A stretch of 64,000 nt of DNA from Daejeonella sp. JGW-45 (GTDB taxonomy: Bacteria > Bacteroidota > Bacteroidia > Sphingobacteriales > Sphingobacteriaceae), in NCBI RefSeq assembly GCF_029360805.1, contig NZ_JARKNC010000008.1:496001-560000 (forward strand), in the 5' to 3' direction. This document shows, one piece after another, positions 1 through 64,000 of this stretch. Every line of letters begins with the position of its first letter. Position 1 is the first letter of the stretch. Position numbers and translations under genes: made by a program. The notes under the pieces are model-generated. The model was not told the origin of the DNA. It saw nothing but the letters and a program-made list of their open reading frames with translations, and made no database searches.

Positions 1-1443
1 GGGCTGACCCAACATTCTAAAGCGAACTTCGACTTCAACAACAACTGCATCAGGGCCTACCAGGCTATTTTTGACCTTCGGCTTAACGATGCAAAAACAC
101 TTATACAGAACGAGAAAAAACAAAACCCAAATAACGGAATTACTATCCTTCTGGATAACTATATTGATTACTTTACCCTCCTCGCATCAGAGAATAAAGC
201 AGATTACGAACGTCTGAAAAACGTTAAATCAACCCGGCTCAGTGCGCTTGAGAAGCAGGATAAAAATTCCCCTTATTATCTTTTCGCTCAGGCGGAAGTG
301 AATCTGCAGTGGGGAATGCTAAAAAGCCGGTTCCAGGATTACATGTCCTCGGCCATGGATATCCGGAGAGCAGATAATTTACTTTCGGATAATGCGGCAA
401 AGTACCCTTCATTCCTGCCAAACAGGAAAAGTGCTGGCTTAATCGACGTGATCTTCGGTTCGATTCCTTCAAACCTGAAAGGTGTAGTTGCGGCACTGGG
501 GATCAAGGGAAACGCAGGTTCGGGAATCAGGACCTTAGAATCTCTTGCATCCAGTTTACCCAAGTCTCCTTACAGCTTTTACAAGGATGAAGTAGTGTTC
601 TTTCTGTGTTACATAGAAACCGACCTGGTTCACAACAAGGCTAATTACGGTAAAATAATGGGCCTGACCTCAACCATGGACGATACGAGTCTTTTGAAAA
701 CTTACCTGCAGGGCTACGTCTCCGCAAGAAATGCACGTAATGACAGCGCGATACAATACCTGTTAAAAAGGCCAAAGGGAAGCGATTATATTAATTTCCC
801 GGTGCTAAACTATCACTTGGGAAATGCCAAGCTTAACCGTATGGACAACGACGCTAACGTTTACCTGGTGAATTACCTGAAAGAATATAAAGGAATCAAT
901 TACATCAAGGATGCATACCTCAAACTGGCCTATTACTTTTATTTGAGGGGCGATAATGCTAAGTACAACACGTTCCTGAAGATGGTGAAAACCCAGGGAA
1001 GCCTGTATGACGAAAAAGATAAACAGGCGCTTAAAGAGGCAAACGATACTCCTCCGGATATGGATCTGCTAAAAGCGAGGCTTTATTTTGACGGTGGATA
1101 TTATCCTAAAGCGCTGGCTGAACTCGCGGGCAAAGATGCAAGTGATTTTAAGTTAAAAAGAGACCAGATCGAATTTTATTATCGGCTGGGCAGGATATAC
1201 GATGAGTCGGGAAGGGATGCCGATGCAATAGCGCACTACCAGAAAGCTATAAATGCTGGAAAACTCAGTTCTTATTATTATGCAGCGAACGCAGCCCTTA
1301 GCATCGGGAATATCTATGAAAAGAGAAACGATAAAGCTAAAGCATCTTCATTCTATAAGCAGGCGATCGCTATGAAAAACCATGAGTATGAAAATAGTAT
1401 TGAGACTAAGGCAAAGGATGGGTTAAGACGACTCGAATATTAG
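1..1443 (+). CDS. TPR-repeat protein, 5' end outside window
   Basis: The frame is open from the first base, so this is the C-terminal ~480 residues of a longer protein. The reader should not take the first internal ATG near 298 as the start, because coding-like sequence in the same frame continues upstream of it to base 1. The sequence is alpha-helical and rich in Tyr, Asn, Lys and Ala. The last ~110 residues contain two clear TPR-like units (for example YYRLGRIYDESGRDADAI and ALSIGNIYEKRNDKAKASSF). No catalytic motif is visible. TPR arrays are protein-protein interaction scaffolds, so a role in an envelope assembly or folding complex is possible but not shown. It is convergent with the fatty-acid-like cluster downstream. 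Confidence 0.8.
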   Translation, partial: GLTQHSKANFDFNNNCIRAYQAIFDLRLNDAKTLIQNEKKQNPNNGITILLDNYIDYFTLLASENKADYERLKNVKSTRLSALEKQDKNSPYYLFAQAEVNLQWGMLKSRFQDYMSSAMDIRRADNLLSDNAAKYPSFLPNRKSAGLIDVIFGSIPSNLKGVVAALGIKGNAGSGIRTLESLASSLPKSPYSFYKDEVVFFLCYIETDLVHNKANYGKIMGLTSTMDDTSLLKTYLQGYVSARNARNDSAIQYLLKRPKGSDYINFPVLNYHLGNAKLNRMDNDANVYLVNYLKEYKGINYIKDAYLKLAYYFYLRGDNAKYNTFLKMVKTQGSLYDEKDKQALKEANDTPPDMDLLKARLYFDGGYYPKALAELAGKDASDFKLKRDQIEFYYRLGRIYDESGRDADAIAHYQKAINAGKLSSYYYAANAALSIGNIYEKRNDKAKASSFYKQAIAMKNHEYENSIETKAKDGLRRLEY

Positions 1444-1460
1444 TTTAATACTTGCTTTAT

Positions 1461-1571
1461 TGAGCCAAGAACCAGGAGCCAAGAATCAAGATTATCCACG
1501 TCCTTATATCTTTATTCCCAGTTCTTATCTCCTGGCTCTACGCTTAGCGTCTTGGTTCTTGATTCTTGACT
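1461..1571. repeat. Intergenic word-like inverted repeat
   Basis: The spacer between two convergent genes is built of related words such as AAGAACCAGGAGCCAAGAATCAAG on the left and the reverse complement of similar words (CTTGGTTCTTGATTCTTGAC) on the right. The arms can fold on each other around 1462-1490 and 1521-1571. It has the look of a dispersed spacer repeat that may also stop transcription from both sides. Copy number elsewhere cannot be seen from this window. Confidence 0.6.
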
Positions 1572-2217
1572 ATTCTTCGGTGGTGAACCGAAATTGCTTT
1601 TGAACGGCAGCTCTATGATGAACATTGATCTCCCGTCCCAACCTACCAAAATCGAAATCGTGATTAGTACCGCAGTCGAGCATATGGAAATAAACTGAGG
1701 GTCTTAGGCTTTCAAAATATTCGATCAGGTTACTGCTCCAGAGCAACTGGCATTTACCTTCGATTTGAGGGACGATATGATTAATTCCGTCTTTCATCAC
1801 AATCTCACGCACATGATTAGATTCCAGGTTTCCCTGCGGGTACATCAATAACAGGTTTCCTGGCTTATTCAGCAATTGGGCCGCGTAAGCGAGGCTTTCA
1901 TTTACCGTAGCTGTGCCCGGAGCAATAGAGAAACAGCCAAAATACTTCAGCCAGGGGTTCATCTGCATCTGCTTCTTTAGGACCATAATGTAAAACCCTT
2001 CTAACCCTCGCTTCTTGTGGATCACATTCCAGCAAAGGTATGCTGCCCAGAATCCATCCCAAAAACTAAAATGATTACACATCAAAAGGTAAGAGTGGTT
2101 CGACTTAATATCCACTCCATTGACAATCATTTTGTTAAATCTCTTCCTTAAAAACCAATTCAGGAAAGTACCGGCAACCTTTATCAGCCAGGGGAGTTGC
2201 TTTGCTTTGATGATCAT
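1570..2217 (-). CDS. Lysophospholipid-type acyltransferase (PlsC-like)
   Basis: A 215-residue protein carrying the acyltransferase HX4D motif (NHFSFWD, His49 and Asp54) and a second block YPQGNLES near residue 133 that replaces the usual FPEGT. A basic, hydrophobic N-terminus (residues 8-30) could sit at the inner membrane face. The family moves an acyl chain from ACP or CoA to a hydroxyl or amine on a lipid. It is the last gene of the overlapping cluster, with its start codon 4 nt inside the preceding hydrolase gene, so it is likely to use acyl chains made by that cluster (inference). The acceptor is unknown. It is shorter than typical PlsC (about 240 residues). Confidence 0.8.
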   Translation of the reverse strand: MIIKAKQLPWLIKVAGTFLNWFLRKRFNKMIVNGVDIKSNHSYLLMCNHFSFWDGFWAAYLCWNVIHKKRGLEGFYIMVLKKQMQMNPWLKYFGCFSIAPGTATVNESLAYAAQLLNKPGNLLLMYPQGNLESNHVREIVMKDGINHIVPQIEGKCQLLWSSNLIEYFESLRPSVYFHMLDCGTNHDFDFGRLGREINVHHRAAVQKQFRFTTEE

Positions 2218-3032
2218 AATAAACCGGATAAAACTTTTGCAAAATTACGGTTGATCATATCATGATTTTCGTCAATGATTACCTGCCTTGCCAACTTTAT
2301 TTTTGGGATAAGGATCCGGCCGATTGCTGGGGGATAGCTTTTATCGCGCGCACCAAATATGAACGCGCTTCTGATCTGATGCCGGTTAAGCATGCTAACG
2401 AATTTATCAGCATCCAGCTTCATAAAACGCATGTAGCTGGCACACGCATAAAAGCTAAAACGCAGCTCCGGACTTGATATCTCCCGCCAAAGAATATCGT
2501 ATGCTTTCTGATCAATGATCCTTGCCTTCTTTAAGGCCGATAAAAATCCGGTCATACCTTTATCGCTGAGTGCCATCCGCTCGAGCACTTTATTGCCCAG
2601 GCGGTTTGCACTGAAGAAAGTAAGGATCCTGCCGGGCTTCATGCTCGAGGGAGCAGCAATAAAAAGCTCTTCAATACGCTCAGGTATCTCCTCAACAAGA
2701 CTGGTAGCGTAATGTGAGCCCATAGAATAAGCGAGAATTGAAAACCGTTCCACTCTAACTGATTCGCAGAAATCCATAAAGAGAGCTGCCAACTGAGACT
2801 TTGAGATCCCTTGCTTAACGGCTGCGACACTTTGATCTTTCAACTTGGTTTCTTTGTGGAAGAACAGATCAAAACCATAAAAGGTGTACTGATCGCCCAT
2901 ACTTTCCTCAAGGATCTTAAACTGTCTGCCATGCATGCCATAACCATGGAAGCAAAACATCTTTTTAGCCCCACTGCCGAATTTATAGTAGTGCATAACA
3001 ACAAGGTCATTTGAAAAGTAATGATCAGTCAT
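2214..3032 (-). CDS. Alpha/beta hydrolase, possible acyl thioesterase
   Basis: 272 residues with an alpha/beta hydrolase fold signature. The oxyanion region is FHGYGMHG (28-35). The nucleophile elbow is AYSMG with Ser103, in which Ala replaces the first Gly of GxSxG. A late acidic residue (GARDKSYPP, about 230) and His (ENHDMI, about 258) complete the triad. There is no signal peptide, so it should be cytosolic. It overlaps the PPTase gene upstream by 8 nt and the acyltransferase downstream by 4 nt, which points to translational coupling. In this setting a thioesterase that releases product from ACP, or an editing hydrolase, is the most reasonable role, but the substrate is inferred only from neighbours. 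Confidence 0.8.
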   Translation of the reverse strand: MTDHYFSNDLVVMHYYKFGSGAKKMFCFHGYGMHGRQFKILEESMGDQYTFYGFDLFFHKETKLKDQSVAAVKQGISKSQLAALFMDFCESVRVERFSILAYSMGSHYATSLVEEIPERIEELFIAAPSSMKPGRILTFFSANRLGNKVLERMALSDKGMTGFLSALKKARIIDQKAYDILWREISSPELRFSFYACASYMRFMKLDADKFVSMLNRHQIRSAFIFGARDKSYPPAIGRILIPKIKLARQVIIDENHDMINRNFAKVLSGLL

Positions 3033-3426
3033 GCTTCAGTTTTGCGAGGGCAATAGCGCAGGCATAATCACCATCATGACTAATGCTAAGGCTAATTTCC
3101 ATATCTGTATAATCTTCCGGCAGATTTACTTTTGGGATTCCGGCAATTCCGGATCGTATTATCTCTATATTCTTGAATCCAAGAGGCTGATGATTAAGCT
3201 GCTTGACAGCTTTATATACCGCTTCCTTGGCAGCCCAGGTTGAGGCGAATCTTAAAAGCGGCTGGTTGAAACTTTCGCAATATTCTATTTCGTTTGAAGT
3301 GTAAACTTTTTTCTGAAAAAGTGTACTGAAAGAAGCATTGAAATCCGGAAGGAAGACAATATCGTTTCCAACGCTAAACTTCCGCAATTGCAGCTCAAAT
3401 ACCGCTTCGTCAATGCTATTCTTCAT
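3025..3426 (-). CDS. 4'-phosphopantetheinyl transferase, AcpS type
   Basis: 133 residues from the ATG at 3426. An upstream in-frame ATG at 3459 exists but would make a 44-nt overlap with the reductase gene. The PPTase signatures are present: VGNDIV with Asp22 for Mg2+ binding, and WAAKEAVYKA with Glu68 and Lys72. The enzyme transfers phosphopantetheine from CoA to the conserved Ser of an acyl carrier protein. It lies two genes downstream of the ACP gene in the same cluster and overlaps the FabI-like gene by 11 nt, so the ACP of this cluster is its likely partner. The Sfp type is excluded by the short length. It may also be the general AcpS of the cell; that cannot be judged from this window. 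Confidence 0.88.
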   Translation of the reverse strand: MKNSIDEAVFELQLRKFSVGNDIVFLPDFNASFSTLFQKKVYTSNEIEYCESFNQPLLRFASTWAAKEAVYKAVKQLNHQPLGFKNIEIIRSGIAGIPKVNLPEDYTDMEISLSISHDGDYACAIALAKLKHD

Positions 3427-4228
3427 CAATCCCAATTCCCATAATATTAAACCCTCCATCCACGAAGTGAATGTTTCCTGTAACCTTCAGAGACAGGTCG
3501 GAAAAATAATATAGCGCTGTGTCAGCTACATTTTCAGCCGTTACGTTTCCCAGCGGAGCAGTTACTTTCCCTATTTTTCGAAGTTTTCTCACACCATTTA
3601 TACCGCCTGAAGATGTCGTCATGACCAGGCCGGCTGAAACGGCATTCACCCTGACGCCACTTTTGCGAAAATAGCTTGCAAGGTACAACATGATATTTTC
3701 GAGAGCAGCCTTGTTTACCGACATACCCCCATAGCCAGGGAAAACCCGTTGTGATGCATTGTAAGTCAGGGTTAGGACTGAGGCATTCTTCGCAAGCAAG
3801 GGGCCGGCAACCCGGCATATCCTTAGTAAGGAATATGCACTGATGTTAAATGAATCCATCAAGTCTTCGAAAGGAATATCAATATAGGATGGAGCTGGTT
3901 CATCGCTACCCGGCAAACTGTAGCACATTACGTTCTGACTTCCAAATGCTACTCCGTGCAGTATGTAATCAATTGGACCTAAACCGCTATAGACCTTATT
4001 TAAAAACTGTGCAATAGCCTGCTCGTCGCGAACGTCGACATCGGAGGCGTAAGCAGTGTCCATACCGTGTGATTCCATAAGGAATAGCACTTCGTCCCTT
4101 GTTTCAGGAACGTAATTCAGCGCTACTTTACATCCGGATCGATGTAATTTCAATGCAACGTGGAAGGCAATAGAACTATCATTCCTTACTCCGAACACCG
4201 TCGCTATCTTATTTTTATTATCTATCAT
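3416..4228 (-). CDS. FabI-like enoyl-ACP reductase (SDR family)
   Basis: 270 residues, the usual size for FabI. The catalytic set is intact: Tyr156, Tyr166 and Lys173, with the Y-x6-K spacing and the 10-residue gap between the two tyrosines that define FabI rather than FabG. The N-terminus (VFGVRNDSSIAFHVA) matches the unusual FabI nucleotide-binding turn. FabI reduces trans-2-enoyl-ACP with NAD(P)H, the last step of each elongation round. Its start overlaps the ketosynthase stop by 4 nt. Its presence means the cluster can make fully saturated chains, unlike aryl-polyene or flexirubin clusters, which lack this step. The sequence is divergent from housekeeping FabI, so it is probably a paralogue. 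Confidence 0.82.
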   Translation of the reverse strand: MIDNKNKIATVFGVRNDSSIAFHVALKLHRSGCKVALNYVPETRDEVLFLMESHGMDTAYASDVDVRDEQAIAQFLNKVYSGLGPIDYILHGVAFGSQNVMCYSLPGSDEPAPSYIDIPFEDLMDSFNISAYSLLRICRVAGPLLAKNASVLTLTYNASQRVFPGYGGMSVNKAALENIMLYLASYFRKSGVRVNAVSAGLVMTTSSGGINGVRKLRKIGKVTAPLGNVTAENVADTALYYFSDLSLKVTGNIHFVDGGFNIMGIGIDEE

Positions 4229-5577
4229 GCATCATCCTTTGAAACCAGGACTGCGCTGTTTGTTCCGCCGAATCCATAGTTTAAACATGCAATAGTATTT
4301 ATTTTCTTCTTGAAACTTTCCTGGGGAAGCAAATGCCTGTAGCTTTTCAAAGCCACAGACGGTCCGTCCCATGTTTCAGCCTTCTGGATATTCTCGAGCT
4401 CCGGGTTCAGATCAACCGAATTAAGGCATGGCAATACAGCCTGCTCCCTAAGCATAAGCAGCGCAGTAATAAACTCAACAGCACCAGCAGCACCGAGCAT
4501 ATGCCCAAACTGAGATTTTGGTGCCGAAATATGATACCCCGAGTCGCCTAAGACGTCAACCACACTTAACAGTTCAATCGGATCTCCTGCAGGGGTGGAT
4601 GTACCGTGAACCTTCACAACGTCCGGCTTGATTCCGGTATTCGCCAGCAAGCCTTTCCAAAGTCTGCGCTGGCCGCCAAACGAAGGATAAAACATATCTC
4701 CATCACCGTCGGAATTGTTGTAATAACTATCAATTACACCAAGTATGTTTGCTCCGCGGCCTTTAGCCAATTCATATTCCTCCAGGCAGACGATCCCTGC
4801 GCCAAACGAGCATACGAAGCCATTCCTGTTCATATCAAACGGCCTGGAGCTTTCCTCGGGCGCAAATCCACGGCTCAGTACCTGCATGGAATCAAATCCA
4901 ATAAGAGATTCGAGAGAAGTAGTTTCCACTCCGCCAGCTATCACGCGATCCTGCATCCCAAACTTAATCAGGCGGTAAGCATGGCCGATATTACCAAGCC
5001 CGGTTGCACAGGCTGAAACTATCCCTTCACAAACGCCCCTGTTTCTTATAAGACAGGAAACATTTGCCGCCTCACGGTAAACCATTGCCCTGTCTACAGT
5101 ATGTGCACCTGGGGAACGTGACTTTCCCCCTTTTTGGAAGAAATGATGCCATGCCGGCCGTAATAGTGCATGTCCGCAACCTCCCGAGCCTATAACAACG
5201 CCTGTAGCTTCTGACTGAGTGTCCTCAGTTGACCACCCAGCCATGCTGATCGCATCCATGGTTCCGAGCATCGCCCATATACTTCCCATATCTGCCGTAG
5301 CCAGATTAGCCGGAGGTATTCTCTTTAGCAGATCAACGTATACCTCAGGGTAGTTCTCCACGATAGTGGAATAAACGGTATCCAGGTTCACCTCGGCATC
5401 CGTAATATAACCCGCGACTTTCGACCGCACTTGCTTATCACAGGCAACTGCCTCGTCCCAGGTCCTGATAAGACTCTTATTAGAAAACAGCTTATCTGAA
5501 AAGTCGTTCAAGTCTGAACAGGTCGGAAAAACCCCTCCCATTCCTACAACAGCAACTTTTCTTCCCTGCAGCTCCAT
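4225..5577 (-). CDS. Beta-ketoacyl-ACP synthase, FabF/FabB type
   Basis: 450 residues. The complete Cys-His-His triad of elongating ketosynthases is visible: Cys190 in SACATG, His324 in VHGTSTPAGD and His359 in SQFGHMLGAAG, with Lys354. It condenses acyl chains with malonyl-ACP. It is not a chain-length-factor type, because the active Cys is kept, and not a KAS III type, because of the two-His layout. The region from about residue 40 to 100 is unlike FabF and reads as an insertion or divergent cap. Its start abuts the ACP stop (5577/5578), a usual ACP-KS arrangement. No malonyl-CoA:ACP transacylase is in the cluster, so FabD from elsewhere would have to serve. Confidence 0.88.
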   Translation of the reverse strand: MELQGRKVAVVGMGGVFPTCSDLNDFSDKLFSNKSLIRTWDEAVACDKQVRSKVAGYITDAEVNLDTVYSTIVENYPEVYVDLLKRIPPANLATADMGSIWAMLGTMDAISMAGWSTEDTQSEATGVVIGSGGCGHALLRPAWHHFFQKGGKSRSPGAHTVDRAMVYREAANVSCLIRNRGVCEGIVSACATGLGNIGHAYRLIKFGMQDRVIAGGVETTSLESLIGFDSMQVLSRGFAPEESSRPFDMNRNGFVCSFGAGIVCLEEYELAKGRGANILGVIDSYYNNSDGDGDMFYPSFGGQRRLWKGLLANTGIKPDVVKVHGTSTPAGDPIELLSVVDVLGDSGYHISAPKSQFGHMLGAAGAVEFITALLMLREQAVLPCLNSVDLNPELENIQKAETWDGPSVALKSYRHLLPQESFKKKINTIACLNYGFGGTNSAVLVSKDDA

Positions 5578-5838
5578 CTAAGCTCTTTCCTTAGCCCTGA
5601 TTACCAGATCTACGATATCTTTTACCTTCGAGCCCATATCGTCGATATCATCGTCCTCAAATTCAACTTCAAACTTCTGCTCGGCTTTCGCAGCAATGTT
5701 GATCAGTTCAGTTGAGGGTGTATTTAAGTCGGCTATAAAATCTGTTTCCTCGGTAACGTTTGTCAGCTTTTCCGGGTCTATGGTACGCACCGTTCGCAAA
5801 ATTTCTACAAGGCCGTCGATTATTTCCTGTCTTTCCAT
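5578..5838 (-). CDS. Acyl carrier protein with atypical PST site
   Basis: An 86-residue acidic protein with the ACP fold pattern: helix 1 to residue 18, a long loop, and helix 2 after the phosphopantetheine Ser. The prosthetic-group serine is Ser42 in DLNTPSTELI. The normal context is D-S-L; here the Ser is flanked by Pro41 and Thr43. The downstream acidic helix (EDDDIDDMGS) is typical. The stop is directly followed by the ketosynthase start, and the start overlaps the hotdog gene stop by 1 nt. It would carry the growing chain on a 4'-phosphopantetheine arm added by the PPTase encoded nearby. Given the site change it is probably dedicated to this pathway rather than general fatty-acid synthesis. 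Confidence 0.88.
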   Translation of the reverse strand: MERQEIIDGLVEILRTVRTIDPEKLTNVTEETDFIADLNTPSTELINIAAKAEQKFEVEFEDDDIDDMGSKVKDIVDLVIRAKERA

Positions 5839-6410
5839 TATGTACTTGTTGTAAATGTGTCTTTTTTTAACGCTCTGCCGGTAATATCAAATAGCTCCGC
5901 GACCAGGCTGAATCCATCCCCAATCTGGTAGTTTTCCAGCCGGGATGCCTTAAAATCGCTAAAGTATTTTGTCAAATCTAAACCTTTCGGCACTTTATAT
6001 ATCCTCCCGTCACTTATCATTTGCCTGAATTTATAGAACTTAATGTTCCCGATGCTTATAAATGTCTCTCCTTCCGCCACATAGTTATGAAAATTGACCG
6101 CACCTACGCTGATAAATGCGGGCACGAATCTTTCCTTTAGCTCCAAAGGTGTGCAGTTTAATTTTTTACACTCGAGGAAAGTGCCGCATGATACAATAGT
6201 TGCCTGGGCAAACGCCTCGATTTGATCGACTCCCCGAAAAACTCCAAAGTGATCATGCACATCCCGCGGCTTAGGTGTATAGCTTGCTATTATCCCTGTA
6301 TGAGGCTCATGCCAGTGAAAAGCATCCACAAGCCGCTTGGTCGGCCCATGCAAAAGCATATCCCCCGGCTCAACTCCTACCAGATCATTCATGTTAAAAG
6401 AGTCCGCCAT
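5838..6410 (-). CDS. Hotdog-fold dehydratase, FabZ/FabA-like
   Basis: 190 residues. The central block HFGVFRGVDQIEAFAQA aligns with the FabZ active-site block, giving His54 and Glu65 as the dehydratase pair, although the Pro and Gly residues normally between them are changed. It is longer than FabZ (about 150), with an extra C-terminal segment of about 60 residues that could be a lid or a degenerate second hotdog. The predicted role is dehydration of 3-hydroxyacyl-ACP to enoyl-ACP. It overlaps the ketoreductase gene by 17 nt and the ACP gene by 1 nt. The family call is reasonable but the sequence is divergent. Confidence 0.7.
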   Translation of the reverse strand: MADSFNMNDLVGVEPGDMLLHGPTKRLVDAFHWHEPHTGIIASYTPKPRDVHDHFGVFRGVDQIEAFAQATIVSCGTFLECKKLNCTPLELKERFVPAFISVGAVNFHNYVAEGETFISIGNIKFYKFRQMISDGRIYKVPKGLDLTKYFSDFKASRLENYQIGDGFSLVAELFDITGRALKKDTFTTST

Positions 6411-7116
6411 TCACCTCAATATTACTGCCGTTTATGTAGGATGCTTTGTCTGAAAGTAAAAAAGCGATGGTTTCGGCAATTTCGTCGGCCCTACCGAAGC
6501 GTTGAGCGGGAATCATCTTTAAATATTTTTCCTTTTCAGACTCCGGAACGGCATCTGTCATGGGCGTCTTAATAAAACCTGGCGAAATACTTAGCACCCT
6601 GATCTGATGTCCCTGGTACAATTGCCCCGCTTCTTTAGCGAGTGATTTTGAAAAAGCGATCAGACCGGCCTTGGCAGCCGCATAGACCGACTGAAAAGCG
6701 TTTCCTGTTTCTGCCACACAGGAACTTACGTTAATTATAATTCCCTTGTTTTTTAATCCGAACAGCTTGATAACAGTCTTCGATATCATTATTGGAGCCT
6801 TCAGATTCACCATGAGCATAGAATCGATGTCTTTCTCGGGCTGAAATGCCAGCGGCTTGTCAAGTGACATGCCAGCATTATTAATCACTGCAAAGAGATC
6901 ATCGCCATGCTCTGATTTAAGTTTTTTACAAAACTCTTTTAATTCGTCAGGGTCGCCAAGATCAGCGGCGAGGACAAAGTTTCCTTCCCTTAACTCCCTG
7001 ATGTTTTCATCACGCGAAGCATGCAGGATCAGGCAATAATCCTGATTGAGGCGCCTGGCCATTGCCAGCCCTAAACCTTTACTTGCCCCGGTAATTAAAA
7101 CTTTTGGCTGACTCAC
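6394..7116 (-). CDS. 3-oxoacyl-ACP reductase, FabG-like SDR
   Basis: 240 residues with all classical short-chain dehydrogenase landmarks: TGASKGLG (9-16) for NADP(H), NNAG (79-82), Ser132, Tyr145 and Lys149, and a C-terminal VNGG. It would reduce 3-oxoacyl-ACP to the 3-hydroxy form. It is the first gene of the eight-gene minus-strand cluster, and a good -7 promoter box lies 33 nt upstream at 7149-7156. The translational start at 7116 is supported by the Rossmann motif beginning five residues later. Confidence 0.87.
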   Translation of the reverse strand: MSQPKVLITGASKGLGLAMARRLNQDYCLILHASRDENIRELREGNFVLAADLGDPDELKEFCKKLKSEHGDDLFAVINNAGMSLDKPLAFQPEKDIDSMLMVNLKAPIMISKTVIKLFGLKNKGIIINVSSCVAETGNAFQSVYAAAKAGLIAFSKSLAKEAGQLYQGHQIRVLSISPGFIKTPMTDAVPESEKEKYLKMIPAQRFGRADEIAETIAFLLSDKASYINGSNIEVNGGLF

Positions 7117-7148
7117 AAATTTGGGATTAGGTTATTCGGTAATATCTC

Positions 7149-7156
7149 CAAAAATA
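7149..7156 (-). promoter_or_regulatory. -7 box TATTTTTG for the FAS-like operon
   Basis: On the minus strand the sequence TATTTTTG matches the Bacteroidota TAnnTTTG box exactly. It would place transcription start about 25 nt before the ketoreductase ATG. No TTTG is seen at the ideal -33 distance, so the promoter may be weak or activator-dependent. Confidence 0.45.
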
Positions 7157-7203
7157 TAAATATCCTTAGAAACTTCAGTTATCGGTCCAGTCCTAATTGT
7201 TTT

Positions 7204-7983
7204 CTAAATATGGTCTGCCAGTTCGATCCACACCGGACCATGGTCACTGCTCTTCTCCCATCCTCTAACGTGCCTGTCCACACCCGCAGCTTTTAATCGC
7301 CCTTCAACAGCAGGGCTTAACAGAAAGTGATCTATCCTTAATCCGGCATCCCGTCCGTACGCGTTCCTGAAGTAGTCCCAAAAGGTATAGATTGTTTGAT
7401 CAGGATAGAGCTTACGTATGGCATCCGTCCAGCCCTGGCTAACCAGCTTATGAAAAGCAGCACGTGTTTCGGGCCTGAAAAGTGCGTCATCTACCCATCG
7501 CTCCGGTTTATAAACATCCAGTTCGGTTGGCATTACATTGTAATCACCGGTTAGAACAACAGGCAATCCGGAAGCGATCAGTTCAGCGCCATGCAGCGTT
7601 AAGCGATCAAACCATTTCAATTTATAATCAAATTTAGGACCCGGAGCAGGGTTACCATTAGGCAGGTACAAACAACCCACAACTATACCGTTGACCTGAG
7701 CTTCAATATAGCGGCTATGAACATCCTCAGGATCGCCCGGCAAAACCCGTCGCAGCTCCTTAATTTCCATTCCCCTGGCCAGTATAGCCACTCCATTCCA
7801 GCTCTTTTGCCCATGCCAGATCGCATTGTATCCCGCATCATTGATAGCTTGCAGAGGAAATTTTTCTTCGGGGGCTTTAAGCTCCTGCAGGCAGACAACA
7901 TCAGGTTTAGTTTCTTCAAGCCAGCGGAGCAGAACAGGTAAACGCCCATTTACTCCATTAACGTTATAAGTAGCTATTCTCAT
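7204..7983 (-). CDS. xth: Exodeoxyribonuclease III (AP endonuclease)
   Basis: 259 residues of the ExoIII/APE1 family, the usual length. The metal and catalytic blocks are in order: TYNVNGV at the N-terminus, LQELK, WNGVAIL, TGDYNVMPTELD, RIDHFLL and SDHGPVW at the C-terminus. It acts as the 5' AP endonuclease and 3'-5' exonuclease in base excision repair, in the cytosol. It is a single gene between the FAS-like operon and a plus-strand flavin oxidoreductase. The 160-nt spacer upstream has no clear consensus promoter. Confidence 0.94.
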   Translation of the reverse strand: MRIATYNVNGVNGRLPVLLRWLEETKPDVVCLQELKAPEEKFPLQAINDAGYNAIWHGQKSWNGVAILARGMEIKELRRVLPGDPEDVHSRYIEAQVNGIVVGCLYLPNGNPAPGPKFDYKLKWFDRLTLHGAELIASGLPVVLTGDYNVMPTELDVYKPERWVDDALFRPETRAAFHKLVSQGWTDAIRKLYPDQTIYTFWDYFRNAYGRDAGLRIDHFLLSPAVEGRLKAAGVDRHVRGWEKSSDHGPVWIELADHI

Positions 7984-8146
7984 TTTAAGACTCTATTGTA
8001 TAAGCCAATATCGGGATAAAAAACAAAATCCCACCGCGTGAACTTAACCGTCGACTGAAAGTCATAAATTCCTGATATGGCTTTAGCATGACCAACAACT
8101 GCTTCTCTTTATTGTTATTTGTTTAAACATTTAATCTTAATAACGC

Positions 8147-9229
8147 ATGAGTAATAAACTTCTTTTACCATACAATTCAGGTTCGCTAGACCTTAAAAAC
8201 AGGACCGTAATGGCTCCCATGACCCGCAGCCGCGCCACATCTGATAATATACCTGTAGATCTTATGACCGAGTATTATCGCCAGCGGGCAACCGCAGGCT
8301 TAATAATTACAGAGGGAACGTCCCCCTCACCAAACGGTCTGGGATATTCAAACATTCCCGGCATTTTTAACCAAAAGCAGGTTGAGGGTTGGAAAAAGAT
8401 CACGGATGCAGTACACCATGAAGGTGGAAAAATCTTCGTTCAGTTAATGCATACCGGCCGCATCGGGCATCAGTTAAATCTTCCTGAAGGCGCAGAAGTA
8501 TTTGCACCTTCGGCTATAGCAGCAGCAGGGCAAATGTACACCGTCAAGGGGGGCATGCAGGATCATCCCGAACCACGGGCCTTTACAACGGCAGAGGTGA
8601 AAACTACGATTAAAGAATTCGTTGATGCCGCCAGGAATGCTGTCGAAGCTGGTTTCGATGGTGTAGAGTTGCATGGCGCAAATGGTTACCTGATCGAGCA
8701 ATTCATAAATCCCAAAACTAATATCCGGACCGATGAATATGGCGGCAGCATTGAAAACAGAAGCCGTTTCCTCCTTGAAATAGCCGGGCAGGTTAGACAA
8801 GCTATCGGCAAGGACAAAGTAGGTGTCCGGTTCTCACCACATGGAGCTTTTAACGACATGCCGGCTTATGATGAAGTCGATGAGACTTATACTTATCTTG
8901 CTGAAAAGCTGAATGAGATGGAGATACTCTATATTCACGTACTCGATCATTCATCAGGAAATAACTCACCGGAAATAACTCATGTCAAAGGCATAATCCG
9001 TTCAAGGTTTCAAAATATCATTATTTTTTGCGGTGGTTTCAATAAGGAGAAAGCAGAGAGCGAACTGGACAAAGGAATAGCAGATCTTATTGCTTTCGGG
9101 GTGCCATTTCTTACTAACCCTGACCTGATTGAACGTATGAAAATTGGTGCAGAGTTAAACCAGCCTGATTTTGGAACATTTTATACTCCGGGAGAAAAGG
9201 GATATACGGATTATCCGTTTCTTTCATAG
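8147..9229 (+). CDS. nemA: Old yellow enzyme-type alkene reductase
   Basis: 360 residues of the FMN-dependent OYE family. Visible features are VMAPMTRSRA near the N-terminus for FMN contact, the QLMHTGRIGH segment, the His176/Asn179 substrate-anion pair in HGANGYLIEQF, and DEYGGSIENRSRF. It reduces activated C=C bonds of enones, and nitro-compounds, with NAD(P)H. The symbol nemA is by family resemblance, and the physiological substrate is unknown. It is a single gene followed by a hairpin terminator. Confidence 0.9.
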   Translation: MSNKLLLPYNSGSLDLKNRTVMAPMTRSRATSDNIPVDLMTEYYRQRATAGLIITEGTSPSPNGLGYSNIPGIFNQKQVEGWKKITDAVHHEGGKIFVQLMHTGRIGHQLNLPEGAEVFAPSAIAAAGQMYTVKGGMQDHPEPRAFTTAEVKTTIKEFVDAARNAVEAGFDGVELHGANGYLIEQFINPKTNIRTDEYGGSIENRSRFLLEIAGQVRQAIGKDKVGVRFSPHGAFNDMPAYDEVDETYTYLAEKLNEMEILYIHVLDHSSGNNSPEITHVKGIIRSRFQNIIIFCGGFNKEKAESELDKGIADLIAFGVPFLTNPDLIERMKIGAELNQPDFGTFYTPGEKGYTDYPFLS

Positions 9230-9257
9230 AATTGGGCTTACGGCCCAATCTCTTTTT
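9230..9257 (+). terminator. Rho-independent terminator after nemA-like gene
   Basis: ATTGGGC and GCCCAAT form a 7-bp stem around a TTACG loop, followed by TCTTTTT. It begins directly at the stop codon of the oxidoreductase. Confidence 0.75.
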
Positions 9258-9369
9258 AACCGCAAAGGCCGCAGAGGTCTGCGCAAAGGTCGCGGAGTTA
9301 GAACGCGTTGATTAGTCACCTGGTCTCTGTGACCTTTTCGAAAAACTTTGCGCCCTTTGCGGTTAAACT
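9254..9369. repeat. Intergenic inverted repeat, AACCGCAAAGG type
   Basis: The outer arms TTTAACCGCAAAGG and CCTTTGCGGTTAAA are perfect inverted copies about 90 nt apart. The interior is made of related words (GCGCAAAGGTCGCGGAG on one side, CTCTGTGACCTTTTCG on the other). This word set is recognisable as a dispersed Bacteroidota spacer repeat. No gene is present in it. Confidence 0.65.
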
Positions 9370-9398
9370 AAGAAAGTCATAAATTGCCGCTTATTGCT

Positions 9399-10325
9399 AT
9401 GAAAAGAAAAGATTTCCTTAAAACTTCAGTTGCAGCGGCAGGCCTTTCCGTTCTTCCGCACCTGGCATCAGCCAAATCTCCTGCCCCAGGGAAGTCTTTC
9501 CGTTTCGCCTTTATTTCTGATATACATATTAAGCCGGAGAAAATTGCCGAGGAGGGCATGACCCGCTCACTTCAGCATATCCAAAAATTAAGACCTGAAG
9601 CGGAGTTTATTATAATGGGTGGCGATGCTATCTATGATTCGCTGAAGGCTACGAAGGAATACACGAAAGTACAATGGGATCTTTATCAATCGATCTTAAA
9701 GAAAGAGAACGTGCTTCCTGTTTACAACTGTATCGGGAACCATGATATTTTTGGCTGGTATAACACACCACAGGTCACCGCAGACCCTTTGTATGGTAAA
9801 GCCTGGGCTTTAAAGGAACTTGGTTTATCTGCTCCCTACTATCATTTCAATAAGGGAAAATGGGATTTTATCGTTCTCGACAGTACCCAGCAGCGTCCTG
9901 AAGGCGGCTATATTGCAAAACTTGATGAAGACCAGTTCCAATGGCTGGAGAAAAAACTGGCTGAGATCCCATCTGATCATTTTATAAGCATCATTTCCCA
10001 TATCCCAATATTGTCCATCTGTGCAGGATTGTATTTTGGGAAGAACGACCCGAACGGCGATCTGAGGATCCAGTATATGCTCATGCATACCGATTTCTTC
10101 AGGATCAAAGAACTATTTAATAAATACCCCAACATTAAAAACTGCCTGAGCGGCCATATTCATTTAGAGGACGAAGTTGATTACAACAACGTCCGATATT
10201 TCTGTAATGGAGCCGTGAGCGGTAATCTCTGGAAGGGCCCATACTACGAATTTGGTCCGGCATATGCCCTCTTTGATTTTTATGAGGATGGAAGCTGTAA
10301 GAGGGAAATGGTTTCTTACTACTGA
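9399..10325 (+). CDS. Exported calcineurin-like metallophosphoesterase
   Basis: 308 residues from ATG 9399, chosen because MKRKDFLKTSVAAAGLSVLPHLASA is a good signal peptide with a Tat-like KRKDFLK start. The metal-binding motifs are in order: SDIH, GGDAIYD, GNHD, ISHIP and SGHIH. The family hydrolyses phosphoesters with two metals, and the export signal places it in the periplasm. The substrate is not predictable. The gene is single and lies downstream of the repeat at 9254-9369. Confidence 0.88.
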   Translation: MKRKDFLKTSVAAAGLSVLPHLASAKSPAPGKSFRFAFISDIHIKPEKIAEEGMTRSLQHIQKLRPEAEFIIMGGDAIYDSLKATKEYTKVQWDLYQSILKKENVLPVYNCIGNHDIFGWYNTPQVTADPLYGKAWALKELGLSAPYYHFNKGKWDFIVLDSTQQRPEGGYIAKLDEDQFQWLEKKLAEIPSDHFISIISHIPILSICAGLYFGKNDPNGDLRIQYMLMHTDFFRIKELFNKYPNIKNCLSGHIHLEDEVDYNNVRYFCNGAVSGNLWKGPYYEFGPAYALFDFYEDGSCKREMVSYY

Positions 10326-10348
10326 TCCATACCCGCTGATGCATACTA

Positions 10349-10834
10349 TTAATTTCTGCAATCTATCTTGTCGAACTCTATATTAAATACTGATGCTTCA
10401 GAAAACACCTCCCGTCCGGTTTTAGGATCAACAGTATAATTTTTCTGAACGAGCTTATCGCCATCCAGCTTAAACTCAACCTGCAGGGTATCGTTCATTC
10501 CCTCCTGCATGTATATCCACTGGCCTTTAATAAGTTCACCGTCTTTTATTGCGCTTATCGTGCCTACACGTTTATCCTTTTCTTTCGGATAATGGCCGAA
10601 ATCTCCGGTAACTTTATCACCATCAATGATAAGTTTCAGGGATGTGGTATCCTGATTAGCAGTACCAGCAAGCTTTTGGAAGCACATGGTCTGGTTCACA
10701 GGCAGATCGGCAGGTTCGACAGCCGTATTTGCCGCTACTGCTGTATCGCTTACTTTTGAACTTGTTTTATCCGGGGTTGAGGTGCAGGCTGCAATGCTAA
10801 CCATTGCCGCAAATACTATCATTAGACGTTTCAT
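10349..10834 (-). CDS. Small lipoprotein of unknown function
   Basis: 161 residues with a lipoprotein signal (SIAAC, Cys17 lipidated). The first ~35 mature residues are a Ser/Thr/Ala-rich tether. The rest is a beta-rich domain with a repeating pattern (IDGDKVTGDFGHY, FKLDGDKLVQKNYTVD), suggesting a small barrel or sheet. I do not recognise the family beyond a resemblance to Bacteroidota lipoproteins of unknown role. It is convergent with the phosphoesterase and 24 nt downstream of the helicase start-to-stop unit on the same strand, so it may be co-transcribed with the helicase. Confidence 0.78.
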   Translation of the reverse strand: MKRLMIVFAAMVSIAACTSTPDKTSSKVSDTAVAANTAVEPADLPVNQTMCFQKLAGTANQDTTSLKLIIDGDKVTGDFGHYPKEKDKRVGTISAIKDGELIKGQWIYMQEGMNDTLQVEFKLDGDKLVQKNYTVDPKTGREVFSEASVFNIEFDKIDCRN

Positions 10835-10857
10835 AATTCTTTTCGGAACTTTAGCAA

Positions 10858-12285
10858 TTACCCTGCCTGTTCTTTTGAAACGCCGAAAAACTTATCGCTA
10901 AAATTTACGAGAAAAAGCTCGTTCGTAGAACGGGTAATGCCTGTGTACAGCCATCTTAAAAACTCCGTATTCAGCATTTCGTCTGTGAGGTAGCCCTGAT
11001 CGACAAATACCGCAGGCCATTGCCCCCCCTGGGCTTTGTGGCAGGTAATCGCAAAAGCAAATTTGATCTGGAGGGCGTTATAGTAGGGATCTTTCTTCAT
11101 CTCCTCCATACGGATCTGCTTATTTTCAAAATGCATATAATCTTCCTGAACTGCCTCAAATAAGCGTTTACTATCGGCAGGGGATAAACTGGGGGTTTCG
11201 GCATATAAAGTATCCAGCAGCACTTTGCATGTTAATGGCTCTTCATCAGGATAATCAAGCAGCTCGATAACAACATCCGCGAAGCGGAAACCATATTGTT
11301 CGTCTACCCGCCTTACCTTTCTGATCTTTGCTATATCACCGTTAGCAATAAAGCCATTGCTATTATCCTCGTTTTGAAGCCAGAAATAATTGTTGCGCAC
11401 TACCATAATAAAGTCGCCGCCGGTTATTTCCTCATCACGGAACAGTATCCTGTTCCGGATATTCTGATTATATGCGTTTGCGCTCTTATTCGACCTGCAG
11501 ATCACAATAGAGTTTTCCATCCCATATTTATCGTAGGCATAACTCAGTCCCTCGACCAGCTTCTCGCCGGTCATTTTAAAAATATCCCTGAAGCCTTTTA
11601 GATGGAATTTAGGGAAAGTGCTCCTGCCCTTTCTCACGAGCTCCCGCAAAGCAGTAGCATTATACAATATGCCCGATTCCTTTTCCTGCCTGACCACGTC
11701 TGTGAGCTCATAGGTAAATACATTTAATCCAAAATTACTTTCAAGCACCTTATGGTCAAGGGCCGGGCTCTGCTCAGATCCTACCGGCGGGAGCTGAGCA
11801 GTATCTCCTACCAGCATTAGTTTACAATTCTTTGTATTGTAAACGTAACTGATCAGATCCTGAAGAAGGCTGTGCTTGCTGTAATCATGAACCTGGTCGG
11901 AGATCATCGATGCTTCATCAACGATAAAGACCGTGTTTTCTGCAAGATTGTCTGCCAGCACAAAGTTTATATCAGGGCTTGCTGCCACCTTTTTGCGGTA
12001 TATTCTTTTGTGAACTGTAAAAGCCTTTCTGCCAGAATAAGCACTTATAACTTTTGCAGCCCTGCCGGTCGGAGCCAGTAAGACTGATTTTAACTTAACG
12101 CGGGGAAGCACTTTAACTAAAGCACTTATCATAGTAGTTTTTCCCGTCCCCGCATAACCTTTGAGCAGAAAGCATTCTTCGCCAGAACCCATTGGAAGAA
12201 ATTTCTCAAGCAAAGCGAAAACGTCCCGCTGTTGCTGAGTAGGCACCATACCAAAATTCTGTTCGAGAATATCCTTTATATTCAT
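10858..12285 (-). CDS. RecD-like AAA helicase/ATPase
   Basis: 475 residues. Walker A is GYAGTGKTT near residue 43 and Walker B is VFIVDEASM near 120. Further superfamily-1 motifs are LVGDTAQLPPVG and, at the C-terminus, AITCHKAQGGQW and LYTGITRS. This layout is that of stand-alone RecD/UvrD_C_2 helicases, which unwind DNA 5'-3', and not of the RecBCD subunit, which is longer. The start at 12285 gives a normal N-terminus. It is divergent from the DUF3822 gene with a 117-nt spacer. The exact repair or recombination role is unknown. Confidence 0.87.
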   Translation of the reverse strand: MNIKDILEQNFGMVPTQQQRDVFALLEKFLPMGSGEECFLLKGYAGTGKTTMISALVKVLPRVKLKSVLLAPTGRAAKVISAYSGRKAFTVHKRIYRKKVAASPDINFVLADNLAENTVFIVDEASMISDQVHDYSKHSLLQDLISYVYNTKNCKLMLVGDTAQLPPVGSEQSPALDHKVLESNFGLNVFTYELTDVVRQEKESGILYNATALRELVRKGRSTFPKFHLKGFRDIFKMTGEKLVEGLSYAYDKYGMENSIVICRSNKSANAYNQNIRNRILFRDEEITGGDFIMVVRNNYFWLQNEDNSNGFIANGDIAKIRKVRRVDEQYGFRFADVVIELLDYPDEEPLTCKVLLDTLYAETPSLSPADSKRLFEAVQEDYMHFENKQIRMEEMKKDPYYNALQIKFAFAITCHKAQGGQWPAVFVDQGYLTDEMLNTEFLRWLYTGITRSTNELFLVNFSDKFFGVSKEQAG

Positions 12286-12388
12286 GCTACAATTTGCAAA
12301 TTCTTCCCAACCTCAGTTCCACGAAGAGCAAACATCCAAATAATTATAAAGTATTCCGCAGGAAACAACAAATATGGCGCAGAAACTT

Positions 12389-12396
12389 TACTTTTG
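12389..12396 (+). promoter_or_regulatory. -7 box TACTTTTG before DUF3822 gene
   Basis: TACTTTTG fits TAnnTTTG and ends only 6 nt before the ATG at 12403. It decides the start, because the longer open frame from 12232 would run through the promoter and the divergent helicase gene. The 5' leader would be only a few nucleotides. Confidence 0.5.
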
Positions 12397-12402
12397 TATA
12401 AG

Positions 12403-13254
12403 ATGAATAAACTGCTTTATCTTTCAACCAGCGAGGTTCAGTCGCAGCTTGCGGTCAAGTGCAATCTGCTTGTGCATATCGGAATGGATACAATTCGTTA
12501 TGCTATTACTGATGCTTTCGGGACAGATCTGCAGGTTCTGGCAGAGTATGATACCGGTAAACCTGAGTCACCGTCTGAACTGATAAAGGTAATTGAAAGC
12601 CTGCCTGAGAGTAGTAAACAATTCAAATACAGTTTTAATAAGGTGAAAGTTTCTTATGATACTTTTAACTACACTTTTATTCCGGCCGACCTGTATGAAC
12701 AGGACGACGAAGAAGTCTATGCGAAGTTCATACGAAGTGAAGAAAACACAGAAGTATTGGTTACGAATATCCGTACAGCAGACATAAAGAATGTAAGTGC
12801 CATCGATTCGAAACTCCACCAGTCAATAAGCAGGATATTCCACAATCCGAAAATATTTAACCAGGCGAGTCCGTTTGTGGAGGGAACTAAGAAAACACTA
12901 GGCACCGATCGGGATTCTGCACTATTCATTGATTTCAGCGCTGGTCAATTCCAGGTCGCATATCTAAAAACGTCAAAACTTGAGTTCTACAATATTTTTG
13001 AATTTGCCAACCCCGATGAATTCAATTATTATCTGCTGCATATCATTGAATCACTGTCTCTGGAAACCGGGGAAACCAAGGTGATAGTCTCAGGTAAGGT
13101 TTCCGATACGGACGAGGTTTATAAACGGACACAAAAATATTTCCCTTCCATGGGATTTGCCGATGCGAATTTACTTATGAAACATTCTGAAAGGTTTGAA
13201 GATGTGCCGTTGCATACTTACTTCTCGTTAATCGCTTTGGACCTATGCGAGTAA
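12403..13254 (+). CDS. DUF3822 family protein
   Basis: 283 residues from ATG 12403. The family is Bacteroidota-specific and regularly precedes rsmD, as it does here with a 10-nt overlap. The fold appears to be a duplicated actin/ASKHA-like domain: short beta strands such as LLVHIGMDTIRYAITD and a second SALFIDFSAGQFQVAYL in the C-terminal half resemble the phosphate-binding hairpins of that superfamily, without a full set of ATP motifs. The function is unknown. The gene order suggests a link with ribosome assembly or CoA synthesis only by proximity. Confidence 0.8.
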   Translation: MNKLLYLSTSEVQSQLAVKCNLLVHIGMDTIRYAITDAFGTDLQVLAEYDTGKPESPSELIKVIESLPESSKQFKYSFNKVKVSYDTFNYTFIPADLYEQDDEEVYAKFIRSEENTEVLVTNIRTADIKNVSAIDSKLHQSISRIFHNPKIFNQASPFVEGTKKTLGTDRDSALFIDFSAGQFQVAYLKTSKLEFYNIFEFANPDEFNYYLLHIIESLSLETGETKVIVSGKVSDTDEVYKRTQKYFPSMGFADANLLMKHSERFEDVPLHTYFSLIALDLCE

Positions 13255-13781
13255 TTGGGGGTAAGCTAAAAGGAATACGGCTAAATCCACCAGCAAAATT
13301 ACCAGTCAGACCCACTACTGATATCGCTAAGGAAGCCCTTTTTAATATTCTATATAACCAGTTTGATTTTGACAGCATTCATGTCCTGGACCTGTTCAGC
13401 GGAACCGGCAACATTTCTATTGAGTTTGCTTCGCGTGGTGTTTCCTCAATAACTTCGGTCGACCGGAATTTTGGATGTTATAATTACCTTAAAAGCGTGG
13501 CAAAACAGTATGATTTGCATGCGATTCAAGTCAATAAAGCAGATGTTTTTAAGTTCCTGGAAATGGAAACAGAGAAATATGACCTCATATTTGCCGACCC
13601 TCCTTACGACCTGCCCCAGATGAACCTGCTTGCTCCAGCTATATTCACCAAAGCGCTTCTTAAACCGGAAGGTTTTCTGATCATCGAGCATCCGAGCATG
13701 AAAAAAATTGATAATGATCCGCATTTTGTAGAACAAAGGATTTACGGATCATCTTCTTTCAGCTTTTTTAGCAATAAATAA
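13245..13781 (+). CDS. rsmD: 16S rRNA (guanine966-N2)-methyltransferase
   Basis: 178 residues, the normal RsmD size. The start MRVIGGKLKGIRL is diagnostic. The SAM motif I is LDLFSGTGNISIE and the catalytic motif IV is FADPPYDLP. It methylates G966 of 16S rRNA on the 30S particle. It overlaps the DUF3822 gene by 10 nt and is followed after 46 nt by coaD, the arrangement common in many bacteria. Confidence 0.95.
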   Translation: MRVIGGKLKGIRLNPPAKLPVRPTTDIAKEALFNILYNQFDFDSIHVLDLFSGTGNISIEFASRGVSSITSVDRNFGCYNYLKSVAKQYDLHAIQVNKADVFKFLEMETEKYDLIFADPPYDLPQMNLLAPAIFTKALLKPEGFLIIEHPSMKKIDNDPHFVEQRIYGSSSFSFFSNK

Positions 13782-13827
13782 TCGCCATTACTCCTTTAAT
13801 CGTCCATTTATCCCTTAACTTTACATT

Positions 13828-14292
13828 ATGAAGATCGCCTTATTTCCAGGTTCATTTGATCCAGTGACTAAAGCCCACGTAGACATTCTGCGCCGTGCAG
13901 TTCCTTTATTTGATAAGGTAGTTATAGGGATCGGCCTTAATAGCACCAAAGCGGCATTTCTGGATATAGAAACTCGTAAGAAGATGCTTTTAGCTGTGTT
14001 TTCGGACGAAGCCAGGGTGGAAGTAGCAACCTATGAAGGCCTGACCGTAGAGTTCTGCAAGAAGATCGGGGCTGCATACATGATCAGGGGAATTCGTACT
14101 GTATCGGATTTTGAATACGAGAAAGCTATCGCACAGATGAATCATGCTTTAGAACCTGAAATAGAAAGTATCTTTATTGTAAGCAAACCAGGATATTCAT
14201 CTATCAGTTCCACTATCGTGCGCGATATACTGAGATACAATGGTGACGTTAAACAGTTCGTTCCTAAGGAAGCTTTTGAACTGCTGCCCTGA
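13828..14292 (+). CDS. coaD: Phosphopantetheine adenylyltransferase
   Basis: 154 residues. The nucleotidyl-transferase signature reads FPGSFDPVTKAH, with His18 equivalent to the (T/H)xGH motif although Gly is replaced by Ala. The C-terminal SSISSTIVRD block binds ATP. The enzyme makes dephospho-CoA from 4'-phosphopantetheine. It forms a likely operon with rsmD. A weak -7-like box (TAACTTTA, 13816-13823) lies 4 nt before the start and may give extra expression. Confidence 0.95.
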   Translation: MKIALFPGSFDPVTKAHVDILRRAVPLFDKVVIGIGLNSTKAAFLDIETRKKMLLAVFSDEARVEVATYEGLTVEFCKKIGAAYMIRGIRTVSDFEYEKAIAQMNHALEPEIESIFIVSKPGYSSISSTIVRDILRYNGDVKQFVPKEAFELLP

Positions 14293-14347
14293 CTGAAGGT
14301 AATATCGACTCGCCTGACGGCTTTTGGCGGTTAAACTATAGTAATTA

Positions 14348-14959
14348 TTACCACTCAATGACCCGGATTACGTCTTTGATTAAGGGATAGGTGTTTTCCT
14401 TTACCAACATAAAATCTCCGGGAGCAAGCCATTTCGCATCGGTTATACCCTCCTCCAGCTGAGGTGTAAGGTGAGTTTGATTGTCGGCCCGCATCCAGTA
14501 CCAAACAGTCTTCTTCATAACCGTCGCATTGTTCTCCTCATAAACGTGGTAGGTTTTACAGATCCTGTCACCGGTACTGCTTATTACTATCCCGCACTCT
14601 TCCTCAACTTCTCTAATGGCTGCTGTGCGGAAGCCTTCCCCTTTGTCGAGCTTGCCCTTTGGAAGGTCCCATTTGTCTTTGCGATAAATAAACAGATATT
14701 TATTCTCTTCATTACTTACTAAACCTCCGGCGGCTTCGATGAGTTCCATAGATTTCCTGATCTTTTTAAAGATATCCTTAAACTTACCGGACCTGATCAA
14801 AAAGGCTTTTGGAGTTTCCTGAGTCTTCACCTTTTGATAAAACTTGGCAAACTTAAACCCTTTAGTATCAATTTCCTGATAGTCTTCGAGATCAGAAGGA
14901 ATGGATTCCGTAAGTATTAAAACCGATTCATTAATATATATTTTATAAATTTGCGGCAT
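14348..14959 (-). CDS. NUDIX hydrolase
   Basis: 203 residues from ATG 14959; an extension to 14968 would start at a non-ATG codon inside pyrE. The NUDIX box is complete: G-K-L-D-K-G-E-x7-R-E-V-x-E-E-x-G-I at about residues 115-137. An N-terminal domain of about 80 residues precedes it and is not a recognised family. NUDIX enzymes hydrolyse nucleoside diphosphates linked to another group, and the substrate is unknown here. The ATG and the pyrE ATG lie on the same CATG tetramer (14957-14960), so the two genes start at the same point and run apart. Confidence 0.9.
   Translation of the reverse strand: MPQIYKIYINESVLILTESIPSDLEDYQEIDTKGFKFAKFYQKVKTQETPKAFLIRSGKFKDIFKKIRKSMELIEAAGGLVSNEENKYLFIYRKDKWDLPKGKLDKGEGFRTAAIREVEEECGIVISSTGDRICKTYHVYEENNATVMKKTVWYWMRADNQTHLTPQLEEGITDAKWLAPGDFMLVKENTYPLIKDVIRVIEW
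14946..14953 (+). promoter_or_regulatory. -7 box TAAATTTG for pyrE
   Basis: A perfect TAnnTTTG lies 4 nt before the pyrE ATG and inside the first codons of the divergent NUDIX gene. No good -33 TTTG is seen. If used, the transcript would be nearly leaderless. Confidence 0.5.
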
Positions 14960-15611
14960 GAGTAACAAGGGTGAGATTGAACAAAAAGTAGCTGAGTTTC
15001 TTCTGCAAATTAAAGCAATTAAATTACAACCAAATAATCCATTTACCTGGGCATCCGGATGGAAATCTCCAATTTATTGTGACAACCGCATTACGCTGTC
15101 GCATCCGGCAATCCGGACTTACATCCGCCAGAAACTATCGACCCTTATACAGGAAGCGTTCGGATCTGTATCGGTTATAGCTGGCGTGGCTACGGCTGGG
15201 ATACCTCAGGGTGTATTGGTTGCCCAAGATTTAGGACTTCCGTTCATTTACGTCCGCTCCAAGGCTAAAGAGCACGGAACGGGCAGCCTGATAGAAGGTG
15301 AGTTTTCGCCAGGCCAGCGAGTTGTGGTGGTAGAAGACCTGATTTCTACTGGTAAAAGCAGCCTCCAGGCAGTTAATGTACTGCGCGACGCCGGATGCGA
15401 GGTAGCAGGCCTGGTTGGGATCTTCAGCTATGGATTCGATGCCGCAGAAGAGAACTTCAAGGAGGCAAAGTGTCCGTTTTATACGCTTTCTAATTATAAT
15501 GCATTGATCAATTATGCACAGGAGCATAACTTTGTTATGGAAGATGATCTTAAATTGCTGAGGAAATGGCGGGAAGACCCGCAGACTTGGGGAAATACAA
15601 TTAATACTTAA
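14958..15611 (+). CDS. pyrE: Orotate phosphoribosyltransferase
   Basis: 217 residues. The PRPP-binding motif is VVVEDLISTGKSS at about residues 122-134, preceded by the orotate and phosphate contacts of the family (ASGWKSPIYCD, VATAGIPQG). It makes OMP from orotate and PRPP in pyrimidine synthesis. It is followed after 3 nt by a small SRPBCC protein, a gene pair seen in other Bacteroidota. Confidence 0.95.
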   Translation: MSNKGEIEQKVAEFLLQIKAIKLQPNNPFTWASGWKSPIYCDNRITLSHPAIRTYIRQKLSTLIQEAFGSVSVIAGVATAGIPQGVLVAQDLGLPFIYVRSKAKEHGTGSLIEGEFSPGQRVVVVEDLISTGKSSLQAVNVLRDAGCEVAGLVGIFSYGFDAAEENFKEAKCPFYTLSNYNALINYAQEHNFVMEDDLKLLRKWREDPQTWGNTINT

Positions 15612-15614
15612 GAG

Positions 15615-16013
15615 ATGACTGTTATAGAAAGTAAGGCTACTATTAACAAACCTGCACATGAGGTTTACAAGTTTCTTGCCGACCTGAATAACCATCAGCA
15701 ACTCATGCCTGAAAATATCTATAATTGGTCTTCCACAGAAGATGAAGCCCGGTTTACCATTCAAAATATGGCAAAACTGGCGCTCAAGGTTTCTTCACGA
15801 AGCAAGGATAAAGAAATTGTTGCCGTTCCTTCAGAGGAAGCACCCTTTGCACTGGAGCTTAAATGGTCAATAAATGAAACTGACGGCAAAACTGAAGTCT
15901 TATACGCGATATCAGCTGAGTTGAATATGATGATGAAAATGCTTGCTTCAGCACCATTACAAAAACTAGCCGATCATGAAACGAGTGCGTTGAAGAAGGT
16001 TTTGGAAGGTTGA
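15615..16013 (+). CDS. SRPBCC-fold small protein
   Basis: 132 residues with the START/SRPBCC pattern: an N-terminal strand ESKATINKPAHEVYKFLADLNNH, curved strands, and a long C-terminal helix. Proteins of this fold bind hydrophobic ligands, and no catalytic residue can be named. Only 3 nt separate it from pyrE, so it is co-transcribed, but no functional link to pyrimidine synthesis is known to me. Confidence 0.8.
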   Translation: MTVIESKATINKPAHEVYKFLADLNNHQQLMPENIYNWSSTEDEARFTIQNMAKLALKVSSRSKDKEIVAVPSEEAPFALELKWSINETDGKTEVLYAISAELNMMMKMLASAPLQKLADHETSALKKVLEG

Positions 16014-16118
16014 GCAATTTGCTGATTAGAGAATCATTTTGTGGCGGTTAAAGGATATTGCTTCTCGACCCCGTCCGAACAGCCTTCATCCGGCCGGGCA
16101 CCTTCGGGGTCAATGTCT

Positions 16119-16191
16119 GCTTCACAAAGACAAATTTTCATACTATATCACTTAATATCAGACATTTAGTCTGTTGAGGCCAATGTGAAGC
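16119..16191. promoter_or_regulatory. clpB leader region with nested inverted repeats
   Basis: The 241-nt spacer 16014-16254 has no gene. It holds GCTTCACA (16119-16126) and its inverse TGTGAAGC (16184-16191), an internal palindrome CAGAC-ATTTA-GTCTG (16159-16173), and a near-direct repeat GACAAATTTTCA / GACAAAATTTCA. No CIRCE element or consensus -7 box was found. The repeats may be regulatory for clpB or part of an untranslated leader. Confidence 0.35.
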
Positions 16192-16254
16192 GACAAAATT
16201 TCAGGCCATTCAGAACTAAAAGCAAGTGGTCTTTGTTTTGATGATAAAGATCGT

Positions 16255-18870
16255 ATGAATCTTAACAATTTCACAATCAAAGCACAGGAGGCCATACAAA
16301 AGGCTTCCGAAATAACTGCAGGCAATCAGCAGCAAGCTATTGAAACTGCACATATACTAAAAGGGTTGTTAACTGTCGACGAGAATGTTGTCAGTTACCT
16401 CCTTAAGAAGCTTAATGTTAATATAAACCGCGTTACTGAAATACTGGATGCTCAAATACAGAGCTTCCCCAAGGTTAGCGGCAGTGATATTTATCTCTCA
16501 TCGGGCGGCAACAGCGCACTGCAAAAAGCACAATCTTATCTCAAAGAATTTAAAGATGAGTTTGTATCCGTTGAGCATATCCTGATGGGGTTATTAACTA
16601 CAGGCGACAAGGTAAGCTCAATCTTAAAAGACGCGGGAGTAAACGAAAAAGACCTTAAGAAAGCCGTGCTGGAGTTGCGTGGAAACACCCGGGTAACGGA
16701 TCAGAACGCAGAGGCAACTTACAATGCGCTGAATAAATACGCCCGGAACCTGAACGAGTACGCTGAATCCGGCAAACTGGATCCGGTTATTGGCCGCGAC
16801 GAGGAGATCAGGCGGGTGATCCAGATCCTTTCGCGAAGGACAAAGAATAATCCGATCCTTATCGGTGAGCCTGGAGTAGGTAAAACTGCCATAGCTGAGG
16901 GAATTGCCTTCAGGATTATCCAGGGAGACGTGCCGGAAAACCTAAAATCAAAAACTGTTTACTCACTGGATATGGGTGCCCTGATCGCCGGAGCCAAGTA
17001 CAAGGGCGAGTTTGAAGAGCGTCTAAAGGCCGTAATTAAAGAAGTTACTCAAAGCGACGGGGAGATCGTTCTCTTCATTGACGAGATTCACACACTTGTA
17101 GGGGCCGGCGGTGGTGAGGGTGCGATGGACGCGGCAAACATTCTTAAGCCTGCGTTGGCAAGAGGAGAGCTGCGGGCTATCGGAGCCACCACGCTTAACG
17201 AGTACCAGAAATACTTTGAAAAAGACAAGGCCCTGGAACGCCGTTTCCAGAAAGTTTTGGTAGATGAACCAAGCACGCAGGACGCCATTTCGATTCTCCG
17301 CGGGTTAAAGGAGCGTTATGAAACGCATCACAAGGTCAGAATTAAAGACGAGGCGATCATTGCAGCGGTAGAACTGTCGCAAAGGTATATTTCAGACCGT
17401 TTCCTTCCTGATAAGGCCATAGACCTGATGGACGAAGCTGCATCTAAACTTCGTTTAGAGATGGATTCTGTACCAGAGGCTGTTGATGAGCTTAACCGTA
17501 AGATCATGCAGCTTGAGATCGAACGTGAGGCTATAAAGCGCGAGAACGACGAGAAAAAAGTGAATGAACTTTCAGAAGAGATCGCCAACTTATCAGGTGA
17601 GCGGGATTCATTTAAGGCCAGGTGGCAATCTGAAAAAGATCTCGTGGACTCGATCAACACTCAAAGCGAAATGATCGAAAATTATAAGCTTGAGGCTGAT
17701 CAGGCTGAGCGGGCTGGCGATTATGGCAAAGTAGCTGAGTTGCGTTACGGTAAGATCAAGGAAGCGCAGGATAAAACCGCAGAGCTTAAAAAGCAATTGG
17801 AAGAGACGCAGTCAGACAACCGGATGCTTAAAGAGGAAGTAACTTCAGACGATATTGCCGGGGTTGTGTCAAGATGGACGGGGATCCCGATCACCAAGAT
17901 GATCCAGAGTGAACGCGAGAAGCTTCTTCAAATGGAGAAGGAACTGCACAAACGCGTTGCTGGTCAGGATGAAGCTATTGAAGCCATCTCTGACGCAATC
18001 AGACGGTCAAGAGCGGGCCTGCAGGATAAACGCAAGCCCATCGGCTCATTTATCTTCCTGGGTACCACGGGCGTAGGCAAAACCGAACTTGCCAAAGCGC
18101 TTGCCGACTATCTCTTTAATGATGAGCACGCCATGATCAGAATTGATATGAGCGAGTACCAGGAACGGCATGCAGTTTCCAGGTTAATTGGTGCGCCTCC
18201 CGGATACGTTGGCTACGATGAGGGCGGACAATTAACAGAAGCCGTACGCAGAAAGCCGTATTCGGTTATTCTTCTCGATGAGATTGAAAAAGCCCATCCT
18301 GATGTATTCAATATCCTTCTTCAGGTTCTCGACGATGGAAGGCTGACTGACAATAAAGGCCGTGTGGTAGATTTCAAGAACACAATCATCATTATGACCT
18401 CTAATATTGGCTCGCATCTGATCCAGGAAAACTTCAAAGAACTGGATGAGTTAAACCGTGAGGGAATTATTGCTAAGACCAAGAGCGAGCTATTTGAATT
18501 GCTTAAGCAGACAATCCGCCCTGAGTTTTTAAACAGGATCGATGAACTCATCATGTTTACACCGCTAAACCGCGAAGAGTTAAGGGATATTGTATCGCTC
18601 CAGTTCAGAGGCGTGCAGGACACGTTAGCCGAAATGGGTATAGAGATAGAAGCATCCGAAGAGGCCCTTGACTGGCTTGCGCAGTTGGGCTATGATCCGC
18701 AATTCGGGGCGCGGCCACTGAAACGGGTTATCCAGAAACGAATTCTGAATGAACTTTCAAAAGACATTCTATCTGGCAAAGTGGACAAGGAAAGCAAGAT
18801 CAAACTGGATATGTTCGATAATCAGTTCGTCTTCCTTAACACTGATAAGACTACGGCAGAAGGCGAATAA
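16255..18870 (+). CDS. clpB: ATP-dependent disaggregase ClpB
   Basis: 871 residues, the usual size. Order: N-terminal double Clp repeat (1-150), NBD1 with Walker A GEPGVGKT (about 204-211) and [13 protein letters not shown], a coiled-coil middle domain (about 410-530, required for DnaK cooperation and diagnostic for ClpB over ClpA/C), and NBD2 with GTTGVGKTE and [11 protein letters not shown]. It pulls proteins out of aggregates with DnaK/DnaJ/GrpE. It is a single gene closed by a strong hairpin terminator. Confidence 0.97.
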
Positions 18871-18900
18871 CCTTGCACTGCCGGAAAAATTGGCTAAATA

Positions 18901-18938
18901 AAAAAGCAGCTTTGACTGGTCAAAGCTGCTTTTTTATT
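18901..18938 (+). terminator. Rho-independent terminator of clpB
   Basis: A 12-bp stem AAGCAGCTTTGA / TCAAAGCTGCTT with a CTGG loop is followed by TTTTTATT. The A-run on the left side also allows function on the minus strand for a converging transcript. Confidence 0.85.
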
Positions 18939-18964
18939 AGGATGTGTTTTTAAAGTATGTGAAA

Positions 18965-19153
18965 TTAAGCCAATCTCACGTTAACAGCGCTCAGGCCTTT
19001 TTTGCCTTCTTCTACTTCGAATTCTACTTTATCATTTTGTCTTATATCCTGTTTAAGTCCACTTACGTGAACGAAGATTTCTTTGCCATCCTCTTGGGTG
19101 ATAAATCCGAATCCTTTAGACTCGTTGAAAAATTTTACTGTACCAGTTTCCAT
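18965..19153 (-). CDS. Cold-shock domain protein
   Basis: 62 residues, a single CSD. RNP1 is KGFGFI and RNP2 is EIFVHVS, the aromatic/basic patches that bind single-stranded RNA or DNA. It would act as an RNA chaperone in the cytosol. It converges on the clpB terminator. The AT-rich 160-nt upstream region (19154-19315) may hold a long leader, as in other csp genes, and a near-consensus CTAATTTG box, but no full promoter can be assigned. Confidence 0.93.
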
Positions 19154-19315
19154 TAAATTAATTGTTTAGTTACTAAAATAGTTTAAGTGTTTCTGCAAAT
19201 TAGTGATTTAATTGCAATAATTAAATATATAAAAATGATATTTATTATCTGATACCGATTTAGTTCCATGTCACTAAAACATAGATCTGCCGGTCTCTGT
19301 CACTGACTACCCGCC

Positions 19316-20392
19316 TCAATTACTTAAGCATTCATCAACGATACTTTGAAGTACCTTCTCCTTATTGAAGAACTCTGAAAGTAATTTAAACTGATTTATT
19401 GTCCGATCCAGGTTCTGTTCCGGATAAGCCACCGGATAATAAACACTTCCGTTCAGATAGTCGGCCAGAAATCTAAGTGCCTGCATATAGATCAGATACT
19501 TCCCTGAGAAGAGAATAAGATCTTTTTCAATTGGGGTCAGTATTGATCCCATCTCCTTCAAATACCCCTTAATGATTGCCTCGAAATACTCCTGCCTGAT
19601 GAATATCTTATCAGTGTCGGGTTCATTTTCAGAAAACGGACATAGATATGTACGCATCATATCGCCCAGGTCTGAAATGAATTTTCCAGCCATCAGCGTA
19701 TCCAGATCGATGACGCAAATACCCTCGTTGGTATCTTTGTCAAACAGCATATTACTGATCTTTGTATCATGGTGCATTACCCGGTCAGGAAATTCGGGAG
19801 AGTCTTTATATGAATTGAAATAGTCGACAATAAAACTATGCCTTAATGCCTGTTCAATTTGCACGGATGCTTTTGATCTAAGTTCAGCATGTGCGTTCTG
19901 CAGTGCTTCCTTAAACTGATCGTATCTGAGATTCAGGTCATGAAAACCCGGTATGCTGGGCTTTAGCAGTGAGGTTTCAAACCCGTCGAGCAGCTTACTG
20001 AGCCTTCCGAATTGCACTGCAGCTTCGAAGGCTTGACGCGGATCGTTCAGTGTTTCATATGCGATAGAATTAGGAATATACTTTGTCAGGCGCCAGTAAG
20101 TCTCGTCCACGAATGCCATCTCCTCCCCCCTAATCGTAGGGATACAGCTAACAAAAAGATATGACGGGTAATGGTCTTTGAGATATTTAGCGACCAAACG
20201 AACGTTCTCAGCAATTATCAGAGGCTCCCTGAAAACATTTTGATTAATACTTTGAAGGATAAGTCGGTCTGTTTCTCCAGCGATGGAGATGAGATAAGTA
20301 GAATTTATATGCCCTGTCCCGAACTTCTTCGAGGTAATCTCGTCGGCACTATAGCCGTATTCAGCTAATACTTTCTTTGTTACACTATTCAT
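19316..20392 (-). CDS. N-acetylhexosamine kinase-like phosphotransferase
   Basis: 358 residues of the aminoglycoside-phosphotransferase fold. The catalytic loop is HHDTKISN with Asp209, and the metal-binding segment is VIDLDTLMAG followed by DLGDMMRT. These, and the region LQSINQNVF, resemble the N-acetylhexosamine 1-kinase (NahK) branch rather than antibiotic kinases. NahK phosphorylates GlcNAc or GalNAc at C1. It is downstream of a DUF5690 membrane transporter by 53 nt on the same strand, which fits a sugar uptake-and-kinase pair. Some databases call this group mucin desulfatase; no sulfatase motif is seen. Confidence 0.75.
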   Translation of the reverse strand: MNSVTKKVLAEYGYSADEITSKKFGTGHINSTYLISIAGETDRLILQSINQNVFREPLIIAENVRLVAKYLKDHYPSYLFVSCIPTIRGEEMAFVDETYWRLTKYIPNSIAYETLNDPRQAFEAAVQFGRLSKLLDGFETSLLKPSIPGFHDLNLRYDQFKEALQNAHAELRSKASVQIEQALRHSFIVDYFNSYKDSPEFPDRVMHHDTKISNMLFDKDTNEGICVIDLDTLMAGKFISDLGDMMRTYLCPFSENEPDTDKIFIRQEYFEAIIKGYLKEMGSILTPIEKDLILFSGKYLIYMQALRFLADYLNGSVYYPVAYPEQNLDRTINQFKLLSEFFNKEKVLQSIVDECLSN

Positions 20393-20445
20393 TCAATAAA
20401 TTTCGGTGAATCTAAGAAACTTCGTTAATGTTATTCTAAAATAAG

Positions 20446-21735
20446 CTAAGCTGATTTGGGCTTCAATATAATTGCACGGTATTTATTCATGAAATAAATT
20501 GTGGAGAATATGGTTAATGCCAGTCCTGCTGCGGACAAAATCATTACGCTGTTGGAAAAGAACGTTACCCAGTTAAGCTTCACTTTAAATATTTCCTTAG
20601 TCATGAGCACCCCTACGCTGCCTGTATAACCGAAAGAATCTGCAAGATAAATCAGAAAACCGACATTCCCGGCATGCTTAAAAGTAGCAATAAGGCGATC
20701 GAAAAAGACAGAATTAAACGGAATATATACCATGTACAGCCCCAATCCCACAAGAGTCATCCACCAGAAGGGGGAAAGAAGCCCGACGATAAATATATAA
20801 GAAGAGAGACCCGCCATTATAAAACCGATCGATATAAAAAGATGTGATAACATAAAAGCTTTGAAACTGTCTTTAATGAGCACCATACTTCCCACCAGGA
20901 TAAGAACAACAATTGTGATTGGGATCTCGGTTTGGGCAAACAACTCGGGTTTATCAAAGAAGCCCATCTCCTTCCACATTTCAGCGCCAAAATTGTCGCG
21001 GATATCCCTGAAGATCGTGGCAAAACAATAGATAAGAATACATGCAATCAGGCCCGGCAGAAACAATTTAAGAAAGGCCCGTCTGTCTTCAGCGGCCATT
21101 GGTTCGCGATGAGTTCTGGCTGCAATGTCCTGCTGGTCGGGTTGAGGGATCTTTTCCATCATATAAACAAACACAAGCAGAGGCCCGGCGAAAACCAGTC
21201 CGGTGTAAAAAGGAACCCAAAACTCCGAAATCCCAAAAGTAACGAGGAGCCAGGCGCCAACAGTTTTAACAAAACCGGAAGCAAAAATAAAACTTACCGC
21301 AAGGGTTGCCCCGATGAAGTCGGTGCTGCGGCGCCCTTCTACATACGAAAAGACAACACCCCAGAGCATGCCTAAAGGAAAGCCGTTTATAAATAGAAAT
21401 GCAATATTATATGGTGGCGGGACCATCGCGAAAAACAACCAGCTTAACCAGGAAATGGCAGTAAGCAGGATTATGATCTTACCCCTGCCGCTTCGCTTTA
21501 ATTCTGATATATATTTAATGCCGTAAAACTTTGCGAGCATATAACCCAGCATCTGGCTCAACACAAGGATTGTCTTATAACTGTAACCGCCGATTAGGAT
21601 ACCGTCGAAAGTTGCTACAGTGAACGACTTTCTGAAACCGAAAACCATTGTGTAGGTTAGGAAAACTGTTATTGCTGAGTAAATACCAATTTGCAGACCC
21701 GTTCCTTTAATGTGTTTGGGATTAAATAGAATCAC
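20446..21735 (-). CDS. DUF5690 MFS-like membrane transporter
   Basis: 429 residues with about 12 hydrophobic segments and a central polar loop (about residues 195-215), the layout of a major-facilitator protein. It starts with GTG at 21735. DUF5690 is Bacteroidota-specific and uncharacterised. The next gene is the NahK-like kinase, so a HexNAc or other amino sugar is a candidate cargo (inference). Two inverted repeats lie just upstream (21756-21801). Confidence 0.8.
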   Translation of the reverse strand: MILFNPKHIKGTGLQIGIYSAITVFLTYTMVFGFRKSFTVATFDGILIGGYSYKTILVLSQMLGYMLAKFYGIKYISELKRSGRGKIIILLTAISWLSWLFFAMVPPPYNIAFLFINGFPLGMLWGVVFSYVEGRRSTDFIGATLAVSFIFASGFVKTVGAWLLVTFGISEFWVPFYTGLVFAGPLLVFVYMMEKIPQPDQQDIAARTHREPMAAEDRRAFLKLFLPGLIACILIYCFATIFRDIRDNFGAEMWKEMGFFDKPELFAQTEIPITIVVLILVGSMVLIKDSFKAFMLSHLFISIGFIMAGLSSYIFIVGLLSPFWWMTLVGLGLYMVYIPFNSVFFDRLIATFKHAGNVGFLIYLADSFGYTGSVGVLMTKEIFKVKLNWVTFFSNSVMILSAAGLALTIFSTIYFMNKYRAIILKPKSA

Positions 21736-21755
21736 GATACAGGTAATAGTTAAAC

Positions 21756-21801
21756 ATCAATCTCCATTGATTGAAAAAGGAAGGTAATAAACCTTTTTCA
21801 A
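21756..21801. promoter_or_regulatory. Two inverted repeats upstream of DUF5690/kinase pair
   Basis: ATCAAT-CTCC-ATTGAT (21756-21771) is joined to TTGAAAAAGG-N11-CCTTTTTCAA (21771-21801, 10-bp perfect arms). They lie 20-65 nt upstream of the GTG start. They lack a T-tract, so they look more like operator sites than a terminator. The rest of 21802-21916 shows no gene. Confidence 0.4.
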
Positions 21802-21916
21802 TTGTATCTCCTCAATGAGTTGTTCAAGCTCCAGAAAATAAAAGCCTATTCTTTATCTGCCTGTTTCTAAGCTCAATAGACTTGAAAGCACAGGATGAAG
21901 AAGCGCTCAGGCAAAA

Positions 21917-21956
21917 CAAAAAGGTTATTCCCCATGTTTGGAAAATAACCTTTTTG
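21917..21956 (-). terminator. Terminator downstream of 93-residue protein gene
   Basis: Stem CAAAAAGGTTATT / AATAACCTTTTTG (13 bp) with a 14-nt loop. Read on the minus strand, it ends in a T-rich tract (TTTTTGTTTTG). It lies 35 nt beyond the stop codon of the small gene and supports that gene as real. Confidence 0.7.
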
Positions 21957-21990
21957 ATCAGCCTGATGGAATCGTACCGGGTTCAGGTAT

Positions 21991-22272
21991 CTATTCATCC
22001 AGATCCTGCTCGTCTTTACGCTTGTTGGGATCAACCTCATTTGGAGCGTAGCTCCCGCCTTCATACTTCTGCTTCCCGAGCATGTGATTTTCTTCGTTTT
22101 CGCGAATACCGCGCACATTAGCTTCAGGAACCTTCGCGCGCTCAACCATTTCATGAAAGCTGCCTTTTGGTTCTCTCTCAATTCCGCCCGCCCCGCCCAG
22201 GGTTCCGTTATTATTTCTTGAATTATCAGAATTCTTTTCTGTAAATCCGCTTTTTCTGTCTTGTGTTGCCAT
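21991..22272 (-). CDS. Small hydrophilic protein, unknown function
   Basis: 93 residues rich in Glu, Lys, Asn and Gly, with no Cys, no signal and no hydrophobic core; probably disordered. A Gly-rich turn (GTLGGAGGIE) is in the middle. It resembles hydrophilin or stress-induced proteins in composition only. The frame was preferred over a longer overlapping minus-strand frame because it has an ATG, a -7-like TAAATTTA box with a TTTG upstream (region 22278-22305), and a terminator 35 nt after the stop. No family is recognised. Confidence 0.6.
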   Translation of the reverse strand: MATQDRKSGFTEKNSDNSRNNNGTLGGAGGIEREPKGSFHEMVERAKVPEANVRGIRENEENHMLGKQKYEGGSYAPNEVDPNKRKDEQDLDE

Positions 22273-22335
22273 GACGTTAAATTTATACTAATACAACACA
22301 CCAAAATCAGGATTGTTCAAAACACGTTCAGACAA

Positions 22336-22560
22336 CTATTGAGGTTTGGGACCTCTTTTGTAAATTATTAAGCCGTTAAGAAAATTTCGCAGGATCTGAT
22401 CACCACAGGGTTTGAAATTTTCGTGCTCTTTATTACGGAATATTGCTGCAAGTTCGGATTTAGTGATCGCAAAATCCACCAGCTTCAGTATTTCTATTAT
22501 TTCCTGGTCGTTAAGCTTCAGCGCTACCCGAAGCTTCTTCATGATATCATTATTGCTCAT
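22336..22560 (-). CDS. DUF1456 domain protein, single-repeat form
   Basis: 74 residues starting MSNNDIMKKLRVALKLND, characteristic of DUF1456 (E. coli YehS). YehS has two such repeats in about 155 residues; this one has one repeat and a basic tail (YKRGPKPQ). The function is unknown. It starts 3 nt after the helicase stop on the same strand, so it is translated with the RNA helicase, and a role with RNA is possible. Confidence 0.85.
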   Translation of the reverse strand: MSNNDIMKKLRVALKLNDQEIIEILKLVDFAITKSELAAIFRNKEHENFKPCGDQILRNFLNGLIIYKRGPKPQ

Positions 22561-22562
22561 AT

Positions 22563-23864
22563 TTATCTTGAAATTTCAATTTTAACTCGTCGGTTTTTGA
22601 TCTTCTCGTTACGGATGAGCTCTAATACCTTTTCAACCTTAGCTCTGCGTACTGCTGCATAAGAAGAAAAATCCTGCACTTCAATCAGCCCGAGCTCATC
22701 TTTCTGAAGCTTCCCCTTTTTCATTAAAAGTCCGACAATGTCAATTTTGTTTATTTTGTCTTTTTTCCCTGCTCCGATATATAGTGTAATCCAGGGTGTA
22801 TTAGCAGGAGTCTTTAAATTGAGCGACAGATTCCCAGGCTCCGCCTTACCCATTAAGAATGCAGGTTTCTCATCCTCAGTAAGAATTACATAGGCAGTCC
22901 CTGCCGCATTCATTCGGGCTGTCCGTCCGTTTCGGTGAAGGAAAGCTTCTTCGTTATGAGGTAACTGATAATGCACCACATTTTCTATCTCGGGAATATC
23001 CAGTCCGCGTGAGGCAAGGTCGGTGGTTATAAGAATCCTGTAACTGCCGTTTCTAAACTTCAATAAAGATTTTTCACGCTCGTCCTGCTCCATTCCCCCA
23101 TGAAAAACACCATGATCCAAGCCCATATCATGCAATACGTCACTAATACGGTCCACCGCCTCACGATGATTGCAGAAAACCAGGGTTGATCTGTCACCGA
23201 TAGTGCAAATCAGCGCGAACAGGCTTTCCAGTTTATCTGCGGCTTCAGAAATAATGTATTTGATCTTAAGATCTGGTATCACATTACTATCCTTCAGGAA
23301 ATTAACTTCAAGGGGATTCTCTATTCCGACAAACGAGGGCAGTTCCTCCATTCGGGTTGCTGAAGTAAGAATTCTACGTTTGAGATTTTTAAATCTGCTG
23401 ATTATGAAGTCCATATCTTCCTCGAATCCAAATTCCAGGGCCTTATCAAACTCATCTAATATAAGTACGTGAACGGACCCTGGAACAAAGTTTTCATGTT
23501 GAATATGATAGGCAATACGCCCGGGGGTGCCGATCAATACCGCAGGCGGTTGAATAAAATTATTCTTTTCTACTTTGACAGGATGACCTCCATAACAACA
23601 ATTCACTTTATACCCGGTACCCATAGCTCTGAAAACCTGCTCTATTTGTAAGGCTAATTCCCTCGATGGTACCAGGATCATAGCCTGCACACCTGGCTTA
23701 TCCGGATCGAGCAGGGAAAGAACCGGAAGCAAAAAAGCCAGTGTTTTGCCAGATCCTGTTGGAGAAAGAAGTACTACGTCACTCTTTAATGATGCCTTGA
23801 TAGCAGCACGCTGCATTTCGTTAAGAGCTGTGATTTTTAAATTCCCCAGTACTTTGTCTATCAT
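22563..23864 (-). CDS. DbpA-like DEAD-box RNA helicase with DEFD motif
   Basis: 433 residues. Q-motif region at the N-terminus, Walker A SPTGSGKT, motif Ia PSRELALQ, motif II LDEFD (137-140 as D-E-F-D rather than D-E-A-D), motif III SAT, and C-lobe motifs TDLASRGLD and HRNGRTAR. The last ~75 residues form the DbpA RNA-binding domain (LYIGAGKKDKI... VGLLMKKG), which in E. coli DbpA binds 23S rRNA hairpin 92. It likely works in large-subunit assembly. The downstream DUF1456 gene is coupled. Confidence 0.9.
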   Translation of the reverse strand: MIDKVLGNLKITALNEMQRAAIKASLKSDVVLLSPTGSGKTLAFLLPVLSLLDPDKPGVQAMILVPSRELALQIEQVFRAMGTGYKVNCCYGGHPVKVEKNNFIQPPAVLIGTPGRIAYHIQHENFVPGSVHVLILDEFDKALEFGFEEDMDFIISRFKNLKRRILTSATRMEELPSFVGIENPLEVNFLKDSNVIPDLKIKYIISEAADKLESLFALICTIGDRSTLVFCNHREAVDRISDVLHDMGLDHGVFHGGMEQDEREKSLLKFRNGSYRILITTDLASRGLDIPEIENVVHYQLPHNEEAFLHRNGRTARMNAAGTAYVILTEDEKPAFLMGKAEPGNLSLNLKTPANTPWITLYIGAGKKDKINKIDIVGLLMKKGKLQKDELGLIEVQDFSSYAAVRRAKVEKVLELIRNEKIKNRRVKIEISR

Positions 23865-24013
23865 GATGCAAAGGTAGTGCTTTCCGCGCGTGCCCTGCTA
23901 CGCTTATCATCACTAAAAAGTGGGCTTTTATTTTACGGCGACCAGTGTGAAGCAGGAATTTTCCTTATTTTCGCTGGAAGGAAAACAAACTCTCAATACT
24001 TACGTTTTCAAAC

Positions 24014-24895
24014 ATGATTAAGAAAATATTCCCTTTGTTTCTTCTTACAGGCACGCTTTATTTTGCTGCCTGCCAATCCAATTCTAAGTCGATAGTGTCT
24101 ACCGACAGCCTCAATGTTCAAACTTCTGGCGATACTTCTTCGCAGGATATTGCAGCCGATGAAAAAGTTGTGCAACAAAAAGGGGGTAAAATTGCCAGTG
24201 CCGCCGAGATACTCGCGAGGCCCCAGGTACCGATACTTTGTTACCACCAGATTAGAAACTGGACAGCCTCAGATGGGAAAGTTGGCAAAGATTATATTGT
24301 TCCGGTAGCGGAGTTTAAGTCGCAAATGAAAATGCTGGCAGATAGTGGCTACAATACTATCCTTCCGGACCAGCTTTATAATTATCTCGCATACGGGGCT
24401 AAATTACCTGAAAAGCCTATCATGCTTACGTTCGATGACACAAAGCTCGATCAATGGACGGTTGCAATTCCTGAGTTGAAAAAATATGGATTTAAAGGAG
24501 TGTTTTTCATCATGACTGTTTCTCTGGGCCGGCCCAACTATCTGAGTAAAGACCAGGTAAAACAGATGTCAGACGCGGGACACATTATAGGGTCTCATAC
24601 CTACGACCATCAGAACGTTAAGAAGTACCAGGGTGACGACTGGGTAACGCAAATTGAGAAGCCGACCAAGACTTTACAGGAAGTTACGGGTAAGGATATA
24701 AAATATTTTGCTTATCCGTTTGGACTTTGGAACAAGGAAGCCATCCCTGAATTAAAAAAGCGCGGATTTAGCTCGGCGTTTATTCTTGCCGAAAAGCGGG
24801 ACGAGAATGATCCGTTGTTTACAATTCGTAGAATTATTGCAAGCGGTTATTGGAACACGAAGACGCTCCATAACAGCATTGTAAAAAGTTTCTAA
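24014..24895 (+). CDS. Polysaccharide deacetylase lipoprotein
   Basis: 293 residues. A lipoprotein signal ends at Cys20 (YFAAC). After a Ser/Asp-rich tether (21-60) comes the NodB/CE4 fold: PILCYHQI, LTFDDTKLD (metal/catalytic Asp pair; Thr where FDDG has Gly) and SHTYDH (two metal His). CE4 enzymes remove N- or O-acetyl groups from polysaccharides such as peptidoglycan or poly-GlcNAc. The lipid anchor places it on the cell envelope. It is a single gene; no clear promoter box was found beyond TACGTTTT near the start. Confidence 0.87.
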   Translation: MIKKIFPLFLLTGTLYFAACQSNSKSIVSTDSLNVQTSGDTSSQDIAADEKVVQQKGGKIASAAEILARPQVPILCYHQIRNWTASDGKVGKDYIVPVAEFKSQMKMLADSGYNTILPDQLYNYLAYGAKLPEKPIMLTFDDTKLDQWTVAIPELKKYGFKGVFFIMTVSLGRPNYLSKDQVKQMSDAGHIIGSHTYDHQNVKKYQGDDWVTQIEKPTKTLQEVTGKDIKYFAYPFGLWNKEAIPELKKRGFSSAFILAEKRDENDPLFTIRRIIASGYWNTKTLHNSIVKSF

Positions 24896-24964
24896 GGGTA
24901 ACAATTTCATTTGTTAATATTAGGTAACTCTAATTCAGTTATATTAGTAAATAAAAAACCAGTT

Positions 24965-25477
24965 ATGAAAAGAATATTAATTTTAACCCTGATAGCAGGG
25001 CTTATTACCAGTTTTAATGTATCCGCTCAACAGGATAAAAGCAAAAGGCCAAGTCCTCCTGCTAAAGTTTCACAAACTCTGGCATCTGGTGCAGCTATTT
25101 CGATTGATTACAGTCAACCATCTCTTAAAGGCAGACCTTTGAGCCAATTGGCACCTGAAGGAAAAGTATGGCGTACCGGGGCAAATGAGGCGACAGTATT
25201 TGAAACCTCCAGGGATGTCAAAATTGAAGGAAAAACTCTCCCGGCAGGGAAGTACAGTGTTTATTCTATTCCTGGTGAAAAGGAGTGGACGATCATTTTC
25301 AATAAAACATGGAATCAATGGGGAACAGCACACAAAGCGGAGGATGACGTTTTACGGGTTAAGGTGAAGCCAGGTAAAGCGCCTAAATTTGCAGAAGTAA
25401 TGGCTTTCGACATCAATAAGGCGGGTAACGTCTCGCTTACATGGGCAGATACGCAGGTAGATTTTAAAGTACAATAG
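24965..25477 (+). CDS. DUF2911 secreted protein
   Basis: 170 residues from ATG 24965, chosen because MKRILILTLIAGLITSFNVSAQ is a clean Sec signal peptide; the upstream extension lacks one. The mature part has the DUF2911 core (VWRTGANEAT, LPAGKYSVYSIP, WTIIFNKTWNQWG). The family is common in Bacteroidota, periplasmic, beta-rich and of unknown function. A strong terminator follows. Confidence 0.9.
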   Translation: MKRILILTLIAGLITSFNVSAQQDKSKRPSPPAKVSQTLASGAAISIDYSQPSLKGRPLSQLAPEGKVWRTGANEATVFETSRDVKIEGKTLPAGKYSVYSIPGEKEWTIIFNKTWNQWGTAHKAEDDVLRVKVKPGKAPKFAEVMAFDINKAGNVSLTWADTQVDFKVQ

Positions 25478-25495
25478 AAAATTTTATTATATTAG

Positions 25496-25529
25496 AAGGG
25501 CTTAAGTTGATTACTTAAGCCCTTTTTTA
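25496..25529 (+). terminator. Terminator of the DUF2911 gene
   Basis: AAGGGCTTAAG / CTTAAGCCCTT, an 11-bp stem with a TTGATTA loop, followed by TTTTAT. The preceding AT-rich stretch also gives it bidirectional potential. Confidence 0.85.
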
Positions 25530-25561
25530 TTGCCTGAACTTTTTAAAACTCTTTAAACTTG
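25530..25561 (+). promoter_or_regulatory. Promoter of the alpha/beta hydrolase lipoprotein gene
   Basis: TTG (25530-25532) and TAAACTTG (25554-25561) with 21 nt between approximate the -33/-7 pair, one mismatch in the -7. The -7 ends 1 nt before the ATG at 25563, so the transcript would be almost leaderless. Confidence 0.4.
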
Positions 25562-25562
25562 T

Positions 25563-26462
25563 ATGAAGCTTATTTGCGGTTATATTTTGGTTCTTTTTCT
25601 TATTCTTTCGTGTATCACCTCATGCAAGTCAGGCTCACAAAACAAAAAACCCAATAACAACTATTTAGATAATGACTTTAAGCCCGACCCGCTTTACCCG
25701 GCAGGACAGGTAGAACTTATCATCCCATCATCAGGTTCTGATATCTATGGCCTTGCCTATACCGCTGATGGGAAAGGCCCTCACCCTACTGTCATACTTT
25801 CACACGGCCTTCCCGGAAATGAACGGAACCTCGACCTTGCGCAAAGTATAAGACGAGCCGGCTACAATGTGATATTTTACAATTACCGTGGCTCGTGGGG
25901 AAGCAAGGGGACATTTGGTTTTAAGAATTCCATTGACGATGTGGCAGCTGTGCTTGATTATATTACAGATTCGTTAAACAAAGCGACGCTAAGAGTCGAC
26001 GAAGATCGAATAGCGCTCTATGGTCATAGTATGGGGGCAAGTTTTTCATTATTTGCTGGCTTGGACGATCCCAGAGTAAAAGGAATTGCCGGCACTTCAG
26101 TTTTTAACCCCTATACCTTACTGCAGGGTGATGAAGCTAGAGGAAACCTTTTAAGCCTGAAACAATACCTTTTAACTCTCAAAATGCTTAACTGCGATCC
26201 GAACGAGTTTCTGACTGATATTCTCACCGATGTAGGTCAATATAATATCGCAGACAAGATTTCAAGGTCAAAGAAACCCATACTTATTATCGATGAACAC
26301 ATGAACAACCAGGAGTTTACGAAATTTAACAAAAAGAAGGACTTTAGTTATAAAATATGGAATACTGACCAGGCTTTTTCGAATCGTCGCGTGGCACTAA
26401 CTGTAGAAATTAAGAATTGGCTGGATGTAACTATTCCGCGTCCGGAAGAACCTGCAGAATAA
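25563..26462 (+). CDS. Alpha/beta hydrolase lipoprotein, peptidase-like
   Basis: 299 residues. The lipobox ITSC places the lipidated Cys at 21. The hydrolase core has SHGLPGN for the oxyanion hole, GHSMGA as nucleophile elbow, and a late Asp/His pair region (PILIIDEHMN). The fold resembles S9/dienelactone-type hydrolases acting on esters or peptides. It would be anchored in the cell envelope. It is a single gene, convergent with the GreA-like gene. Confidence 0.85.
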   Translation: MKLICGYILVLFLILSCITSCKSGSQNKKPNNNYLDNDFKPDPLYPAGQVELIIPSSGSDIYGLAYTADGKGPHPTVILSHGLPGNERNLDLAQSIRRAGYNVIFYNYRGSWGSKGTFGFKNSIDDVAAVLDYITDSLNKATLRVDEDRIALYGHSMGASFSLFAGLDDPRVKGIAGTSVFNPYTLLQGDEARGNLLSLKQYLLTLKMLNCDPNEFLTDILTDVGQYNIADKISRSKKPILIIDEHMNNQEFTKFNKKKDFSYKIWNTDQAFSNRRVALTVEIKNWLDVTIPRPEEPAE

Positions 26463-26463
26463 C

Positions 26464-26916
26464 TTACTCTATTTTCTCTATCCTCAGTTGCTTACCGTTG
26501 AAATCAAACTCGTGCCCTTGCTGCTGCTTCATAAGTTTCAATCCAATTGGTGAGGCCGCTGAAACAGCAAAATAATTACAATTATCTACCTGGATCTGCC
26601 CGCAGCTTATGCTGATATAAAACTTTCCCAAATTTGTGCTGACAAGACTTCCATTTTTCACCACTGAATTTTCTTTCGACGGATTGATCTGGTTTAGAAT
26701 CAGTTTTAACTTTTGCGATTCCTCCAGCTGCTTCCGGTTGCGGTCTATTTCCTGCTGCATCATTTCTCTACCCGTTTCATACTTATCACCGGCACTGCTT
26801 TTAGTATCATCGTTCGCCGATTCCCGGGCAGCTTTCATTGCATCTTCAGCACTCGCGATACGTTTCTCAACATAATCCATACAAAGCTGGTGAAGTTTTT
26901 CCTTGATTTCAGGCAT
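26464..26916 (-). CDS. GreA/GreB-like transcription factor homologue
   Basis: 150 residues from ATG 26916. The N-terminal ~75 residues are a predicted coiled coil with an acidic tip (ANDDTKSS), as in the Gre finger that enters the RNA polymerase channel. The C-terminal part (FAVSAASPIGLKLMKQQQG and FDFNGKQLRI) matches the FKBP-like GreA domain. Gre factors rescue backtracked polymerase. Family members in Bacteroidota have often been annotated as 3-oxoacyl-ACP synthase, which the sequence does not support. Whether it stimulates cleavage is untested. Confidence 0.75.
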   Translation of the reverse strand: MPEIKEKLHQLCMDYVEKRIASAEDAMKAARESANDDTKSSAGDKYETGREMMQQEIDRNRKQLEESQKLKLILNQINPSKENSVVKNGSLVSTNLGKFYISISCGQIQVDNCNYFAVSAASPIGLKLMKQQQGHEFDFNGKQLRIEKIE

Positions 26917-26984
26917 GCACAAAGAAGCACAATTACGAAACTAATTTTCCGAAAAGATATTCACAAATCGACACAGCGAAATTT

Positions 26985-29247
<2,263 letters not shown>

Positions 29248-29258
29248 GGTTAATTGAT

Positions 29259-29303
29259 TAAACTAAAAAAGCCATTGATTTACTCAATGGCTTTTTTAGT
29301 TTA
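29259..29303. terminator. Bidirectional terminator, 20-bp perfect stem
   Basis: TAAACTAAAAAAGCCATTGA and its exact inverse around a TTTAC loop. It lies between the convergent ABC-F and hexosaminidase genes, with A/T runs on both sides, so it can serve both. Confidence 0.9.
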
Positions 29304-29310
29304 GCTATTT

Positions 29311-31221
29311 TTAGAACCTGGCTCTCGCCTTTAACTCAGAAATTGGCATTGTCAGCATCCTGCCTACCGGTTTACCATCTTTATAGGTAATAAGCTTGAA
29401 CTGGGAAGCGTCAACTGGTGCTGTTAACGGAGTTGTATACTTTGGATAAAACTTATCCGGGAACGAATTGTCGAAACTGTAATGGATGCTTAAGCCTGGC
29501 ACTTCTGTACTCAGCTCTATCTTTAGACGGTTATCAGCCGTTTTAGTCGCCTTAAATATCGGATCGTATACACTAGGCGCATACTTCGTTTCGGCAAGGT
29601 CGAAGCGTTTAAAATGGCTTTCAACCCTGGCGAAGAAATGGGGCCAGTTCTTCTTTGCCTTTGGTGACCAAACCGACTCAGCGATCGCGAACCCTCTTGG
29701 CCAAGTCATGTATTCAGCCTGGCGAATATTGTAGATCTGTTCCGTCCACAGGTTGCCCTGCCCCCCCTTGATATATTGTGGGTCCACCCCATCAGGAACA
29801 GGCTCGAACTCATACGACTTGTTTAAGCGTAACGACGCGTAAACCCGGGGTTCGGAGATGACATCGGATTGCATATAATCGAGGTATGCATAAGTGGTGG
29901 GACTCATGACAACCTGGTGCTTATTATGAGCAGCCTCTATTCCATATTTCATTCCTCGCCAGCTCATCACAGCTGTTGACTGGCTGACACCCCCTTCCAG
30001 GACCTCATCCCAGGCCATCATCTTTTTACCCTTTGACTCGACGATCTTCTCTACACGCTTAGTAAAATATCCCTGCACGTCCTTAATATCTTTCATACCC
30101 TCACGCACCATCAGGGCTTTCACCTGATCGTTGCTTTGCCAATAATTAATTGGAGCCTCATCACCGCCCAGATGGATATACTCAAATGGAAATAGCTGGG
30201 CAATCTGGGTTATAACTGTATCCATGAAAGAATAAACCTTTTCGTTAGCGGGGCACAGTGTATTGTCAATCAGCGCCTTTGGGGGTGCTCCGCCCGACCA
30301 ATCCATGATTTGCTCGCCGAACCGCGGTTTGTAATTGATAGCCTCGGGAGTACACGACAGGTCTGGATATGAGGCCACGGCGGCAAGGCTGTGACCGGGA
30401 ACATCAATTTCTGGCATAATATCAACGAAGCGATCCTTTGCATATTTAATAAGCTCTTTGATATCTTCCTGAGTATAATAACCTCCATAATCGCGCGGCT
30501 CATCCGGCGTAGCTGGGATAAAATTACCAAAAGTGCCCGTTCTGTTTACACGCCATGCGCCTACTTCAGTCAGTTTAGGTAAGCCCTTAATCTCAATCCT
30601 CCAACCTTCGTCGTCTGTGAGATGCAGGTGAAGCAAATTGTATTTATATCGGGCCATCACATCTATATACTGCTTAACCTCGTCTTTTGTAAAAAAATGA
30701 CGCGCTACATCAAACATTAGCCCCCTCCAGCCCAGCTTTGGATAATCTATTATTTCAGCAACAGGAATTGTCCAGTTTGACCTGTTAACCTGAACCTTGC
30801 TTTCTATCTCCTCGGGAAACAGCTGAATAAAACTCTGCACACCATAGAAAAGCCCGGCAGCCTTATTTGCTTTGATAACTACGTGCGATGCCGTAACAGA
30901 TAAACTATACCCCTCCGTACCTAATCTCGCATCAGACTGAGTATTTAGTTGAAGCTTTATTGTCGGATTGGAAGAGGAAGTTACTGAAATAACCCTGTAA
31001 CCGGTTGGTTCAGAGAGCCTCTCTCGAAGAAAGGCGACTGTATGGGCCAGCTCAGGGCTGTTTGCCGCCTGGATCACAACGCTTTTGGGAAGTATGAAAT
31101 GCCCGGTATCCTTAATAATGGAAACGGGTTGGGGGATAATCGCAATTCCTGATGCAGGAGATTGCCCAAAAGCTGTGATGGAAAATAACAGAAAACAAAG
31201 TAGATGAATTGTATTTTTCAT
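29311..31221 (-). CDS. Beta-N-acetylhexosaminidase, GH20
   Basis: 636 residues from ATG 31221, chosen because a signal peptide (MKNTIHLLCFLLFSITAFGQ) starts there. Order: a small GH20b domain (about 30-155), then the (beta/alpha)8 catalytic domain. The catalytic Asp-Glu pair is Asp354-Glu355 in HLGGDEAPINYW. The last ~90 residues hold a carbohydrate-binding-like beta domain. It cleaves terminal GlcNAc or GalNAc from glycans, outside the cytoplasm. The slyD gene is 66 nt upstream. It could feed the NahK-like kinase found 9 kb away. Confidence 0.94.
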   Translation of the reverse strand: MKNTIHLLCFLLFSITAFGQSPASGIAIIPQPVSIIKDTGHFILPKSVVIQAANSPELAHTVAFLRERLSEPTGYRVISVTSSSNPTIKLQLNTQSDARLGTEGYSLSVTASHVVIKANKAAGLFYGVQSFIQLFPEEIESKVQVNRSNWTIPVAEIIDYPKLGWRGLMFDVARHFFTKDEVKQYIDVMARYKYNLLHLHLTDDEGWRIEIKGLPKLTEVGAWRVNRTGTFGNFIPATPDEPRDYGGYYTQEDIKELIKYAKDRFVDIMPEIDVPGHSLAAVASYPDLSCTPEAINYKPRFGEQIMDWSGGAPPKALIDNTLCPANEKVYSFMDTVITQIAQLFPFEYIHLGGDEAPINYWQSNDQVKALMVREGMKDIKDVQGYFTKRVEKIVESKGKKMMAWDEVLEGGVSQSTAVMSWRGMKYGIEAAHNKHQVVMSPTTYAYLDYMQSDVISEPRVYASLRLNKSYEFEPVPDGVDPQYIKGGQGNLWTEQIYNIRQAEYMTWPRGFAIAESVWSPKAKKNWPHFFARVESHFKRFDLAETKYAPSVYDPIFKATKTADNRLKIELSTEVPGLSIHYSFDNSFPDKFYPKYTTPLTAPVDASQFKLITYKDGKPVGRMLTMPISELKARARF

Positions 31222-31287
31222 AAAAACCGGCGAGATGTTGATTTTGCAATTTGTTATGGTTTCCCCTCCCATTATTGGTACGATCGC

Positions 31288-31785
31288 TTAGTGGCCAGCG
31301 TGACCGTCAGCGCCATGTGCGTGGCCATGGGCCAATTCCTCGGTGGTTGCTTCTCTCACTGAAATGATCTTTCCGATAAAATGCAGATCCTGTCCAGCCA
31401 TTGGATGATTGAGATCCACTGTAATAGCAGCATCCGATACGCCCGTCACTTTTGCGCGAAACTGATTCCCTTCATTATCCTGTAATGGCAGAATTGATCC
31501 GATCGCCGGCTTTTCCATTTCACCGAACATATCCAATGGAAGCTCTGTAATAGCATTCTCATCTTTGGCACCATAAGCGTCTTCTGCGACAAGATGAAAG
31601 TCGTAGGTGTCTCCAGGTGAAAGCCCTTGCAGATTCTCTTCAAATTTAGGCAGCATCATTCCGACAGCATACAAAAATACAAGTGGATTTTGCTCATCTG
31701 CTTTCTCAACGAATACTTCCTCGCCGTTCTCTTTTGTGTACAGATCATAAGTCAGCGCAACAACGCTGTTTGGTTGAATATTCAT
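31288..31785 (-). CDS. slyD: SlyD-type FKBP peptidyl-prolyl isomerase
   Basis: 165 residues. The FKBP domain (1-65 and 130-150) is interrupted by the IF chaperone insert, as in SlyD. The tail is His-rich (HGHAHGADGHAGH), which binds Ni2+. The family works as a cytosolic folding helper and in nickel delivery. The pattern NHPMAGQDLHF is the FKBP signature of SlyD. It lies on the same strand as, and 66 nt upstream of, the hexosaminidase and may be transcribed with it. Confidence 0.92.
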   Translation of the reverse strand: MNIQPNSVVALTYDLYTKENGEEVFVEKADEQNPLVFLYAVGMMLPKFEENLQGLSPGDTYDFHLVAEDAYGAKDENAITELPLDMFGEMEKPAIGSILPLQDNEGNQFRAKVTGVSDAAITVDLNHPMAGQDLHFIGKIISVREATTEELAHGHAHGADGHAGH

Positions 31786-31824
31786 TGCTTTTTTAATATT
31801 AAGTAATATGCTGAAAAATGGATG

Positions 31825-33852
31825 TTAATCCTGGCTTCCCGGCGTTGTACTTGGGTTATTGATTTGTTTAATTGCGTCAGCTACCTCAGTAACAGGTAAC
31901 AAACATGTTCTGCTTTGGCATACATACACTTTTGTTTCAGCGTGCCATTTATCCTGCAGTAAAGGTAGTGTTCCTGTCGATCCTCCCAAAAGAATTTTAT
32001 TCGGAACGTAATATTTTTCCAGTTCGAGCCTTTTTTGTTGTGCCTCAGAACCAGTTATGGCAATTTCAAATATCCCAAATATCTTAAAAAGTAACAAAGA
32101 CGCCCAATTAGAATAGCCAGGGGGGTATTTGATAATATACGGTTGAACAGTTCTTGCCATCTGGTCAGATATCTGCAAATAATACTCATTGTTGAAAAAA
32201 TGGCCTGATCTAAAAAGGTTGTGAGCCATAACAGAGTTAGATGACGAGGTCACATTGTCCGTAATTTCTTGCTTTCTGGCTATCAGTTCTTCACTTTTTG
32301 ATGATGTATAAAAGAATAACCCATTCTCCTCATCATAAAAATCAGAAATAGCATGATCCGTCAACCGCCGGGCGAAATCCAGCCATTTTTCGTCAAAAGT
32401 CGACTCATACAGGCCTGTGAGACCATCGATGACAAAAGCATAATCATCGAGGAAAGCATCGGATCTGTCGCGTGAGCCATAAACTCTTATCAGATTGCCC
32501 TCCCGGTAAAGCTCGCGTTTGATAAATTCAGCACTCCTTAATGCACATTGGAGAAATTGATCGTCAGCAAATACCCTGTAAGCATCGGTATAAGCTCTGA
32601 GCATCATTCCGTTCCATGAGGCTAATATCTTATTGTCCAGCCCTGGAGGTATACGAACAGAGCGCGCCGCAAAGATCTTCCTCTTCGCATCATGAATATC
32701 CCGAAGCAGGTCCTCCTCTGTTTTACCCAGCTTCGCCGCTAAGTCTGCATCATCGTGCTTCCTGAAGAAAATATTAGTCCGCTCCTCTGCCCAGTTGCCT
32801 TCAGCGGTTATATTATAATAAATATTAAATATCTCAGTAGCATCGCCTAAAATGCTTTGTATTTCGTCTTTAGTAAAGGTGTAAAATTTCCCTTCAACAC
32901 CCTCACTATCCGCATCAAGGGCTGAGTAAAACCCACCTTCCGGAGAAGTCATTTCGCGCTCAATAAATCCTAGTGTTTCATAAACAACCTGCTTATAAAG
33001 CAACTTGCCTGTATATTGATAAGCTTCAGCATACAGCGACACGAGTTGTGCATTGTCATAAAGCATCTTCTCAAAATGGGGAACATGCCACTGTCCGTCC
33101 ACTGAGTACCTGGCAAAGCCACCGCCTATATGGTCGTATATACCGCCGAAAGCCATCTTCTCAAGCGTAATATTGACAGCCACATGAGCCGAATTATCGT
33201 TCATGAGGTGTGCATAACGTAAAATAAATTGCCAGTTGTTAGGCAAGGGGAATTTTGGCGCACGGTTGTAGCCTCCCTCCACCATGTCGAAGGAGCGCTT
33301 CCATGGCTCAAAAATTTCACGAATATCCCCGGTGGTAAATTCCTTTGAAGACTTAACCGGAATAAGTTGCTCGCTCTGCCGAATGCCTTCTGTTAACCTT
33401 ACAGCATATTCTTCGGCCTCCCCAGGTTTATTTTTCCAAAAATCTGCCAGGTTGTGAAGCAAGCTTATCCAGTCCTGCTTCCTGAAATAGGTTCCACCGT
33501 AAATAGGCCGTTGATCAGGTAGACAGAAGCAATTCAATGGCCATCCCCCACTGCCGGTCATCAATTGAACTGCATTCATATAGATCTGGTCAATGTCAGG
33601 TCGTACCTCTCTATCGATCTTAATACAAATAAAGTGCTCATTCATAACGCTCGCAACCTGCTCGTTCTCAAAACTTTCATGCTCCATAACATGGCACCAA
33701 TGGCATGCCGAATACCCAATACTAACAAGAATAAGCTTATTCTCAGCCCTGGCGCGGGACAGAGCTTCCTCACCCCAGGGATACCAATCAACAGGATTAT
33801 TTGCGTGCTGAAGAAGGTACGGTGAGGTCTGGTCTTTTAATCTGTTGGCCAT
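31825..33852 (-). CDS. Thioredoxin-domain DUF255 protein (YyaL/SPATA20-like)
   Basis: 675 residues from ATG 33852, which gives the conserved start [24 protein letters not shown] thioredoxin-like N-terminal domain has CHWC (Cys50, Cys53). The remainder is an (alpha/alpha)6 barrel typical of glycosidase/epimerase folds, with [17 protein letters not shown] and [10 protein letters not shown]. The function of the family (human SPATA20, B. subtilis YyaL) is not established. The protein is cytosolic; no signal is seen. It is about 40 nt upstream of slyD on the same strand, so the two may form one transcript. Confidence 0.93.
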
Positions 33853-34019
33853 GGAAATAAAATTATGACGCAAATTAGCAAAGCCTATCCTGCGCCCAAA
33901 TGAAATATGATAATATGATATACTAAAGACTAACTGATAGGAAATGCTAAAGTTTAGATTTTTTATTTTTATGCATAAAAGTTAAGACTTAATTTCGGCC
34001 TTTAAACCCGCATGTTATC

Positions 34020-35117
34020 ATGAAGATTACCCACACCGAGATCTACCGATTTAGCATTCCAATGGAGCCGTTCGTTATTGCTACGGGGGTCATGGATTAC
34101 GCCCAAAATGTTTTCATACGTGTCTATACAGACTCGGGCCTTCACGGTGTTGGAGAATGCTCAGCGTTCCCGATGATCGTCGGAGAAACACAGGAGACAT
34201 GTCTTGCCATGGCAAAAGATTTCGCAAAAATATGGAAGGGTAAAGATGCCGGCAAAATAGAGCAACGCATACAGGATCTGCATAATGTTGCGGCTTATAA
34301 TCCGACTATCAAAAGCGCCTTTGATATGGCGCTGTATGATCTCGCTGCAAAAGCGGCAGGCCTGCCACTTTATAAATTCCTGGGTGGAGATAAGCGAATT
34401 GTGGAGACAGACATGACTATTGGGATTGGTACAGCCGAAGAAATGAGTGAACTGGCTCTAGGCTATAAAGCCCAGGGAGCAACAATCTTAAAGATCAAGT
34501 TAGGCAAAAAGCCTGATGATGATCTTGTGCGCATGCGGAAAATACGGGAAGCCGTGGGTTCTGAAATGACCCTTAGAATTGATGCAAACCAGGGATGGGA
34601 TTATGATGCAGCAATAACATGTCTGAATGGGATGCAAGCGCTCGGCATCGAGTTCTGTGAACAGCCTATGCGAACCTGGTACGATGACCAGCTACCAGAG
34701 CTAAGAAAACAGACGTCGATAAAGATCATGGCTGATGAAAGCTGTTACAATCATCATGATGCGAGAAAGTTAATAAATTCAGAGAGCTGCGATTACATTA
34801 ACATAAAATTTGCCAAATCAGGCGGAATACATGAAGGCTTGAAGATCCACCATGTTGCGTCAGAAGCCGGCATACCGTGTATGATTGGAAGTATGCTCGA
34901 AAGCAGAATAGCCTTAAGCGCCAATTTACATTTTGCTTATGCGTGCGATAACATTAAGTATTTCGATCTTGACACATGTCTTTTAGGCCATTTGGTTGAC
35001 CCGGTGACAGGTGGCCTGACTTATAAAGGTTATTTCCTGGATCTCCCCGAGGCCCTTGGAATTGGAGCTGACGCAGATGAGGAATTCCTCAAGAGGTGTG
35101 AAAAATTTACTGTTTGA
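34020..35117 (+). CDS. Enolase-superfamily dipeptide epimerase
   Basis: 365 residues of the mandelate racemase/muconate-lactonising enzyme family. Visible: catalytic KIKLGK (Lys-x-Lys), metal ligands RIDANQGW (Asp), EQPM (Glu) and DES (Asp), and the C-terminal FDLDT, whose DxD binds the substrate amino group in Ala-Glu epimerases. It probably epimerises L-Ala-D/L-Glu or a related dipeptide from muropeptides. It is convergent with an M20 peptidase, and a second paralogue lies at 61204-62268. No consensus promoter was found in the 167-nt upstream spacer. Confidence 0.85.
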   Translation: MKITHTEIYRFSIPMEPFVIATGVMDYAQNVFIRVYTDSGLHGVGECSAFPMIVGETQETCLAMAKDFAKIWKGKDAGKIEQRIQDLHNVAAYNPTIKSAFDMALYDLAAKAAGLPLYKFLGGDKRIVETDMTIGIGTAEEMSELALGYKAQGATILKIKLGKKPDDDLVRMRKIREAVGSEMTLRIDANQGWDYDAAITCLNGMQALGIEFCEQPMRTWYDDQLPELRKQTSIKIMADESCYNHHDARKLINSESCDYINIKFAKSGGIHEGLKIHHVASEAGIPCMIGSMLESRIALSANLHFAYACDNIKYFDLDTCLLGHLVDPVTGGLTYKGYFLDLPEALGIGADADEEFLKRCEKFTV

Positions 35118-35169
35118 AAGGAGAATTGAGAATGGCATTCACCACTCACAACCCTCCTGTCGCATTAAA

Positions 35170-36540
35170 CTATTTGCTTAGCTCAGCGAAATATTTGTGA
35201 AACAAAGGGATCGTTTCAATGCCTTTGTAAAAATTAGCGATATCGAACTTCTCATTTGGAGAGTGCAAGTTGTCACTATCAAGTCCGAATCCCATTAAAA
35301 CCGTCTTTATACCTAACTCCTTTTCAAACAAGGCCACAATTGGTATACTTCCTCCACCCCGAGTCGGAATCGGTTCTTTACCGAACGACTGTAGAATTGC
35401 CTTTTGTGCTGCTTGATAAGCGATACTATCCGTTGGCGTAACGACAGGTTCTCCTCCGTGGTGGGGACTAACTTTTACTTTTACACTTTTCGGAGCTATC
35501 ATCTCAAAATGATCCTGGAAAAGCCTGGTAATTTCATCAGAATTCTGATTTGGCACCAGTCGCATTGAGATCTTAGCGAAGGCTTTAGACGGCAGGACAG
35601 TCTTCGCCCCCTCCCCTATATAACCTCCCCATATACCGTTCACTTCCAAAGTCGGCCGTGTACCCGTTCTTTCTAAGGTGCTGTAGCCCTTTTCTCCCCA
35701 AAGCTCTCCCACTTCAAGATCTCTTTTATATTCAGCCTCATCGTACGGTGCCTTATTAAGGTCCTCCCTTTCCTTCTGACTCAATTCTGTAACCTTGTCG
35801 TAAAAACCAGGAATGGTTATATGGTTATTCTCATCATGCAATGATGCTATAAGCTTAGCAAGAATCGTCGCTGGGTTTGCCACGGCACCACCGTAAACAC
35901 CAGAATGAAGGTCGCGGTTCGGACCTGTTACTTCAACCTCCACATAAGATAATCCGCGTAAGCCAGTTTCGAGAGATGGGTGCTCAAGGCTTATCATCGA
36001 CGTGTCGGAAATCAGCACTACATCAGATTTAAGCCGTTCCTTATTTTTGCCCACAAAAATACCCAGGTTGGCAGAACCGACTTCTTCTTCACCCTCTATC
36101 ATAAATTTGATATTGCAGGGCAAGGTATTAGTTTCCATCATAAGCTCGAATGCCTTAACGTGCATGTAGAATTGACCTTTGTCATCGCAGGCACCGCGGG
36201 CGTAGATCTTTTGATCGCGAATCGTTGGCTCAAACGGTGGCGTTTCCCACAATTCGAGGGGATCAGCGGGCTGAACATCGTAATGACCATACACTAAGAC
36301 TGTAGGTAATGATGAATCTATAATCTTATCTCCGTATACAATTGGATATCCGTCGGTAGGACAAATCTCAACATTGTCAGCCCCGGCGACTTTCAACTTT
36401 TCAGCAACGTAATCAGCTGTTTTAAGAACATCTCCTTTATATTTAGGATCTGCACTTATAGAAGGAAAGCGGAGCAGCTCAAAAAGCTCGTCCAGGAAGC
36501 GCTGCTTATTATCGCTTACATATTTTCTAATCTCTTGCAT
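35170..36540 (-). CDS. M20 family metallo-dipeptidase
   Basis: 456 residues from ATG 36540; the longer frame begins inside a promoter box and is rejected. Zinc-site motifs of M20: YGHYDVQP (His, Asp), ARGACDDKGQ (Asp), EGEEEVGS (Glu-Glu) and a late HSPNE (His). The lid/dimerisation domain spans about 190-310. It hydrolyses dipeptides in the cytosol. Gene context with the epimerase suggests use of peptidoglycan-derived or nutritional dipeptides. Confidence 0.92.
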   Translation of the reverse strand: MQEIRKYVSDNKQRFLDELFELLRFPSISADPKYKGDVLKTADYVAEKLKVAGADNVEICPTDGYPIVYGDKIIDSSLPTVLVYGHYDVQPADPLELWETPPFEPTIRDQKIYARGACDDKGQFYMHVKAFELMMETNTLPCNIKFMIEGEEEVGSANLGIFVGKNKERLKSDVVLISDTSMISLEHPSLETGLRGLSYVEVEVTGPNRDLHSGVYGGAVANPATILAKLIASLHDENNHITIPGFYDKVTELSQKEREDLNKAPYDEAEYKRDLEVGELWGEKGYSTLERTGTRPTLEVNGIWGGYIGEGAKTVLPSKAFAKISMRLVPNQNSDEITRLFQDHFEMIAPKSVKVKVSPHHGGEPVVTPTDSIAYQAAQKAILQSFGKEPIPTRGGGSIPIVALFEKELGIKTVLMGFGLDSDNLHSPNEKFDIANFYKGIETIPLFHKYFAELSK

Positions 36541-36555
36541 ATAATTGGTTTTATA

Positions 36556-36563
36556 CAAAGATA
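36556..36563 (-). promoter_or_regulatory. -7 box TATCTTTG for M20 peptidase
   Basis: An exact TAnnTTTG on the minus strand, ending 15 nt before the ATG at 36540. It excludes the longer frame that would begin at 36558. No clear -33 TTTG was found. Confidence 0.55.
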
Positions 36564-36573
36564 GAAATCTATA

Positions 36574-36622
36574 AATAGCCGTCCCATAAATGGTAAATAA
36601 ATTACCAGGTGGAACGGCTATT
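36574..36622 (-). terminator. Hairpin between peptide gene and M20 gene
   Basis: The outer arms AATAGCCGT / ACGGCTATT and the inner arms TGGTAA / TTACCA form a stacked hairpin 20 nt after the stop of the 53-residue peptide gene. There is no strong T-run, so the call as terminator is tentative. Confidence 0.5.
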
Positions 36623-36641
36623 AGATTAAGCTGAGGACTAA

Positions 36642-36803
36642 TTAATCCCAGCTCGCCAGTCTTTTCTCATCAAGTTTATGAGAAAAATCCATTTTTTCTG
36701 AATTCAAAGGCTTGGTGATCTTACTTTCAGGAGTATTGGTAGCTATAGTGAATCCTAATGAGAGAAAGCCTGCTGCTGCGATTATTGATAGTAATTTTTT
36801 CAT
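36642..36803 (-). CDS. 53-residue secreted peptide, unknown function
   Basis: ATG at 36803 to TAA. Begins MKKLLSIIAAAGFLSLGF, a full Sec signal peptide with likely cleavage after Ala21 (FTIA/TNTP). The mature peptide is about 32 residues, charged and amphipathic, and ends in ASWD. It is the second of two small genes on the minus strand: the 81-residue lipoprotein gene ends 34 nt upstream. Both are divergent from the TPR/DHp membrane protein gene at 37200. Its reality is supported by the good signal peptide, a stop followed by a hairpin, and its position. No family is recognised; a signalling peptide is only one possibility. Confidence 0.6.
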   Translation of the reverse strand: MKKLLSIIAAAGFLSLGFTIATNTPESKITKPLNSEKMDFSHKLDEKRLASWD

Positions 36804-36837
36804 GGCTATATTGTGTTAACTTTGAAAATATTGTGAA

Positions 36838-37083
36838 TTATTTCTTACTTTTCCCTGTTTTGGCAGGTGCACTGGTTGAGTCTGTTGTTGTCGGAGATTC
36901 TACTCGCATAGTACTTGCTTCTGGATCTGGCTCGACGATATCCCACTGACCGCAGCCACCGCACATTTTTAGGTCATCTGCTTTAAGCGACGTCTTTTCC
37001 TCAGGAGCAATAGTTTCATTTTTTTCGCATCCACTTAAAGAAATTGTTCCTAATACAGCTAGTGTTAATAATACTTTTTTCAT
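36838..37083 (-). CDS. 81-residue small lipoprotein with CxxC
   Basis: A lipoprotein signal ends at Cys19 (SLSGC). The mature part of 62 residues contains CGGCGQWDIVEP (Cys41-x2-Cys44) and a Ser/Thr/Lys tail. The Trp-Asp shared with the end of the next small peptide is noted but may be chance. The CxxC could be a disulphide or metal site. It starts 116 nt from the divergent TPR sensor. Function unknown; no paralogue is visible in this window. Confidence 0.72.
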   Translation of the reverse strand: MKKVLLTLAVLGTISLSGCEKNETIAPEEKTSLKADDLKMCGGCGQWDIVEPDPEASTMRVESPTTTDSTSAPAKTGKSKK

Positions 37084-37199
37084 GATTTTTGAGGTTTGTT
37101 TTATTGTTTATAATGAGTGTTCTAATCTGGTTAAATAAAATTCCCTGCGATTTGGTCGAATTGTCTAAATTTATTTTAATCTTACAACCAAATACGGGG

Positions 37200-38657
37200 A
37201 TGAGAATATTGAACTTAATATTGTTATTTATAAGCTTCAATGCTTATACGCAAAACATTGAAAAAAGTTCCATAAATCCCGGCGCTATCTCCGATACTTT
37301 AGAGATTATAGCACTTAATAATCAGGCATTTAAAGCTAGGTTAATTAATCCGGATATTACAATATCAAAAGCAAATAAAGCTCTAAAATTAGCTTTAAAG
37401 TTGGACTATACCAATGGGATTGCAGAGTCTTACAGGGTAATTGGAGTTGGGAAAAGTTATCAAAATTCGATTGACGCGGCTGTAGAAAATTATTTAAATG
37501 CTCTAACCTATTTTAAAAAAGGCAACAACCTGGAAGGTGAAGCAAAAATATATAATAACATAGGCAACCTTTACCGTGATATAGATACTCAAAAATCGCT
37601 TGATAATTTTAATAAAAGCTTACAAATCGCTAAAAAATTAAAAATCAATGACCTTATAGCAGGCCTGTATTTGAATATAGGCACGGCCTATCAAAAACTA
37701 AGAAATTATCCTAAAGCTCTCTCTTACTACAGGGTATGCTTGTCAATGTTCAAAGACTTAAACAATAAGATCGGCCTTATCCAAAGCCATCAAAACCTGG
37801 GAGTTTTATACCTTAACCTTAGGGAGTTCGAAAAGGCTGAGCAAAACCTTGAGGAAGCTTTATTTAAAGCTAAAGAAGAAAAATTAACTAATTCTCTGGC
37901 GGCCATAAACCTCACCCTCAGTTCAATTAATATTGCCCAAAATCAATTTAAAAAAGCGGAAGAAAATATCAGAGAAGGTCTGATCCACACCCGTTTGCTT
38001 AAAGATGCCAGGCTGGAGTACAATTACACCCTCATATCCTACCAGCTCGAAAATAAGCGCAAAAACTATTTCAAAGCGTTAAGTTATCTTCAGCGAGCTT
38101 ATAAGCTGGATAGCGTGCTTTATGCTAATAACATTTCAGACAAAATTAGTTTATTAGAATCTCAGCACGTACAACTGGAAAAACAACGGGAAAGTGAATT
38201 GATAATCGCCCGTCAGAAGTATACTCAGATACTATTCTGGGCTACCAGCATTGTAGCGTTACTGGCATTCTTCGTGATTTTCCTTCTGGTCAGGAACGTT
38301 AAAAAATCATCTCAGACGAACATGGAACTCACGCGGTTGAACAAGGAGGTATCCAAACAAAAAGACGACCTTGACCGTGCTAACCAAAACCTGGAAGAAC
38401 TCATTGAAGAGCGAACCATTGACCTAAAGAAGAAGAACAAGAAGCTCTCAGAGTACTCATCTCACCTTTCTCATCAAATCCGAAGCCCGGTTGCTACTTT
38501 AAAGGGACTTATGCTGCTTGAAAACGATGATCTGATTGATAATGAGGAATTTATTGAGCAAATGGAAAAATGCATCAACGATCTCGACGATAAGATCATT
38601 AATATCAATGAGAACTTAAATAACCCTGGTCGGTCAAGTTTAATAAACGAAGATTAA
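37200..38657 (+). CDS. TPR membrane protein with orphan DHp domain
   Basis: 485 residues from ATG 37200, chosen because MRILNLILLFISFNAYTQ is a signal peptide. Order: signal peptide, six or more TPR units (about 60-330) outside the cytoplasm, one transmembrane helix (about 343-363), a coiled coil (365-415), then a histidine-kinase dimerisation/phospho-acceptor segment (SHLSHQIRSPVATLKGLMLL, His425). The protein stops about 60 residues later, so the HATPase_c domain is absent. Such a protein could accept phosphate from another kinase or act as a dominant partner. A sensor for the small secreted peptides encoded divergently is an inference from position. Confidence 0.82.
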   Translation: MRILNLILLFISFNAYTQNIEKSSINPGAISDTLEIIALNNQAFKARLINPDITISKANKALKLALKLDYTNGIAESYRVIGVGKSYQNSIDAAVENYLNALTYFKKGNNLEGEAKIYNNIGNLYRDIDTQKSLDNFNKSLQIAKKLKINDLIAGLYLNIGTAYQKLRNYPKALSYYRVCLSMFKDLNNKIGLIQSHQNLGVLYLNLREFEKAEQNLEEALFKAKEEKLTNSLAAINLTLSSINIAQNQFKKAEENIREGLIHTRLLKDARLEYNYTLISYQLENKRKNYFKALSYLQRAYKLDSVLYANNISDKISLLESQHVQLEKQRESELIIARQKYTQILFWATSIVALLAFFVIFLLVRNVKKSSQTNMELTRLNKEVSKQKDDLDRANQNLEELIEERTIDLKKKNKKLSEYSSHLSHQIRSPVATLKGLMLLENDDLIDNEEFIEQMEKCINDLDDKIININENLNNPGRSSLINED

Positions 38658-38744
38658 GCTCACTTGTTTTCTAAACAATTTACGATTCAGAGAGGTGGCC
38701 CAGCCATATTCTCAAATCTCTTTAGTAATTTAGCGCAGAAAAAC

Positions 38745-38758
38745 AGGAGCGAAATTTG
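38745..38758 (+). promoter_or_regulatory. Shine-Dalgarno and TTG start of uvrD
   Basis: AGGAG (38745-38749) lies 6 nt before TTG 38756-38758. The codon starts MDYLDGLNPSQ, the normal helicase N-terminus, so the TTG is chosen. A strong purine Shine-Dalgarno is unusual in this window, where most starts lack one. Confidence 0.7.
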
Positions 38759-41026
38759 GATTATTTAGACGGCTTAAACCCTTCACAAAAGGCGGCGGTA
38801 GAACAGACGGAAGGGCCAGTGATGATTGTAGCGGGAGCCGGCTCAGGTAAAACCCGGGTTATTACATACCGCGTTGCTCATCTCATTCGTAAAGGGATTG
38901 ACCCTTTTAATATTCTGGTACTTACTTTTACGAATAAGGCTGCCAAAGAAATGCGTGAACGCATTATGAAGGTGGTTGGAGCTGAAGCTAAAAATATCTG
39001 GATGGGCACCTTCCATTCGGTTTTTGCCAAACTTCTCAGAGTCGAAGCACAGAAAATCGGCTATCCGAATAACTTTACTATTTACGATACAGACGATAGC
39101 AAAAGCCTCATAAGGGCTATCCTGAAAGAACTTCAACTGGACGACAAATTATACAATGCAAATTTCGTTTACAATCGAATATCGTCTTCAAAAAATAATC
39201 TGATCTCCCCTGCCGAATACCTGCAAAATGAGCACATTCAAGCTGAGGATTTGTCATCCGGACGAGGGAAAATGGGGGAGATTTACCAGATATACTCCCA
39301 AAGATGTTATAAGGCAGGTGCAATGGATTTCGACGACCTTCTTTATAAAACAAATGTATTATTAAGGGAACACCCTGATGTACTTTACAAATATCAAAAC
39401 AAGTTTAGGTACCTGATGGTAGACGAGTACCAGGATACTAATTTTTCGCAGTACCTGATCGTAAAAAAGCTAGCCGCAAATAACGAGAACATTTGTGTTG
39501 TCGGTGACGATGCCCAGAGCATTTATGCCTTCCGGGGAGCGAATATCCAGAATATCCTTAATTTTGAAAGGGATTACCCGGACCTGAAAATCTTTAAGCT
39601 TGAACAAAACTACCGTTCAACCAAAAACATTGTTAATGTTGCCAACAGCATTATAGCCAATAACAAAAATCAGCTCAAAAAATCTGTTTTCTCTGAGAAC
39701 GAAGAGGGAGATAAAATTAAAGTTTCAAGAGCCTTCAGTGATAATGAAGAAGGAAAAATAGTTGCAGAAGCTATTGCACAGGAACAGGCTGTGAAAGGTT
39801 CAAGATATAGTGATTTTGCTGTCCTATACCGGACCAATGCTCAATCCAGAGCTATGGAGGAATCGCTGCGAAAACTAAACGTTCCATATAAAATATACGG
39901 CGGCACTTCTTTTTATCAACGGAAGGAGATAAAAGATCTGATCGCCTATTTCAGGATCACCTTCAATCCTAATGATGAAGAAGCTATAAAAAGGGTCATT
40001 AACTATCCGCGCCGGGGTATTGGCGATACTACTATTGAAAGGATTATTATAGCCGCTGACCAGCATAATATTACTTTATGGGAAGTTATTTCTGAAGCAC
40101 ACCGTTATCTTGATGCAAGAAGTGCGACAGCTGTCAGCAATTTTGCATTAATGATTCAGAGCTTTCAGGTCATGACCAAAACTCATTCGGCTTATGATAC
40201 TGCCCTGCATATTGCCCAACATTCCACTATATTAAAAGACCTGTATTCAGATAAATCGATAGAAGGATTGAGCCGGTATGAAAACATCCAGGAACTCCTG
40301 AATGGTATCAAAGAATTCAGTGAACGCGAGGATATTGAAGAAAAGGGCTTAGATGTCTTCATGCAGGACGTTGCCTTGCTCACCAATGATGATAACGATA
40401 AGAATCCCAATGCCGACACAGTATCTCTCATGACGATACACTCCGCCAAAGGACTCGAATTCGACAACGTTTTTGTTGTAGGACTCGAGGAAAATCTTTT
40501 CCCGTCACAAATGTCTTTGAGCTCACGTAGTGACCTCGAAGAAGAAAGACGTTTATTTTATGTTGCAATTACACGAGCGGGAAAAAAGCTCACCCTATCT
40601 TATGCGACCTCAAGATATCGCTGGGGAACTTTAACGAGCTGCGAACCAAGTCGGTTTATAGATGAGATCGATGCAAGTTACCTTGAACTCGATTTCAAAC
40701 CGAAACAAATAAATACGGGCAACCCCTTCTTCGATGGGGAAAGGTCGGCGTGGCAGCAAAAAGAATCATTCACCAAGCCTAAACCTGCGTCCGCTGTTAA
40801 AACAACTTCGATATTACCGAAGGCTCACGTACCGAGCGCAAATTTTGCCCCGTCCGATACGTCGGGTCTGCAGGTTGGCATGGAAGTGGAACACGAACGC
40901 TTTGGCTTTGGCAAAGTTATAAACCTGGAAGGCAGTAAACCTGATGTTAAAGCCACTATCTTTTTTAAAGATTTAGGACAGAAGCAATTATTGTTAAAAT
41001 TTGCTAAATTGAAAATTGTTAAATAA
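38756..41026 (+). CDS. uvrD: UvrD/PcrA-type DNA helicase
   Basis: 756 residues with a TTG start. Superfamily-1A motifs: LNPSQKAAV (Q motif), AGAGSGKT (Walker A), LTFTNKAA, DEYQDTN (motif II), GDDAQSIY (III), LEQNYRS (IV), LMTIHSAKGLEF (V) and VAITRA (VI). A Tudor-like domain lies at the end (VGMEVEHERFGFGKVI). It unwinds 3'-5' in nucleotide excision and mismatch repair and removes RecA. It is a single gene followed after 64 nt by a DUF4290 gene, probably one transcript. Confidence 0.96.
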   Translation: MDYLDGLNPSQKAAVEQTEGPVMIVAGAGSGKTRVITYRVAHLIRKGIDPFNILVLTFTNKAAKEMRERIMKVVGAEAKNIWMGTFHSVFAKLLRVEAQKIGYPNNFTIYDTDDSKSLIRAILKELQLDDKLYNANFVYNRISSSKNNLISPAEYLQNEHIQAEDLSSGRGKMGEIYQIYSQRCYKAGAMDFDDLLYKTNVLLREHPDVLYKYQNKFRYLMVDEYQDTNFSQYLIVKKLAANNENICVVGDDAQSIYAFRGANIQNILNFERDYPDLKIFKLEQNYRSTKNIVNVANSIIANNKNQLKKSVFSENEEGDKIKVSRAFSDNEEGKIVAEAIAQEQAVKGSRYSDFAVLYRTNAQSRAMEESLRKLNVPYKIYGGTSFYQRKEIKDLIAYFRITFNPNDEEAIKRVINYPRRGIGDTTIERIIIAADQHNITLWEVISEAHRYLDARSATAVSNFALMIQSFQVMTKTHSAYDTALHIAQHSTILKDLYSDKSIEGLSRYENIQELLNGIKEFSEREDIEEKGLDVFMQDVALLTNDDNDKNPNADTVSLMTIHSAKGLEFDNVFVVGLEENLFPSQMSLSSRSDLEEERRLFYVAITRAGKKLTLSYATSRYRWGTLTSCEPSRFIDEIDASYLELDFKPKQINTGNPFFDGERSAWQQKESFTKPKPASAVKTTSILPKAHVPSANFAPSDTSGLQVGMEVEHERFGFGKVINLEGSKPDVKATIFFKDLGQKQLLLKFAKLKIVK

Positions 41027-41090
41027 AACCAAAATGCCGCTCTGTTGCTCCAAAACCACATGTTTGAGCTAGCGGAAATAACGAATCGCC

Positions 41091-41780
41091 ATGACATTTG
41101 ATTATAATACCACCAGGAAAAAGCTGATTCTTGCCGAATACGGACGAAATGTGCAGAATATGGTTAAATATATCGTCGACCTTCCAACCAAGGATGAACG
41201 CAATCGGTATGCACAAGTCGTTATCGACCTGATGGGCTTTTTAAACCCGCACTTACGTGATGTCGCTGACTTCAAACATAAACTTTGGGATCATCTGCAC
41301 ATTATCTCAGATTTTAAAATAGACGTTGACTCGCCTTATCCAAAGCCTTCAGAGGACGCCATCCGTTTTAAGCCGGCTCCGCTTTCTTATCCCCAGCAGC
41401 GGATTAAATATAAACACTACGGCAAAACGGTCGAACTGATGATCAGCCGGGCCAAGGCAATTGAGGATCCGCAAAGAAAGCAGCTTATGATCCAGTCAAT
41501 AGCGAATTTTATGAAAATGGCTTATGTGACATGGAATAAAGATAGCGTCGCTGATGAAACCATTATTAAAGACCTTCGCGAAATGTCCAATGGCGCCTTG
41601 CAGTTAGAAGACAACGTCAACCTGCAGCGTATTGAGGTTCGTCAAACGAATCCTGCAAGCCGGCAGCGAAACAGTAATCAGAACAACAAGAACCGTCAAA
41701 ACAGCAACAGTAATAACCGGAATAACCCAGGCAGTTCAAACCGTCAGAGGTCAAATAATTCCGGAGGTAAAAGATATTAG
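41091..41780 (+). CDS. DUF4290 protein with Asn-rich tail
   Basis: 229 residues. The helical DUF4290 core (about 1-175, e.g. LAEYGRNVQNMVKYI and DFKHKLWDHLHIIS) is Bacteroidota-specific. The last ~45 residues are a low-complexity Asn/Ser/Arg tail that is basic and likely disordered, suggesting nucleic-acid or protein contact. It sits directly upstream of murA, an order also seen in relatives. Function unknown. Confidence 0.88.
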   Translation: MTFDYNTTRKKLILAEYGRNVQNMVKYIVDLPTKDERNRYAQVVIDLMGFLNPHLRDVADFKHKLWDHLHIISDFKIDVDSPYPKPSEDAIRFKPAPLSYPQQRIKYKHYGKTVELMISRAKAIEDPQRKQLMIQSIANFMKMAYVTWNKDSVADETIIKDLREMSNGALQLEDNVNLQRIEVRQTNPASRQRNSNQNNKNRQNSNSNNRNNPGSSNRQRSNNSGGKRY

Positions 41781-41912
41781 TGAGGTTAACAATGAAATGA
41801 GGTTAATGGCATTGAGCAATGAGCTGTGAAAGATGAGCTTCCACCATGTCATTAAAAAAGATTATATATTAAATAATAACAGAGCTCACAGCTCAATGCC
41901 CATAGCCCATAG
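41781..41912. repeat. Intergenic word-like repeat before murA
   Basis: The spacer holds related words in both orientations: AATGGCATTGAGCAATGAGCTGTGA on the left and CAGAGCTCACAGCTCAATGCCCATAGCCCATAG on the right. The arms GAGCTGTGA / TCACAGCTC pair. No gene or consensus promoter is seen. The murA start follows immediately. Confidence 0.55.
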
Positions 41913-43238
41913 ATGAACGCATTTGAAATTGTTGGTGGAAAACCGTTAAAAGGAGAAATCATCCCGCAAGGAGCGAAAAACGAAGCATTGCAAATTATTT
42001 CGGCCGTTCTTCTGACCTCCGAGAAGATAACGATCAGCAACATTCCTGATATCAAAGATGTGAATAAGCTAATCGAGCTGATTGGAGATTTAGGAGTTAC
42101 AGTTGAGCGTCTAAACAAAGACACCTATACGTTTGAAGCTAAAGATATCGATCTTGATTTTTTCCATTCTGAATCATTTCGCTCAAAGGGAGGTAGTCTG
42201 AGAGGATCAATTATGATTGTCGGTCCATTACTGGCACGTTTTGGGAAAGCGGCGATTCCCAAGCCTGGCGGCGACAAAATTGGTAGAAGACGGCTTGACA
42301 CACACTTTCTTGGTTTTGAAAAGCTTGGAGCCAGATTCATCTACGATAAAAAGACCAATTTCTTTAATGTTGATGCAAGTGATTTGAGAGGAGCTTATAT
42401 TCTCCTGGATGAAGCCTCTGTGACCGGAACCGCTAACGTGGTTATGGCTGCGGTGCTCGCTAAGGGGGTAACCACCATATATAATGCCGCATGCGAACCA
42501 TATCTGCAGCAATTGTGTAAGATGCTTAACCGCATGGGCGCAAAGATAACCGGGGTTGGCTCAAATCTGCTGACGATCGAGGGTGTCAAAAGACTGGGGG
42601 GAACAGAACATAGACTGCTTCCTGATATGATCGAGATAGGATCTTTCATTGGTTTAGCGGCAATGACGGAATCGGAGATTACGATCAAGGATGTTAAATT
42701 CCAGGAACTGGGCATGATCCCGGAAGTTTTCAGGAAACTCGGAATTCAATTCGAACTTCGGGGTGATGATATTTACATCCCTTCCCAGAAGCATTATGAA
42801 GTTGATACTTTCATAGATGGATCGATAATGACAATAGCCGACGCGCCATGGCCGGGTTTTACACCCGATCTGCTGAGTATCATGCTGGTAGTTGCAACAC
42901 AAGCGAAAGGCAATGTATTGATCCACCAAAAGATGTTCGAAAGCCGTCTCTTCTTTGTTGATAAACTGATTGACATGGGCGCCCAGATCATTCTATGTGA
43001 TCCGCATCGTGCTACAGTAATAGGTCTGGACAAAAAAGTAAAGCTTCGCGGAATATCGATGACATCACCTGATATTCGGGCCGGAGTATCCTTGCTTATT
43101 GCTGCGCTCTCTGCACAGGGTACATCCACTATATTCAATATCGAACAAATAGAACGAGGCTATCAGGATATAGACATCCGATTGCGGACACTAGGGGCAA
43201 ATATAAAACGTATTACGGCTACTGATAGCGGGCATTAG
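41913..43238 (+). CDS. murA: UDP-GlcNAc 1-carboxyvinyltransferase, Asp-type active site
   Basis: 441 residues, normal MurA length. The two-domain repeat is intact (GAKNEALQIISAVLL near the start, substrate-binding Lys22-Asn23). The active-site loop reads PKPGGDKIGRRRLDTHF: Asp121 stands where E. coli has Cys115. The enzyme transfers enolpyruvate from PEP to UDP-GlcNAc, the first step of peptidoglycan synthesis. MurA enzymes with Asp at this site (Mycobacterium, Chlamydia) are insensitive to fosfomycin, and the same is expected here. It follows DUF4290 and a repeat spacer and is convergent with the CBS-type synthase. Confidence 0.96.
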   Translation: MNAFEIVGGKPLKGEIIPQGAKNEALQIISAVLLTSEKITISNIPDIKDVNKLIELIGDLGVTVERLNKDTYTFEAKDIDLDFFHSESFRSKGGSLRGSIMIVGPLLARFGKAAIPKPGGDKIGRRRLDTHFLGFEKLGARFIYDKKTNFFNVDASDLRGAYILLDEASVTGTANVVMAAVLAKGVTTIYNAACEPYLQQLCKMLNRMGAKITGVGSNLLTIEGVKRLGGTEHRLLPDMIEIGSFIGLAAMTESEITIKDVKFQELGMIPEVFRKLGIQFELRGDDIYIPSQKHYEVDTFIDGSIMTIADAPWPGFTPDLLSIMLVVATQAKGNVLIHQKMFESRLFFVDKLIDMGAQIILCDPHRATVIGLDKKVKLRGISMTSPDIRAGVSLLIAALSAQGTSTIFNIEQIERGYQDIDIRLRTLGANIKRITATDSGH

Positions 43239-43261
43239 ACGTCAGATAGTCAGTGAAGGTA

Positions 43262-43364
43262 AACGGTAATCAGTAATCAGTAATCAGTAATGAGTGCCAC
43301 CGATTACAACTTTTTACTGAATACTGATTACTTCTTTTTTACTGAATACTGATCACTTCTTTAC
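43262..43364. repeat. TAATCAG-type intergenic inverted repeat
   Basis: Left: three tandem TAATCAG units followed by TAATGAG. Right: two copies of TTTTTACTGAATACTGATTACTTC (43311-43365), inverted relative to the left block. It fills the gap between convergent murA and the CBS-type gene and probably folds into a long imperfect hairpin. Confidence 0.65.
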
Positions 43365-44726
43365 TCAGGCTGAAATCGCATTGATAATATCATATTGAGT
43401 AATAATCTCGATCTTTCCTTCTTCATCTTCAACAAGGACTGCCATATTATCCTTGTTTATTATGGAAGATATCTTATCCACTGATGTATTGATATCTATA
43501 AACGGAAAGGATGCTGTCATGATTTCTTTCACACTCCCTGATTTCAGGCCCGGATTCTCCAACACTGAGTTAAGAATGTCGCTTTCCGTTAATTTTCCAA
43601 TGATCATTCCCTGCTGGGTCACCGGAATTTGAGATATATTCAGAGACTTAATTGTATTTATAGCTTCCAGAACTGATTTTTCACAATCGATTGTAATAAT
43701 ATCCTGCCGCTCGCGCCTGTTTAAAATAGATTTTGCTGTTAGCTTCTCGTCTGTGAGAAACCCTCTCTCCCGCAGCCAGTCTTCATTGTACATCTTGGCC
43801 ATATACCTCGAGCCATGATCGTGAAAAATAATCACCACCAGATCTTCCTCCCTTAACTCATTCTTCAACTGCAGCAGCCCGGCAACAGCAGAACCCGCAG
43901 AGTTACCTGCAAAAATCCCTTCCTTTCTGGCTATCTCACGAGTCATTAAAGCCGCATCCTTATCGGTCACCTTTTCAAACCGGTCAATTACATCGAAGTC
44001 CACATTCTTAGGTAAAAAATCTTCACCTATGCCCTCAGTTATATACGGATATATCTCATTCTTATCAAACTCGCCGGTCTCCTTGTATTTCTTAAACACA
44101 GAGCCATAGGTATCGATACCCCAAACTTTGATATTGGGATTCTTTTCCTTCAAATATTTACCTGCACCAGAAATAGTTCCCCCGGTACCCACACCAACTA
44201 CCAAATGCGTAATTTTACCTCCCGTTTGTTCCCAGATCTCCGGCCCTGTTTGTTCGTAATGAGCTCTTGTATTTGAAAGGTTATCATATTGGTTGGGCTT
44301 CCATGAATTAGGCACCTCACGCTCAAGACGCGTTGAAACAGAATAGTATGATCTTGGATCCTCTGGCTCTACGTTCGTAGGGCACACGATTACTTCAGCT
44401 CCGAATGCACGCAGCGCGTCCACTTTCTCCTTGGATTGCTTGTCCGTTGTGGTAAAGATACATTTGTAACCTTTGATCACTGCTGCAATGGCCAGGCCCA
44501 TCCCGGTATTACCCGATGTTCCCTCGATTATAGTTCCGCCAGGCTTTAGTCTTCCGTCTCTTTCTGCATCTTCGATCATTTTAACAGCCATCCTGTCCTT
44601 AATAGAATTTCCTGGATTTGTTGTTTCAATTTTAGCCAATACAGTAGCTTTAACATCTTTCGTTATCGCATTTAATTTGACCAAAGGAGTATTTCCTATA
44701 GTTTCAAGAATATTGTTGTACCACAT
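43365..44726 (-). CDS. Cystathionine beta-synthase / cysteine synthase with CBS domains
   Basis: 453 residues from ATG 44726. Fold-type II PLP domain: Lys43 in NPGNSIKDRM, substrate loop GTSGNTG (69-75) and GVGTGGTISG. The C-terminal ~120 residues are a CBS-domain pair (ILNRRERQDIITID, and DINTSVDKISSI). The architecture matches cystathionine beta-synthase. No S-adenosylmethionine site can be confirmed by eye, so cysteine synthase activity is also possible. A single gene in a spacer of about 100 nt. Confidence 0.9.
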   Translation of the reverse strand: MWYNNILETIGNTPLVKLNAITKDVKATVLAKIETTNPGNSIKDRMAVKMIEDAERDGRLKPGGTIIEGTSGNTGMGLAIAAVIKGYKCIFTTTDKQSKEKVDALRAFGAEVIVCPTNVEPEDPRSYYSVSTRLEREVPNSWKPNQYDNLSNTRAHYEQTGPEIWEQTGGKITHLVVGVGTGGTISGAGKYLKEKNPNIKVWGIDTYGSVFKKYKETGEFDKNEIYPYITEGIGEDFLPKNVDFDVIDRFEKVTDKDAALMTREIARKEGIFAGNSAGSAVAGLLQLKNELREEDLVVIIFHDHGSRYMAKMYNEDWLRERGFLTDEKLTAKSILNRRERQDIITIDCEKSVLEAINTIKSLNISQIPVTQQGMIIGKLTESDILNSVLENPGLKSGSVKEIMTASFPFIDINTSVDKISSIINKDNMAVLVEDEEGKIEIITQYDIINAISA

Positions 44727-44826
44727 AATAACGAATTTAAGGAAATAAGACAGAAGCAGCATTTTAAATGCCAAAACCGGATACCCGCTTTCTGCACTTT
44801 AGCCCTAATTAAAGTTTGGAGCATTC

Positions 44827-45693
44827 TCAGAATCGGAGATGTTTTACGGTAAGACCATTGTTGATCAATTGCATCAGGGAGTCAATTCCAATTCTTAAAT
44901 GAGTTTCTACATATTGCTCAGTAACCTTTGAATCACTCTCCGCGGTTTTAACACCCTCGGGGATCATAGGCTGGTCAGATACGAGCAACAATGCCCCTGT
45001 CGGAATCTTATTAGCAAAACCTGTAGTAAATATTGTCGCGGTTTCCATATCCACAGCCATCGCACGAAGCCCCTTTAAATATTTTTTAAACACTTTATCA
45101 TGTTCCCAGACACGCCGGTTGGTTGTGTAAACAGTTCCCGTCCAGTAATCACGTGAATGGTCACGGATGGTCGTTGATATCGCCTTTTGCAAAGCGAATG
45201 AAGGCAATGCGGGCACCTCGGGCGGAAAATAATCGTTCGAGGTACCTTCTCCCCGTATCGCCGCAATTGGCAGGATGAGATGGCCTATATCGTTCTTCTT
45301 CTTTAACCCGCCGCATTTTCCAAGAAACAGCACAGCTTTAGGCTTGATCGCAGTAAGAAGGTCCATCATCGTTGCTGCCATCGGACTGCCCATTCCAAAA
45401 TTTATCAGGGTTATGCCGTTTGCGGAAACACTTTGCATGGGTTTATCCAGACCGACTATCGGAGCGTCGTCGTGCCATTCTGAGAATAGATTTACATAGC
45501 GCGAAAAATTGGTCAAAATGATAAAATCTGTGAAGTCCGCAAGAGGCCTGCCAGTATATCTGGGCAGCCAGTTGGTCACTATATCCTCTTTATTTTTGAG
45601 CCCGGGCTTAACCGGAGACTCAACTTCCTTATTCTTCTTAGGTTTTACTGCTCCATCAACAGGATCCTTTTTTACTGCTTTCTCTTCGTTCAT
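44827..45693 (-). CDS. amn: AMP nucleosidase, short Bacteroidota form
   Basis: 288 residues. The phosphorylase-like core has INFGMGSPMAATM, FLGKCGGLKKKNDIGHL and AVDMETAT, the nucleoside-binding signature. It cleaves AMP to adenine and ribose 5-phosphate. It lacks the long N-terminal domain of E. coli Amn, as usual in Bacteroidota. It has an extra ~35-residue Lys/Pro-rich N-terminus (KKDPVDGAVKPKKNK) before NWLPRYTGR, where the family normally begins; that part is probably disordered. It is separated from clpX by a terminator. Confidence 0.9.
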   Translation of the reverse strand: MNEEKAVKKDPVDGAVKPKKNKEVESPVKPGLKNKEDIVTNWLPRYTGRPLADFTDFIILTNFSRYVNLFSEWHDDAPIVGLDKPMQSVSANGITLINFGMGSPMAATMMDLLTAIKPKAVLFLGKCGGLKKKNDIGHLILPIAAIRGEGTSNDYFPPEVPALPSFALQKAISTTIRDHSRDYWTGTVYTTNRRVWEHDKVFKKYLKGLRAMAVDMETATIFTTGFANKIPTGALLLVSDQPMIPEGVKTAESDSKVTEQYVETHLRIGIDSLMQLINNGLTVKHLRF

Positions 45694-45712
45694 AACTTAA
45701 TTTTTTGTGTAC

Positions 45713-45743
45713 AAAAAACCCCCGATTAAATCGGGGGCTCTTT
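45713..45743 (-). terminator. Terminator of the clpX transcript
   Basis: CCCCCGAT / ATCGGGGG, an 8-bp GC-rich stem with a TAA loop. On the minus strand a T6 run follows. It stands directly after the clpX stop. Confidence 0.85.
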
Positions 45744-46981
45744 TATGCTACTTTTAATTTCTTAAGGTCGGATTTTTCAAATTTATCCGTTGCATAATCG
45801 AGGGTTATGAACAGCTCCTTCGTATTCTTCCCCGAGGGAGTCTCATACATGGCATCGATCATTATAGCTTCACAAATAGACCGGAGTCCCCTTGCGCCTA
45901 ATTTAAATTCCATCGCTTTATCCACAATAAATTCCATTACAGCTTTATCGAAGTCGAGCTTTACATTCTCATACTCAAACAACTTCTTATACTGCTTGAT
46001 AAGGGAATTTTTAGGTTCTGTAAGAATACTTAAAAGGGTTTCCCTGTCCAGCGGGTTCAAGTGTGTGATAACAGGCAAACGGCCAATCAGCTCCGGAATA
46101 AGACCAAAAGATTTAAGATCCTGTGGCGTGATGTACTTATATAGATTTTTCAGATCAATGTTCAGATCCTCTTTATCCACTTTATAACCTACTGTTTGCG
46201 TGCGCAACCTGTTAGCGATCTTCTTATCGATACCATCGAAAGCACCACCACAAATGAACAGAATGTTATTCGTGTTCACAGCTATCATCTTCTGGTCGGG
46301 GTGCTTTCTTCCACCCTGTGGCGGTACGTTAACAATAGTCCCTTCTAATATCTTCAATAAGGCCTGCTGCACTCCCTCACCCGAAACATCACGGGTAATT
46401 GAAGGATTATCACTTTTACGCGCAATCTTGTCAACCTCATCGATGTAAACGATTCCACGCTCTGCAGCAGTTACATCATAATCAGCAGCCTGAAGCAAAC
46501 GCGTTAAGATACTTTCCACATCCTCCCCTACATATCCGGCTTCTGTCAGAACAGTGGCATCACAGATACAGAAAGGAACGTTTAAAACACGGGCGATAGT
46601 CTTAGCTAAAAGGGTCTTACCTGTCCCTGTTTCCCCCACCATGATAATGTTGGATTTTTCGATCTCCACTTCGTCTTTGCCGATTTTCTGATTAAGACGC
46701 TTATAATGATTATATACGGCTACCGATAATACTTTTTTTGCCTGATCCTGACCAATAACATACTGATCAAGGTGAGACTTAATCTCAAGCGGCTTTAAAA
46801 GCGTTTCAAATGTTTGAGTGGACTTGGTCTTACGGACATTAAGCTCCTCTGCCAGAATCTGATTAGCCTGTGCGACACATTTGTCACAAATATGGGCATC
46901 AAGGCCAGCGATCAACATCAGCGTGTCCTGCTTTCCCGAGCCGCAGAATGAACACTTAATATCTTTATTTCCTTTACTCAT
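45743..46981 (-). CDS. clpX: ClpX unfoldase ATPase
   Basis: 412 residues. The N-terminal zinc-binding domain has two CxxC motifs (CSFCGSG and CDKC). AAA+ motifs: Walker A GETGTGKT, Walker [11 protein letters not shown], sensor/Arg region and an IGF-like loop after it (LIGRLPVI). It feeds unfolded substrates to ClpP. Its ATG overlaps the clpP stop by 1 nt (TAATG). Confidence 0.97.
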
Positions 46982-47682
46982 TATTTCTTGTCTCCGGTTC
47001 CTGCTAACACCTCATCAATCATACCATATTCTTTCGCCTCTGGGGCTTTCATCCAGTAATCACGATCTGAAGCCTTTTCAACCCATTCATAAGACTGGCC
47101 CGAGTGGTTCGCCAGGATATCATATAATTCCTTTTTCAATTTAAGCATTTCCCTCAGATTAATCTCCATATCTGAAGCTACCCCCTGTGCACCCCCGGAC
47201 GGCTGGTGAATCATCACTCTTGAGTGAGGCAGGGCTGCCCGCTTTCCTTTGGTACCGGCGCACAACAATACAGCTGCCATTGAAGCCGCCATCCCGGTAC
47301 AAATTGTAGCTACATCCGGCGAAATATATTGCATTGTATCATATATCCCAAGCCCTGCATAAACCGAACCTCCCGGAGAATTTATATAGATCTGGATATC
47401 TCTCTTTGCATCTGTCGATTGAAGAAACAATAACTGAGCCTGAATAATATTAGCAATACCTTCATGCACAGCGTCTCCCAGGAAAATTATACGGTCCATC
47501 ATTAAACGTGAGAACACATCCATTTGTGCCACATTTAACTGGCGTTCTTCGATAATATAGGGTGTCATGGCAGCAGGCAAAGTGTTGTTATTTACCCTGC
47601 CGATGAAACTATCTACATGCTGACTGCCAATGCGATGGTGTTTAACTGCGTATTTACGGAATTCGTTTCTATCTATGTTCAT
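46981..47682 (-). CDS. clpP: ClpP protease subunit
   Basis: 233 residues. Catalytic triad Ser134 (GMAASMAA), His159 (RVMIHQP) and Asp208 (SDRDYW). The first ~40 residues are an N-terminal extension beyond the usual processed form, probably a propeptide or lid. It forms the tetradecameric chamber used by ClpX. The tig-clpP-clpX order is conserved. A 92-nt gap separates it from tig. Confidence 0.97.
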   Translation of the reverse strand: MNIDRNEFRKYAVKHHRIGSQHVDSFIGRVNNNTLPAAMTPYIIEERQLNVAQMDVFSRLMMDRIIFLGDAVHEGIANIIQAQLLFLQSTDAKRDIQIYINSPGGSVYAGLGIYDTMQYISPDVATICTGMAASMAAVLLCAGTKGKRAALPHSRVMIHQPSGGAQGVASDMEINLREMLKLKKELYDILANHSGQSYEWVEKASDRDYWMKAPEAKEYGMIDEVLAGTGDKK

Positions 47683-47774
47683 ATTGAATTTATAATTTAA
47701 GTTATGAGTTATTTTGTAATTAATAATGAAATTTCCTAAAAATTAGAATCAATAACCCATAAATAAATCATAGG

Positions 47775-49121
47775 CTACTTCAATTCTAAAAACTTATTGT
47801 ATTCTATTTCTTTGGTTTCTAAAGTAAGCACGCCTTTCAAATAATCAAAAACATGCTGTGCTTTCACCTCCTCGAAAATACGGTTAGCATTTTCTTTGTC
47901 CTGCAAAAACTGCGTCGTATACTGCCCTAACTGCTCCTCTGAAAGCGGCTGCGGACTATACATGCGGAATTGGGCATCAAGACGCTTCTTCGCGGTTTCA
48001 AAAACCTGCTCATATTTGATTTCAAGCTTGTTGTCCTTGATGATCCTGTTCTCAATAAGTGTCCATCTCAGGTTACGCGCAAAATCATCGTAGCCCTGGG
48101 CAAGTTCCTCATCACTTAGTTTCTCATTCGTTGCTTTCAGCCAGCGTTTCAGAAATTCATCAGGCAGGTTCATTTGCACTTTGTCTAATCCAAACTTCAG
48201 CATATCCGCCTGAAGCTTCTGATCAGAATTCTGAACCATCATCGACTCTAATTCCTCCCTTATCTTATCCCTGAACTCTTCCTCGGTTTTAACAACATCT
48301 GCACCAAATAATTTATCAAAGAACTCCTGGTTCAGATCGCCTTCTTCCAAACGGTTAATATTCTTAACAGTTAGCTGGAATTTCGACTTCAGGTCCTGCG
48401 CATCTTCTTCTGAAATATTTAACAGCTTAGCTATTATCGTAGCATTGCTATCAAAGGCTTTCCGAATGTCTACATCAACAACATCGTCTTTTTTAAGTCC
48501 GATAAGTGTCTTTTTAATCTTAGCGTCATTTACCTGATCCAGGCGCACAGATCCTGTATTGCTTATACCCTCTTCAAAAACAGCACCATCAGCTGAAAGT
48601 TGCTTTAAATCCGCATACAAAACATCGTCTTCTGCCGATACGTCAGGGTTTGACATTTTGCCATAAGATTTACGCAGATTGGTAATACGCGATGCTAACG
48701 TTTCCTCATCAACTTTAACCTTGTATTGCGTCAGCTTATCTTTCGAAGAAAAATCCAACTCAAACTCCGGAGCCAGTCCAAGCTCGTAAATGAATTCGAA
48801 TTCGTCTGTAAAGTCCCAGTTAAAGTCTTTACTGTCGTCGATCTTCGGCAGTGGCTGGCCAAGAACTTCTAGTTTATTATCGCTGATATAATTATTAAGC
48901 GTATCGTTTAATATATTATTGATCTCATCAACCAGAATATTCTTTCCATACATTTTCTTAATGTGTGATGCAGGAACCATTCCCTTACGAAACCCGGGAA
49001 GCTGAGCCTTCTTAGCCTGTGTTTTGATCGCCTTCTCTACGCGTTCTTTGTAATCGTCAGGATTAATCTTAACTGTGAGTACAGAATTTAGATTGTCTAG
49101 TTTGTCCTGTGTAATGTTCAT
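47775..49121 (-). CDS. tig: Trigger factor chaperone
   Basis: 448 residues, ordinary length. N-terminal ribosome-binding domain with LPGFRKGMVPASHI, then a divergent FKBP-like PPIase domain (about 150-240) and the C-terminal helical cradle. It binds nascent chains at the exit tunnel. It lies downstream of tRNA-Leu by 68 nt, and that tRNA's terminator occupies most of the gap, leaving little room for a separate promoter. First gene of tig-clpP-clpX. Confidence 0.95.
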   Translation of the reverse strand: MNITQDKLDNLNSVLTVKINPDDYKERVEKAIKTQAKKAQLPGFRKGMVPASHIKKMYGKNILVDEINNILNDTLNNYISDNKLEVLGQPLPKIDDSKDFNWDFTDEFEFIYELGLAPEFELDFSSKDKLTQYKVKVDEETLASRITNLRKSYGKMSNPDVSAEDDVLYADLKQLSADGAVFEEGISNTGSVRLDQVNDAKIKKTLIGLKKDDVVDVDIRKAFDSNATIIAKLLNISEEDAQDLKSKFQLTVKNINRLEEGDLNQEFFDKLFGADVVKTEEEFRDKIREELESMMVQNSDQKLQADMLKFGLDKVQMNLPDEFLKRWLKATNEKLSDEELAQGYDDFARNLRWTLIENRIIKDNKLEIKYEQVFETAKKRLDAQFRMYSPQPLSEEQLGQYTTQFLQDKENANRIFEEVKAQHVFDYLKGVLTLETKEIEYNKFLELK

Positions 49122-49154
49122 TTTATGAGATTTAATCGTTTTCTGTTATAAAAA

Positions 49155-49182
49155 AATTCCCCGGTTTTGTAGCCGGGGAATT
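49155..49182 (-). terminator. Terminator/attenuator after tRNA-Leu
   Basis: AATTCCCCGG / CCGGGGAATT, a 10-bp perfect stem with an 8-nt loop, 7 nt past the tRNA 3' end. On the minus strand a T8 run follows. Readthrough would enter tig. Confidence 0.85.
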
Positions 49183-49189
49183 AATCAGT

Positions 49190-49270
49190 GCGGATGAAGG
49201 GACTCGAACCCCCACGCCGTGAAGCGCCAGATCCTAAGTCTGGTGCGGCTACCAATTACGCCACATCCGC
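49190..49270 (-). tRNA. tRNA-Leu (anticodon UAG)
   Basis: 81 nt on the minus strand. The acceptor stem GCGGATG pairs with CATCCGC, the anticodon stem-loop is CCAGA-CTTAGGA-TCTGG with anticodon TAG, and the T-loop is GGTTCGAGTCC. The extra arm is short for a class II tRNA. CCA is not encoded. It reads CUA and probably other CUN codons. Confidence 0.95.
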
Positions 49271-49338
49271 ATGTTTAGGATTATTTTCGATCAATCTTAT
49301 TCAAATATCAACGATGAATTTAGATATATTTCGGTCGG

Positions 49339-49369
49339 CAAAAATATGGTTTTTTCAGTTAAGTGCAAA
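49339..49369 (-). promoter_or_regulatory. Bacteroidota promoter for tRNA-Leu
   Basis: Minus-strand TTTG (49366-49369), 19-nt spacer, TATTTTTG (49339-49346): both boxes match exactly. Transcription would start about 60 nt before the mature tRNA. It begins just past the stop of the BtuF-like gene. Confidence 0.75.
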
Positions 49370-49388
49370 ATGTAATCCATTAATTATT

Positions 49389-50186
49389 TCAATAATTTGA
49401 ATTTATTTTTTCATGTATACCTCTGAGATATTCTGGCACCTGGAGCAACCTGCTTCCATACCACGAAAACATCTCACCGTCAACCAACATTACTGTTGCG
49501 GCCGGACAAATACGCTGCATTTCCTTAACATGCACATCTTTAAACGGATAGGGCTCCGATGAAAGAAATATGATATCAGGATCCAGTTCTCTAAGCTCTT
49601 CCGGGCTTATCTCGGGGTACCGGCTCGAAATGGAAACATTTTTCAATCCGGCTCTTTGCAATATATCATCGATAAAGGTATCCGGGCCTGCTAGCATATA
49701 CGGATCCTTCCATATAAAGTAGGCGGCATTCAAACCCCTTCCGTAGGAGGGCAGAGATTGAAACCGCTCCTCAATCTGAGAAACGATACCCCTGGCATGT
49801 TCACCGGTGGCTGTAAGCTCTCCAAGCTGTTCTATCATTTCAAGCGCGTCGCTGAGATCTTTGATATCGCTCATCCATACCGGAAATTCCTTCATCAACT
49901 CCTCTACCTGGCTTTGGTCATTCTCCTCTTTATTACCGATAATGAGATCCGGCCGGATATCACGGATCTTGTCGAGTTTTAGATTTTTAGTCCCCCCTAC
50001 CTTGGTCACCCTTTTATAAACCGCTGCCGGATGAATACAAAATTTGGTAATTCCAGCCAGCTGCTCATCAAGCCCCAGGTCGAAAAGCAACTCTGTCTGC
50101 GAAGGCACCAGTGAAATGATACGTCGTGGCGGGTAGTTGATGGAAACTGAACGCCCCATCTGGTCGGTAAACCTCAGCGGGTCCAT
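49389..50186 (-). CDS. BtuF-like metal/cobalamin-binding protein
   Basis: 265 residues of the helical-backbone metal receptor family. Core: RIISLVPSQTELLFDLGL, then KLDKIRDIRPDLIIGN and PEELRELDPDIIFLSSEPYP, as in BtuF. The first residues (MDPLRFTDQMGR) are not a signal peptide, so it should stay in the cytosol unless an earlier start exists; none is seen. No permease or ATPase partner is nearby. A role with cobalamin, haem or ferric siderophore cannot be chosen from sequence. It follows the START-like gene by 11 nt on the same strand. Confidence 0.82.
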   Translation of the reverse strand: MDPLRFTDQMGRSVSINYPPRRIISLVPSQTELLFDLGLDEQLAGITKFCIHPAAVYKRVTKVGGTKNLKLDKIRDIRPDLIIGNKEENDQSQVEELMKEFPVWMSDIKDLSDALEMIEQLGELTATGEHARGIVSQIEERFQSLPSYGRGLNAAYFIWKDPYMLAGPDTFIDDILQRAGLKNVSISSRYPEISPEELRELDPDIIFLSSEPYPFKDVHVKEMQRICPAATVMLVDGEMFSWYGSRLLQVPEYLRGIHEKINSNY

Positions 50187-50197
50187 ATAAAGGGTAT

Positions 50198-50578
50198 TTA
50201 GTCCTCGTAGAAATCTTGCAGCGAACCAAAGTAATTAAGGTTCCACCCTTCGATCATATCATCGATATCAGAATCAGGAATATTGGTATGCCGCAGTTCA
50301 ACCGATGTTCCATTCTTGTCAGGATGCAAGATAAAGGTCACGATCGACTCTTCAGGCTGATCTCCGAAATACCATTGCTGCACGATTTTCTTATTCTCCA
50401 CGAACTCAATATTTCGGCCAACGATACTATCGTCCCATAACGAAAATTCTGAGCCTGGCTCGGTGCTCATAACCGCCTCTGCTCCCGTCCATAATGAAAT
50501 GGTTAGAGGATTGGTCAGCGCAAGATATACATCTTCGGGGGGCGCTTGAACGAGATAATAGCCTTTATAGTTTTTCAT
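50198..50578 (-). CDS. START-like (SRPBCC/AHSA1-type) protein
   Basis: 126 residues from ATG 50578. The pattern YYLVQAPPEDVYLALTNP at the N-terminus and a C-terminal helix EGWNLNYFGSLQDF are typical of AHSA1/START-like proteins that bind hydrophobic ligands. An exact -7 box (50588-50595) stands 9 nt upstream and decides the start over the 50614 option. It is followed closely by the BtuF-like gene. Confidence 0.85.
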   Translation of the reverse strand: MKNYKGYYLVQAPPEDVYLALTNPLTISLWTGAEAVMSTEPGSEFSLWDDSIVGRNIEFVENKKIVQQWYFGDQPEESIVTFILHPDKNGTSVELRHTNIPDSDIDDMIEGWNLNYFGSLQDFYED

Positions 50579-50587
50579 AAACGAACA

Positions 50588-50595
50588 CAAATTTA
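50588..50595 (-). promoter_or_regulatory. -7 box TAAATTTG for the START-like gene
   Basis: An exact TAnnTTTG on the minus strand ending 9 nt before the ATG at 50578. No convincing -33 TTTG was found. Confidence 0.5.
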
Positions 50596-50935
50596 CAAAA
50601 ATGTCCCGGTTCACCTACAGCACCCACGCTATGTTCATCATATAAACGGTCTGTTCATCCCTTTTATTCAGCAAATCATCACATTTATTACCGGCTCCAA
50701 TATCCATGCGTTAACATTGCTCCCGGGCTGGTACCTGAAGCGTATCGTGAGCTTTCGTTTGGCAATGTGCGAAAATCACTTTTTTTCAAATTTCCAGCAA
50801 CATTTGAAGGAACGTGTCGTCCTATACTCAAAGTTAACGGAAAGCTGATGATAAGAGATGAGCGCGCCTTCAACAGCAACAAAAGTGAAGATATAGTTTA
50901 ATTTTTTAATCAAATAAGATATAACAAACGCTGAT
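50596..50935. other. 340-nt spacer with no supported gene
   Basis: Between divergent genes. Several short open frames of 64-100 codons occur on both strands, but their composition is not protein-like and none has a start signal. It must hold the promoter of the 50936 gene; no full consensus was identified. Confidence 0.6.
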
Positions 50936-51370
50936 ATGTCGATCGGAGCTTACAACAATGATGAACCGGCACAAGCCACACAACCAAGGGTGTTCAGCCT
51001 CCGCGTAAGTTATACCACCGAACTGGCGGCTCAACTTGATACAGCCTTGCAATTTGTTGTTCGTAAGATTGGATTTAAACCCTCCGGGCCGTTCACTTAT
51101 AGCATCCCGTCAGAAGATAATTTGATTCTCGACGACACTAACGGAAACCGGCTGATTATCAATTGTCAAAAACTCGAAAGCAACGATAAAATAAAGAATA
51201 TTATATTTTATACCGACGACTGCCTGCGGGATTATCATAAATATATTCTTCTCGGTGTTGAATTTACCAGCCGCCCCGAATATAACGGATCGGGTCTCCA
51301 GGTAAATTTCCTGGACCACGCAGGCAACTGCTGCACTTTGCTTGAAGAAAGAATTTATACCGAAACCTGA
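50936..51370 (+). CDS. Hypothetical protein, possible VOC-like
   Basis: 144 residues with no signal or membrane segment. The second half (EFTSRPEYNGSGLQVNFLDHAGNCCTLLEER) has the beta-alpha-beta feel of a glyoxalase/VOC module, ending in a strand with an acidic residue. The family is not recognised with confidence. It precedes an AraC-type regulator by 15 nt and is probably in its operon. Confidence 0.68.
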   Translation: MSIGAYNNDEPAQATQPRVFSLRVSYTTELAAQLDTALQFVVRKIGFKPSGPFTYSIPSEDNLILDDTNGNRLIINCQKLESNDKIKNIIFYTDDCLRDYHKYILLGVEFTSRPEYNGSGLQVNFLDHAGNCCTLLEERIYTET

Positions 51371-51385
51371 TCAAACCAAACGTAT

Positions 51386-52255
51386 ATGAAATTTCTACGT
51401 GTACTTAAGAACGAAAATCAGATCTCAGGAGAAACTGTACAGCAGGCCTATTATCCTGAACATGTAAGCAATTTTTCAATTAAGACTGTCTTTAGCGGAA
51501 ACAGGACATTCAATATTGGTAAAAGGCAATTGAGCTTGTATCCCGACACCTTTGTTGCTATAAACAAAGGGACTACTTACTGGAGCAAAGTTGATTCCTC
51601 TGTACCCGTAAACACCCTGTCCATTTCCTTTTCGCCTTCCTTTCTCAGCGACTTCCAGCGTCTTCAAAAAAACAATCACAGGTATCTTCTGGACGAACCT
51701 TTTCAAAGCGGCGAGCATCCCGACTTTTCCTTTATGGAAACAATCTACCCCTTCTCGGGCGATATGAAATATAACATCCTGCATCTCAAGGAACATCTTG
51801 AAGAGGGCATACCTAACGACATGCTGATAAATGAATATCTGCACCACTGCCTGATCAATTACTACAAGGTGTATAATAAAGAAGTCGTCGACAAATCAGA
51901 AAATTTAAACTTTTTAAACAGTACGACTAAGGTAGAGATTCTTAAAAGGCTTACCCTGGCTAAGGAATTCATCATAAGCCACTACAATAAGGATATCGAA
52001 CTGGAAGACATCGCGCAGCACGCCTGCCTGTCAGTGAATCATTTACTCAGGACTTTCAAACAGGCGTACGGACAATCACCGCACCAATATTTAATCAGGG
52101 TGCGGGTCGACAGATCGAAATATTTACTAAAAAACACGAAATACACCATAAATGAGATCGTAGAGATCATTGGCTTCGAATGCCCAAGTTCGTTTATCAG
52201 GCTCTTCAAGGGATTGAATAAGGTGACTCCCGGGAAATACAGAACAGGGAATTAA
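51386..52255 (+). CDS. AraC-family transcriptional regulator
   Basis: 289 residues. The C-terminal ~100 residues hold the double helix-turn-helix: LEDIAQHACLSVNHLLRTFKQAYG and INEIVEIIGFECPSSFIRLFK, ending in TPGKYR. The N-terminal part (about 1-170) is a cupin-like sensing domain without clear ligand motifs. It likely regulates neighbouring accessory genes. The gene directly upstream is a small unknown protein, 15 nt away. Confidence 0.92.
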   Translation: MKFLRVLKNENQISGETVQQAYYPEHVSNFSIKTVFSGNRTFNIGKRQLSLYPDTFVAINKGTTYWSKVDSSVPVNTLSISFSPSFLSDFQRLQKNNHRYLLDEPFQSGEHPDFSFMETIYPFSGDMKYNILHLKEHLEEGIPNDMLINEYLHHCLINYYKVYNKEVVDKSENLNFLNSTTKVEILKRLTLAKEFIISHYNKDIELEDIAQHACLSVNHLLRTFKQAYGQSPHQYLIRVRVDRSKYLLKNTKYTINEIVEIIGFECPSSFIRLFKGLNKVTPGKYRTGN

Positions 52256-52387
52256 ATATCCGCATGCATGAAACTGGTCACGTCTGAAAAAAAACCCTAA
52301 CATTTAAATTACAGATCTATAATGGTGATTTCTGCCTATGTACAAAGCCACTCTTCACCAGAAATTTGACAATAAAAACAAACTAAT

Positions 52388-52843
52388 ATGAAACTGAAAT
52401 CTTTCTTCTTATGTACAGTACTAGGTGTTGTACTTATGACCACTACTTATGCCAGTAACCCGGTTGCCGCCGACGCTAAAGCCGTCCTAAAGGCATATGC
52501 CGAAAGCCACATAAATACCGACGCTAATATGCTCGAAAAGATACTCAGTGCCGACGCATTAATGAAATTTTCAAAAGGCAATGAAGTTATGTCGCAAAGC
52601 CAGTCGGCTATTGTCAAGCTGATGCGGCAAAACCAGGGCATTAAACAAAATTGCTCTACGCTTGTAGATGTTCTGGCCAGCAGCGATGCAATGATTCTGG
52701 CACGGGTCAACTTCGTATACGAAGGATTCACAATTGAGAACTATCTGACACTTGAAGCCGACAAGAATCAAAACTGGAAGATCACCCGCATCAATAAATT
52801 CTACAATAACAATGGGTCGGTCAAAGTTCTTACTAAAGAATAA
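52388..52843 (+). CDS. Secreted NTF2/SnoaL-like protein
   Basis: 151 residues. A signal peptide (MKLKSFFLCTVLGVVLMTTTYAS) precedes a cone-shaped NTF2-like domain: helices VLKAYAESHINTDANMLEKIL then curved sheet (VDVLASSDAMILARVNFVYEG, ENYLTLE). The fold binds small molecules or acts as a scaffold, and no catalytic dyad can be named. It may form an operon with the AraC gene or answer to it. A hairpin follows the stop. Confidence 0.8.
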   Translation: MKLKSFFLCTVLGVVLMTTTYASNPVAADAKAVLKAYAESHINTDANMLEKILSADALMKFSKGNEVMSQSQSAIVKLMRQNQGIKQNCSTLVDVLASSDAMILARVNFVYEGFTIENYLTLEADKNQNWKITRINKFYNNNGSVKVLTKE

Positions 52844-52867
52844 TGCTGACAGAGCGTAACAGTTAAC

Positions 52868-52910
52868 GGAGAGTTATCGTCTTAAAGAGTACTGTAACTC
52901 TCCATTTTGC
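52868..52910 (+). terminator. Hairpin after the NTF2-like gene
   Basis: GGAGAGTTA / TAACTCTCC, a 9-bp stem with an 18-nt loop and a weak ATTTTG tail. It is a possible terminator. Confidence 0.5.
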
Positions 52911-53846
52911 ATGACGTTGACAAATACATACCACTACCACATGAACAAGGCCGAACATAACATCCGATCAGAAAGATATAGTAGCAGATACACCAGAGGG
53001 TTTTTAAAGATGCTTGTAAACGACGGACAGGTTGAGACTGATAAATACGTAACACAGTTCTACAGCTCAAAAAATTACCAGGGCAGACTGGAAGCCATCA
53101 AATATCTGATAGGAGTAATAGGGAAATATCCTTTCCCCGAAAGCATTTTTCTGGATGCTCTAAACGACTTTTGCTCACAGGTAAAGGTGTATGTTCTTCA
53201 GCATTACGATTTCTCGCTAGGCAACCGCGAACAGATTCAGGCATCGCTGGTAGATATTGCAAAGAATGATGAGAAAGTTCAGTTAAGGGCTCTTGCGATG
53301 GAACGGCTAGCCAGCCTCGACGCGACCGAACACTATGAGCTGTTCTTTTCTACGTCTTTATTAAAAAGTTCAAAAGAGTCGGCCGCCGGCCTTTTAGGTT
53401 TGCACAAGATTGATAAGGAGAAGGCCTACCAAATGGCAAAGTTCAGAGCCGAAACCTCAAGCGGAAACCTGGATCTTGCTATAGCTCAAATATTTGAATC
53501 AGAAGGGAATTCTGAAGATCTCGGCTTCTTCAAGACGCGTTTACAGCAACGGACCAAATTCAATAAAATAGACCTCACCCGTATATACCTGAGATTACTA
53601 GGCAGGATCGGGATAGAAGCCGTCACAAAGACCCATATTTTATATATCTGTGAGAATGTCGCAGCCACAGGGAATACAGAGGTGGTTCAGCGTCTTATCA
53701 TGGAGCTGTATCATTTCATCTCTGATAACAAGGTTTTCCTGGCCGAACACGACGAACTGCTTAAGTTTGTAAATAAAACAATCGATCTGTTACTGGAAAA
53801 AGATTATCTCAAAACCAGGAAGCCAGATCCTTTCGGCCCCTTATGA
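52911..53846 (+). CDS. HEAT-like helical protein, M1 peptidase tail-like
   Basis: 311 residues from ATG 52911 (an alternative ATG is at 52941). It is all-helical with repeating units of about 30-35 residues (YQGRLEAIKYLIGVIG, KVQLRALAMERLASLD, SAAGLLGLHKIDKEKAYQMA). The pattern looks like the C-terminal HEAT domain of Bacteroidota M1 aminopeptidases, but the catalytic zinc domain is absent and no remnant of it lies upstream. It is either a stand-alone helical scaffold or a domain detached from an M1 enzyme. No signal peptide is seen. Confidence 0.62.
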   Translation: MTLTNTYHYHMNKAEHNIRSERYSSRYTRGFLKMLVNDGQVETDKYVTQFYSSKNYQGRLEAIKYLIGVIGKYPFPESIFLDALNDFCSQVKVYVLQHYDFSLGNREQIQASLVDIAKNDEKVQLRALAMERLASLDATEHYELFFSTSLLKSSKESAAGLLGLHKIDKEKAYQMAKFRAETSSGNLDLAIAQIFESEGNSEDLGFFKTRLQQRTKFNKIDLTRIYLRLLGRIGIEAVTKTHILYICENVAATGNTEVVQRLIMELYHFISDNKVFLAEHDELLKFVNKTIDLLLEKDYLKTRKPDPFGPL

Positions 53847-53853
53847 GCGGCAT

Positions 53854-54819
53854 TCAGGCAGCCTGAAACTTTGCCCGGTATCCGGTGGGGGTCATGCCAA
53901 CGGTCTTGCGGAAGATCTTCCGAAACGCCTTGGGGTCATTATAACCGGAACTCAGCATTATTTCGAGCATCTGCTGATTGGTTTGCTCCAATAACCTTTT
54001 TGCTGCTTCAATCCTCGTTTTCTGCAGATATTCTATAGGCGTGAGCCCGGTAACGAGCTTGAACCTTCTGGCTATATTTCTACGGCTGGCCGGCACATCC
54101 TTGATCATTTCCTCGATAGTCGACCCATGCTGATAGGCGGCTTCTATTTTTCGCTGCGCCATCGCAACAATCTCATCGTTATGGTTTTGTGCGGGCACAA
54201 ATGTTCCGAAATAAGACTGATTTACCCTGTCCATATCAACGGCAAATAGTTTGGCTGTCCTTACCGCGATCTCTTTGCCGCAAAAACCCTGGATCAGATG
54301 CAGCAATAAATGAAAACTCGAAGTCGCACCGCCACTGGTAAACAGACCGTGATCCCCGGTTACTATTTTATCTCTCATCAAACAAACGTCGGGGAAGTTC
54401 AGGCTAAACGCTTCGCATGCATCTATATGCGTCGTTGCCCGCCGGCCATTTAGCATGCCCGTGGCACCCAAAAGAAATGCACCGGTACAGAATGTAGCTA
54501 TTTGCGTACCTCCGGCAAATTGTTCCTTTAGCCATGGAATGAGCGCCCCATTATCCTGGATCGCTATCCTGATATTTTCGGTGGAAAATGCAGGGATCAT
54601 AATTAAGTCCAGCCGCCCAGCCGCCGGTACTGAAAGTACCGGATAATTTGAAAATGTAGTGGCCTGAGCATCGGCATCAGGAGATATCATAGTAATACTG
54701 AAAGGCAGCGGCCTCCCGCTTTCCCGGTAAAAGCCATTTACAGATTCAAAAACGTCGAGTATGGCAGCAACGCTCAATAAACGGTATTGCCTGGTAAGAA
54801 GAATGCCTAGTTTTATCAT
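53854..54819 (-). CDS. GlxA-type regulator (DJ-1/PfpI + AraC HTH)
   Basis: 321 residues from ATG 54819. The N-terminal ~180 residues are a DJ-1/PfpI-like domain with the elbow ATFCTGAFLLG (Cys kept) and FTSGGATSS. The C-terminal ~90 residues are an AraC double HTH (TIEEMIKDVPASRRNIARRF and MLEIMLSSGYNDPKAFRKIF). The family usually controls catabolic or stress genes. A perfect palindrome AGACAA-T-TTGTCT lies 28 nt upstream, a candidate operator. Confidence 0.9.
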   Translation of the reverse strand: MIKLGILLTRQYRLLSVAAILDVFESVNGFYRESGRPLPFSITMISPDADAQATTFSNYPVLSVPAAGRLDLIMIPAFSTENIRIAIQDNGALIPWLKEQFAGGTQIATFCTGAFLLGATGMLNGRRATTHIDACEAFSLNFPDVCLMRDKIVTGDHGLFTSGGATSSFHLLLHLIQGFCGKEIAVRTAKLFAVDMDRVNQSYFGTFVPAQNHNDEIVAMAQRKIEAAYQHGSTIEEMIKDVPASRRNIARRFKLVTGLTPIEYLQKTRIEAAKRLLEQTNQQMLEIMLSSGYNDPKAFRKIFRKTVGMTPTGYRAKFQAA

Positions 54820-54847
54820 AGCTATAGATTTGCCTCTCACTAAAAAT

Positions 54848-54860
54848 AGACAATTTGTCT
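54848..54860. promoter_or_regulatory. Palindromic operator candidate, AGACAATTTGTCT
   Basis: A perfect 6-bp palindrome with one central base, 28 nt upstream of the GlxA-type regulator. AraC-type factors more often use direct repeats, so another protein may bind here. Confidence 0.4.
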
Positions 54861-54905
54861 CAAATGCCCCCTATTTCTATATTAAACTCAATAAACTTCA
54901 ATAAA

Positions 54906-54933
54906 AAACCCACACTGAAATCAGTGTGGGTTT
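54906..54933 (-). terminator. Terminator of the Hc1-like gene
   Basis: AAACCCACACTGA / TCAGTGTGGGTTT, a 13-bp stem with a 2-nt apex. On the minus strand a T-run follows (TTTTTATTG). It lies 20 nt past the Hc1-like stop. Confidence 0.85.
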
Positions 54934-54953
54934 AATCTATAACAGATCTATAA

Positions 54954-55133
54954 TTATTTGCCGCTATTTTTCTTAGCAGTTACTTCAGTTCTGATGTCCT
55001 GAGCCAGGTTTTTAAGATCTTGCATACCTTTACGAACTCTCGTTCCGGCTGCACTGTTACCTGAATTGTAGAATTTATTCGCATCAACTTCAATCGAAGC
55101 GAACAGGTCTTTCATTTTTGTAAACTTATCCAT
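54954..55133 (-). CDS. Histone H1-like Hc1 family protein
   Basis: 59 residues from ATG 55133, the start given by a full consensus promoter upstream. The Lys-rich helical sequence (MDKFTKMKDLFASIEVDANKFY, AGTRVRKGMQDLK) is that of the Bacteroidota Hc1-like small histones. These bind DNA without strong sequence choice and compact it. Its own promoter and terminator make it a free-standing gene. In-frame codons to 55199 lie inside the promoter and are not used. Confidence 0.88.
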   Translation of the reverse strand: MDKFTKMKDLFASIEVDANKFYNSGNSAAGTRVRKGMQDLKNLAQDIRTEVTAKKNSGK

Positions 55134-55169
55134 TGCTTTTTCTTTTTTAATAATTTGATTAAGGTTTAA

Positions 55170-55200
55170 CAAATCTAATTTATTTACAGGTATTGGCAAA
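55170..55200 (-). promoter_or_regulatory. Promoter of the Hc1-like gene, full consensus
   Basis: Minus-strand TTTG (55197-55200), 19-nt spacer, TAGATTTG (55170-55177): both match. The leader to the ATG at 55133 would be about 30 nt. Confidence 0.8.
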
Positions 55201-55325
55201 TCCTTTTTTAATTATTTTTCGCCACAATTTAACATCTTGCATGAACGGAAAAATACCGCTGCGCTGTACCACATTTGCCGGTTTTCGTTTGAGTCAGTCA
55301 CCCTTATTAAATCCATACCGTGCAA

Positions 55326-56099
55326 TTACTTCTTTGACGCAGCCCAAAAAATCGCGTTGCTATACATCCTTGTGTAAGAAGGATTTACAAAGAGCTCCGG
55401 ACCATGTCCCATAAATATATACACATTCCGGGCTTTCATTTTTGTATTAGTCCACACCACCGGATGGTCACCCATTTTAATGTGACGTACCGGTACATAT
55501 GTATTCTCATCTACGCTCGCCAGTACCCTGATATCCTTGCTCAGCCTCGGATTTCTGGTGTAAGTGTACCATTCTTCCCTTAAGACCGGGAAAGAAGGCG
55601 GAACATCTTTCATTACCGGATGCCTCCGATGTTCAACATTTACTGTTGCAGCTGCAAAATCGGCAATATAGCTTTTGAACCTGATCCCTCCCATAAAGTC
55701 TGAAAACCATTGCCACATAGGAAATCCATCGAATGTGCCTAAGAGGCTGGCATGATGGAAGCCGATCCAGCCACCCCTGCCCTCTTCGATATAGTCAATA
55801 AATGCCTCTTCGGATTCACGGCTCCAGCCATAAGGAGGATAATCTATCTGGATAAATAATTGATATCCCTCCAGGAAGCTCTTCGTTATCGGCGCCGAAT
55901 TGGAATAATAATCGACCGTGAAGTTACTATCCGCAGCCAGTTGATCAAGCCAGGTCCTGGCTGCCTTCGTATGCAGGATATGATGGCCGCCATTTTCGCC
56001 AATGGCCAATACTTTAAACCGTGGCGTTTTCTCCTGCGCTCTGGCAATATCCCCAAGAAGCATTGTAATTAAATACAACAGTATATGTAATCGTTTCAT
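55326..56099 (-). CDS. Secreted ThuA-domain protein
   Basis: 257 residues. Signal peptide MKRLHILLYLITMLLGDIARA. The ThuA/class I glutamine-amidotransferase-like fold follows: VLAIGENGGHH, FIQIDYPPYGW, GWIGFHHASLLG, HPVMKDVPPSF, HPVVWTN and GHGPELF. ThuA proteins are linked to trehalose and related sugar use, but their chemistry is not established. It is exported, single, and divergent from the ArsR gene. Confidence 0.88.
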   Translation of the reverse strand: MKRLHILLYLITMLLGDIARAQEKTPRFKVLAIGENGGHHILHTKAARTWLDQLAADSNFTVDYYSNSAPITKSFLEGYQLFIQIDYPPYGWSRESEEAFIDYIEEGRGGWIGFHHASLLGTFDGFPMWQWFSDFMGGIRFKSYIADFAAATVNVEHRRHPVMKDVPPSFPVLREEWYTYTRNPRLSKDIRVLASVDENTYVPVRHIKMGDHPVVWTNTKMKARNVYIFMGHGPELFVNPSYTRMYSNAIFWAASKK

Positions 56100-56240
56100 G
56101 TTTGATCGGTAAAGTCTTCTCCGGCATCCTCATCGTAAACCAAAATACGATTTAATATTGGACAGTCAGGATCAAATTTCATCGCCGCCGCTGCTTAACC
56201 CAGGCTCTTAAACGACTCATAGCCAAAAAAGATAAAAACA

Positions 56241-56272
56241 TTTGCGTAACCGGATGATTACATATACATTTG
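56241..56272 (+). promoter_or_regulatory. Promoter of the arsR-type gene
   Basis: TTTG (56241-56244), 20-nt spacer, TACATTTG (56265-56272). Both boxes match. The -7 box overlaps the left arm of the operator by 2 nt, as expected for repression. Confidence 0.8.
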
Positions 56273-56292
56273 GGTAACCACATAGTTACCCA
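56271..56292. promoter_or_regulatory. ArsR operator TGGGTAAC-N6-GTTACCCA
   Basis: Perfect 8-bp arms with a 6-nt gap, ending directly at the ATG 56293 and covering the expected transcription start. A third half-site TGCGTAAC (56243-56250) lies over the -33 box. This is strongly suggestive of autorepression. Confidence 0.75.
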
Positions 56293-56628
56293 ATGGAACT
56301 AAGAAGAGATGTTTTCCAGGCAATAGCCGATCCTACCCGCAGGGATATCATTAATTTACTAAGCCGCAGATCATTGAATTTGAACGCAGTAGCCGGCCAT
56401 TTCGATGTCAGTAGACCTGCAATCTCACGGCACATTAAGATCCTGACCGAATGCGGAATAATTACGATCCGCCGGGAAGGCAGGGAAAGGTATTGCCGCG
56501 CCGACCTGCAAAAATTAAAAGAAGTAGACAAGTGGCTCGATAATTACAGGGAATTCTGGAACCGCAAATTGGATGCATTGGGCGACTTTCTTGAAAATAA
56601 ACCGGAAGAGAATATTAACATAAAGTAA
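56293..56628 (+). CDS. ArsR-family transcriptional repressor
   Basis: 111 residues with a winged helix: AIADPTRRDIINLL, the recognition helix SRPAISRHIKIL, and the wing ITIRREGRERYCRAD. No metal Cys pair is seen, so it is probably of the type paired with SRPBCC proteins (SdpR-like) rather than a metal sensor. Its ATG abuts a perfect inverted repeat. The SRPBCC gene follows after 6 nt. Confidence 0.93.
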   Translation: MELRRDVFQAIADPTRRDIINLLSRRSLNLNAVAGHFDVSRPAISRHIKILTECGIITIRREGRERYCRADLQKLKEVDKWLDNYREFWNRKLDALGDFLENKPEENINIK

Positions 56629-56634
56629 AAAAAA

Positions 56635-57063
56635 ATGGAAACAAAACCACTGATTGTAGAACGCACATATCACGCGCCGATAGAGCGGGTGTGGAAAGCC
56701 ATTACCAACAAAGACCAGATGAAGGAATGGTATTTTGACCTCTCAGAATTCAGAGCTGAAAAGGGTTTTAAATTCAGCTTCGTGGGCGGTGATGAACATG
56801 TGCAATATGTCCATCTCTGTGAAGTTATCGAGGTTGACGCACCTAACAAACTGAGCCATACGTGGACCTATGAAAATAATTCAGGTCATTCTATAGTAAC
56901 GTGGGAGCTATTCAAAGAAACCGAATCGACCACAAAGGTAAGGCTTACTCACCAGGGAGTAGAGACATTCGCCAACGGCGACCCTAACTTCGAGGTAGCA
57001 AGCTTTAGCCGGGGCTGGAACTCCATTCTGGGTGAATCTCTGAAGAATTATGTCGAAAACTGA
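56635..57063 (+). CDS. AHSA1/SRPBCC-family protein
   Basis: 142 residues with the AHSA1 pattern: IVERTYHAPIERVWKAITNKDQMKEWY at the N-terminus, KLSHTWTYENN in the middle, and a C-terminal helix SFSRGWNSILGESLKNY. It would bind a hydrophobic ligand. It is probably co-transcribed with the ArsR gene, a common pairing whose ligand is unknown. Confidence 0.92.
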   Translation: METKPLIVERTYHAPIERVWKAITNKDQMKEWYFDLSEFRAEKGFKFSFVGGDEHVQYVHLCEVIEVDAPNKLSHTWTYENNSGHSIVTWELFKETESTTKVRLTHQGVETFANGDPNFEVASFSRGWNSILGESLKNYVEN

Positions 57064-57103
57064 ATCTTTATCCGCGAGGATCTGAAGGGGAAACAGATTG
57101 CTT

Positions 57104-57155
57104 ATGAGTTAGACGTTATCAATGCTGCACCTGAGCCTCATAACGCCTAGCTCAT
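57104..57155. repeat. Imperfect hairpin between convergent genes
   Basis: GAGTTAGACGTTAT (57106-57119) pairs with ATAACGCCTAGCTC (57140-57153) with 12 of 14 Watson-Crick matches. It may end transcription from both sides; there is no T-run. Confidence 0.45.
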
Positions 57156-58309
57156 TATTTAATCAGATTATCATACAAACTATTAACAGTTCTGTACATG
57201 ATAGTCCGCAGTCCCTTAGTGTTCTGGCCTGCAGTGCTGCTGCCGTTTACAATGACCACGAAGCCAAAATCCTTCTTTTGGTTAAAGAACATAATGCTAT
57301 ATAATCCGTAGGATGACCCGGTATGGCCCGTCATCTTCTCACCGGGGATTATATCTTCCCGGTTAATACCGAGCGCCAGTCCGTAGTTCTCCACATTAGC
57401 GATCCTGGTCTGCATTACCCTCGAGCTCTTCTTTGAAATGATGCGCACCCCATCCGATTTACCCTGGTGCATGTGCATCCGCATATATTTTGCTAGATCG
57501 TTAGCAGATATCTTCATCCCACCTGTGGGAGAAAATACCGGGGTGGTATAGCCCATCACATACTTGGAAATGATCTCACCGCGCGACGCGTATGCCTGGG
57601 GAGATGGAGTAAACTTCTTATTCTTTGCATCATGCTCGTAAAGGGTTACGAACCTGCTCTTATCCAGTGAATCAACATTATAGCCTCCATAAAGGCCGAG
57701 CGGGCTTAGTATATGGCGTTTAATATAATTATCAAAGCGCTCTCCGGATATCCGCTCAATTACGGTGCCCACCATATTATAGTTTAGGTTACAATATTGA
57801 TAATCGGCCCCCGGGGCATATTTATTATAGCATTTTGCCCAATCGGGATTCTTGTCAGGGTTTATCACGTCCAGGTTGAAATAACCCTGGCTATCGTTTA
57901 TGCTCGATGTATGCGACATCACCATTCTTAAGGTAATTACCGCATCGGGAAAATTCGGGTTTCGCACTTTAAAGCCAACCAGCTTGCTGAAATCATCATC
58001 CAGCGACAGTTTCCCCGCCTCCACCAACTGCATAATTGCTGTGGCTGAGAATGATTTTGATATCGAAGCGATCCTGAAGATGTCTGTATTACTTAGAGAA
58101 GTATTGCTTTCAATATCCTTATATCCGAACGAGTTCGTGTAAATGATCTTGCCCTCTTTAACCACCGCGAGCGACATACCCACGATGTCCTGGTCTTTCA
58201 TGATTTTTCTGATGTCTTCCTCGGCTTTGCTGAATTGCGCAGACGACGAAAGAGAAATAAAAAGAAGCACTGAAGTTGCCAAGAATGACCTAAAGATTTG
58301 AGTCTTCAT
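57155..58309 (-). CDS. Secreted serine beta-lactamase-like hydrolase (S12)
   Basis: 384 residues. Signal peptide to about Ala24. S12/class C-type motifs: Ser82-x-x-Lys85 in ASISKSF, a Tyr-x-Asn in QYCNLNY, and HTGSS near the C-terminus in place of KTG. The family includes D-alanyl peptidases, esterases and beta-lactamases, and substrate cannot be read from sequence. It is exported to the periplasm. It is convergent with the SRPBCC gene and is one of two such hydrolases in the final 7 kb. Confidence 0.9.
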   Translation of the reverse strand: MKTQIFRSFLATSVLLFISLSSSAQFSKAEEDIRKIMKDQDIVGMSLAVVKEGKIIYTNSFGYKDIESNTSLSNTDIFRIASISKSFSATAIMQLVEAGKLSLDDDFSKLVGFKVRNPNFPDAVITLRMVMSHTSSINDSQGYFNLDVINPDKNPDWAKCYNKYAPGADYQYCNLNYNMVGTVIERISGERFDNYIKRHILSPLGLYGGYNVDSLDKSRFVTLYEHDAKNKKFTPSPQAYASRGEIISKYVMGYTTPVFSPTGGMKISANDLAKYMRMHMHQGKSDGVRIISKKSSRVMQTRIANVENYGLALGINREDIIPGEKMTGHTGSSYGLYSIMFFNQKKDFGFVVIVNGSSTAGQNTKGLRTIMYRTVNSLYDNLIK

Positions 58310-58427
58310 AGTTATATATATTACTGTCCGGTTAAAATTAATCGTCTAGTCCAATCCATTCACTATATCGCTGCAATGGGACTTTTATTGATGTTGTTAA
58401 AAGCAAACCCCTATCTTTCCCGAATGA

Positions 58428-58449
58428 GGTTCCAGCTTCCGCTGGAACC
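58428..58449. terminator. GGTTCCAGC hairpin
   Basis: GGTTCCAGC / GCTGGAACC with a TTCC tetraloop, a perfect 9-bp stem. It lies between two minus-strand genes (273-nt spacer 58310-58583). A weak T tract allows terminator function only tentatively. The rest of the spacer shows no gene; (TA)n runs lie at about 58500-58512. Confidence 0.45.
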
Positions 58450-58583
58450 TTCTAACTCTTCATCGAATTCCATATCAAACTTTCCCCGGGCACTGCTGAT
58501 TATATATATATATGTGAATTTAGGATTTCAAATTAAATATCAGCACTTAACTTCTCCTCCCGGACAAAAACGTACAACCTGAG

Positions 58584-59765
58584 TTACAACTTCTCAAGTC
58601 CCTGCTCCAGATCTCCCAACAAGTCATCTACATTTTCAATCCCGACCGAGTACCTGACTAAACCTTCAGGGATTCCCAGTAAAGCGCGCTGCTCTGCAGT
58701 TAATTCAACGTGGCTCGTTGTACGGGGCGGGCCGGCCAGTGAACTTACCGAACCCAGGCTGGCGGCGAGATGAACAAGCTTTAACGACGGCAGGAACTTC
58801 TCTACCAGACCGTACCCGCCATCAATGACGAAACTTAGCATTCCGCCAAACCCGCGCATCTGCGACCTTGCAATTTCATGCCCAATATGGCTTTCCAGGC
58901 CGGGATAAAATACATTGCTGATTTTAGGGTGGCTCTTCAGATATCTGGCAATCGTAAGAGCCGAATCGTTCTGCCTTGAAATACGCAGATCCAGGGTTTT
59001 CATACCCCGGGCGATCATGTAAGCCGGGTCTGCCTGCAAACTTGCACCATTTATCTCCCGGAATTGGAAAACCTGTCGTACCAACTCTTTCTTTCCGGCA
59101 ACAAGACCGCCCATGGCATCAGAATGCCCGTTCAGAAATTTAGTTGCACTGTGGATTACCAGGTCTGCGCCAATATCCAGCGGGTTCTGGTTTATCGGCG
59201 TAGCGAATGTATTATCGACCACCACAATTGCGCCGGCCTTCCTGGCAGCGGCGGCAATCCGTTTAATATCAATGATCTTAAGCGTCGGATTGGTTGGTGT
59301 CTCCAGGTAAACCAGGTCACATCCTTTAGCGATCTCCCTTTCCAGTTCTTCATGGTTGCCGGTCTCACAAAGCTTCACTTCTACCTGGTAGGCCGGCAGG
59401 AAATCAAGGAACATTTTGCTCGTACCACCGTAGGTATCTTTAACGGACACTACCCGCTTTCCCGGCTTCAGGAATGTGAACAGGGTATTACTGATGGCTG
59501 CCATACCGGTAGCAAAGGATGTCGCAGCTTCCGCATTTTCAAGGACCCGGATCTTTTCTTCCAACGCAGCCACCGTCGGATTGGTGTTACGGCTGTAAAT
59601 AAATCCTTCAGCTTTACCAACAGACACATCATACCATTCCTCGAGATCGGTATATGCAAATGCTACACTGTTAACTATCGGCGTTGTTGCCGCACCTTTG
59701 AAAAAAGGACTATCTTCACCTGCCCAAACAGCATCTGTTGCTTTAGAGAATTTTTTTTGTTCCAT
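58584..59765 (-). CDS. Cys/Met-metabolism PLP enzyme (cystathionine gamma-synthase family)
   Basis: 393 residues of fold type I. The PLP Lys is Lys209 in HSATKFLNGH; the aldimine partner region is VVVDNTFATP, with YSRNTNPTV near the N-terminus and SVSSLAGPP near the C-terminus. Members make or break cystathionine or release methanethiol from methionine (MGL). Without substrate-site comparison, synthase and lyase cannot be separated. It is the last gene of the block downstream of the permease, with a repeat in the 67-nt gap. Confidence 0.9.
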   Translation of the reverse strand: MEQKKFSKATDAVWAGEDSPFFKGAATTPIVNSVAFAYTDLEEWYDVSVGKAEGFIYSRNTNPTVAALEEKIRVLENAEAATSFATGMAAISNTLFTFLKPGKRVVSVKDTYGGTSKMFLDFLPAYQVEVKLCETGNHEELEREIAKGCDLVYLETPTNPTLKIIDIKRIAAAARKAGAIVVVDNTFATPINQNPLDIGADLVIHSATKFLNGHSDAMGGLVAGKKELVRQVFQFREINGASLQADPAYMIARGMKTLDLRISRQNDSALTIARYLKSHPKISNVFYPGLESHIGHEIARSQMRGFGGMLSFVIDGGYGLVEKFLPSLKLVHLAASLGSVSSLAGPPRTTSHVELTAEQRALLGIPEGLVRYSVGIENVDDLLGDLEQGLEKL

Positions 59766-59802
59766 TTTATTCTATTCAATTAAAAGGCAAAGAGCCACGA
59801 TC

Positions 59803-59831
59803 TTTGTTCTTTATTCCTTGTTCTTTATTCC
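59803..59831. repeat. Direct repeat TTTGTTCTTTATTCC
   Basis: TTTGTTCTTTATTCC and TTGTTCTTTATTCC lie in tandem in a 67-nt spacer. The words are of the same kind as the other intergenic repeats here. Confidence 0.45.
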
Positions 59832-59832
59832 T

Positions 59833-61200
59833 CTACGTTTTCCGCCCGGAAAAATAAAGATAAACCGGCACACCAGAGAAAATAAGAGTTAAACCTACAG
59901 CTGCCTGAACAGGGTTCTGAATGATGGTTACTATAACCAGCGTGAGACAAAACATGGTAAAGATAACAGGTAAAACCGGATAGGCTATTACCTTATAGGG
60001 TCTTTCATCATCAGGATATTTATAGCGCATCACCATCACTCCCAAAGCAGTCGCGCCATAAAAAATGAATGAAGCAAAAATCAGCAAGTCGGTTAACTGG
60101 TCGAAACTGCCTGACCATACCAGTACAATAGACCAGCCACATTGCCACCATAAAGCCCGGGACGGTGAATGATATTGAGGATGCACCTCGCCCGCGTTTT
60201 TGAAAAATAATCTGTCGCGGGCAACGGCGTAGATAATACGTGAGGACATTAAGATCGTGCTATTGGTACAGGTGAATGTCGCTAGCACAATTAGAGCCGA
60301 CAAAATTATTGCTCCCCCGGTTCCGCTGATCACCCGGGCGACTTCTACACCGGCAATCTTGTTAGTCATTGAACTCAAAGCAGCCAGTTGTTCCACAGGA
60401 ATAATGTATATGTAGGCTGCATTTACCAGCAGATAAAGAATGATCACACCAAACGTACCTGCAGTTAACGCAATAGGTATATTCTTTTGCGGCTGCTTTA
60501 CTTCTTCGCCGAGATAACCGATGTTGCTCCAGCCCTCGTAGCCCCAAAAAGCGCTAACAGATGCTGCAAAGAACGCTGCGATAAGCGCCCAGCCCGTCGG
60601 CGGATGGGAAACCGCAGTAAAATTGCTTGCAGTGCCCTGTGACGAACCCAGTGCTGCGACACAAAAACCAAGTATAACCACGATAATACCGGCAATGAGA
60701 TACCGGCTTAGTCTCTCGCCAAACACAACGCCACGGTGGTTAATAAAGCTTAAGAAAACAATAAGAAGCGAAGCAATGATCTTCGCACCCGAATTCACGC
60801 CTAAAAAACCAAGGCCGGGAATATCCCAGACCGGGATCGAAAAGAGGCTATGGAACGATTCAGAAAAGATATAGGCGAGGGCTGCAATTGACGCCGACTT
60901 CATAACGGTCAGATTTCCCCAGCCGTACAGAAAAGCAAAGAACTTACCGTAGATCTTCTTGAAATAGACATATTCGCCCCCCGAGCCCGGCATCATAGCC
61001 GCAAGTTCTGCCGTACATAAGGCTCCTATCAGACTAAATATACCGGCAACAAGCCAGCAGAGAAGTATCCAGCCGGAGGAGTGTAATGCTTCCGACATGG
61101 GCGCGATCTTCTTAAAAACCCCCGAGCCCACGATCGCACTGACAACAAGAAGTATTGCCGGCCACCTGGTTATGGTCCTGTCTAATGCTGGTGCCGCCAT
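59833..61200 (-). CDS. APC-family amino acid permease
   Basis: 455 residues with about 12 hydrophobic helices. The N-terminus has the APC helix-1 signature (VSAIVGSGVFKKIAPM) and further on PGSGGEYVYFKKIYGKF. It imports amino acids by proton or exchange coupling at the inner membrane. It starts 3 nt after the epimerase gene, so it is in the DgcN/DgcA-like operon, and D- or L-glutamate, or a dipeptide product, is a candidate cargo. Confidence 0.92.
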   Translation of the reverse strand: MAAPALDRTITRWPAILLVVSAIVGSGVFKKIAPMSEALHSSGWILLCWLVAGIFSLIGALCTAELAAMMPGSGGEYVYFKKIYGKFFAFLYGWGNLTVMKSASIAALAYIFSESFHSLFSIPVWDIPGLGFLGVNSGAKIIASLLIVFLSFINHRGVVFGERLSRYLIAGIIVVILGFCVAALGSSQGTASNFTAVSHPPTGWALIAAFFAASVSAFWGYEGWSNIGYLGEEVKQPQKNIPIALTAGTFGVIILYLLVNAAYIYIIPVEQLAALSSMTNKIAGVEVARVISGTGGAIILSALIVLATFTCTNSTILMSSRIIYAVARDRLFFKNAGEVHPQYHSPSRALWWQCGWSIVLVWSGSFDQLTDLLIFASFIFYGATALGVMVMRYKYPDDERPYKVIAYPVLPVIFTMFCLTLVIVTIIQNPVQAAVGLTLIFSGVPVYLYFSGRKT

Positions 61201-61203
61201 CTG

Positions 61204-62268
61204 TTATAGTTTCGTTAAACCAAATCCGCTTCTGTTGTTCGTCATCAGGTATCCGTCTTCGAGAATAAATCCACCCTCCGCAAGGTCTTCGGCAAGATCG
61301 AAGCTACCGTCCAGGTCCAGGAATTTCGTATGCTTGCAAGATAGTGCGGCATGCAAGGCGGCTGTAATACTGATCAGGCTCTCATCATTACATCCCCAGA
61401 ACAGGTCAATAGTGGCATTCTTCGCAATATCAGCAATCTGCAACGCCGGACAGATACCGCCGCATTTCATCAGCTTGATGTTGAATATCCCGTAGGGCAT
61501 ATCTTTCGTTAGGGCAAGGGCGGTTGCCGGGCTGGTAAGCGATTCGTCCGCAGTAAATATCTTTCTTAATTCCGGAGTAAATTCCAGGAGATCTTTATCC
61601 CTTCCGGGGAGGAAAGGCTGCTCGACAACCTCCACATTCGAGTCTTTTGTAAGATCCAGGAACTGCGCAAGTTCATCGATATTGTAGCCGGTATTCGCAT
61701 CAACGCGGATACTGAAATGGTCCTTAAATCTCTCCCGCAGTTTTAAAATACGCTCGGCGTCTTCCTGGGGATCAAGCCCTGTTTTAACTTTTAACGCTTT
61801 AAATCCCTGGCTATAGTACTCCGTTGCTTCTTCTATAGTTTCTGCAACATTCTTGATCCCAATCGTAATAGAAGTAAGCATTTTCTGATGTTGCCTTCCG
61901 TAGAAATCCACCACCGGTATATCCAGAAACTGCCCGAAAGCGTCATGCAGCGCAATATCCACCGCTGCCATTGTGCCCGGAAACCTACCATAATATCCTG
62001 AAACAGAAGAAATAAGACCTTTGAATTCACGGATATCCTTTCCTATTAATGCGGAGATTTCATCCGATTCCAGGTTTTTGATGGTCACATCTGCCGTCTC
62101 TCCTACTACTGCGCCCTCCGGACAGGCAGCGCCCAGGCCAATCATGCCATTGGCAAGCTCGATTTCAAAAAAAATATTCTCCGTATTGTAAAACGTATCC
62201 CGGGCAATGGTATAAGGCTTTTTGAGTGCCAGCGATCTCTTGTATGCTTTCAGGGACCTGATCTTCAT
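61204..62268 (-). CDS. dgcA: Enolase-superfamily epimerase, DgcA-like
   Basis: 354 residues of the MR/MLE superfamily. Catalytic KVKTG, metal ligands DANTGYN, EQPFLPG and DESL, and a C-terminal DLDG that binds the substrate amine or amide. In bacteria with a DUF1611 partner this enzyme racemises N-acetyl-D-glutamate (DgcA). An L-Ala-D/L-Glu epimerase is the alternative. It overlaps the DUF1611 gene by 4 nt. A paralogue is at 34020. Confidence 0.78.
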   Translation of the reverse strand: MKIRSLKAYKRSLALKKPYTIARDTFYNTENIFFEIELANGMIGLGAACPEGAVVGETADVTIKNLESDEISALIGKDIREFKGLISSVSGYYGRFPGTMAAVDIALHDAFGQFLDIPVVDFYGRQHQKMLTSITIGIKNVAETIEEATEYYSQGFKALKVKTGLDPQEDAERILKLRERFKDHFSIRVDANTGYNIDELAQFLDLTKDSNVEVVEQPFLPGRDKDLLEFTPELRKIFTADESLTSPATALALTKDMPYGIFNIKLMKCGGICPALQIADIAKNATIDLFWGCNDESLISITAALHAALSCKHTKFLDLDGSFDLAEDLAEGGFILEDGYLMTNNRSGFGLTKL

Positions 62269-63305
62269 ATCAATTCTTTGATCAGGGGAATCAATTCGTC
62301 ACAGCCTTCCTCAAGCGGCAGCATTACCGGCAATTTATATTTCCGGTGAAACTCTTCCTTAAAAGCTATTGCTTCTTCCTTACTGCAATCTTCGGTATTC
62401 AAAGCTATAGCTATAACCTTCGAGCCGTATAAACGGATCAGTTCGATCTCCGATGTCAGTCCGGGGATAGCTCCCCAGGCGGGATCATGCTCGTAATACT
62501 TACGTTTAGGCGCGTGAACCAATACCACATGTTTTGCATTGCCTGAGATCAGCATTTCCGAACCACAGGGCCCGCTCGGATTTCTAAGAGCCGCCTGTCC
62601 TTCAATAAGCACCACATCCGGAGCTGTTTCACGGACACAGGTGAGGATCGCATGCTCCATCTCCCCCCCTACAAAATCGTTCAGGGTGGAATCAAACACA
62701 AACCCATATTTTCCGCCCTGAAGCCAGCCTGTCTGACCTGTATAGATCATCTCCGCGTGGATATTATGATCGGCGCAAGCCTTTAGAATGAATCGTGTCG
62801 TGGTACGCTTTCCAAGGGAACAGTCTGTGCCCAGCATGGCAATGACCGGAGTTTTAAGCTTTTTGATCTCGCCCGTCCAGAAGTGCAGATCAGCCCTGTT
62901 TTTCGGGCGCCGGATATCAATCAGTTCTACATGATATTCTTTTGCCAACTCAAGCATCTCCGGACGGTCATTCAAATAATCATGCAGCCCGTTCACCACC
63001 GACAGCCCATTTCTGATGGCTGTTTTAATATCAGTAAGCATGCTTTCCGGAAATATGCCTCCTGTAGTGGCAACGCCGACAATACAGTAGTCAGGTTTGG
63101 TTTGCATGGCGTCTTCCAGGCTAGCAAACACGGGCAGGTTACGTCGCAGGCCATCAAGGACCTCGCCCGCATCTCTGCCTGCATTTACGCTATCTACGAA
63201 TCCGACAATTTGAAAACGCTTACTCTCCCGGATCAGTCCATGAGCAGTTTTAGCGTCAGAAGTATGGAGCAAACCTCCAGTGAGCACCAGCGCGTTAGGT
63301 ATCAT
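62265..63305 (-). CDS. dgcN: DUF1611 protein, D-glutamate N-acetyltransferase (DgcN)-like
   Basis: 346 residues. A Rossmann-like N-terminal domain (about 1-140) is followed by a P-loop domain with GTDCSLGKRTT (about 168-178) and EGQAALRNPSG. DUF1611 proteins of the DgcN group acetylate D-glutamate. The gene overlaps the downstream epimerase by 4 nt and lies 16 nt after a serine hydrolase stop. With DgcA and the permease this fits a route that turns D-Glu into N-acetyl-L-Glu, a precursor of arginine synthesis. Confidence 0.72.
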   Translation of the reverse strand: MIPNALVLTGGLLHTSDAKTAHGLIRESKRFQIVGFVDSVNAGRDAGEVLDGLRRNLPVFASLEDAMQTKPDYCIVGVATTGGIFPESMLTDIKTAIRNGLSVVNGLHDYLNDRPEMLELAKEYHVELIDIRRPKNRADLHFWTGEIKKLKTPVIAMLGTDCSLGKRTTTRFILKACADHNIHAEMIYTGQTGWLQGGKYGFVFDSTLNDFVGGEMEHAILTCVRETAPDVVLIEGQAALRNPSGPCGSEMLISGNAKHVVLVHAPKRKYYEHDPAWGAIPGLTSEIELIRLYGSKVIAIALNTEDCSKEEAIAFKEEFHRKYKLPVMLPLEEGCDELIPLIKELI

Positions 63306-63321
63306 TTAGTATAATTATTGA

Positions 63322-64000
63322 TTATTTAACAGGTTTTAATAATACATCCTGGTAGGTATGATCTGAGTCGGGATCAATGATCTTCATTTTGATCTGATCT
63401 ACCGAACCGTCAGGATTAAGTGAGAATGTGACGTAGGCATCACCTTTAAGGCTCTTGTTCTTCAATGTTGATATAAAGGTGTTATACTGGTAATACTTAA
63501 GCTCTCCGTTAAAATGTGGAAGGTCCTTAAACTCCATGCTCATCCCATCGCCGGAAGGCTTCAACGTTACATCTCCGTACACGGCATCCCTATACTCACC
63601 TGCCAGCTTGCTATTCGACAGATCAAATTTACCGGTTGTATCTGCCGGAACAAGATTTTTTTGCTGAGATTCCTTTAATCTTGCAAAGGCCCGGTCCTGC
63701 TCGCCTTTAAATGCGCCGATCCAGTCAAACTTGTCGTTTTTAGCATAAAAATCAAGCACATGATAGATGATAGCCCAATATGCGGCGGTTGATTCCTGGT
63801 TAGTAAATACCGTTATTCCGAGGTTCAGGTCAGGAACCATAGCTACCTGTGAAACAAAACCGGCAAGTTTGCCGCCGTGACCAACAACCTTATATTTCTG
63901 GTAGTTATACACGCGGAAGCCAAGCGCATAGCCCCAGAAATCCATTTGCGAAGGTTTTAATGCCGGCGCAACCCTGCTGATGGGGATCGGCCGGACAATA
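63322..64000 (-). CDS. Serine hydrolase (S12 type) with DUF3471 tail, cut by window end
   Basis: C-terminal ~225 residues; the frame stays open to base 64000, so the start is outside. The visible part begins near the third S12 motif region (GHGGKLAG, the KTG equivalent) and continues with a beta-rich DUF3471-type domain (LAGEYRDAVYGDVTLKPSGDG...). The SxxK Ser must lie outside the window. Such enzymes act on D-Ala-containing peptides or D-amino-acid esters. Its position 16 nt ahead of DgcN-like fits release of D-amino acids, but that is inference. Confidence 0.85.
   Translation of the reverse strand, partial: IVRPIPISRVAPALKPSQMDFWGYALGFRVYNYQKYKVVGHGGKLAGFVSQVAMVPDLNLGITVFTNQESTAAYWAIIYHVLDFYAKNDKFDWIGAFKGEQDRAFARLKESQQKNLVPADTTGKFDLSNSKLAGEYRDAVYGDVTLKPSGDGMSMEFKDLPHFNGELKYYQYNTFISTLKNKSLKGDAYVTFSLNPDGSVDQIKMKIIDPDSDHTYQDVLLKPVK

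Follow-up and report, generated by a model that had tools for sequence, protein, structure and literature searches.

A candidate peptide ligand–receptor module of multicopy exported precursors and a membrane-bound TPR protein in one family of Bacteroidota

The locus described here, which lies within a stretch of 64,000 nucleotides from Daejeonella sp. JGW-45 (the window), is probably a peptide ligand–receptor module, in which multicopy precursors would free a short peptide that is sensed by the groove of a divergently encoded TPR protein. This reading is carried by what we observed of the gene family, its synteny, the joint presence and absence of its parts, their copy number, the selection acting on a short core, and the predicted topology and fold of the receptor. 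Gram-positive bacteria are known to have peptide pheromones that act through TPR receptors, and we put at even odds the broader proposal that the locus represents a new class of Gram-negative pheromone, marked by repeated prepropeptides, many of them surface lipoproteins, by an Asp-ending core typed by the residue before it (W, F, Y, A or G), and by a receptor in the inner membrane whose TPR groove is periplasmic and whose phospho-acceptor domain lacks an ATPase. If this is true, peptide communication in Bacteroidota becomes directly testable in a system seen in 11 genera of one family. Its ligands could be read from genomes and synthesised, the receptor ectodomain would be a compact fold to work with, and the W, F, Y, A and G cores would offer natural candidate ligand–receptor pairs for studying the specificity of a TPR groove.

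Two small genes lie on the minus strand of the window, encoding proteins of 53 residues (36642..36803) and 81 residues (36838..37083), just as the initial annotation had placed them. The first, the distal gene of the array on the side of the M20 gene, does carry the signal sequence claimed for it, which by eye is of the Sec type and without a lipobox, and it ends in the core KRLASWD (residues 47-53; 36645..36665, minus strand). The proximal gene, which has homologs in relatives, encodes a CxxC lipoprotein as described, with a lipobox (...SLSGC19, Cys19 being the lipid cysteine), CGGC at residues 41-44, and an internal core, CGGCGQWD (residues 41-48; 36940..36963, minus strand), with 33 residues following the core Asp. 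A Trp-Asp core is common to both proteins; endings of the KRLA[SN]WD type also occur at L020, L021, L022, L024, L025 and L065, and the CxGCG..WD form of the 81-residue protein is kept in close relatives. Compared with the nearest relative, the codon differences are 18 synonymous and 20 nonsynonymous for the 53-residue gene, and 28 and 30 for the 81-residue gene.

A divergent intergenic region of 116 bp (37084..37199) separates the precursor array from the candidate receptor gene (37200..38657, plus strand; 485 residues from an ATG). The TPR ORF as first read covers 37089-38657 (+) from a TTG and gives a 522-residue reading, but the receptor most likely begins at the ATG at 37200, given its signal sequence and the ATG-started ORFs of relatives (that of L020, also 485 residues, aligns end to end). 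Ortholog starts in our alignment were picked as those nearest to 485 residues, so that ortholog length is no evidence for the start codon; signal sequences were called by eye and with a simple pattern. The flanks are a gene for an M20-family dipeptidase (35170..36558, minus strand), possibly cotranscribed with the window precursors and also present where the array is absent, and one for a UvrD/PcrA-like helicase (38756..41026, plus strand).

To describe the precursor family we assembled 91 TPR loci, window included, 11 from a first search of relatives and 80 from further regions. An automatic filter recovered 351 precursor genes in 81 of them, a generous list that may include a few false genes such as a 244-residue ORF in L078. 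Where the M20 gene is in view, 63 of the 66 loci pass the filter, with precursors on the strand opposite the TPR gene; the three failures, inspected by eye, are L115, with a long polycore gene containing a run of N, and L092 and L094, each with one lipoprotein that ends TYGE or TYEE. Where it is not in view, precursors are found in 18 of the 25 loci, and in the other seven the TPR ORF starts 46-1196 bp from a contig end. An earlier, length-limited filter had left 18 of the 91 loci without peptides, and among the 12 of these that were re-examined, eight have polycore precursors, three (L092, L094 and L096) have a single lipoprotein with no clear core, and L137 lies near a contig end, as do the remaining six of the 18. 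The absence of a clear core from those three loci, together with the frequently internal position of the Asp, speaks against the module reading.

In 10 related loci the order M20-[peptides]-TPR-helicase is conserved as far as each contig extends, and in all 11 genomes of the first relatives search, including the window's, the small genes lie on the M20 strand between the M20 gene (a contig end in L023) and the TPR gene. Among them, G015 has three lipoproteins ending KTLGSFD and one secreted protein ending KELASFD, G004 two small genes ending DLGSYD and one ending ELASYD, G012 seven ending TTQWD, and G031 five with GNWD and one ending AASWD. Copy number stands out: arrays contain 1-12 genes (median 4) with a median spacing of 52 bp over 270 gaps, as in one transcript. 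In 94 genes from 37 loci the core is repeated at least three times, up to a maximum of 37 copies, as with KKDIGTAD (five copies in a 70-residue protein of L129, a locus with six neighbouring genes of this kind), DKKNVGTAD (about 15 in a 209-residue protein of L106) and TGTGD (37 in a 490-residue protein of L125); the main core is single-copy in 24 of 82 loci.

Across 81 loci the core has the consensus D-K-[KR]-D-[LIV]-G-[TSQ]-[A/W/G/Y]-D. Position -3 is Gly in 58 of these loci and position -7 is Lys in 59; the Asp is present in all 81 by definition of the core. This short core is under purifying selection while leaders and spacers diverge. In gene pairs from the same locus with divergent leaders (468 pairs, 41 loci), identity fell from 0.38 over the first 20 residues to 0.23 over residues -18 to -7 and rose to 0.81 over the last six, where the D-ending requirement of the comparison fixes the last core residue and not the preceding five, and the last six residues were more identical than the middle in 41 of 41 loci. 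The last six codons showed 1197 synonymous against 541 nonsynonymous differences, and the 12 codons before them 475 against 4321; cores repeated within a gene mostly have several DNA spellings. The residue before the final Asp was the same in the distal and proximal genes of 34 of 41 loci, an agreement to which shared ancestry contributes; 10,000 shuffles gave 18.5 on average and never more than 29. When signal-bearing ORFs of the interval were taken with no filter on the C-terminus, 144 of 209 ended in Asp and 65 did not, and the TPR strand had none of these ORFs; our comparison set was the 483 ORFs of 200 residues or more in the fetched loci, of which 25 ended in D. Since pairs and loci are related, these counts serve as description and not as independent tests.

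The precursors open with Sec or lipoprotein signals, which support their export at the level of sequence, and the lipoproteins among them are probably displayed on the cell surface. In Capnocytophaga, a lipoprotein surface-export signal of the form C-X-K-(D/E)2-X follows the lipid cysteine (PMC5080379), and 133 of 160 lipobox precursors shorter than 140 residues have Lys at +3 and Asp/Glu at +4, the second acidic residue not being demanded; the CEKNE of the window's 81-residue lipoprotein is a partial match. The similarity of these 133 precursors to the export signal (PMC5080379), and the location of some cores inside proteins with a C-terminal extension, would also suit a different account, in which the core is a docking tag and the small proteins are structural or envelope-stress proteins held or monitored by the TPR protein, for example in a sensor of stuck lipoproteins. 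We regard this account as doubtful, though not negligible: genes with at least three cores (94, in 37 loci), and the 191 of 351 precursors that were counted as having no lipobox or at least 140 residues, are hard to square with a trafficking reporter, and the spacers are hardly conserved.

In Pfam and NCBIfam, the two window proteins and nine other precursors gave no sensible match above a curated cut-off. Matches to PG1828_fam_lipo, a frog-skin propeptide and similar families start from residue 1 and lie mostly over the signal region, and those of repeat precursors to PLDc and FAM47 (above their cut-offs) and to PBP3 look like low-complexity artefacts. Below the cut-offs, a model related to the chryseobasin MNIO RiPPs matched an L030 precursor (E 0.0047, 17.6 bits against 40) and the 81-residue protein (E 0.083, 13.6 bits against 40), and the receptor matched the RiPP TPR protein HaaT (E 2e-9, 36 bits against a cut-off of 1125). 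Precursors with several conserved short cores are known among RiPPs, and the small genes could be of this type, with the maturase encoded elsewhere and the TPR protein acting in biosynthesis or its regulation. We consider this unlikely, and slightly more so than the docking tag: the stretch that matches HaaT best (residues 92-186 of the 522-residue reading) consists of TPR sequence, the leaders are of the Sec or lipoprotein type, and neither Cys nor, beyond position -2, Ser/Thr is fixed in the consensus core. Moreover, no maturase was seen among those flanking genes that were recognised at 10 syntenic loci, namely the M20 peptidase, the helicase, a small conserved gene and an enolase-superfamily-like gene.

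The trio described in the initial annotation is conserved in relatives, precursors and TPR protein being jointly present or jointly absent in the genomes examined; the lack of co-occurrence that the annotation had named as refuting its idea was not seen. Of 60 genomes, 8 have homologs of the 53-residue protein (E <= 3e-4), that of the window among them, and in seven these lie beside the TPR gene; the exception, in G011, is on a different contig of a genome that has a TPR ortholog and whose lipoprotein gene has an in-frame stop ahead of the core. Homologs of the 81-residue protein (E <= 0.01) occur in 11 of 60, its own included. Within the window's genus, 13 of 20 genomes have the TPR ortholog and all 13 have precursor genes, and the seven TPR-negative genomes gave no homolog of either small protein (E <= 0.01; E <= 1e-3). 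When a repeat precursor served as query, matches came from 14 of 201 family genomes. These belong to a single genus and all have the TPR gene, and in 13 of them a match lies on the TPR contig. Against this joint pattern, one relative of the 81-residue protein stands alone in G018, with no TPR gene beside it.

Flank order is conserved in relatives, and neighbours may be kept together with no functional link, so the TPR gene and the small genes could be unrelated neighbours held in place by conserved gene order. This is very improbable. In G002, G008 and G016, and in G063 elsewhere in the family, the M20 and helicase genes are divergent neighbours separated by about 176-378 bp that contain neither the TPR gene nor the peptides; purifying selection keeps the core even in paralogs whose leaders differ; and the flanks of nine TPR paralogs, as fetched, contain no precursor-like ORF. 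The fetched flanks of two remoter relatives (L057 and L058) likewise contain none. In TPR-negative G032 and G023 other genes occupy the M20-helicase site, and the fetched stretches of nine further TPR-negative loci contain no core-like small gene. The TPR gene and the peptides are thus absent together in the genomes examined.

A receptor search of 399 family genomes (E <= 1e-60) gave matches in 155 genomes from 11 genera, of which at least two (G002 and G010) match by a paralog only. At least 244 of the 399 are without a receptor match at this limit, which counts against the module reading. A class-wide sample (E <= 1e-90) gave matches in 6 of 295 genomes, all from the window's family, a strict limit that leaves room for remote relatives. 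A scan of genome contigs returned one remote Bacteroidales locus only, and a plasmid search returned no receptor relative. The nearest plasmid copies of the flanking helicase are from Bacteroidota, with up to 51% identity.

The candidate receptor consists, in order, of a signal sequence, a TPR solenoid (residues 27-317; 37278..38150, plus strand, from the AlphaFold2 model), a transmembrane helix (about residues 344-368; 38229..38303, plus strand), a long coiled coil and a HisKA-like (DHp) domain (residues 417-464; 38448..38591, plus strand; His425 at 38472-38474). The initial annotation had correctly made it a membrane protein divergent from the small genes. It had placed the TPR array outside the cell membrane, which we correct for this Gram-negative: the TPR domain is predicted to be periplasmic, and not outside the cell, from the signal sequence and from its position before a transmembrane helix that ends in RNVKK. 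The helix and the HisKA-like domain were both missing from that description.

The AlphaFold2 model, built with 64 sequences, has a mean pLDDT of 86.8, and values per ten residues of 89-98 over 31-300. Foldseek returned LGN-peptide complexes first, followed by RapF, RapJ, RapH and kinesin light chain among others, and a second structure aligner matched APPBP2 with a C-degron (Z 27.9), RapF with an inhibitory peptide (25.8), phage Rap with pheromones (24.3-24.6) and NprR-NprX (23.1), interspersed with TPR proteins that serve other functions, TONSOKU and subunits of APC/C among them. Rap proteins solved with peptide make up 7 of the 10 best structural matches to the solenoid; as TPR solenoids bind many partners, these matches indicate compatibility only. 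Conserved groove residues are E76, R79, K116, N119, N120, N123, N159, Q198 and N199, R79 being invariant in 91 of 91 aligned proteins. Residue 155 occupies position 2 of the groove in its repeat; it is Gly in 28 of the 32 loci with aromatic-type cores (W, F, Y, M, C), in none of the 35 A-core or 14 G-core loci and in the single S-core locus, these 82 main cores including 15 set by hand and two automatic ones (L096 and L099) that look wrong. Ancestry alone could explain this covariation, since the three classes need only six changes on the tree.

Typical kinases have an acidic residue after the phospho-acceptor His. Here His425 is invariant in 91 of 91 aligned proteins, and the next residue is Gln in 83 of the 91, not acidic. 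HisKA was matched by 57 of 64 orthologs at E <= 0.01 (best 5e-7), and by the window protein at 18.7 bits against a cut-off of 26.9; the receptor ends 21 residues past this match. No HATPase_c was found among 11 window families or the 25 commonest of 46 families in the 64 orthologs, and no response regulator or partner kinase was recognised among neighbouring genes. With Gln after His425 and no ATPase domain, output probably passes through a partner or by protein contact.

That the locus is a peptide-sensing unit, the central claim of the initial annotation, is therefore partly supported by the sequence data: the arrays, the repeated cores, the purifying selection on them and a fold like that of pheromone-bound TPR proteins favour it; against it stand the commonness of the TPR fold and the lack of a recognised response regulator nearby.

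Under the module reading, the events from cleavage and release through binding and signalling to the process controlled are ones that we infer. The small genes would be prepropeptides, in which a Sec or lipoprotein signal is followed by a spacer that changes fast and by a core of about [KR]-[DE]-[LIV]-G-x-[W/A/G/Y]-D in one to many copies, represented in the window by KRLASWD and CGxWD. Proteases would cut the exported precursors, probably near a basic pair and after Asp, and a short peptide ending at or near Asp would be freed in the periplasm or outside. Release is suggested by the repeats and by the cores that end their protein; cores with residues after them, including that of the window's 81-residue protein, would need cutting or be read internally. 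The freed peptide would bind in the periplasm to the divergently encoded TPR domain, in its concave groove, where a conserved row of Arg, Lys and Asn would read the Asp and the backbone, and a variable pocket the preceding residue. Binding may then be felt across the membrane as a change in the coiled coil and the phospho-acceptor-like domain, and the altered receptor would change a partner kinase or regulator encoded elsewhere. More copies, as genes or as intragenic repeats, would mean a larger dose of signal, as in self-sensing (pheromone) systems.

At the locus, generic scans for sigma-70 promoters and for terminators gave about as many hits as shuffled sequence (9 against 7.1 expected, and 2 against 1.5), and the 116-bp divergent region shows no clear promoter consensus. 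A promoter pattern of the Bacteroidetes type was found upstream of 9 of 351 precursors and none of 91 TPR genes, and this want of a promoter consensus counts against the module reading. Seemingly enriched 8-mers upstream of precursors are A/T-rich or resemble the stop-codon context of the preceding array gene. The literature searched, which excluded most subscription papers and all preprints, gave no description of the cores or of such a system, and the precursor/receptor system looks undescribed there and in the family libraries.

Several known systems share features with the locus. In the classical carboxylate clamp, the residues K5-N9/N6/K2-R6 lie over three successive repeats. The invariant Arg79 and the conserved Lys116 and Asn119/120 of the receptor are likewise at groove positions, in the canonical numbering: R79 (5), K116 (2), N119 (5), N120 (6), N123 (9), N159 (6), Q198 (5) and N199 (6). 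Clamp TPRs such as CHIP and PP5 bind EEVD, a C-terminal Asp motif (PMC8913300 and PMC11259706), whereas the basic and Asn residues here are not all at the classical positions and the core Asp is often internal. Kinesin light chain, structures of which are among the sequence and fold matches of the receptor, uses the groove of its TPR domain to read short peptides of the Trp-acidic or Tyr-acidic kind (PMC6214655). It is, however, a eukaryotic cytosolic cargo adaptor whose ligand is not secreted, and the analogy is one of ligand reading only.

On the side of the precursors, the closest likeness is to multicopy prepropheromones of the yeast alpha-factor type, in which a signal peptide precedes tandem short peptides with basic residues between them. 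The five copies of KKDIGTAD in one 70-residue precursor recall this layout, but yeast belongs to another kingdom and uses another receptor type, and no processing enzyme was identified here. Among Bacteroidota, the TPR sensors of the FimS and BT3442 families have the domain order TPR-TM-signalling domain. The receptor scores far under their NCBIfam cut-offs (54 of 600 bits and 58 of 940), and differs from them in stopping after its DHp-like domain; a longer TPR paralog in the same genome has, by eye, an ATPase-like end, and the paralogs have no precursor array in their fetched flanks.

The RRNPP systems (Rap-Phr, NprR-NprX, Rgg and arbitrium Rap), whose peptides are re-imported, are alike in that a small gene for a Sec-exported propeptide adjoins the gene for a TPR receptor. 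Their size criteria, a TPR receptor of 250-500 residues with an adjacent exported propeptide of 10-100 (PMC10075063), cover the window locus, with its 485-residue TPR protein and adjacent 53- and 81-residue proteins bearing export signals by eye. RRNPP receptors are intracellular (PMC10075063), whereas the receptor here has a signal sequence, one transmembrane helix and a DHp-like domain, with sensing predicted to be periplasmic; the host, moreover, is Gram-negative, and the precursors are multicopy, often lipoproteins, and divergent from the receptor gene. The locus would act like RRNPP signalling, yet with a receptor predicted to be periplasmic and membrane-bound it is not an RRNPP member. 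By its predicted domains the receptor is not a full histidine kinase, and by their library matches the precursors are not a recognised RiPP. There is a real chance that the system is a new class of Gram-negative peptide signalling.

The G+C content of the window falls to 36.8% at positions 36001-38000, with the remaining 2-kb blocks at 40-48%, and this dip is perhaps a sign of rapid evolution of the precursor array and of its candidate receptor, the predicted periplasmic TPR membrane protein. On contig C9 of one compared genome, G011 (fetched as loci L023 and L005), the ortholog of the 81-residue lipoprotein carries an in-frame stop ahead of the core, and the adjoining TPR ORF stays open over 479 residues. 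Within the array of another locus, L126, the frame of a repeat precursor (3618-3875, in TPR orientation) runs out of the repeat, which is what slippage at repeats would be expected to produce.

A solitary 56-residue lipoprotein with CRKCTETWDIIEP, akin to the 81-residue protein (E 4e-5), is encoded in genome G018 (L026:8226-8396; G018:C8:204225-204395), where no TPR gene adjoins it and the product of the following gene (L026:8740-9195) resembles a helix-turn-helix membrane protein. Genome G000 encodes a TPR paralog with 35% identity to the receptor (L034:6491-8287, contig C9, minus strand) and a C-terminus that, judged by eye, is ATPase-like; peptide genes were looked for alongside it and none were found.

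The window array is adjoined by genes for an M20 dipeptidase and a neighbouring enolase-superfamily-like protein (34020-36558). The dipeptidase gene and the precursors could share a transcript, with a median gap of 121 bp between them in 63 loci. The enolase-superfamily-like protein we take to be dipeptide-epimerase-like.
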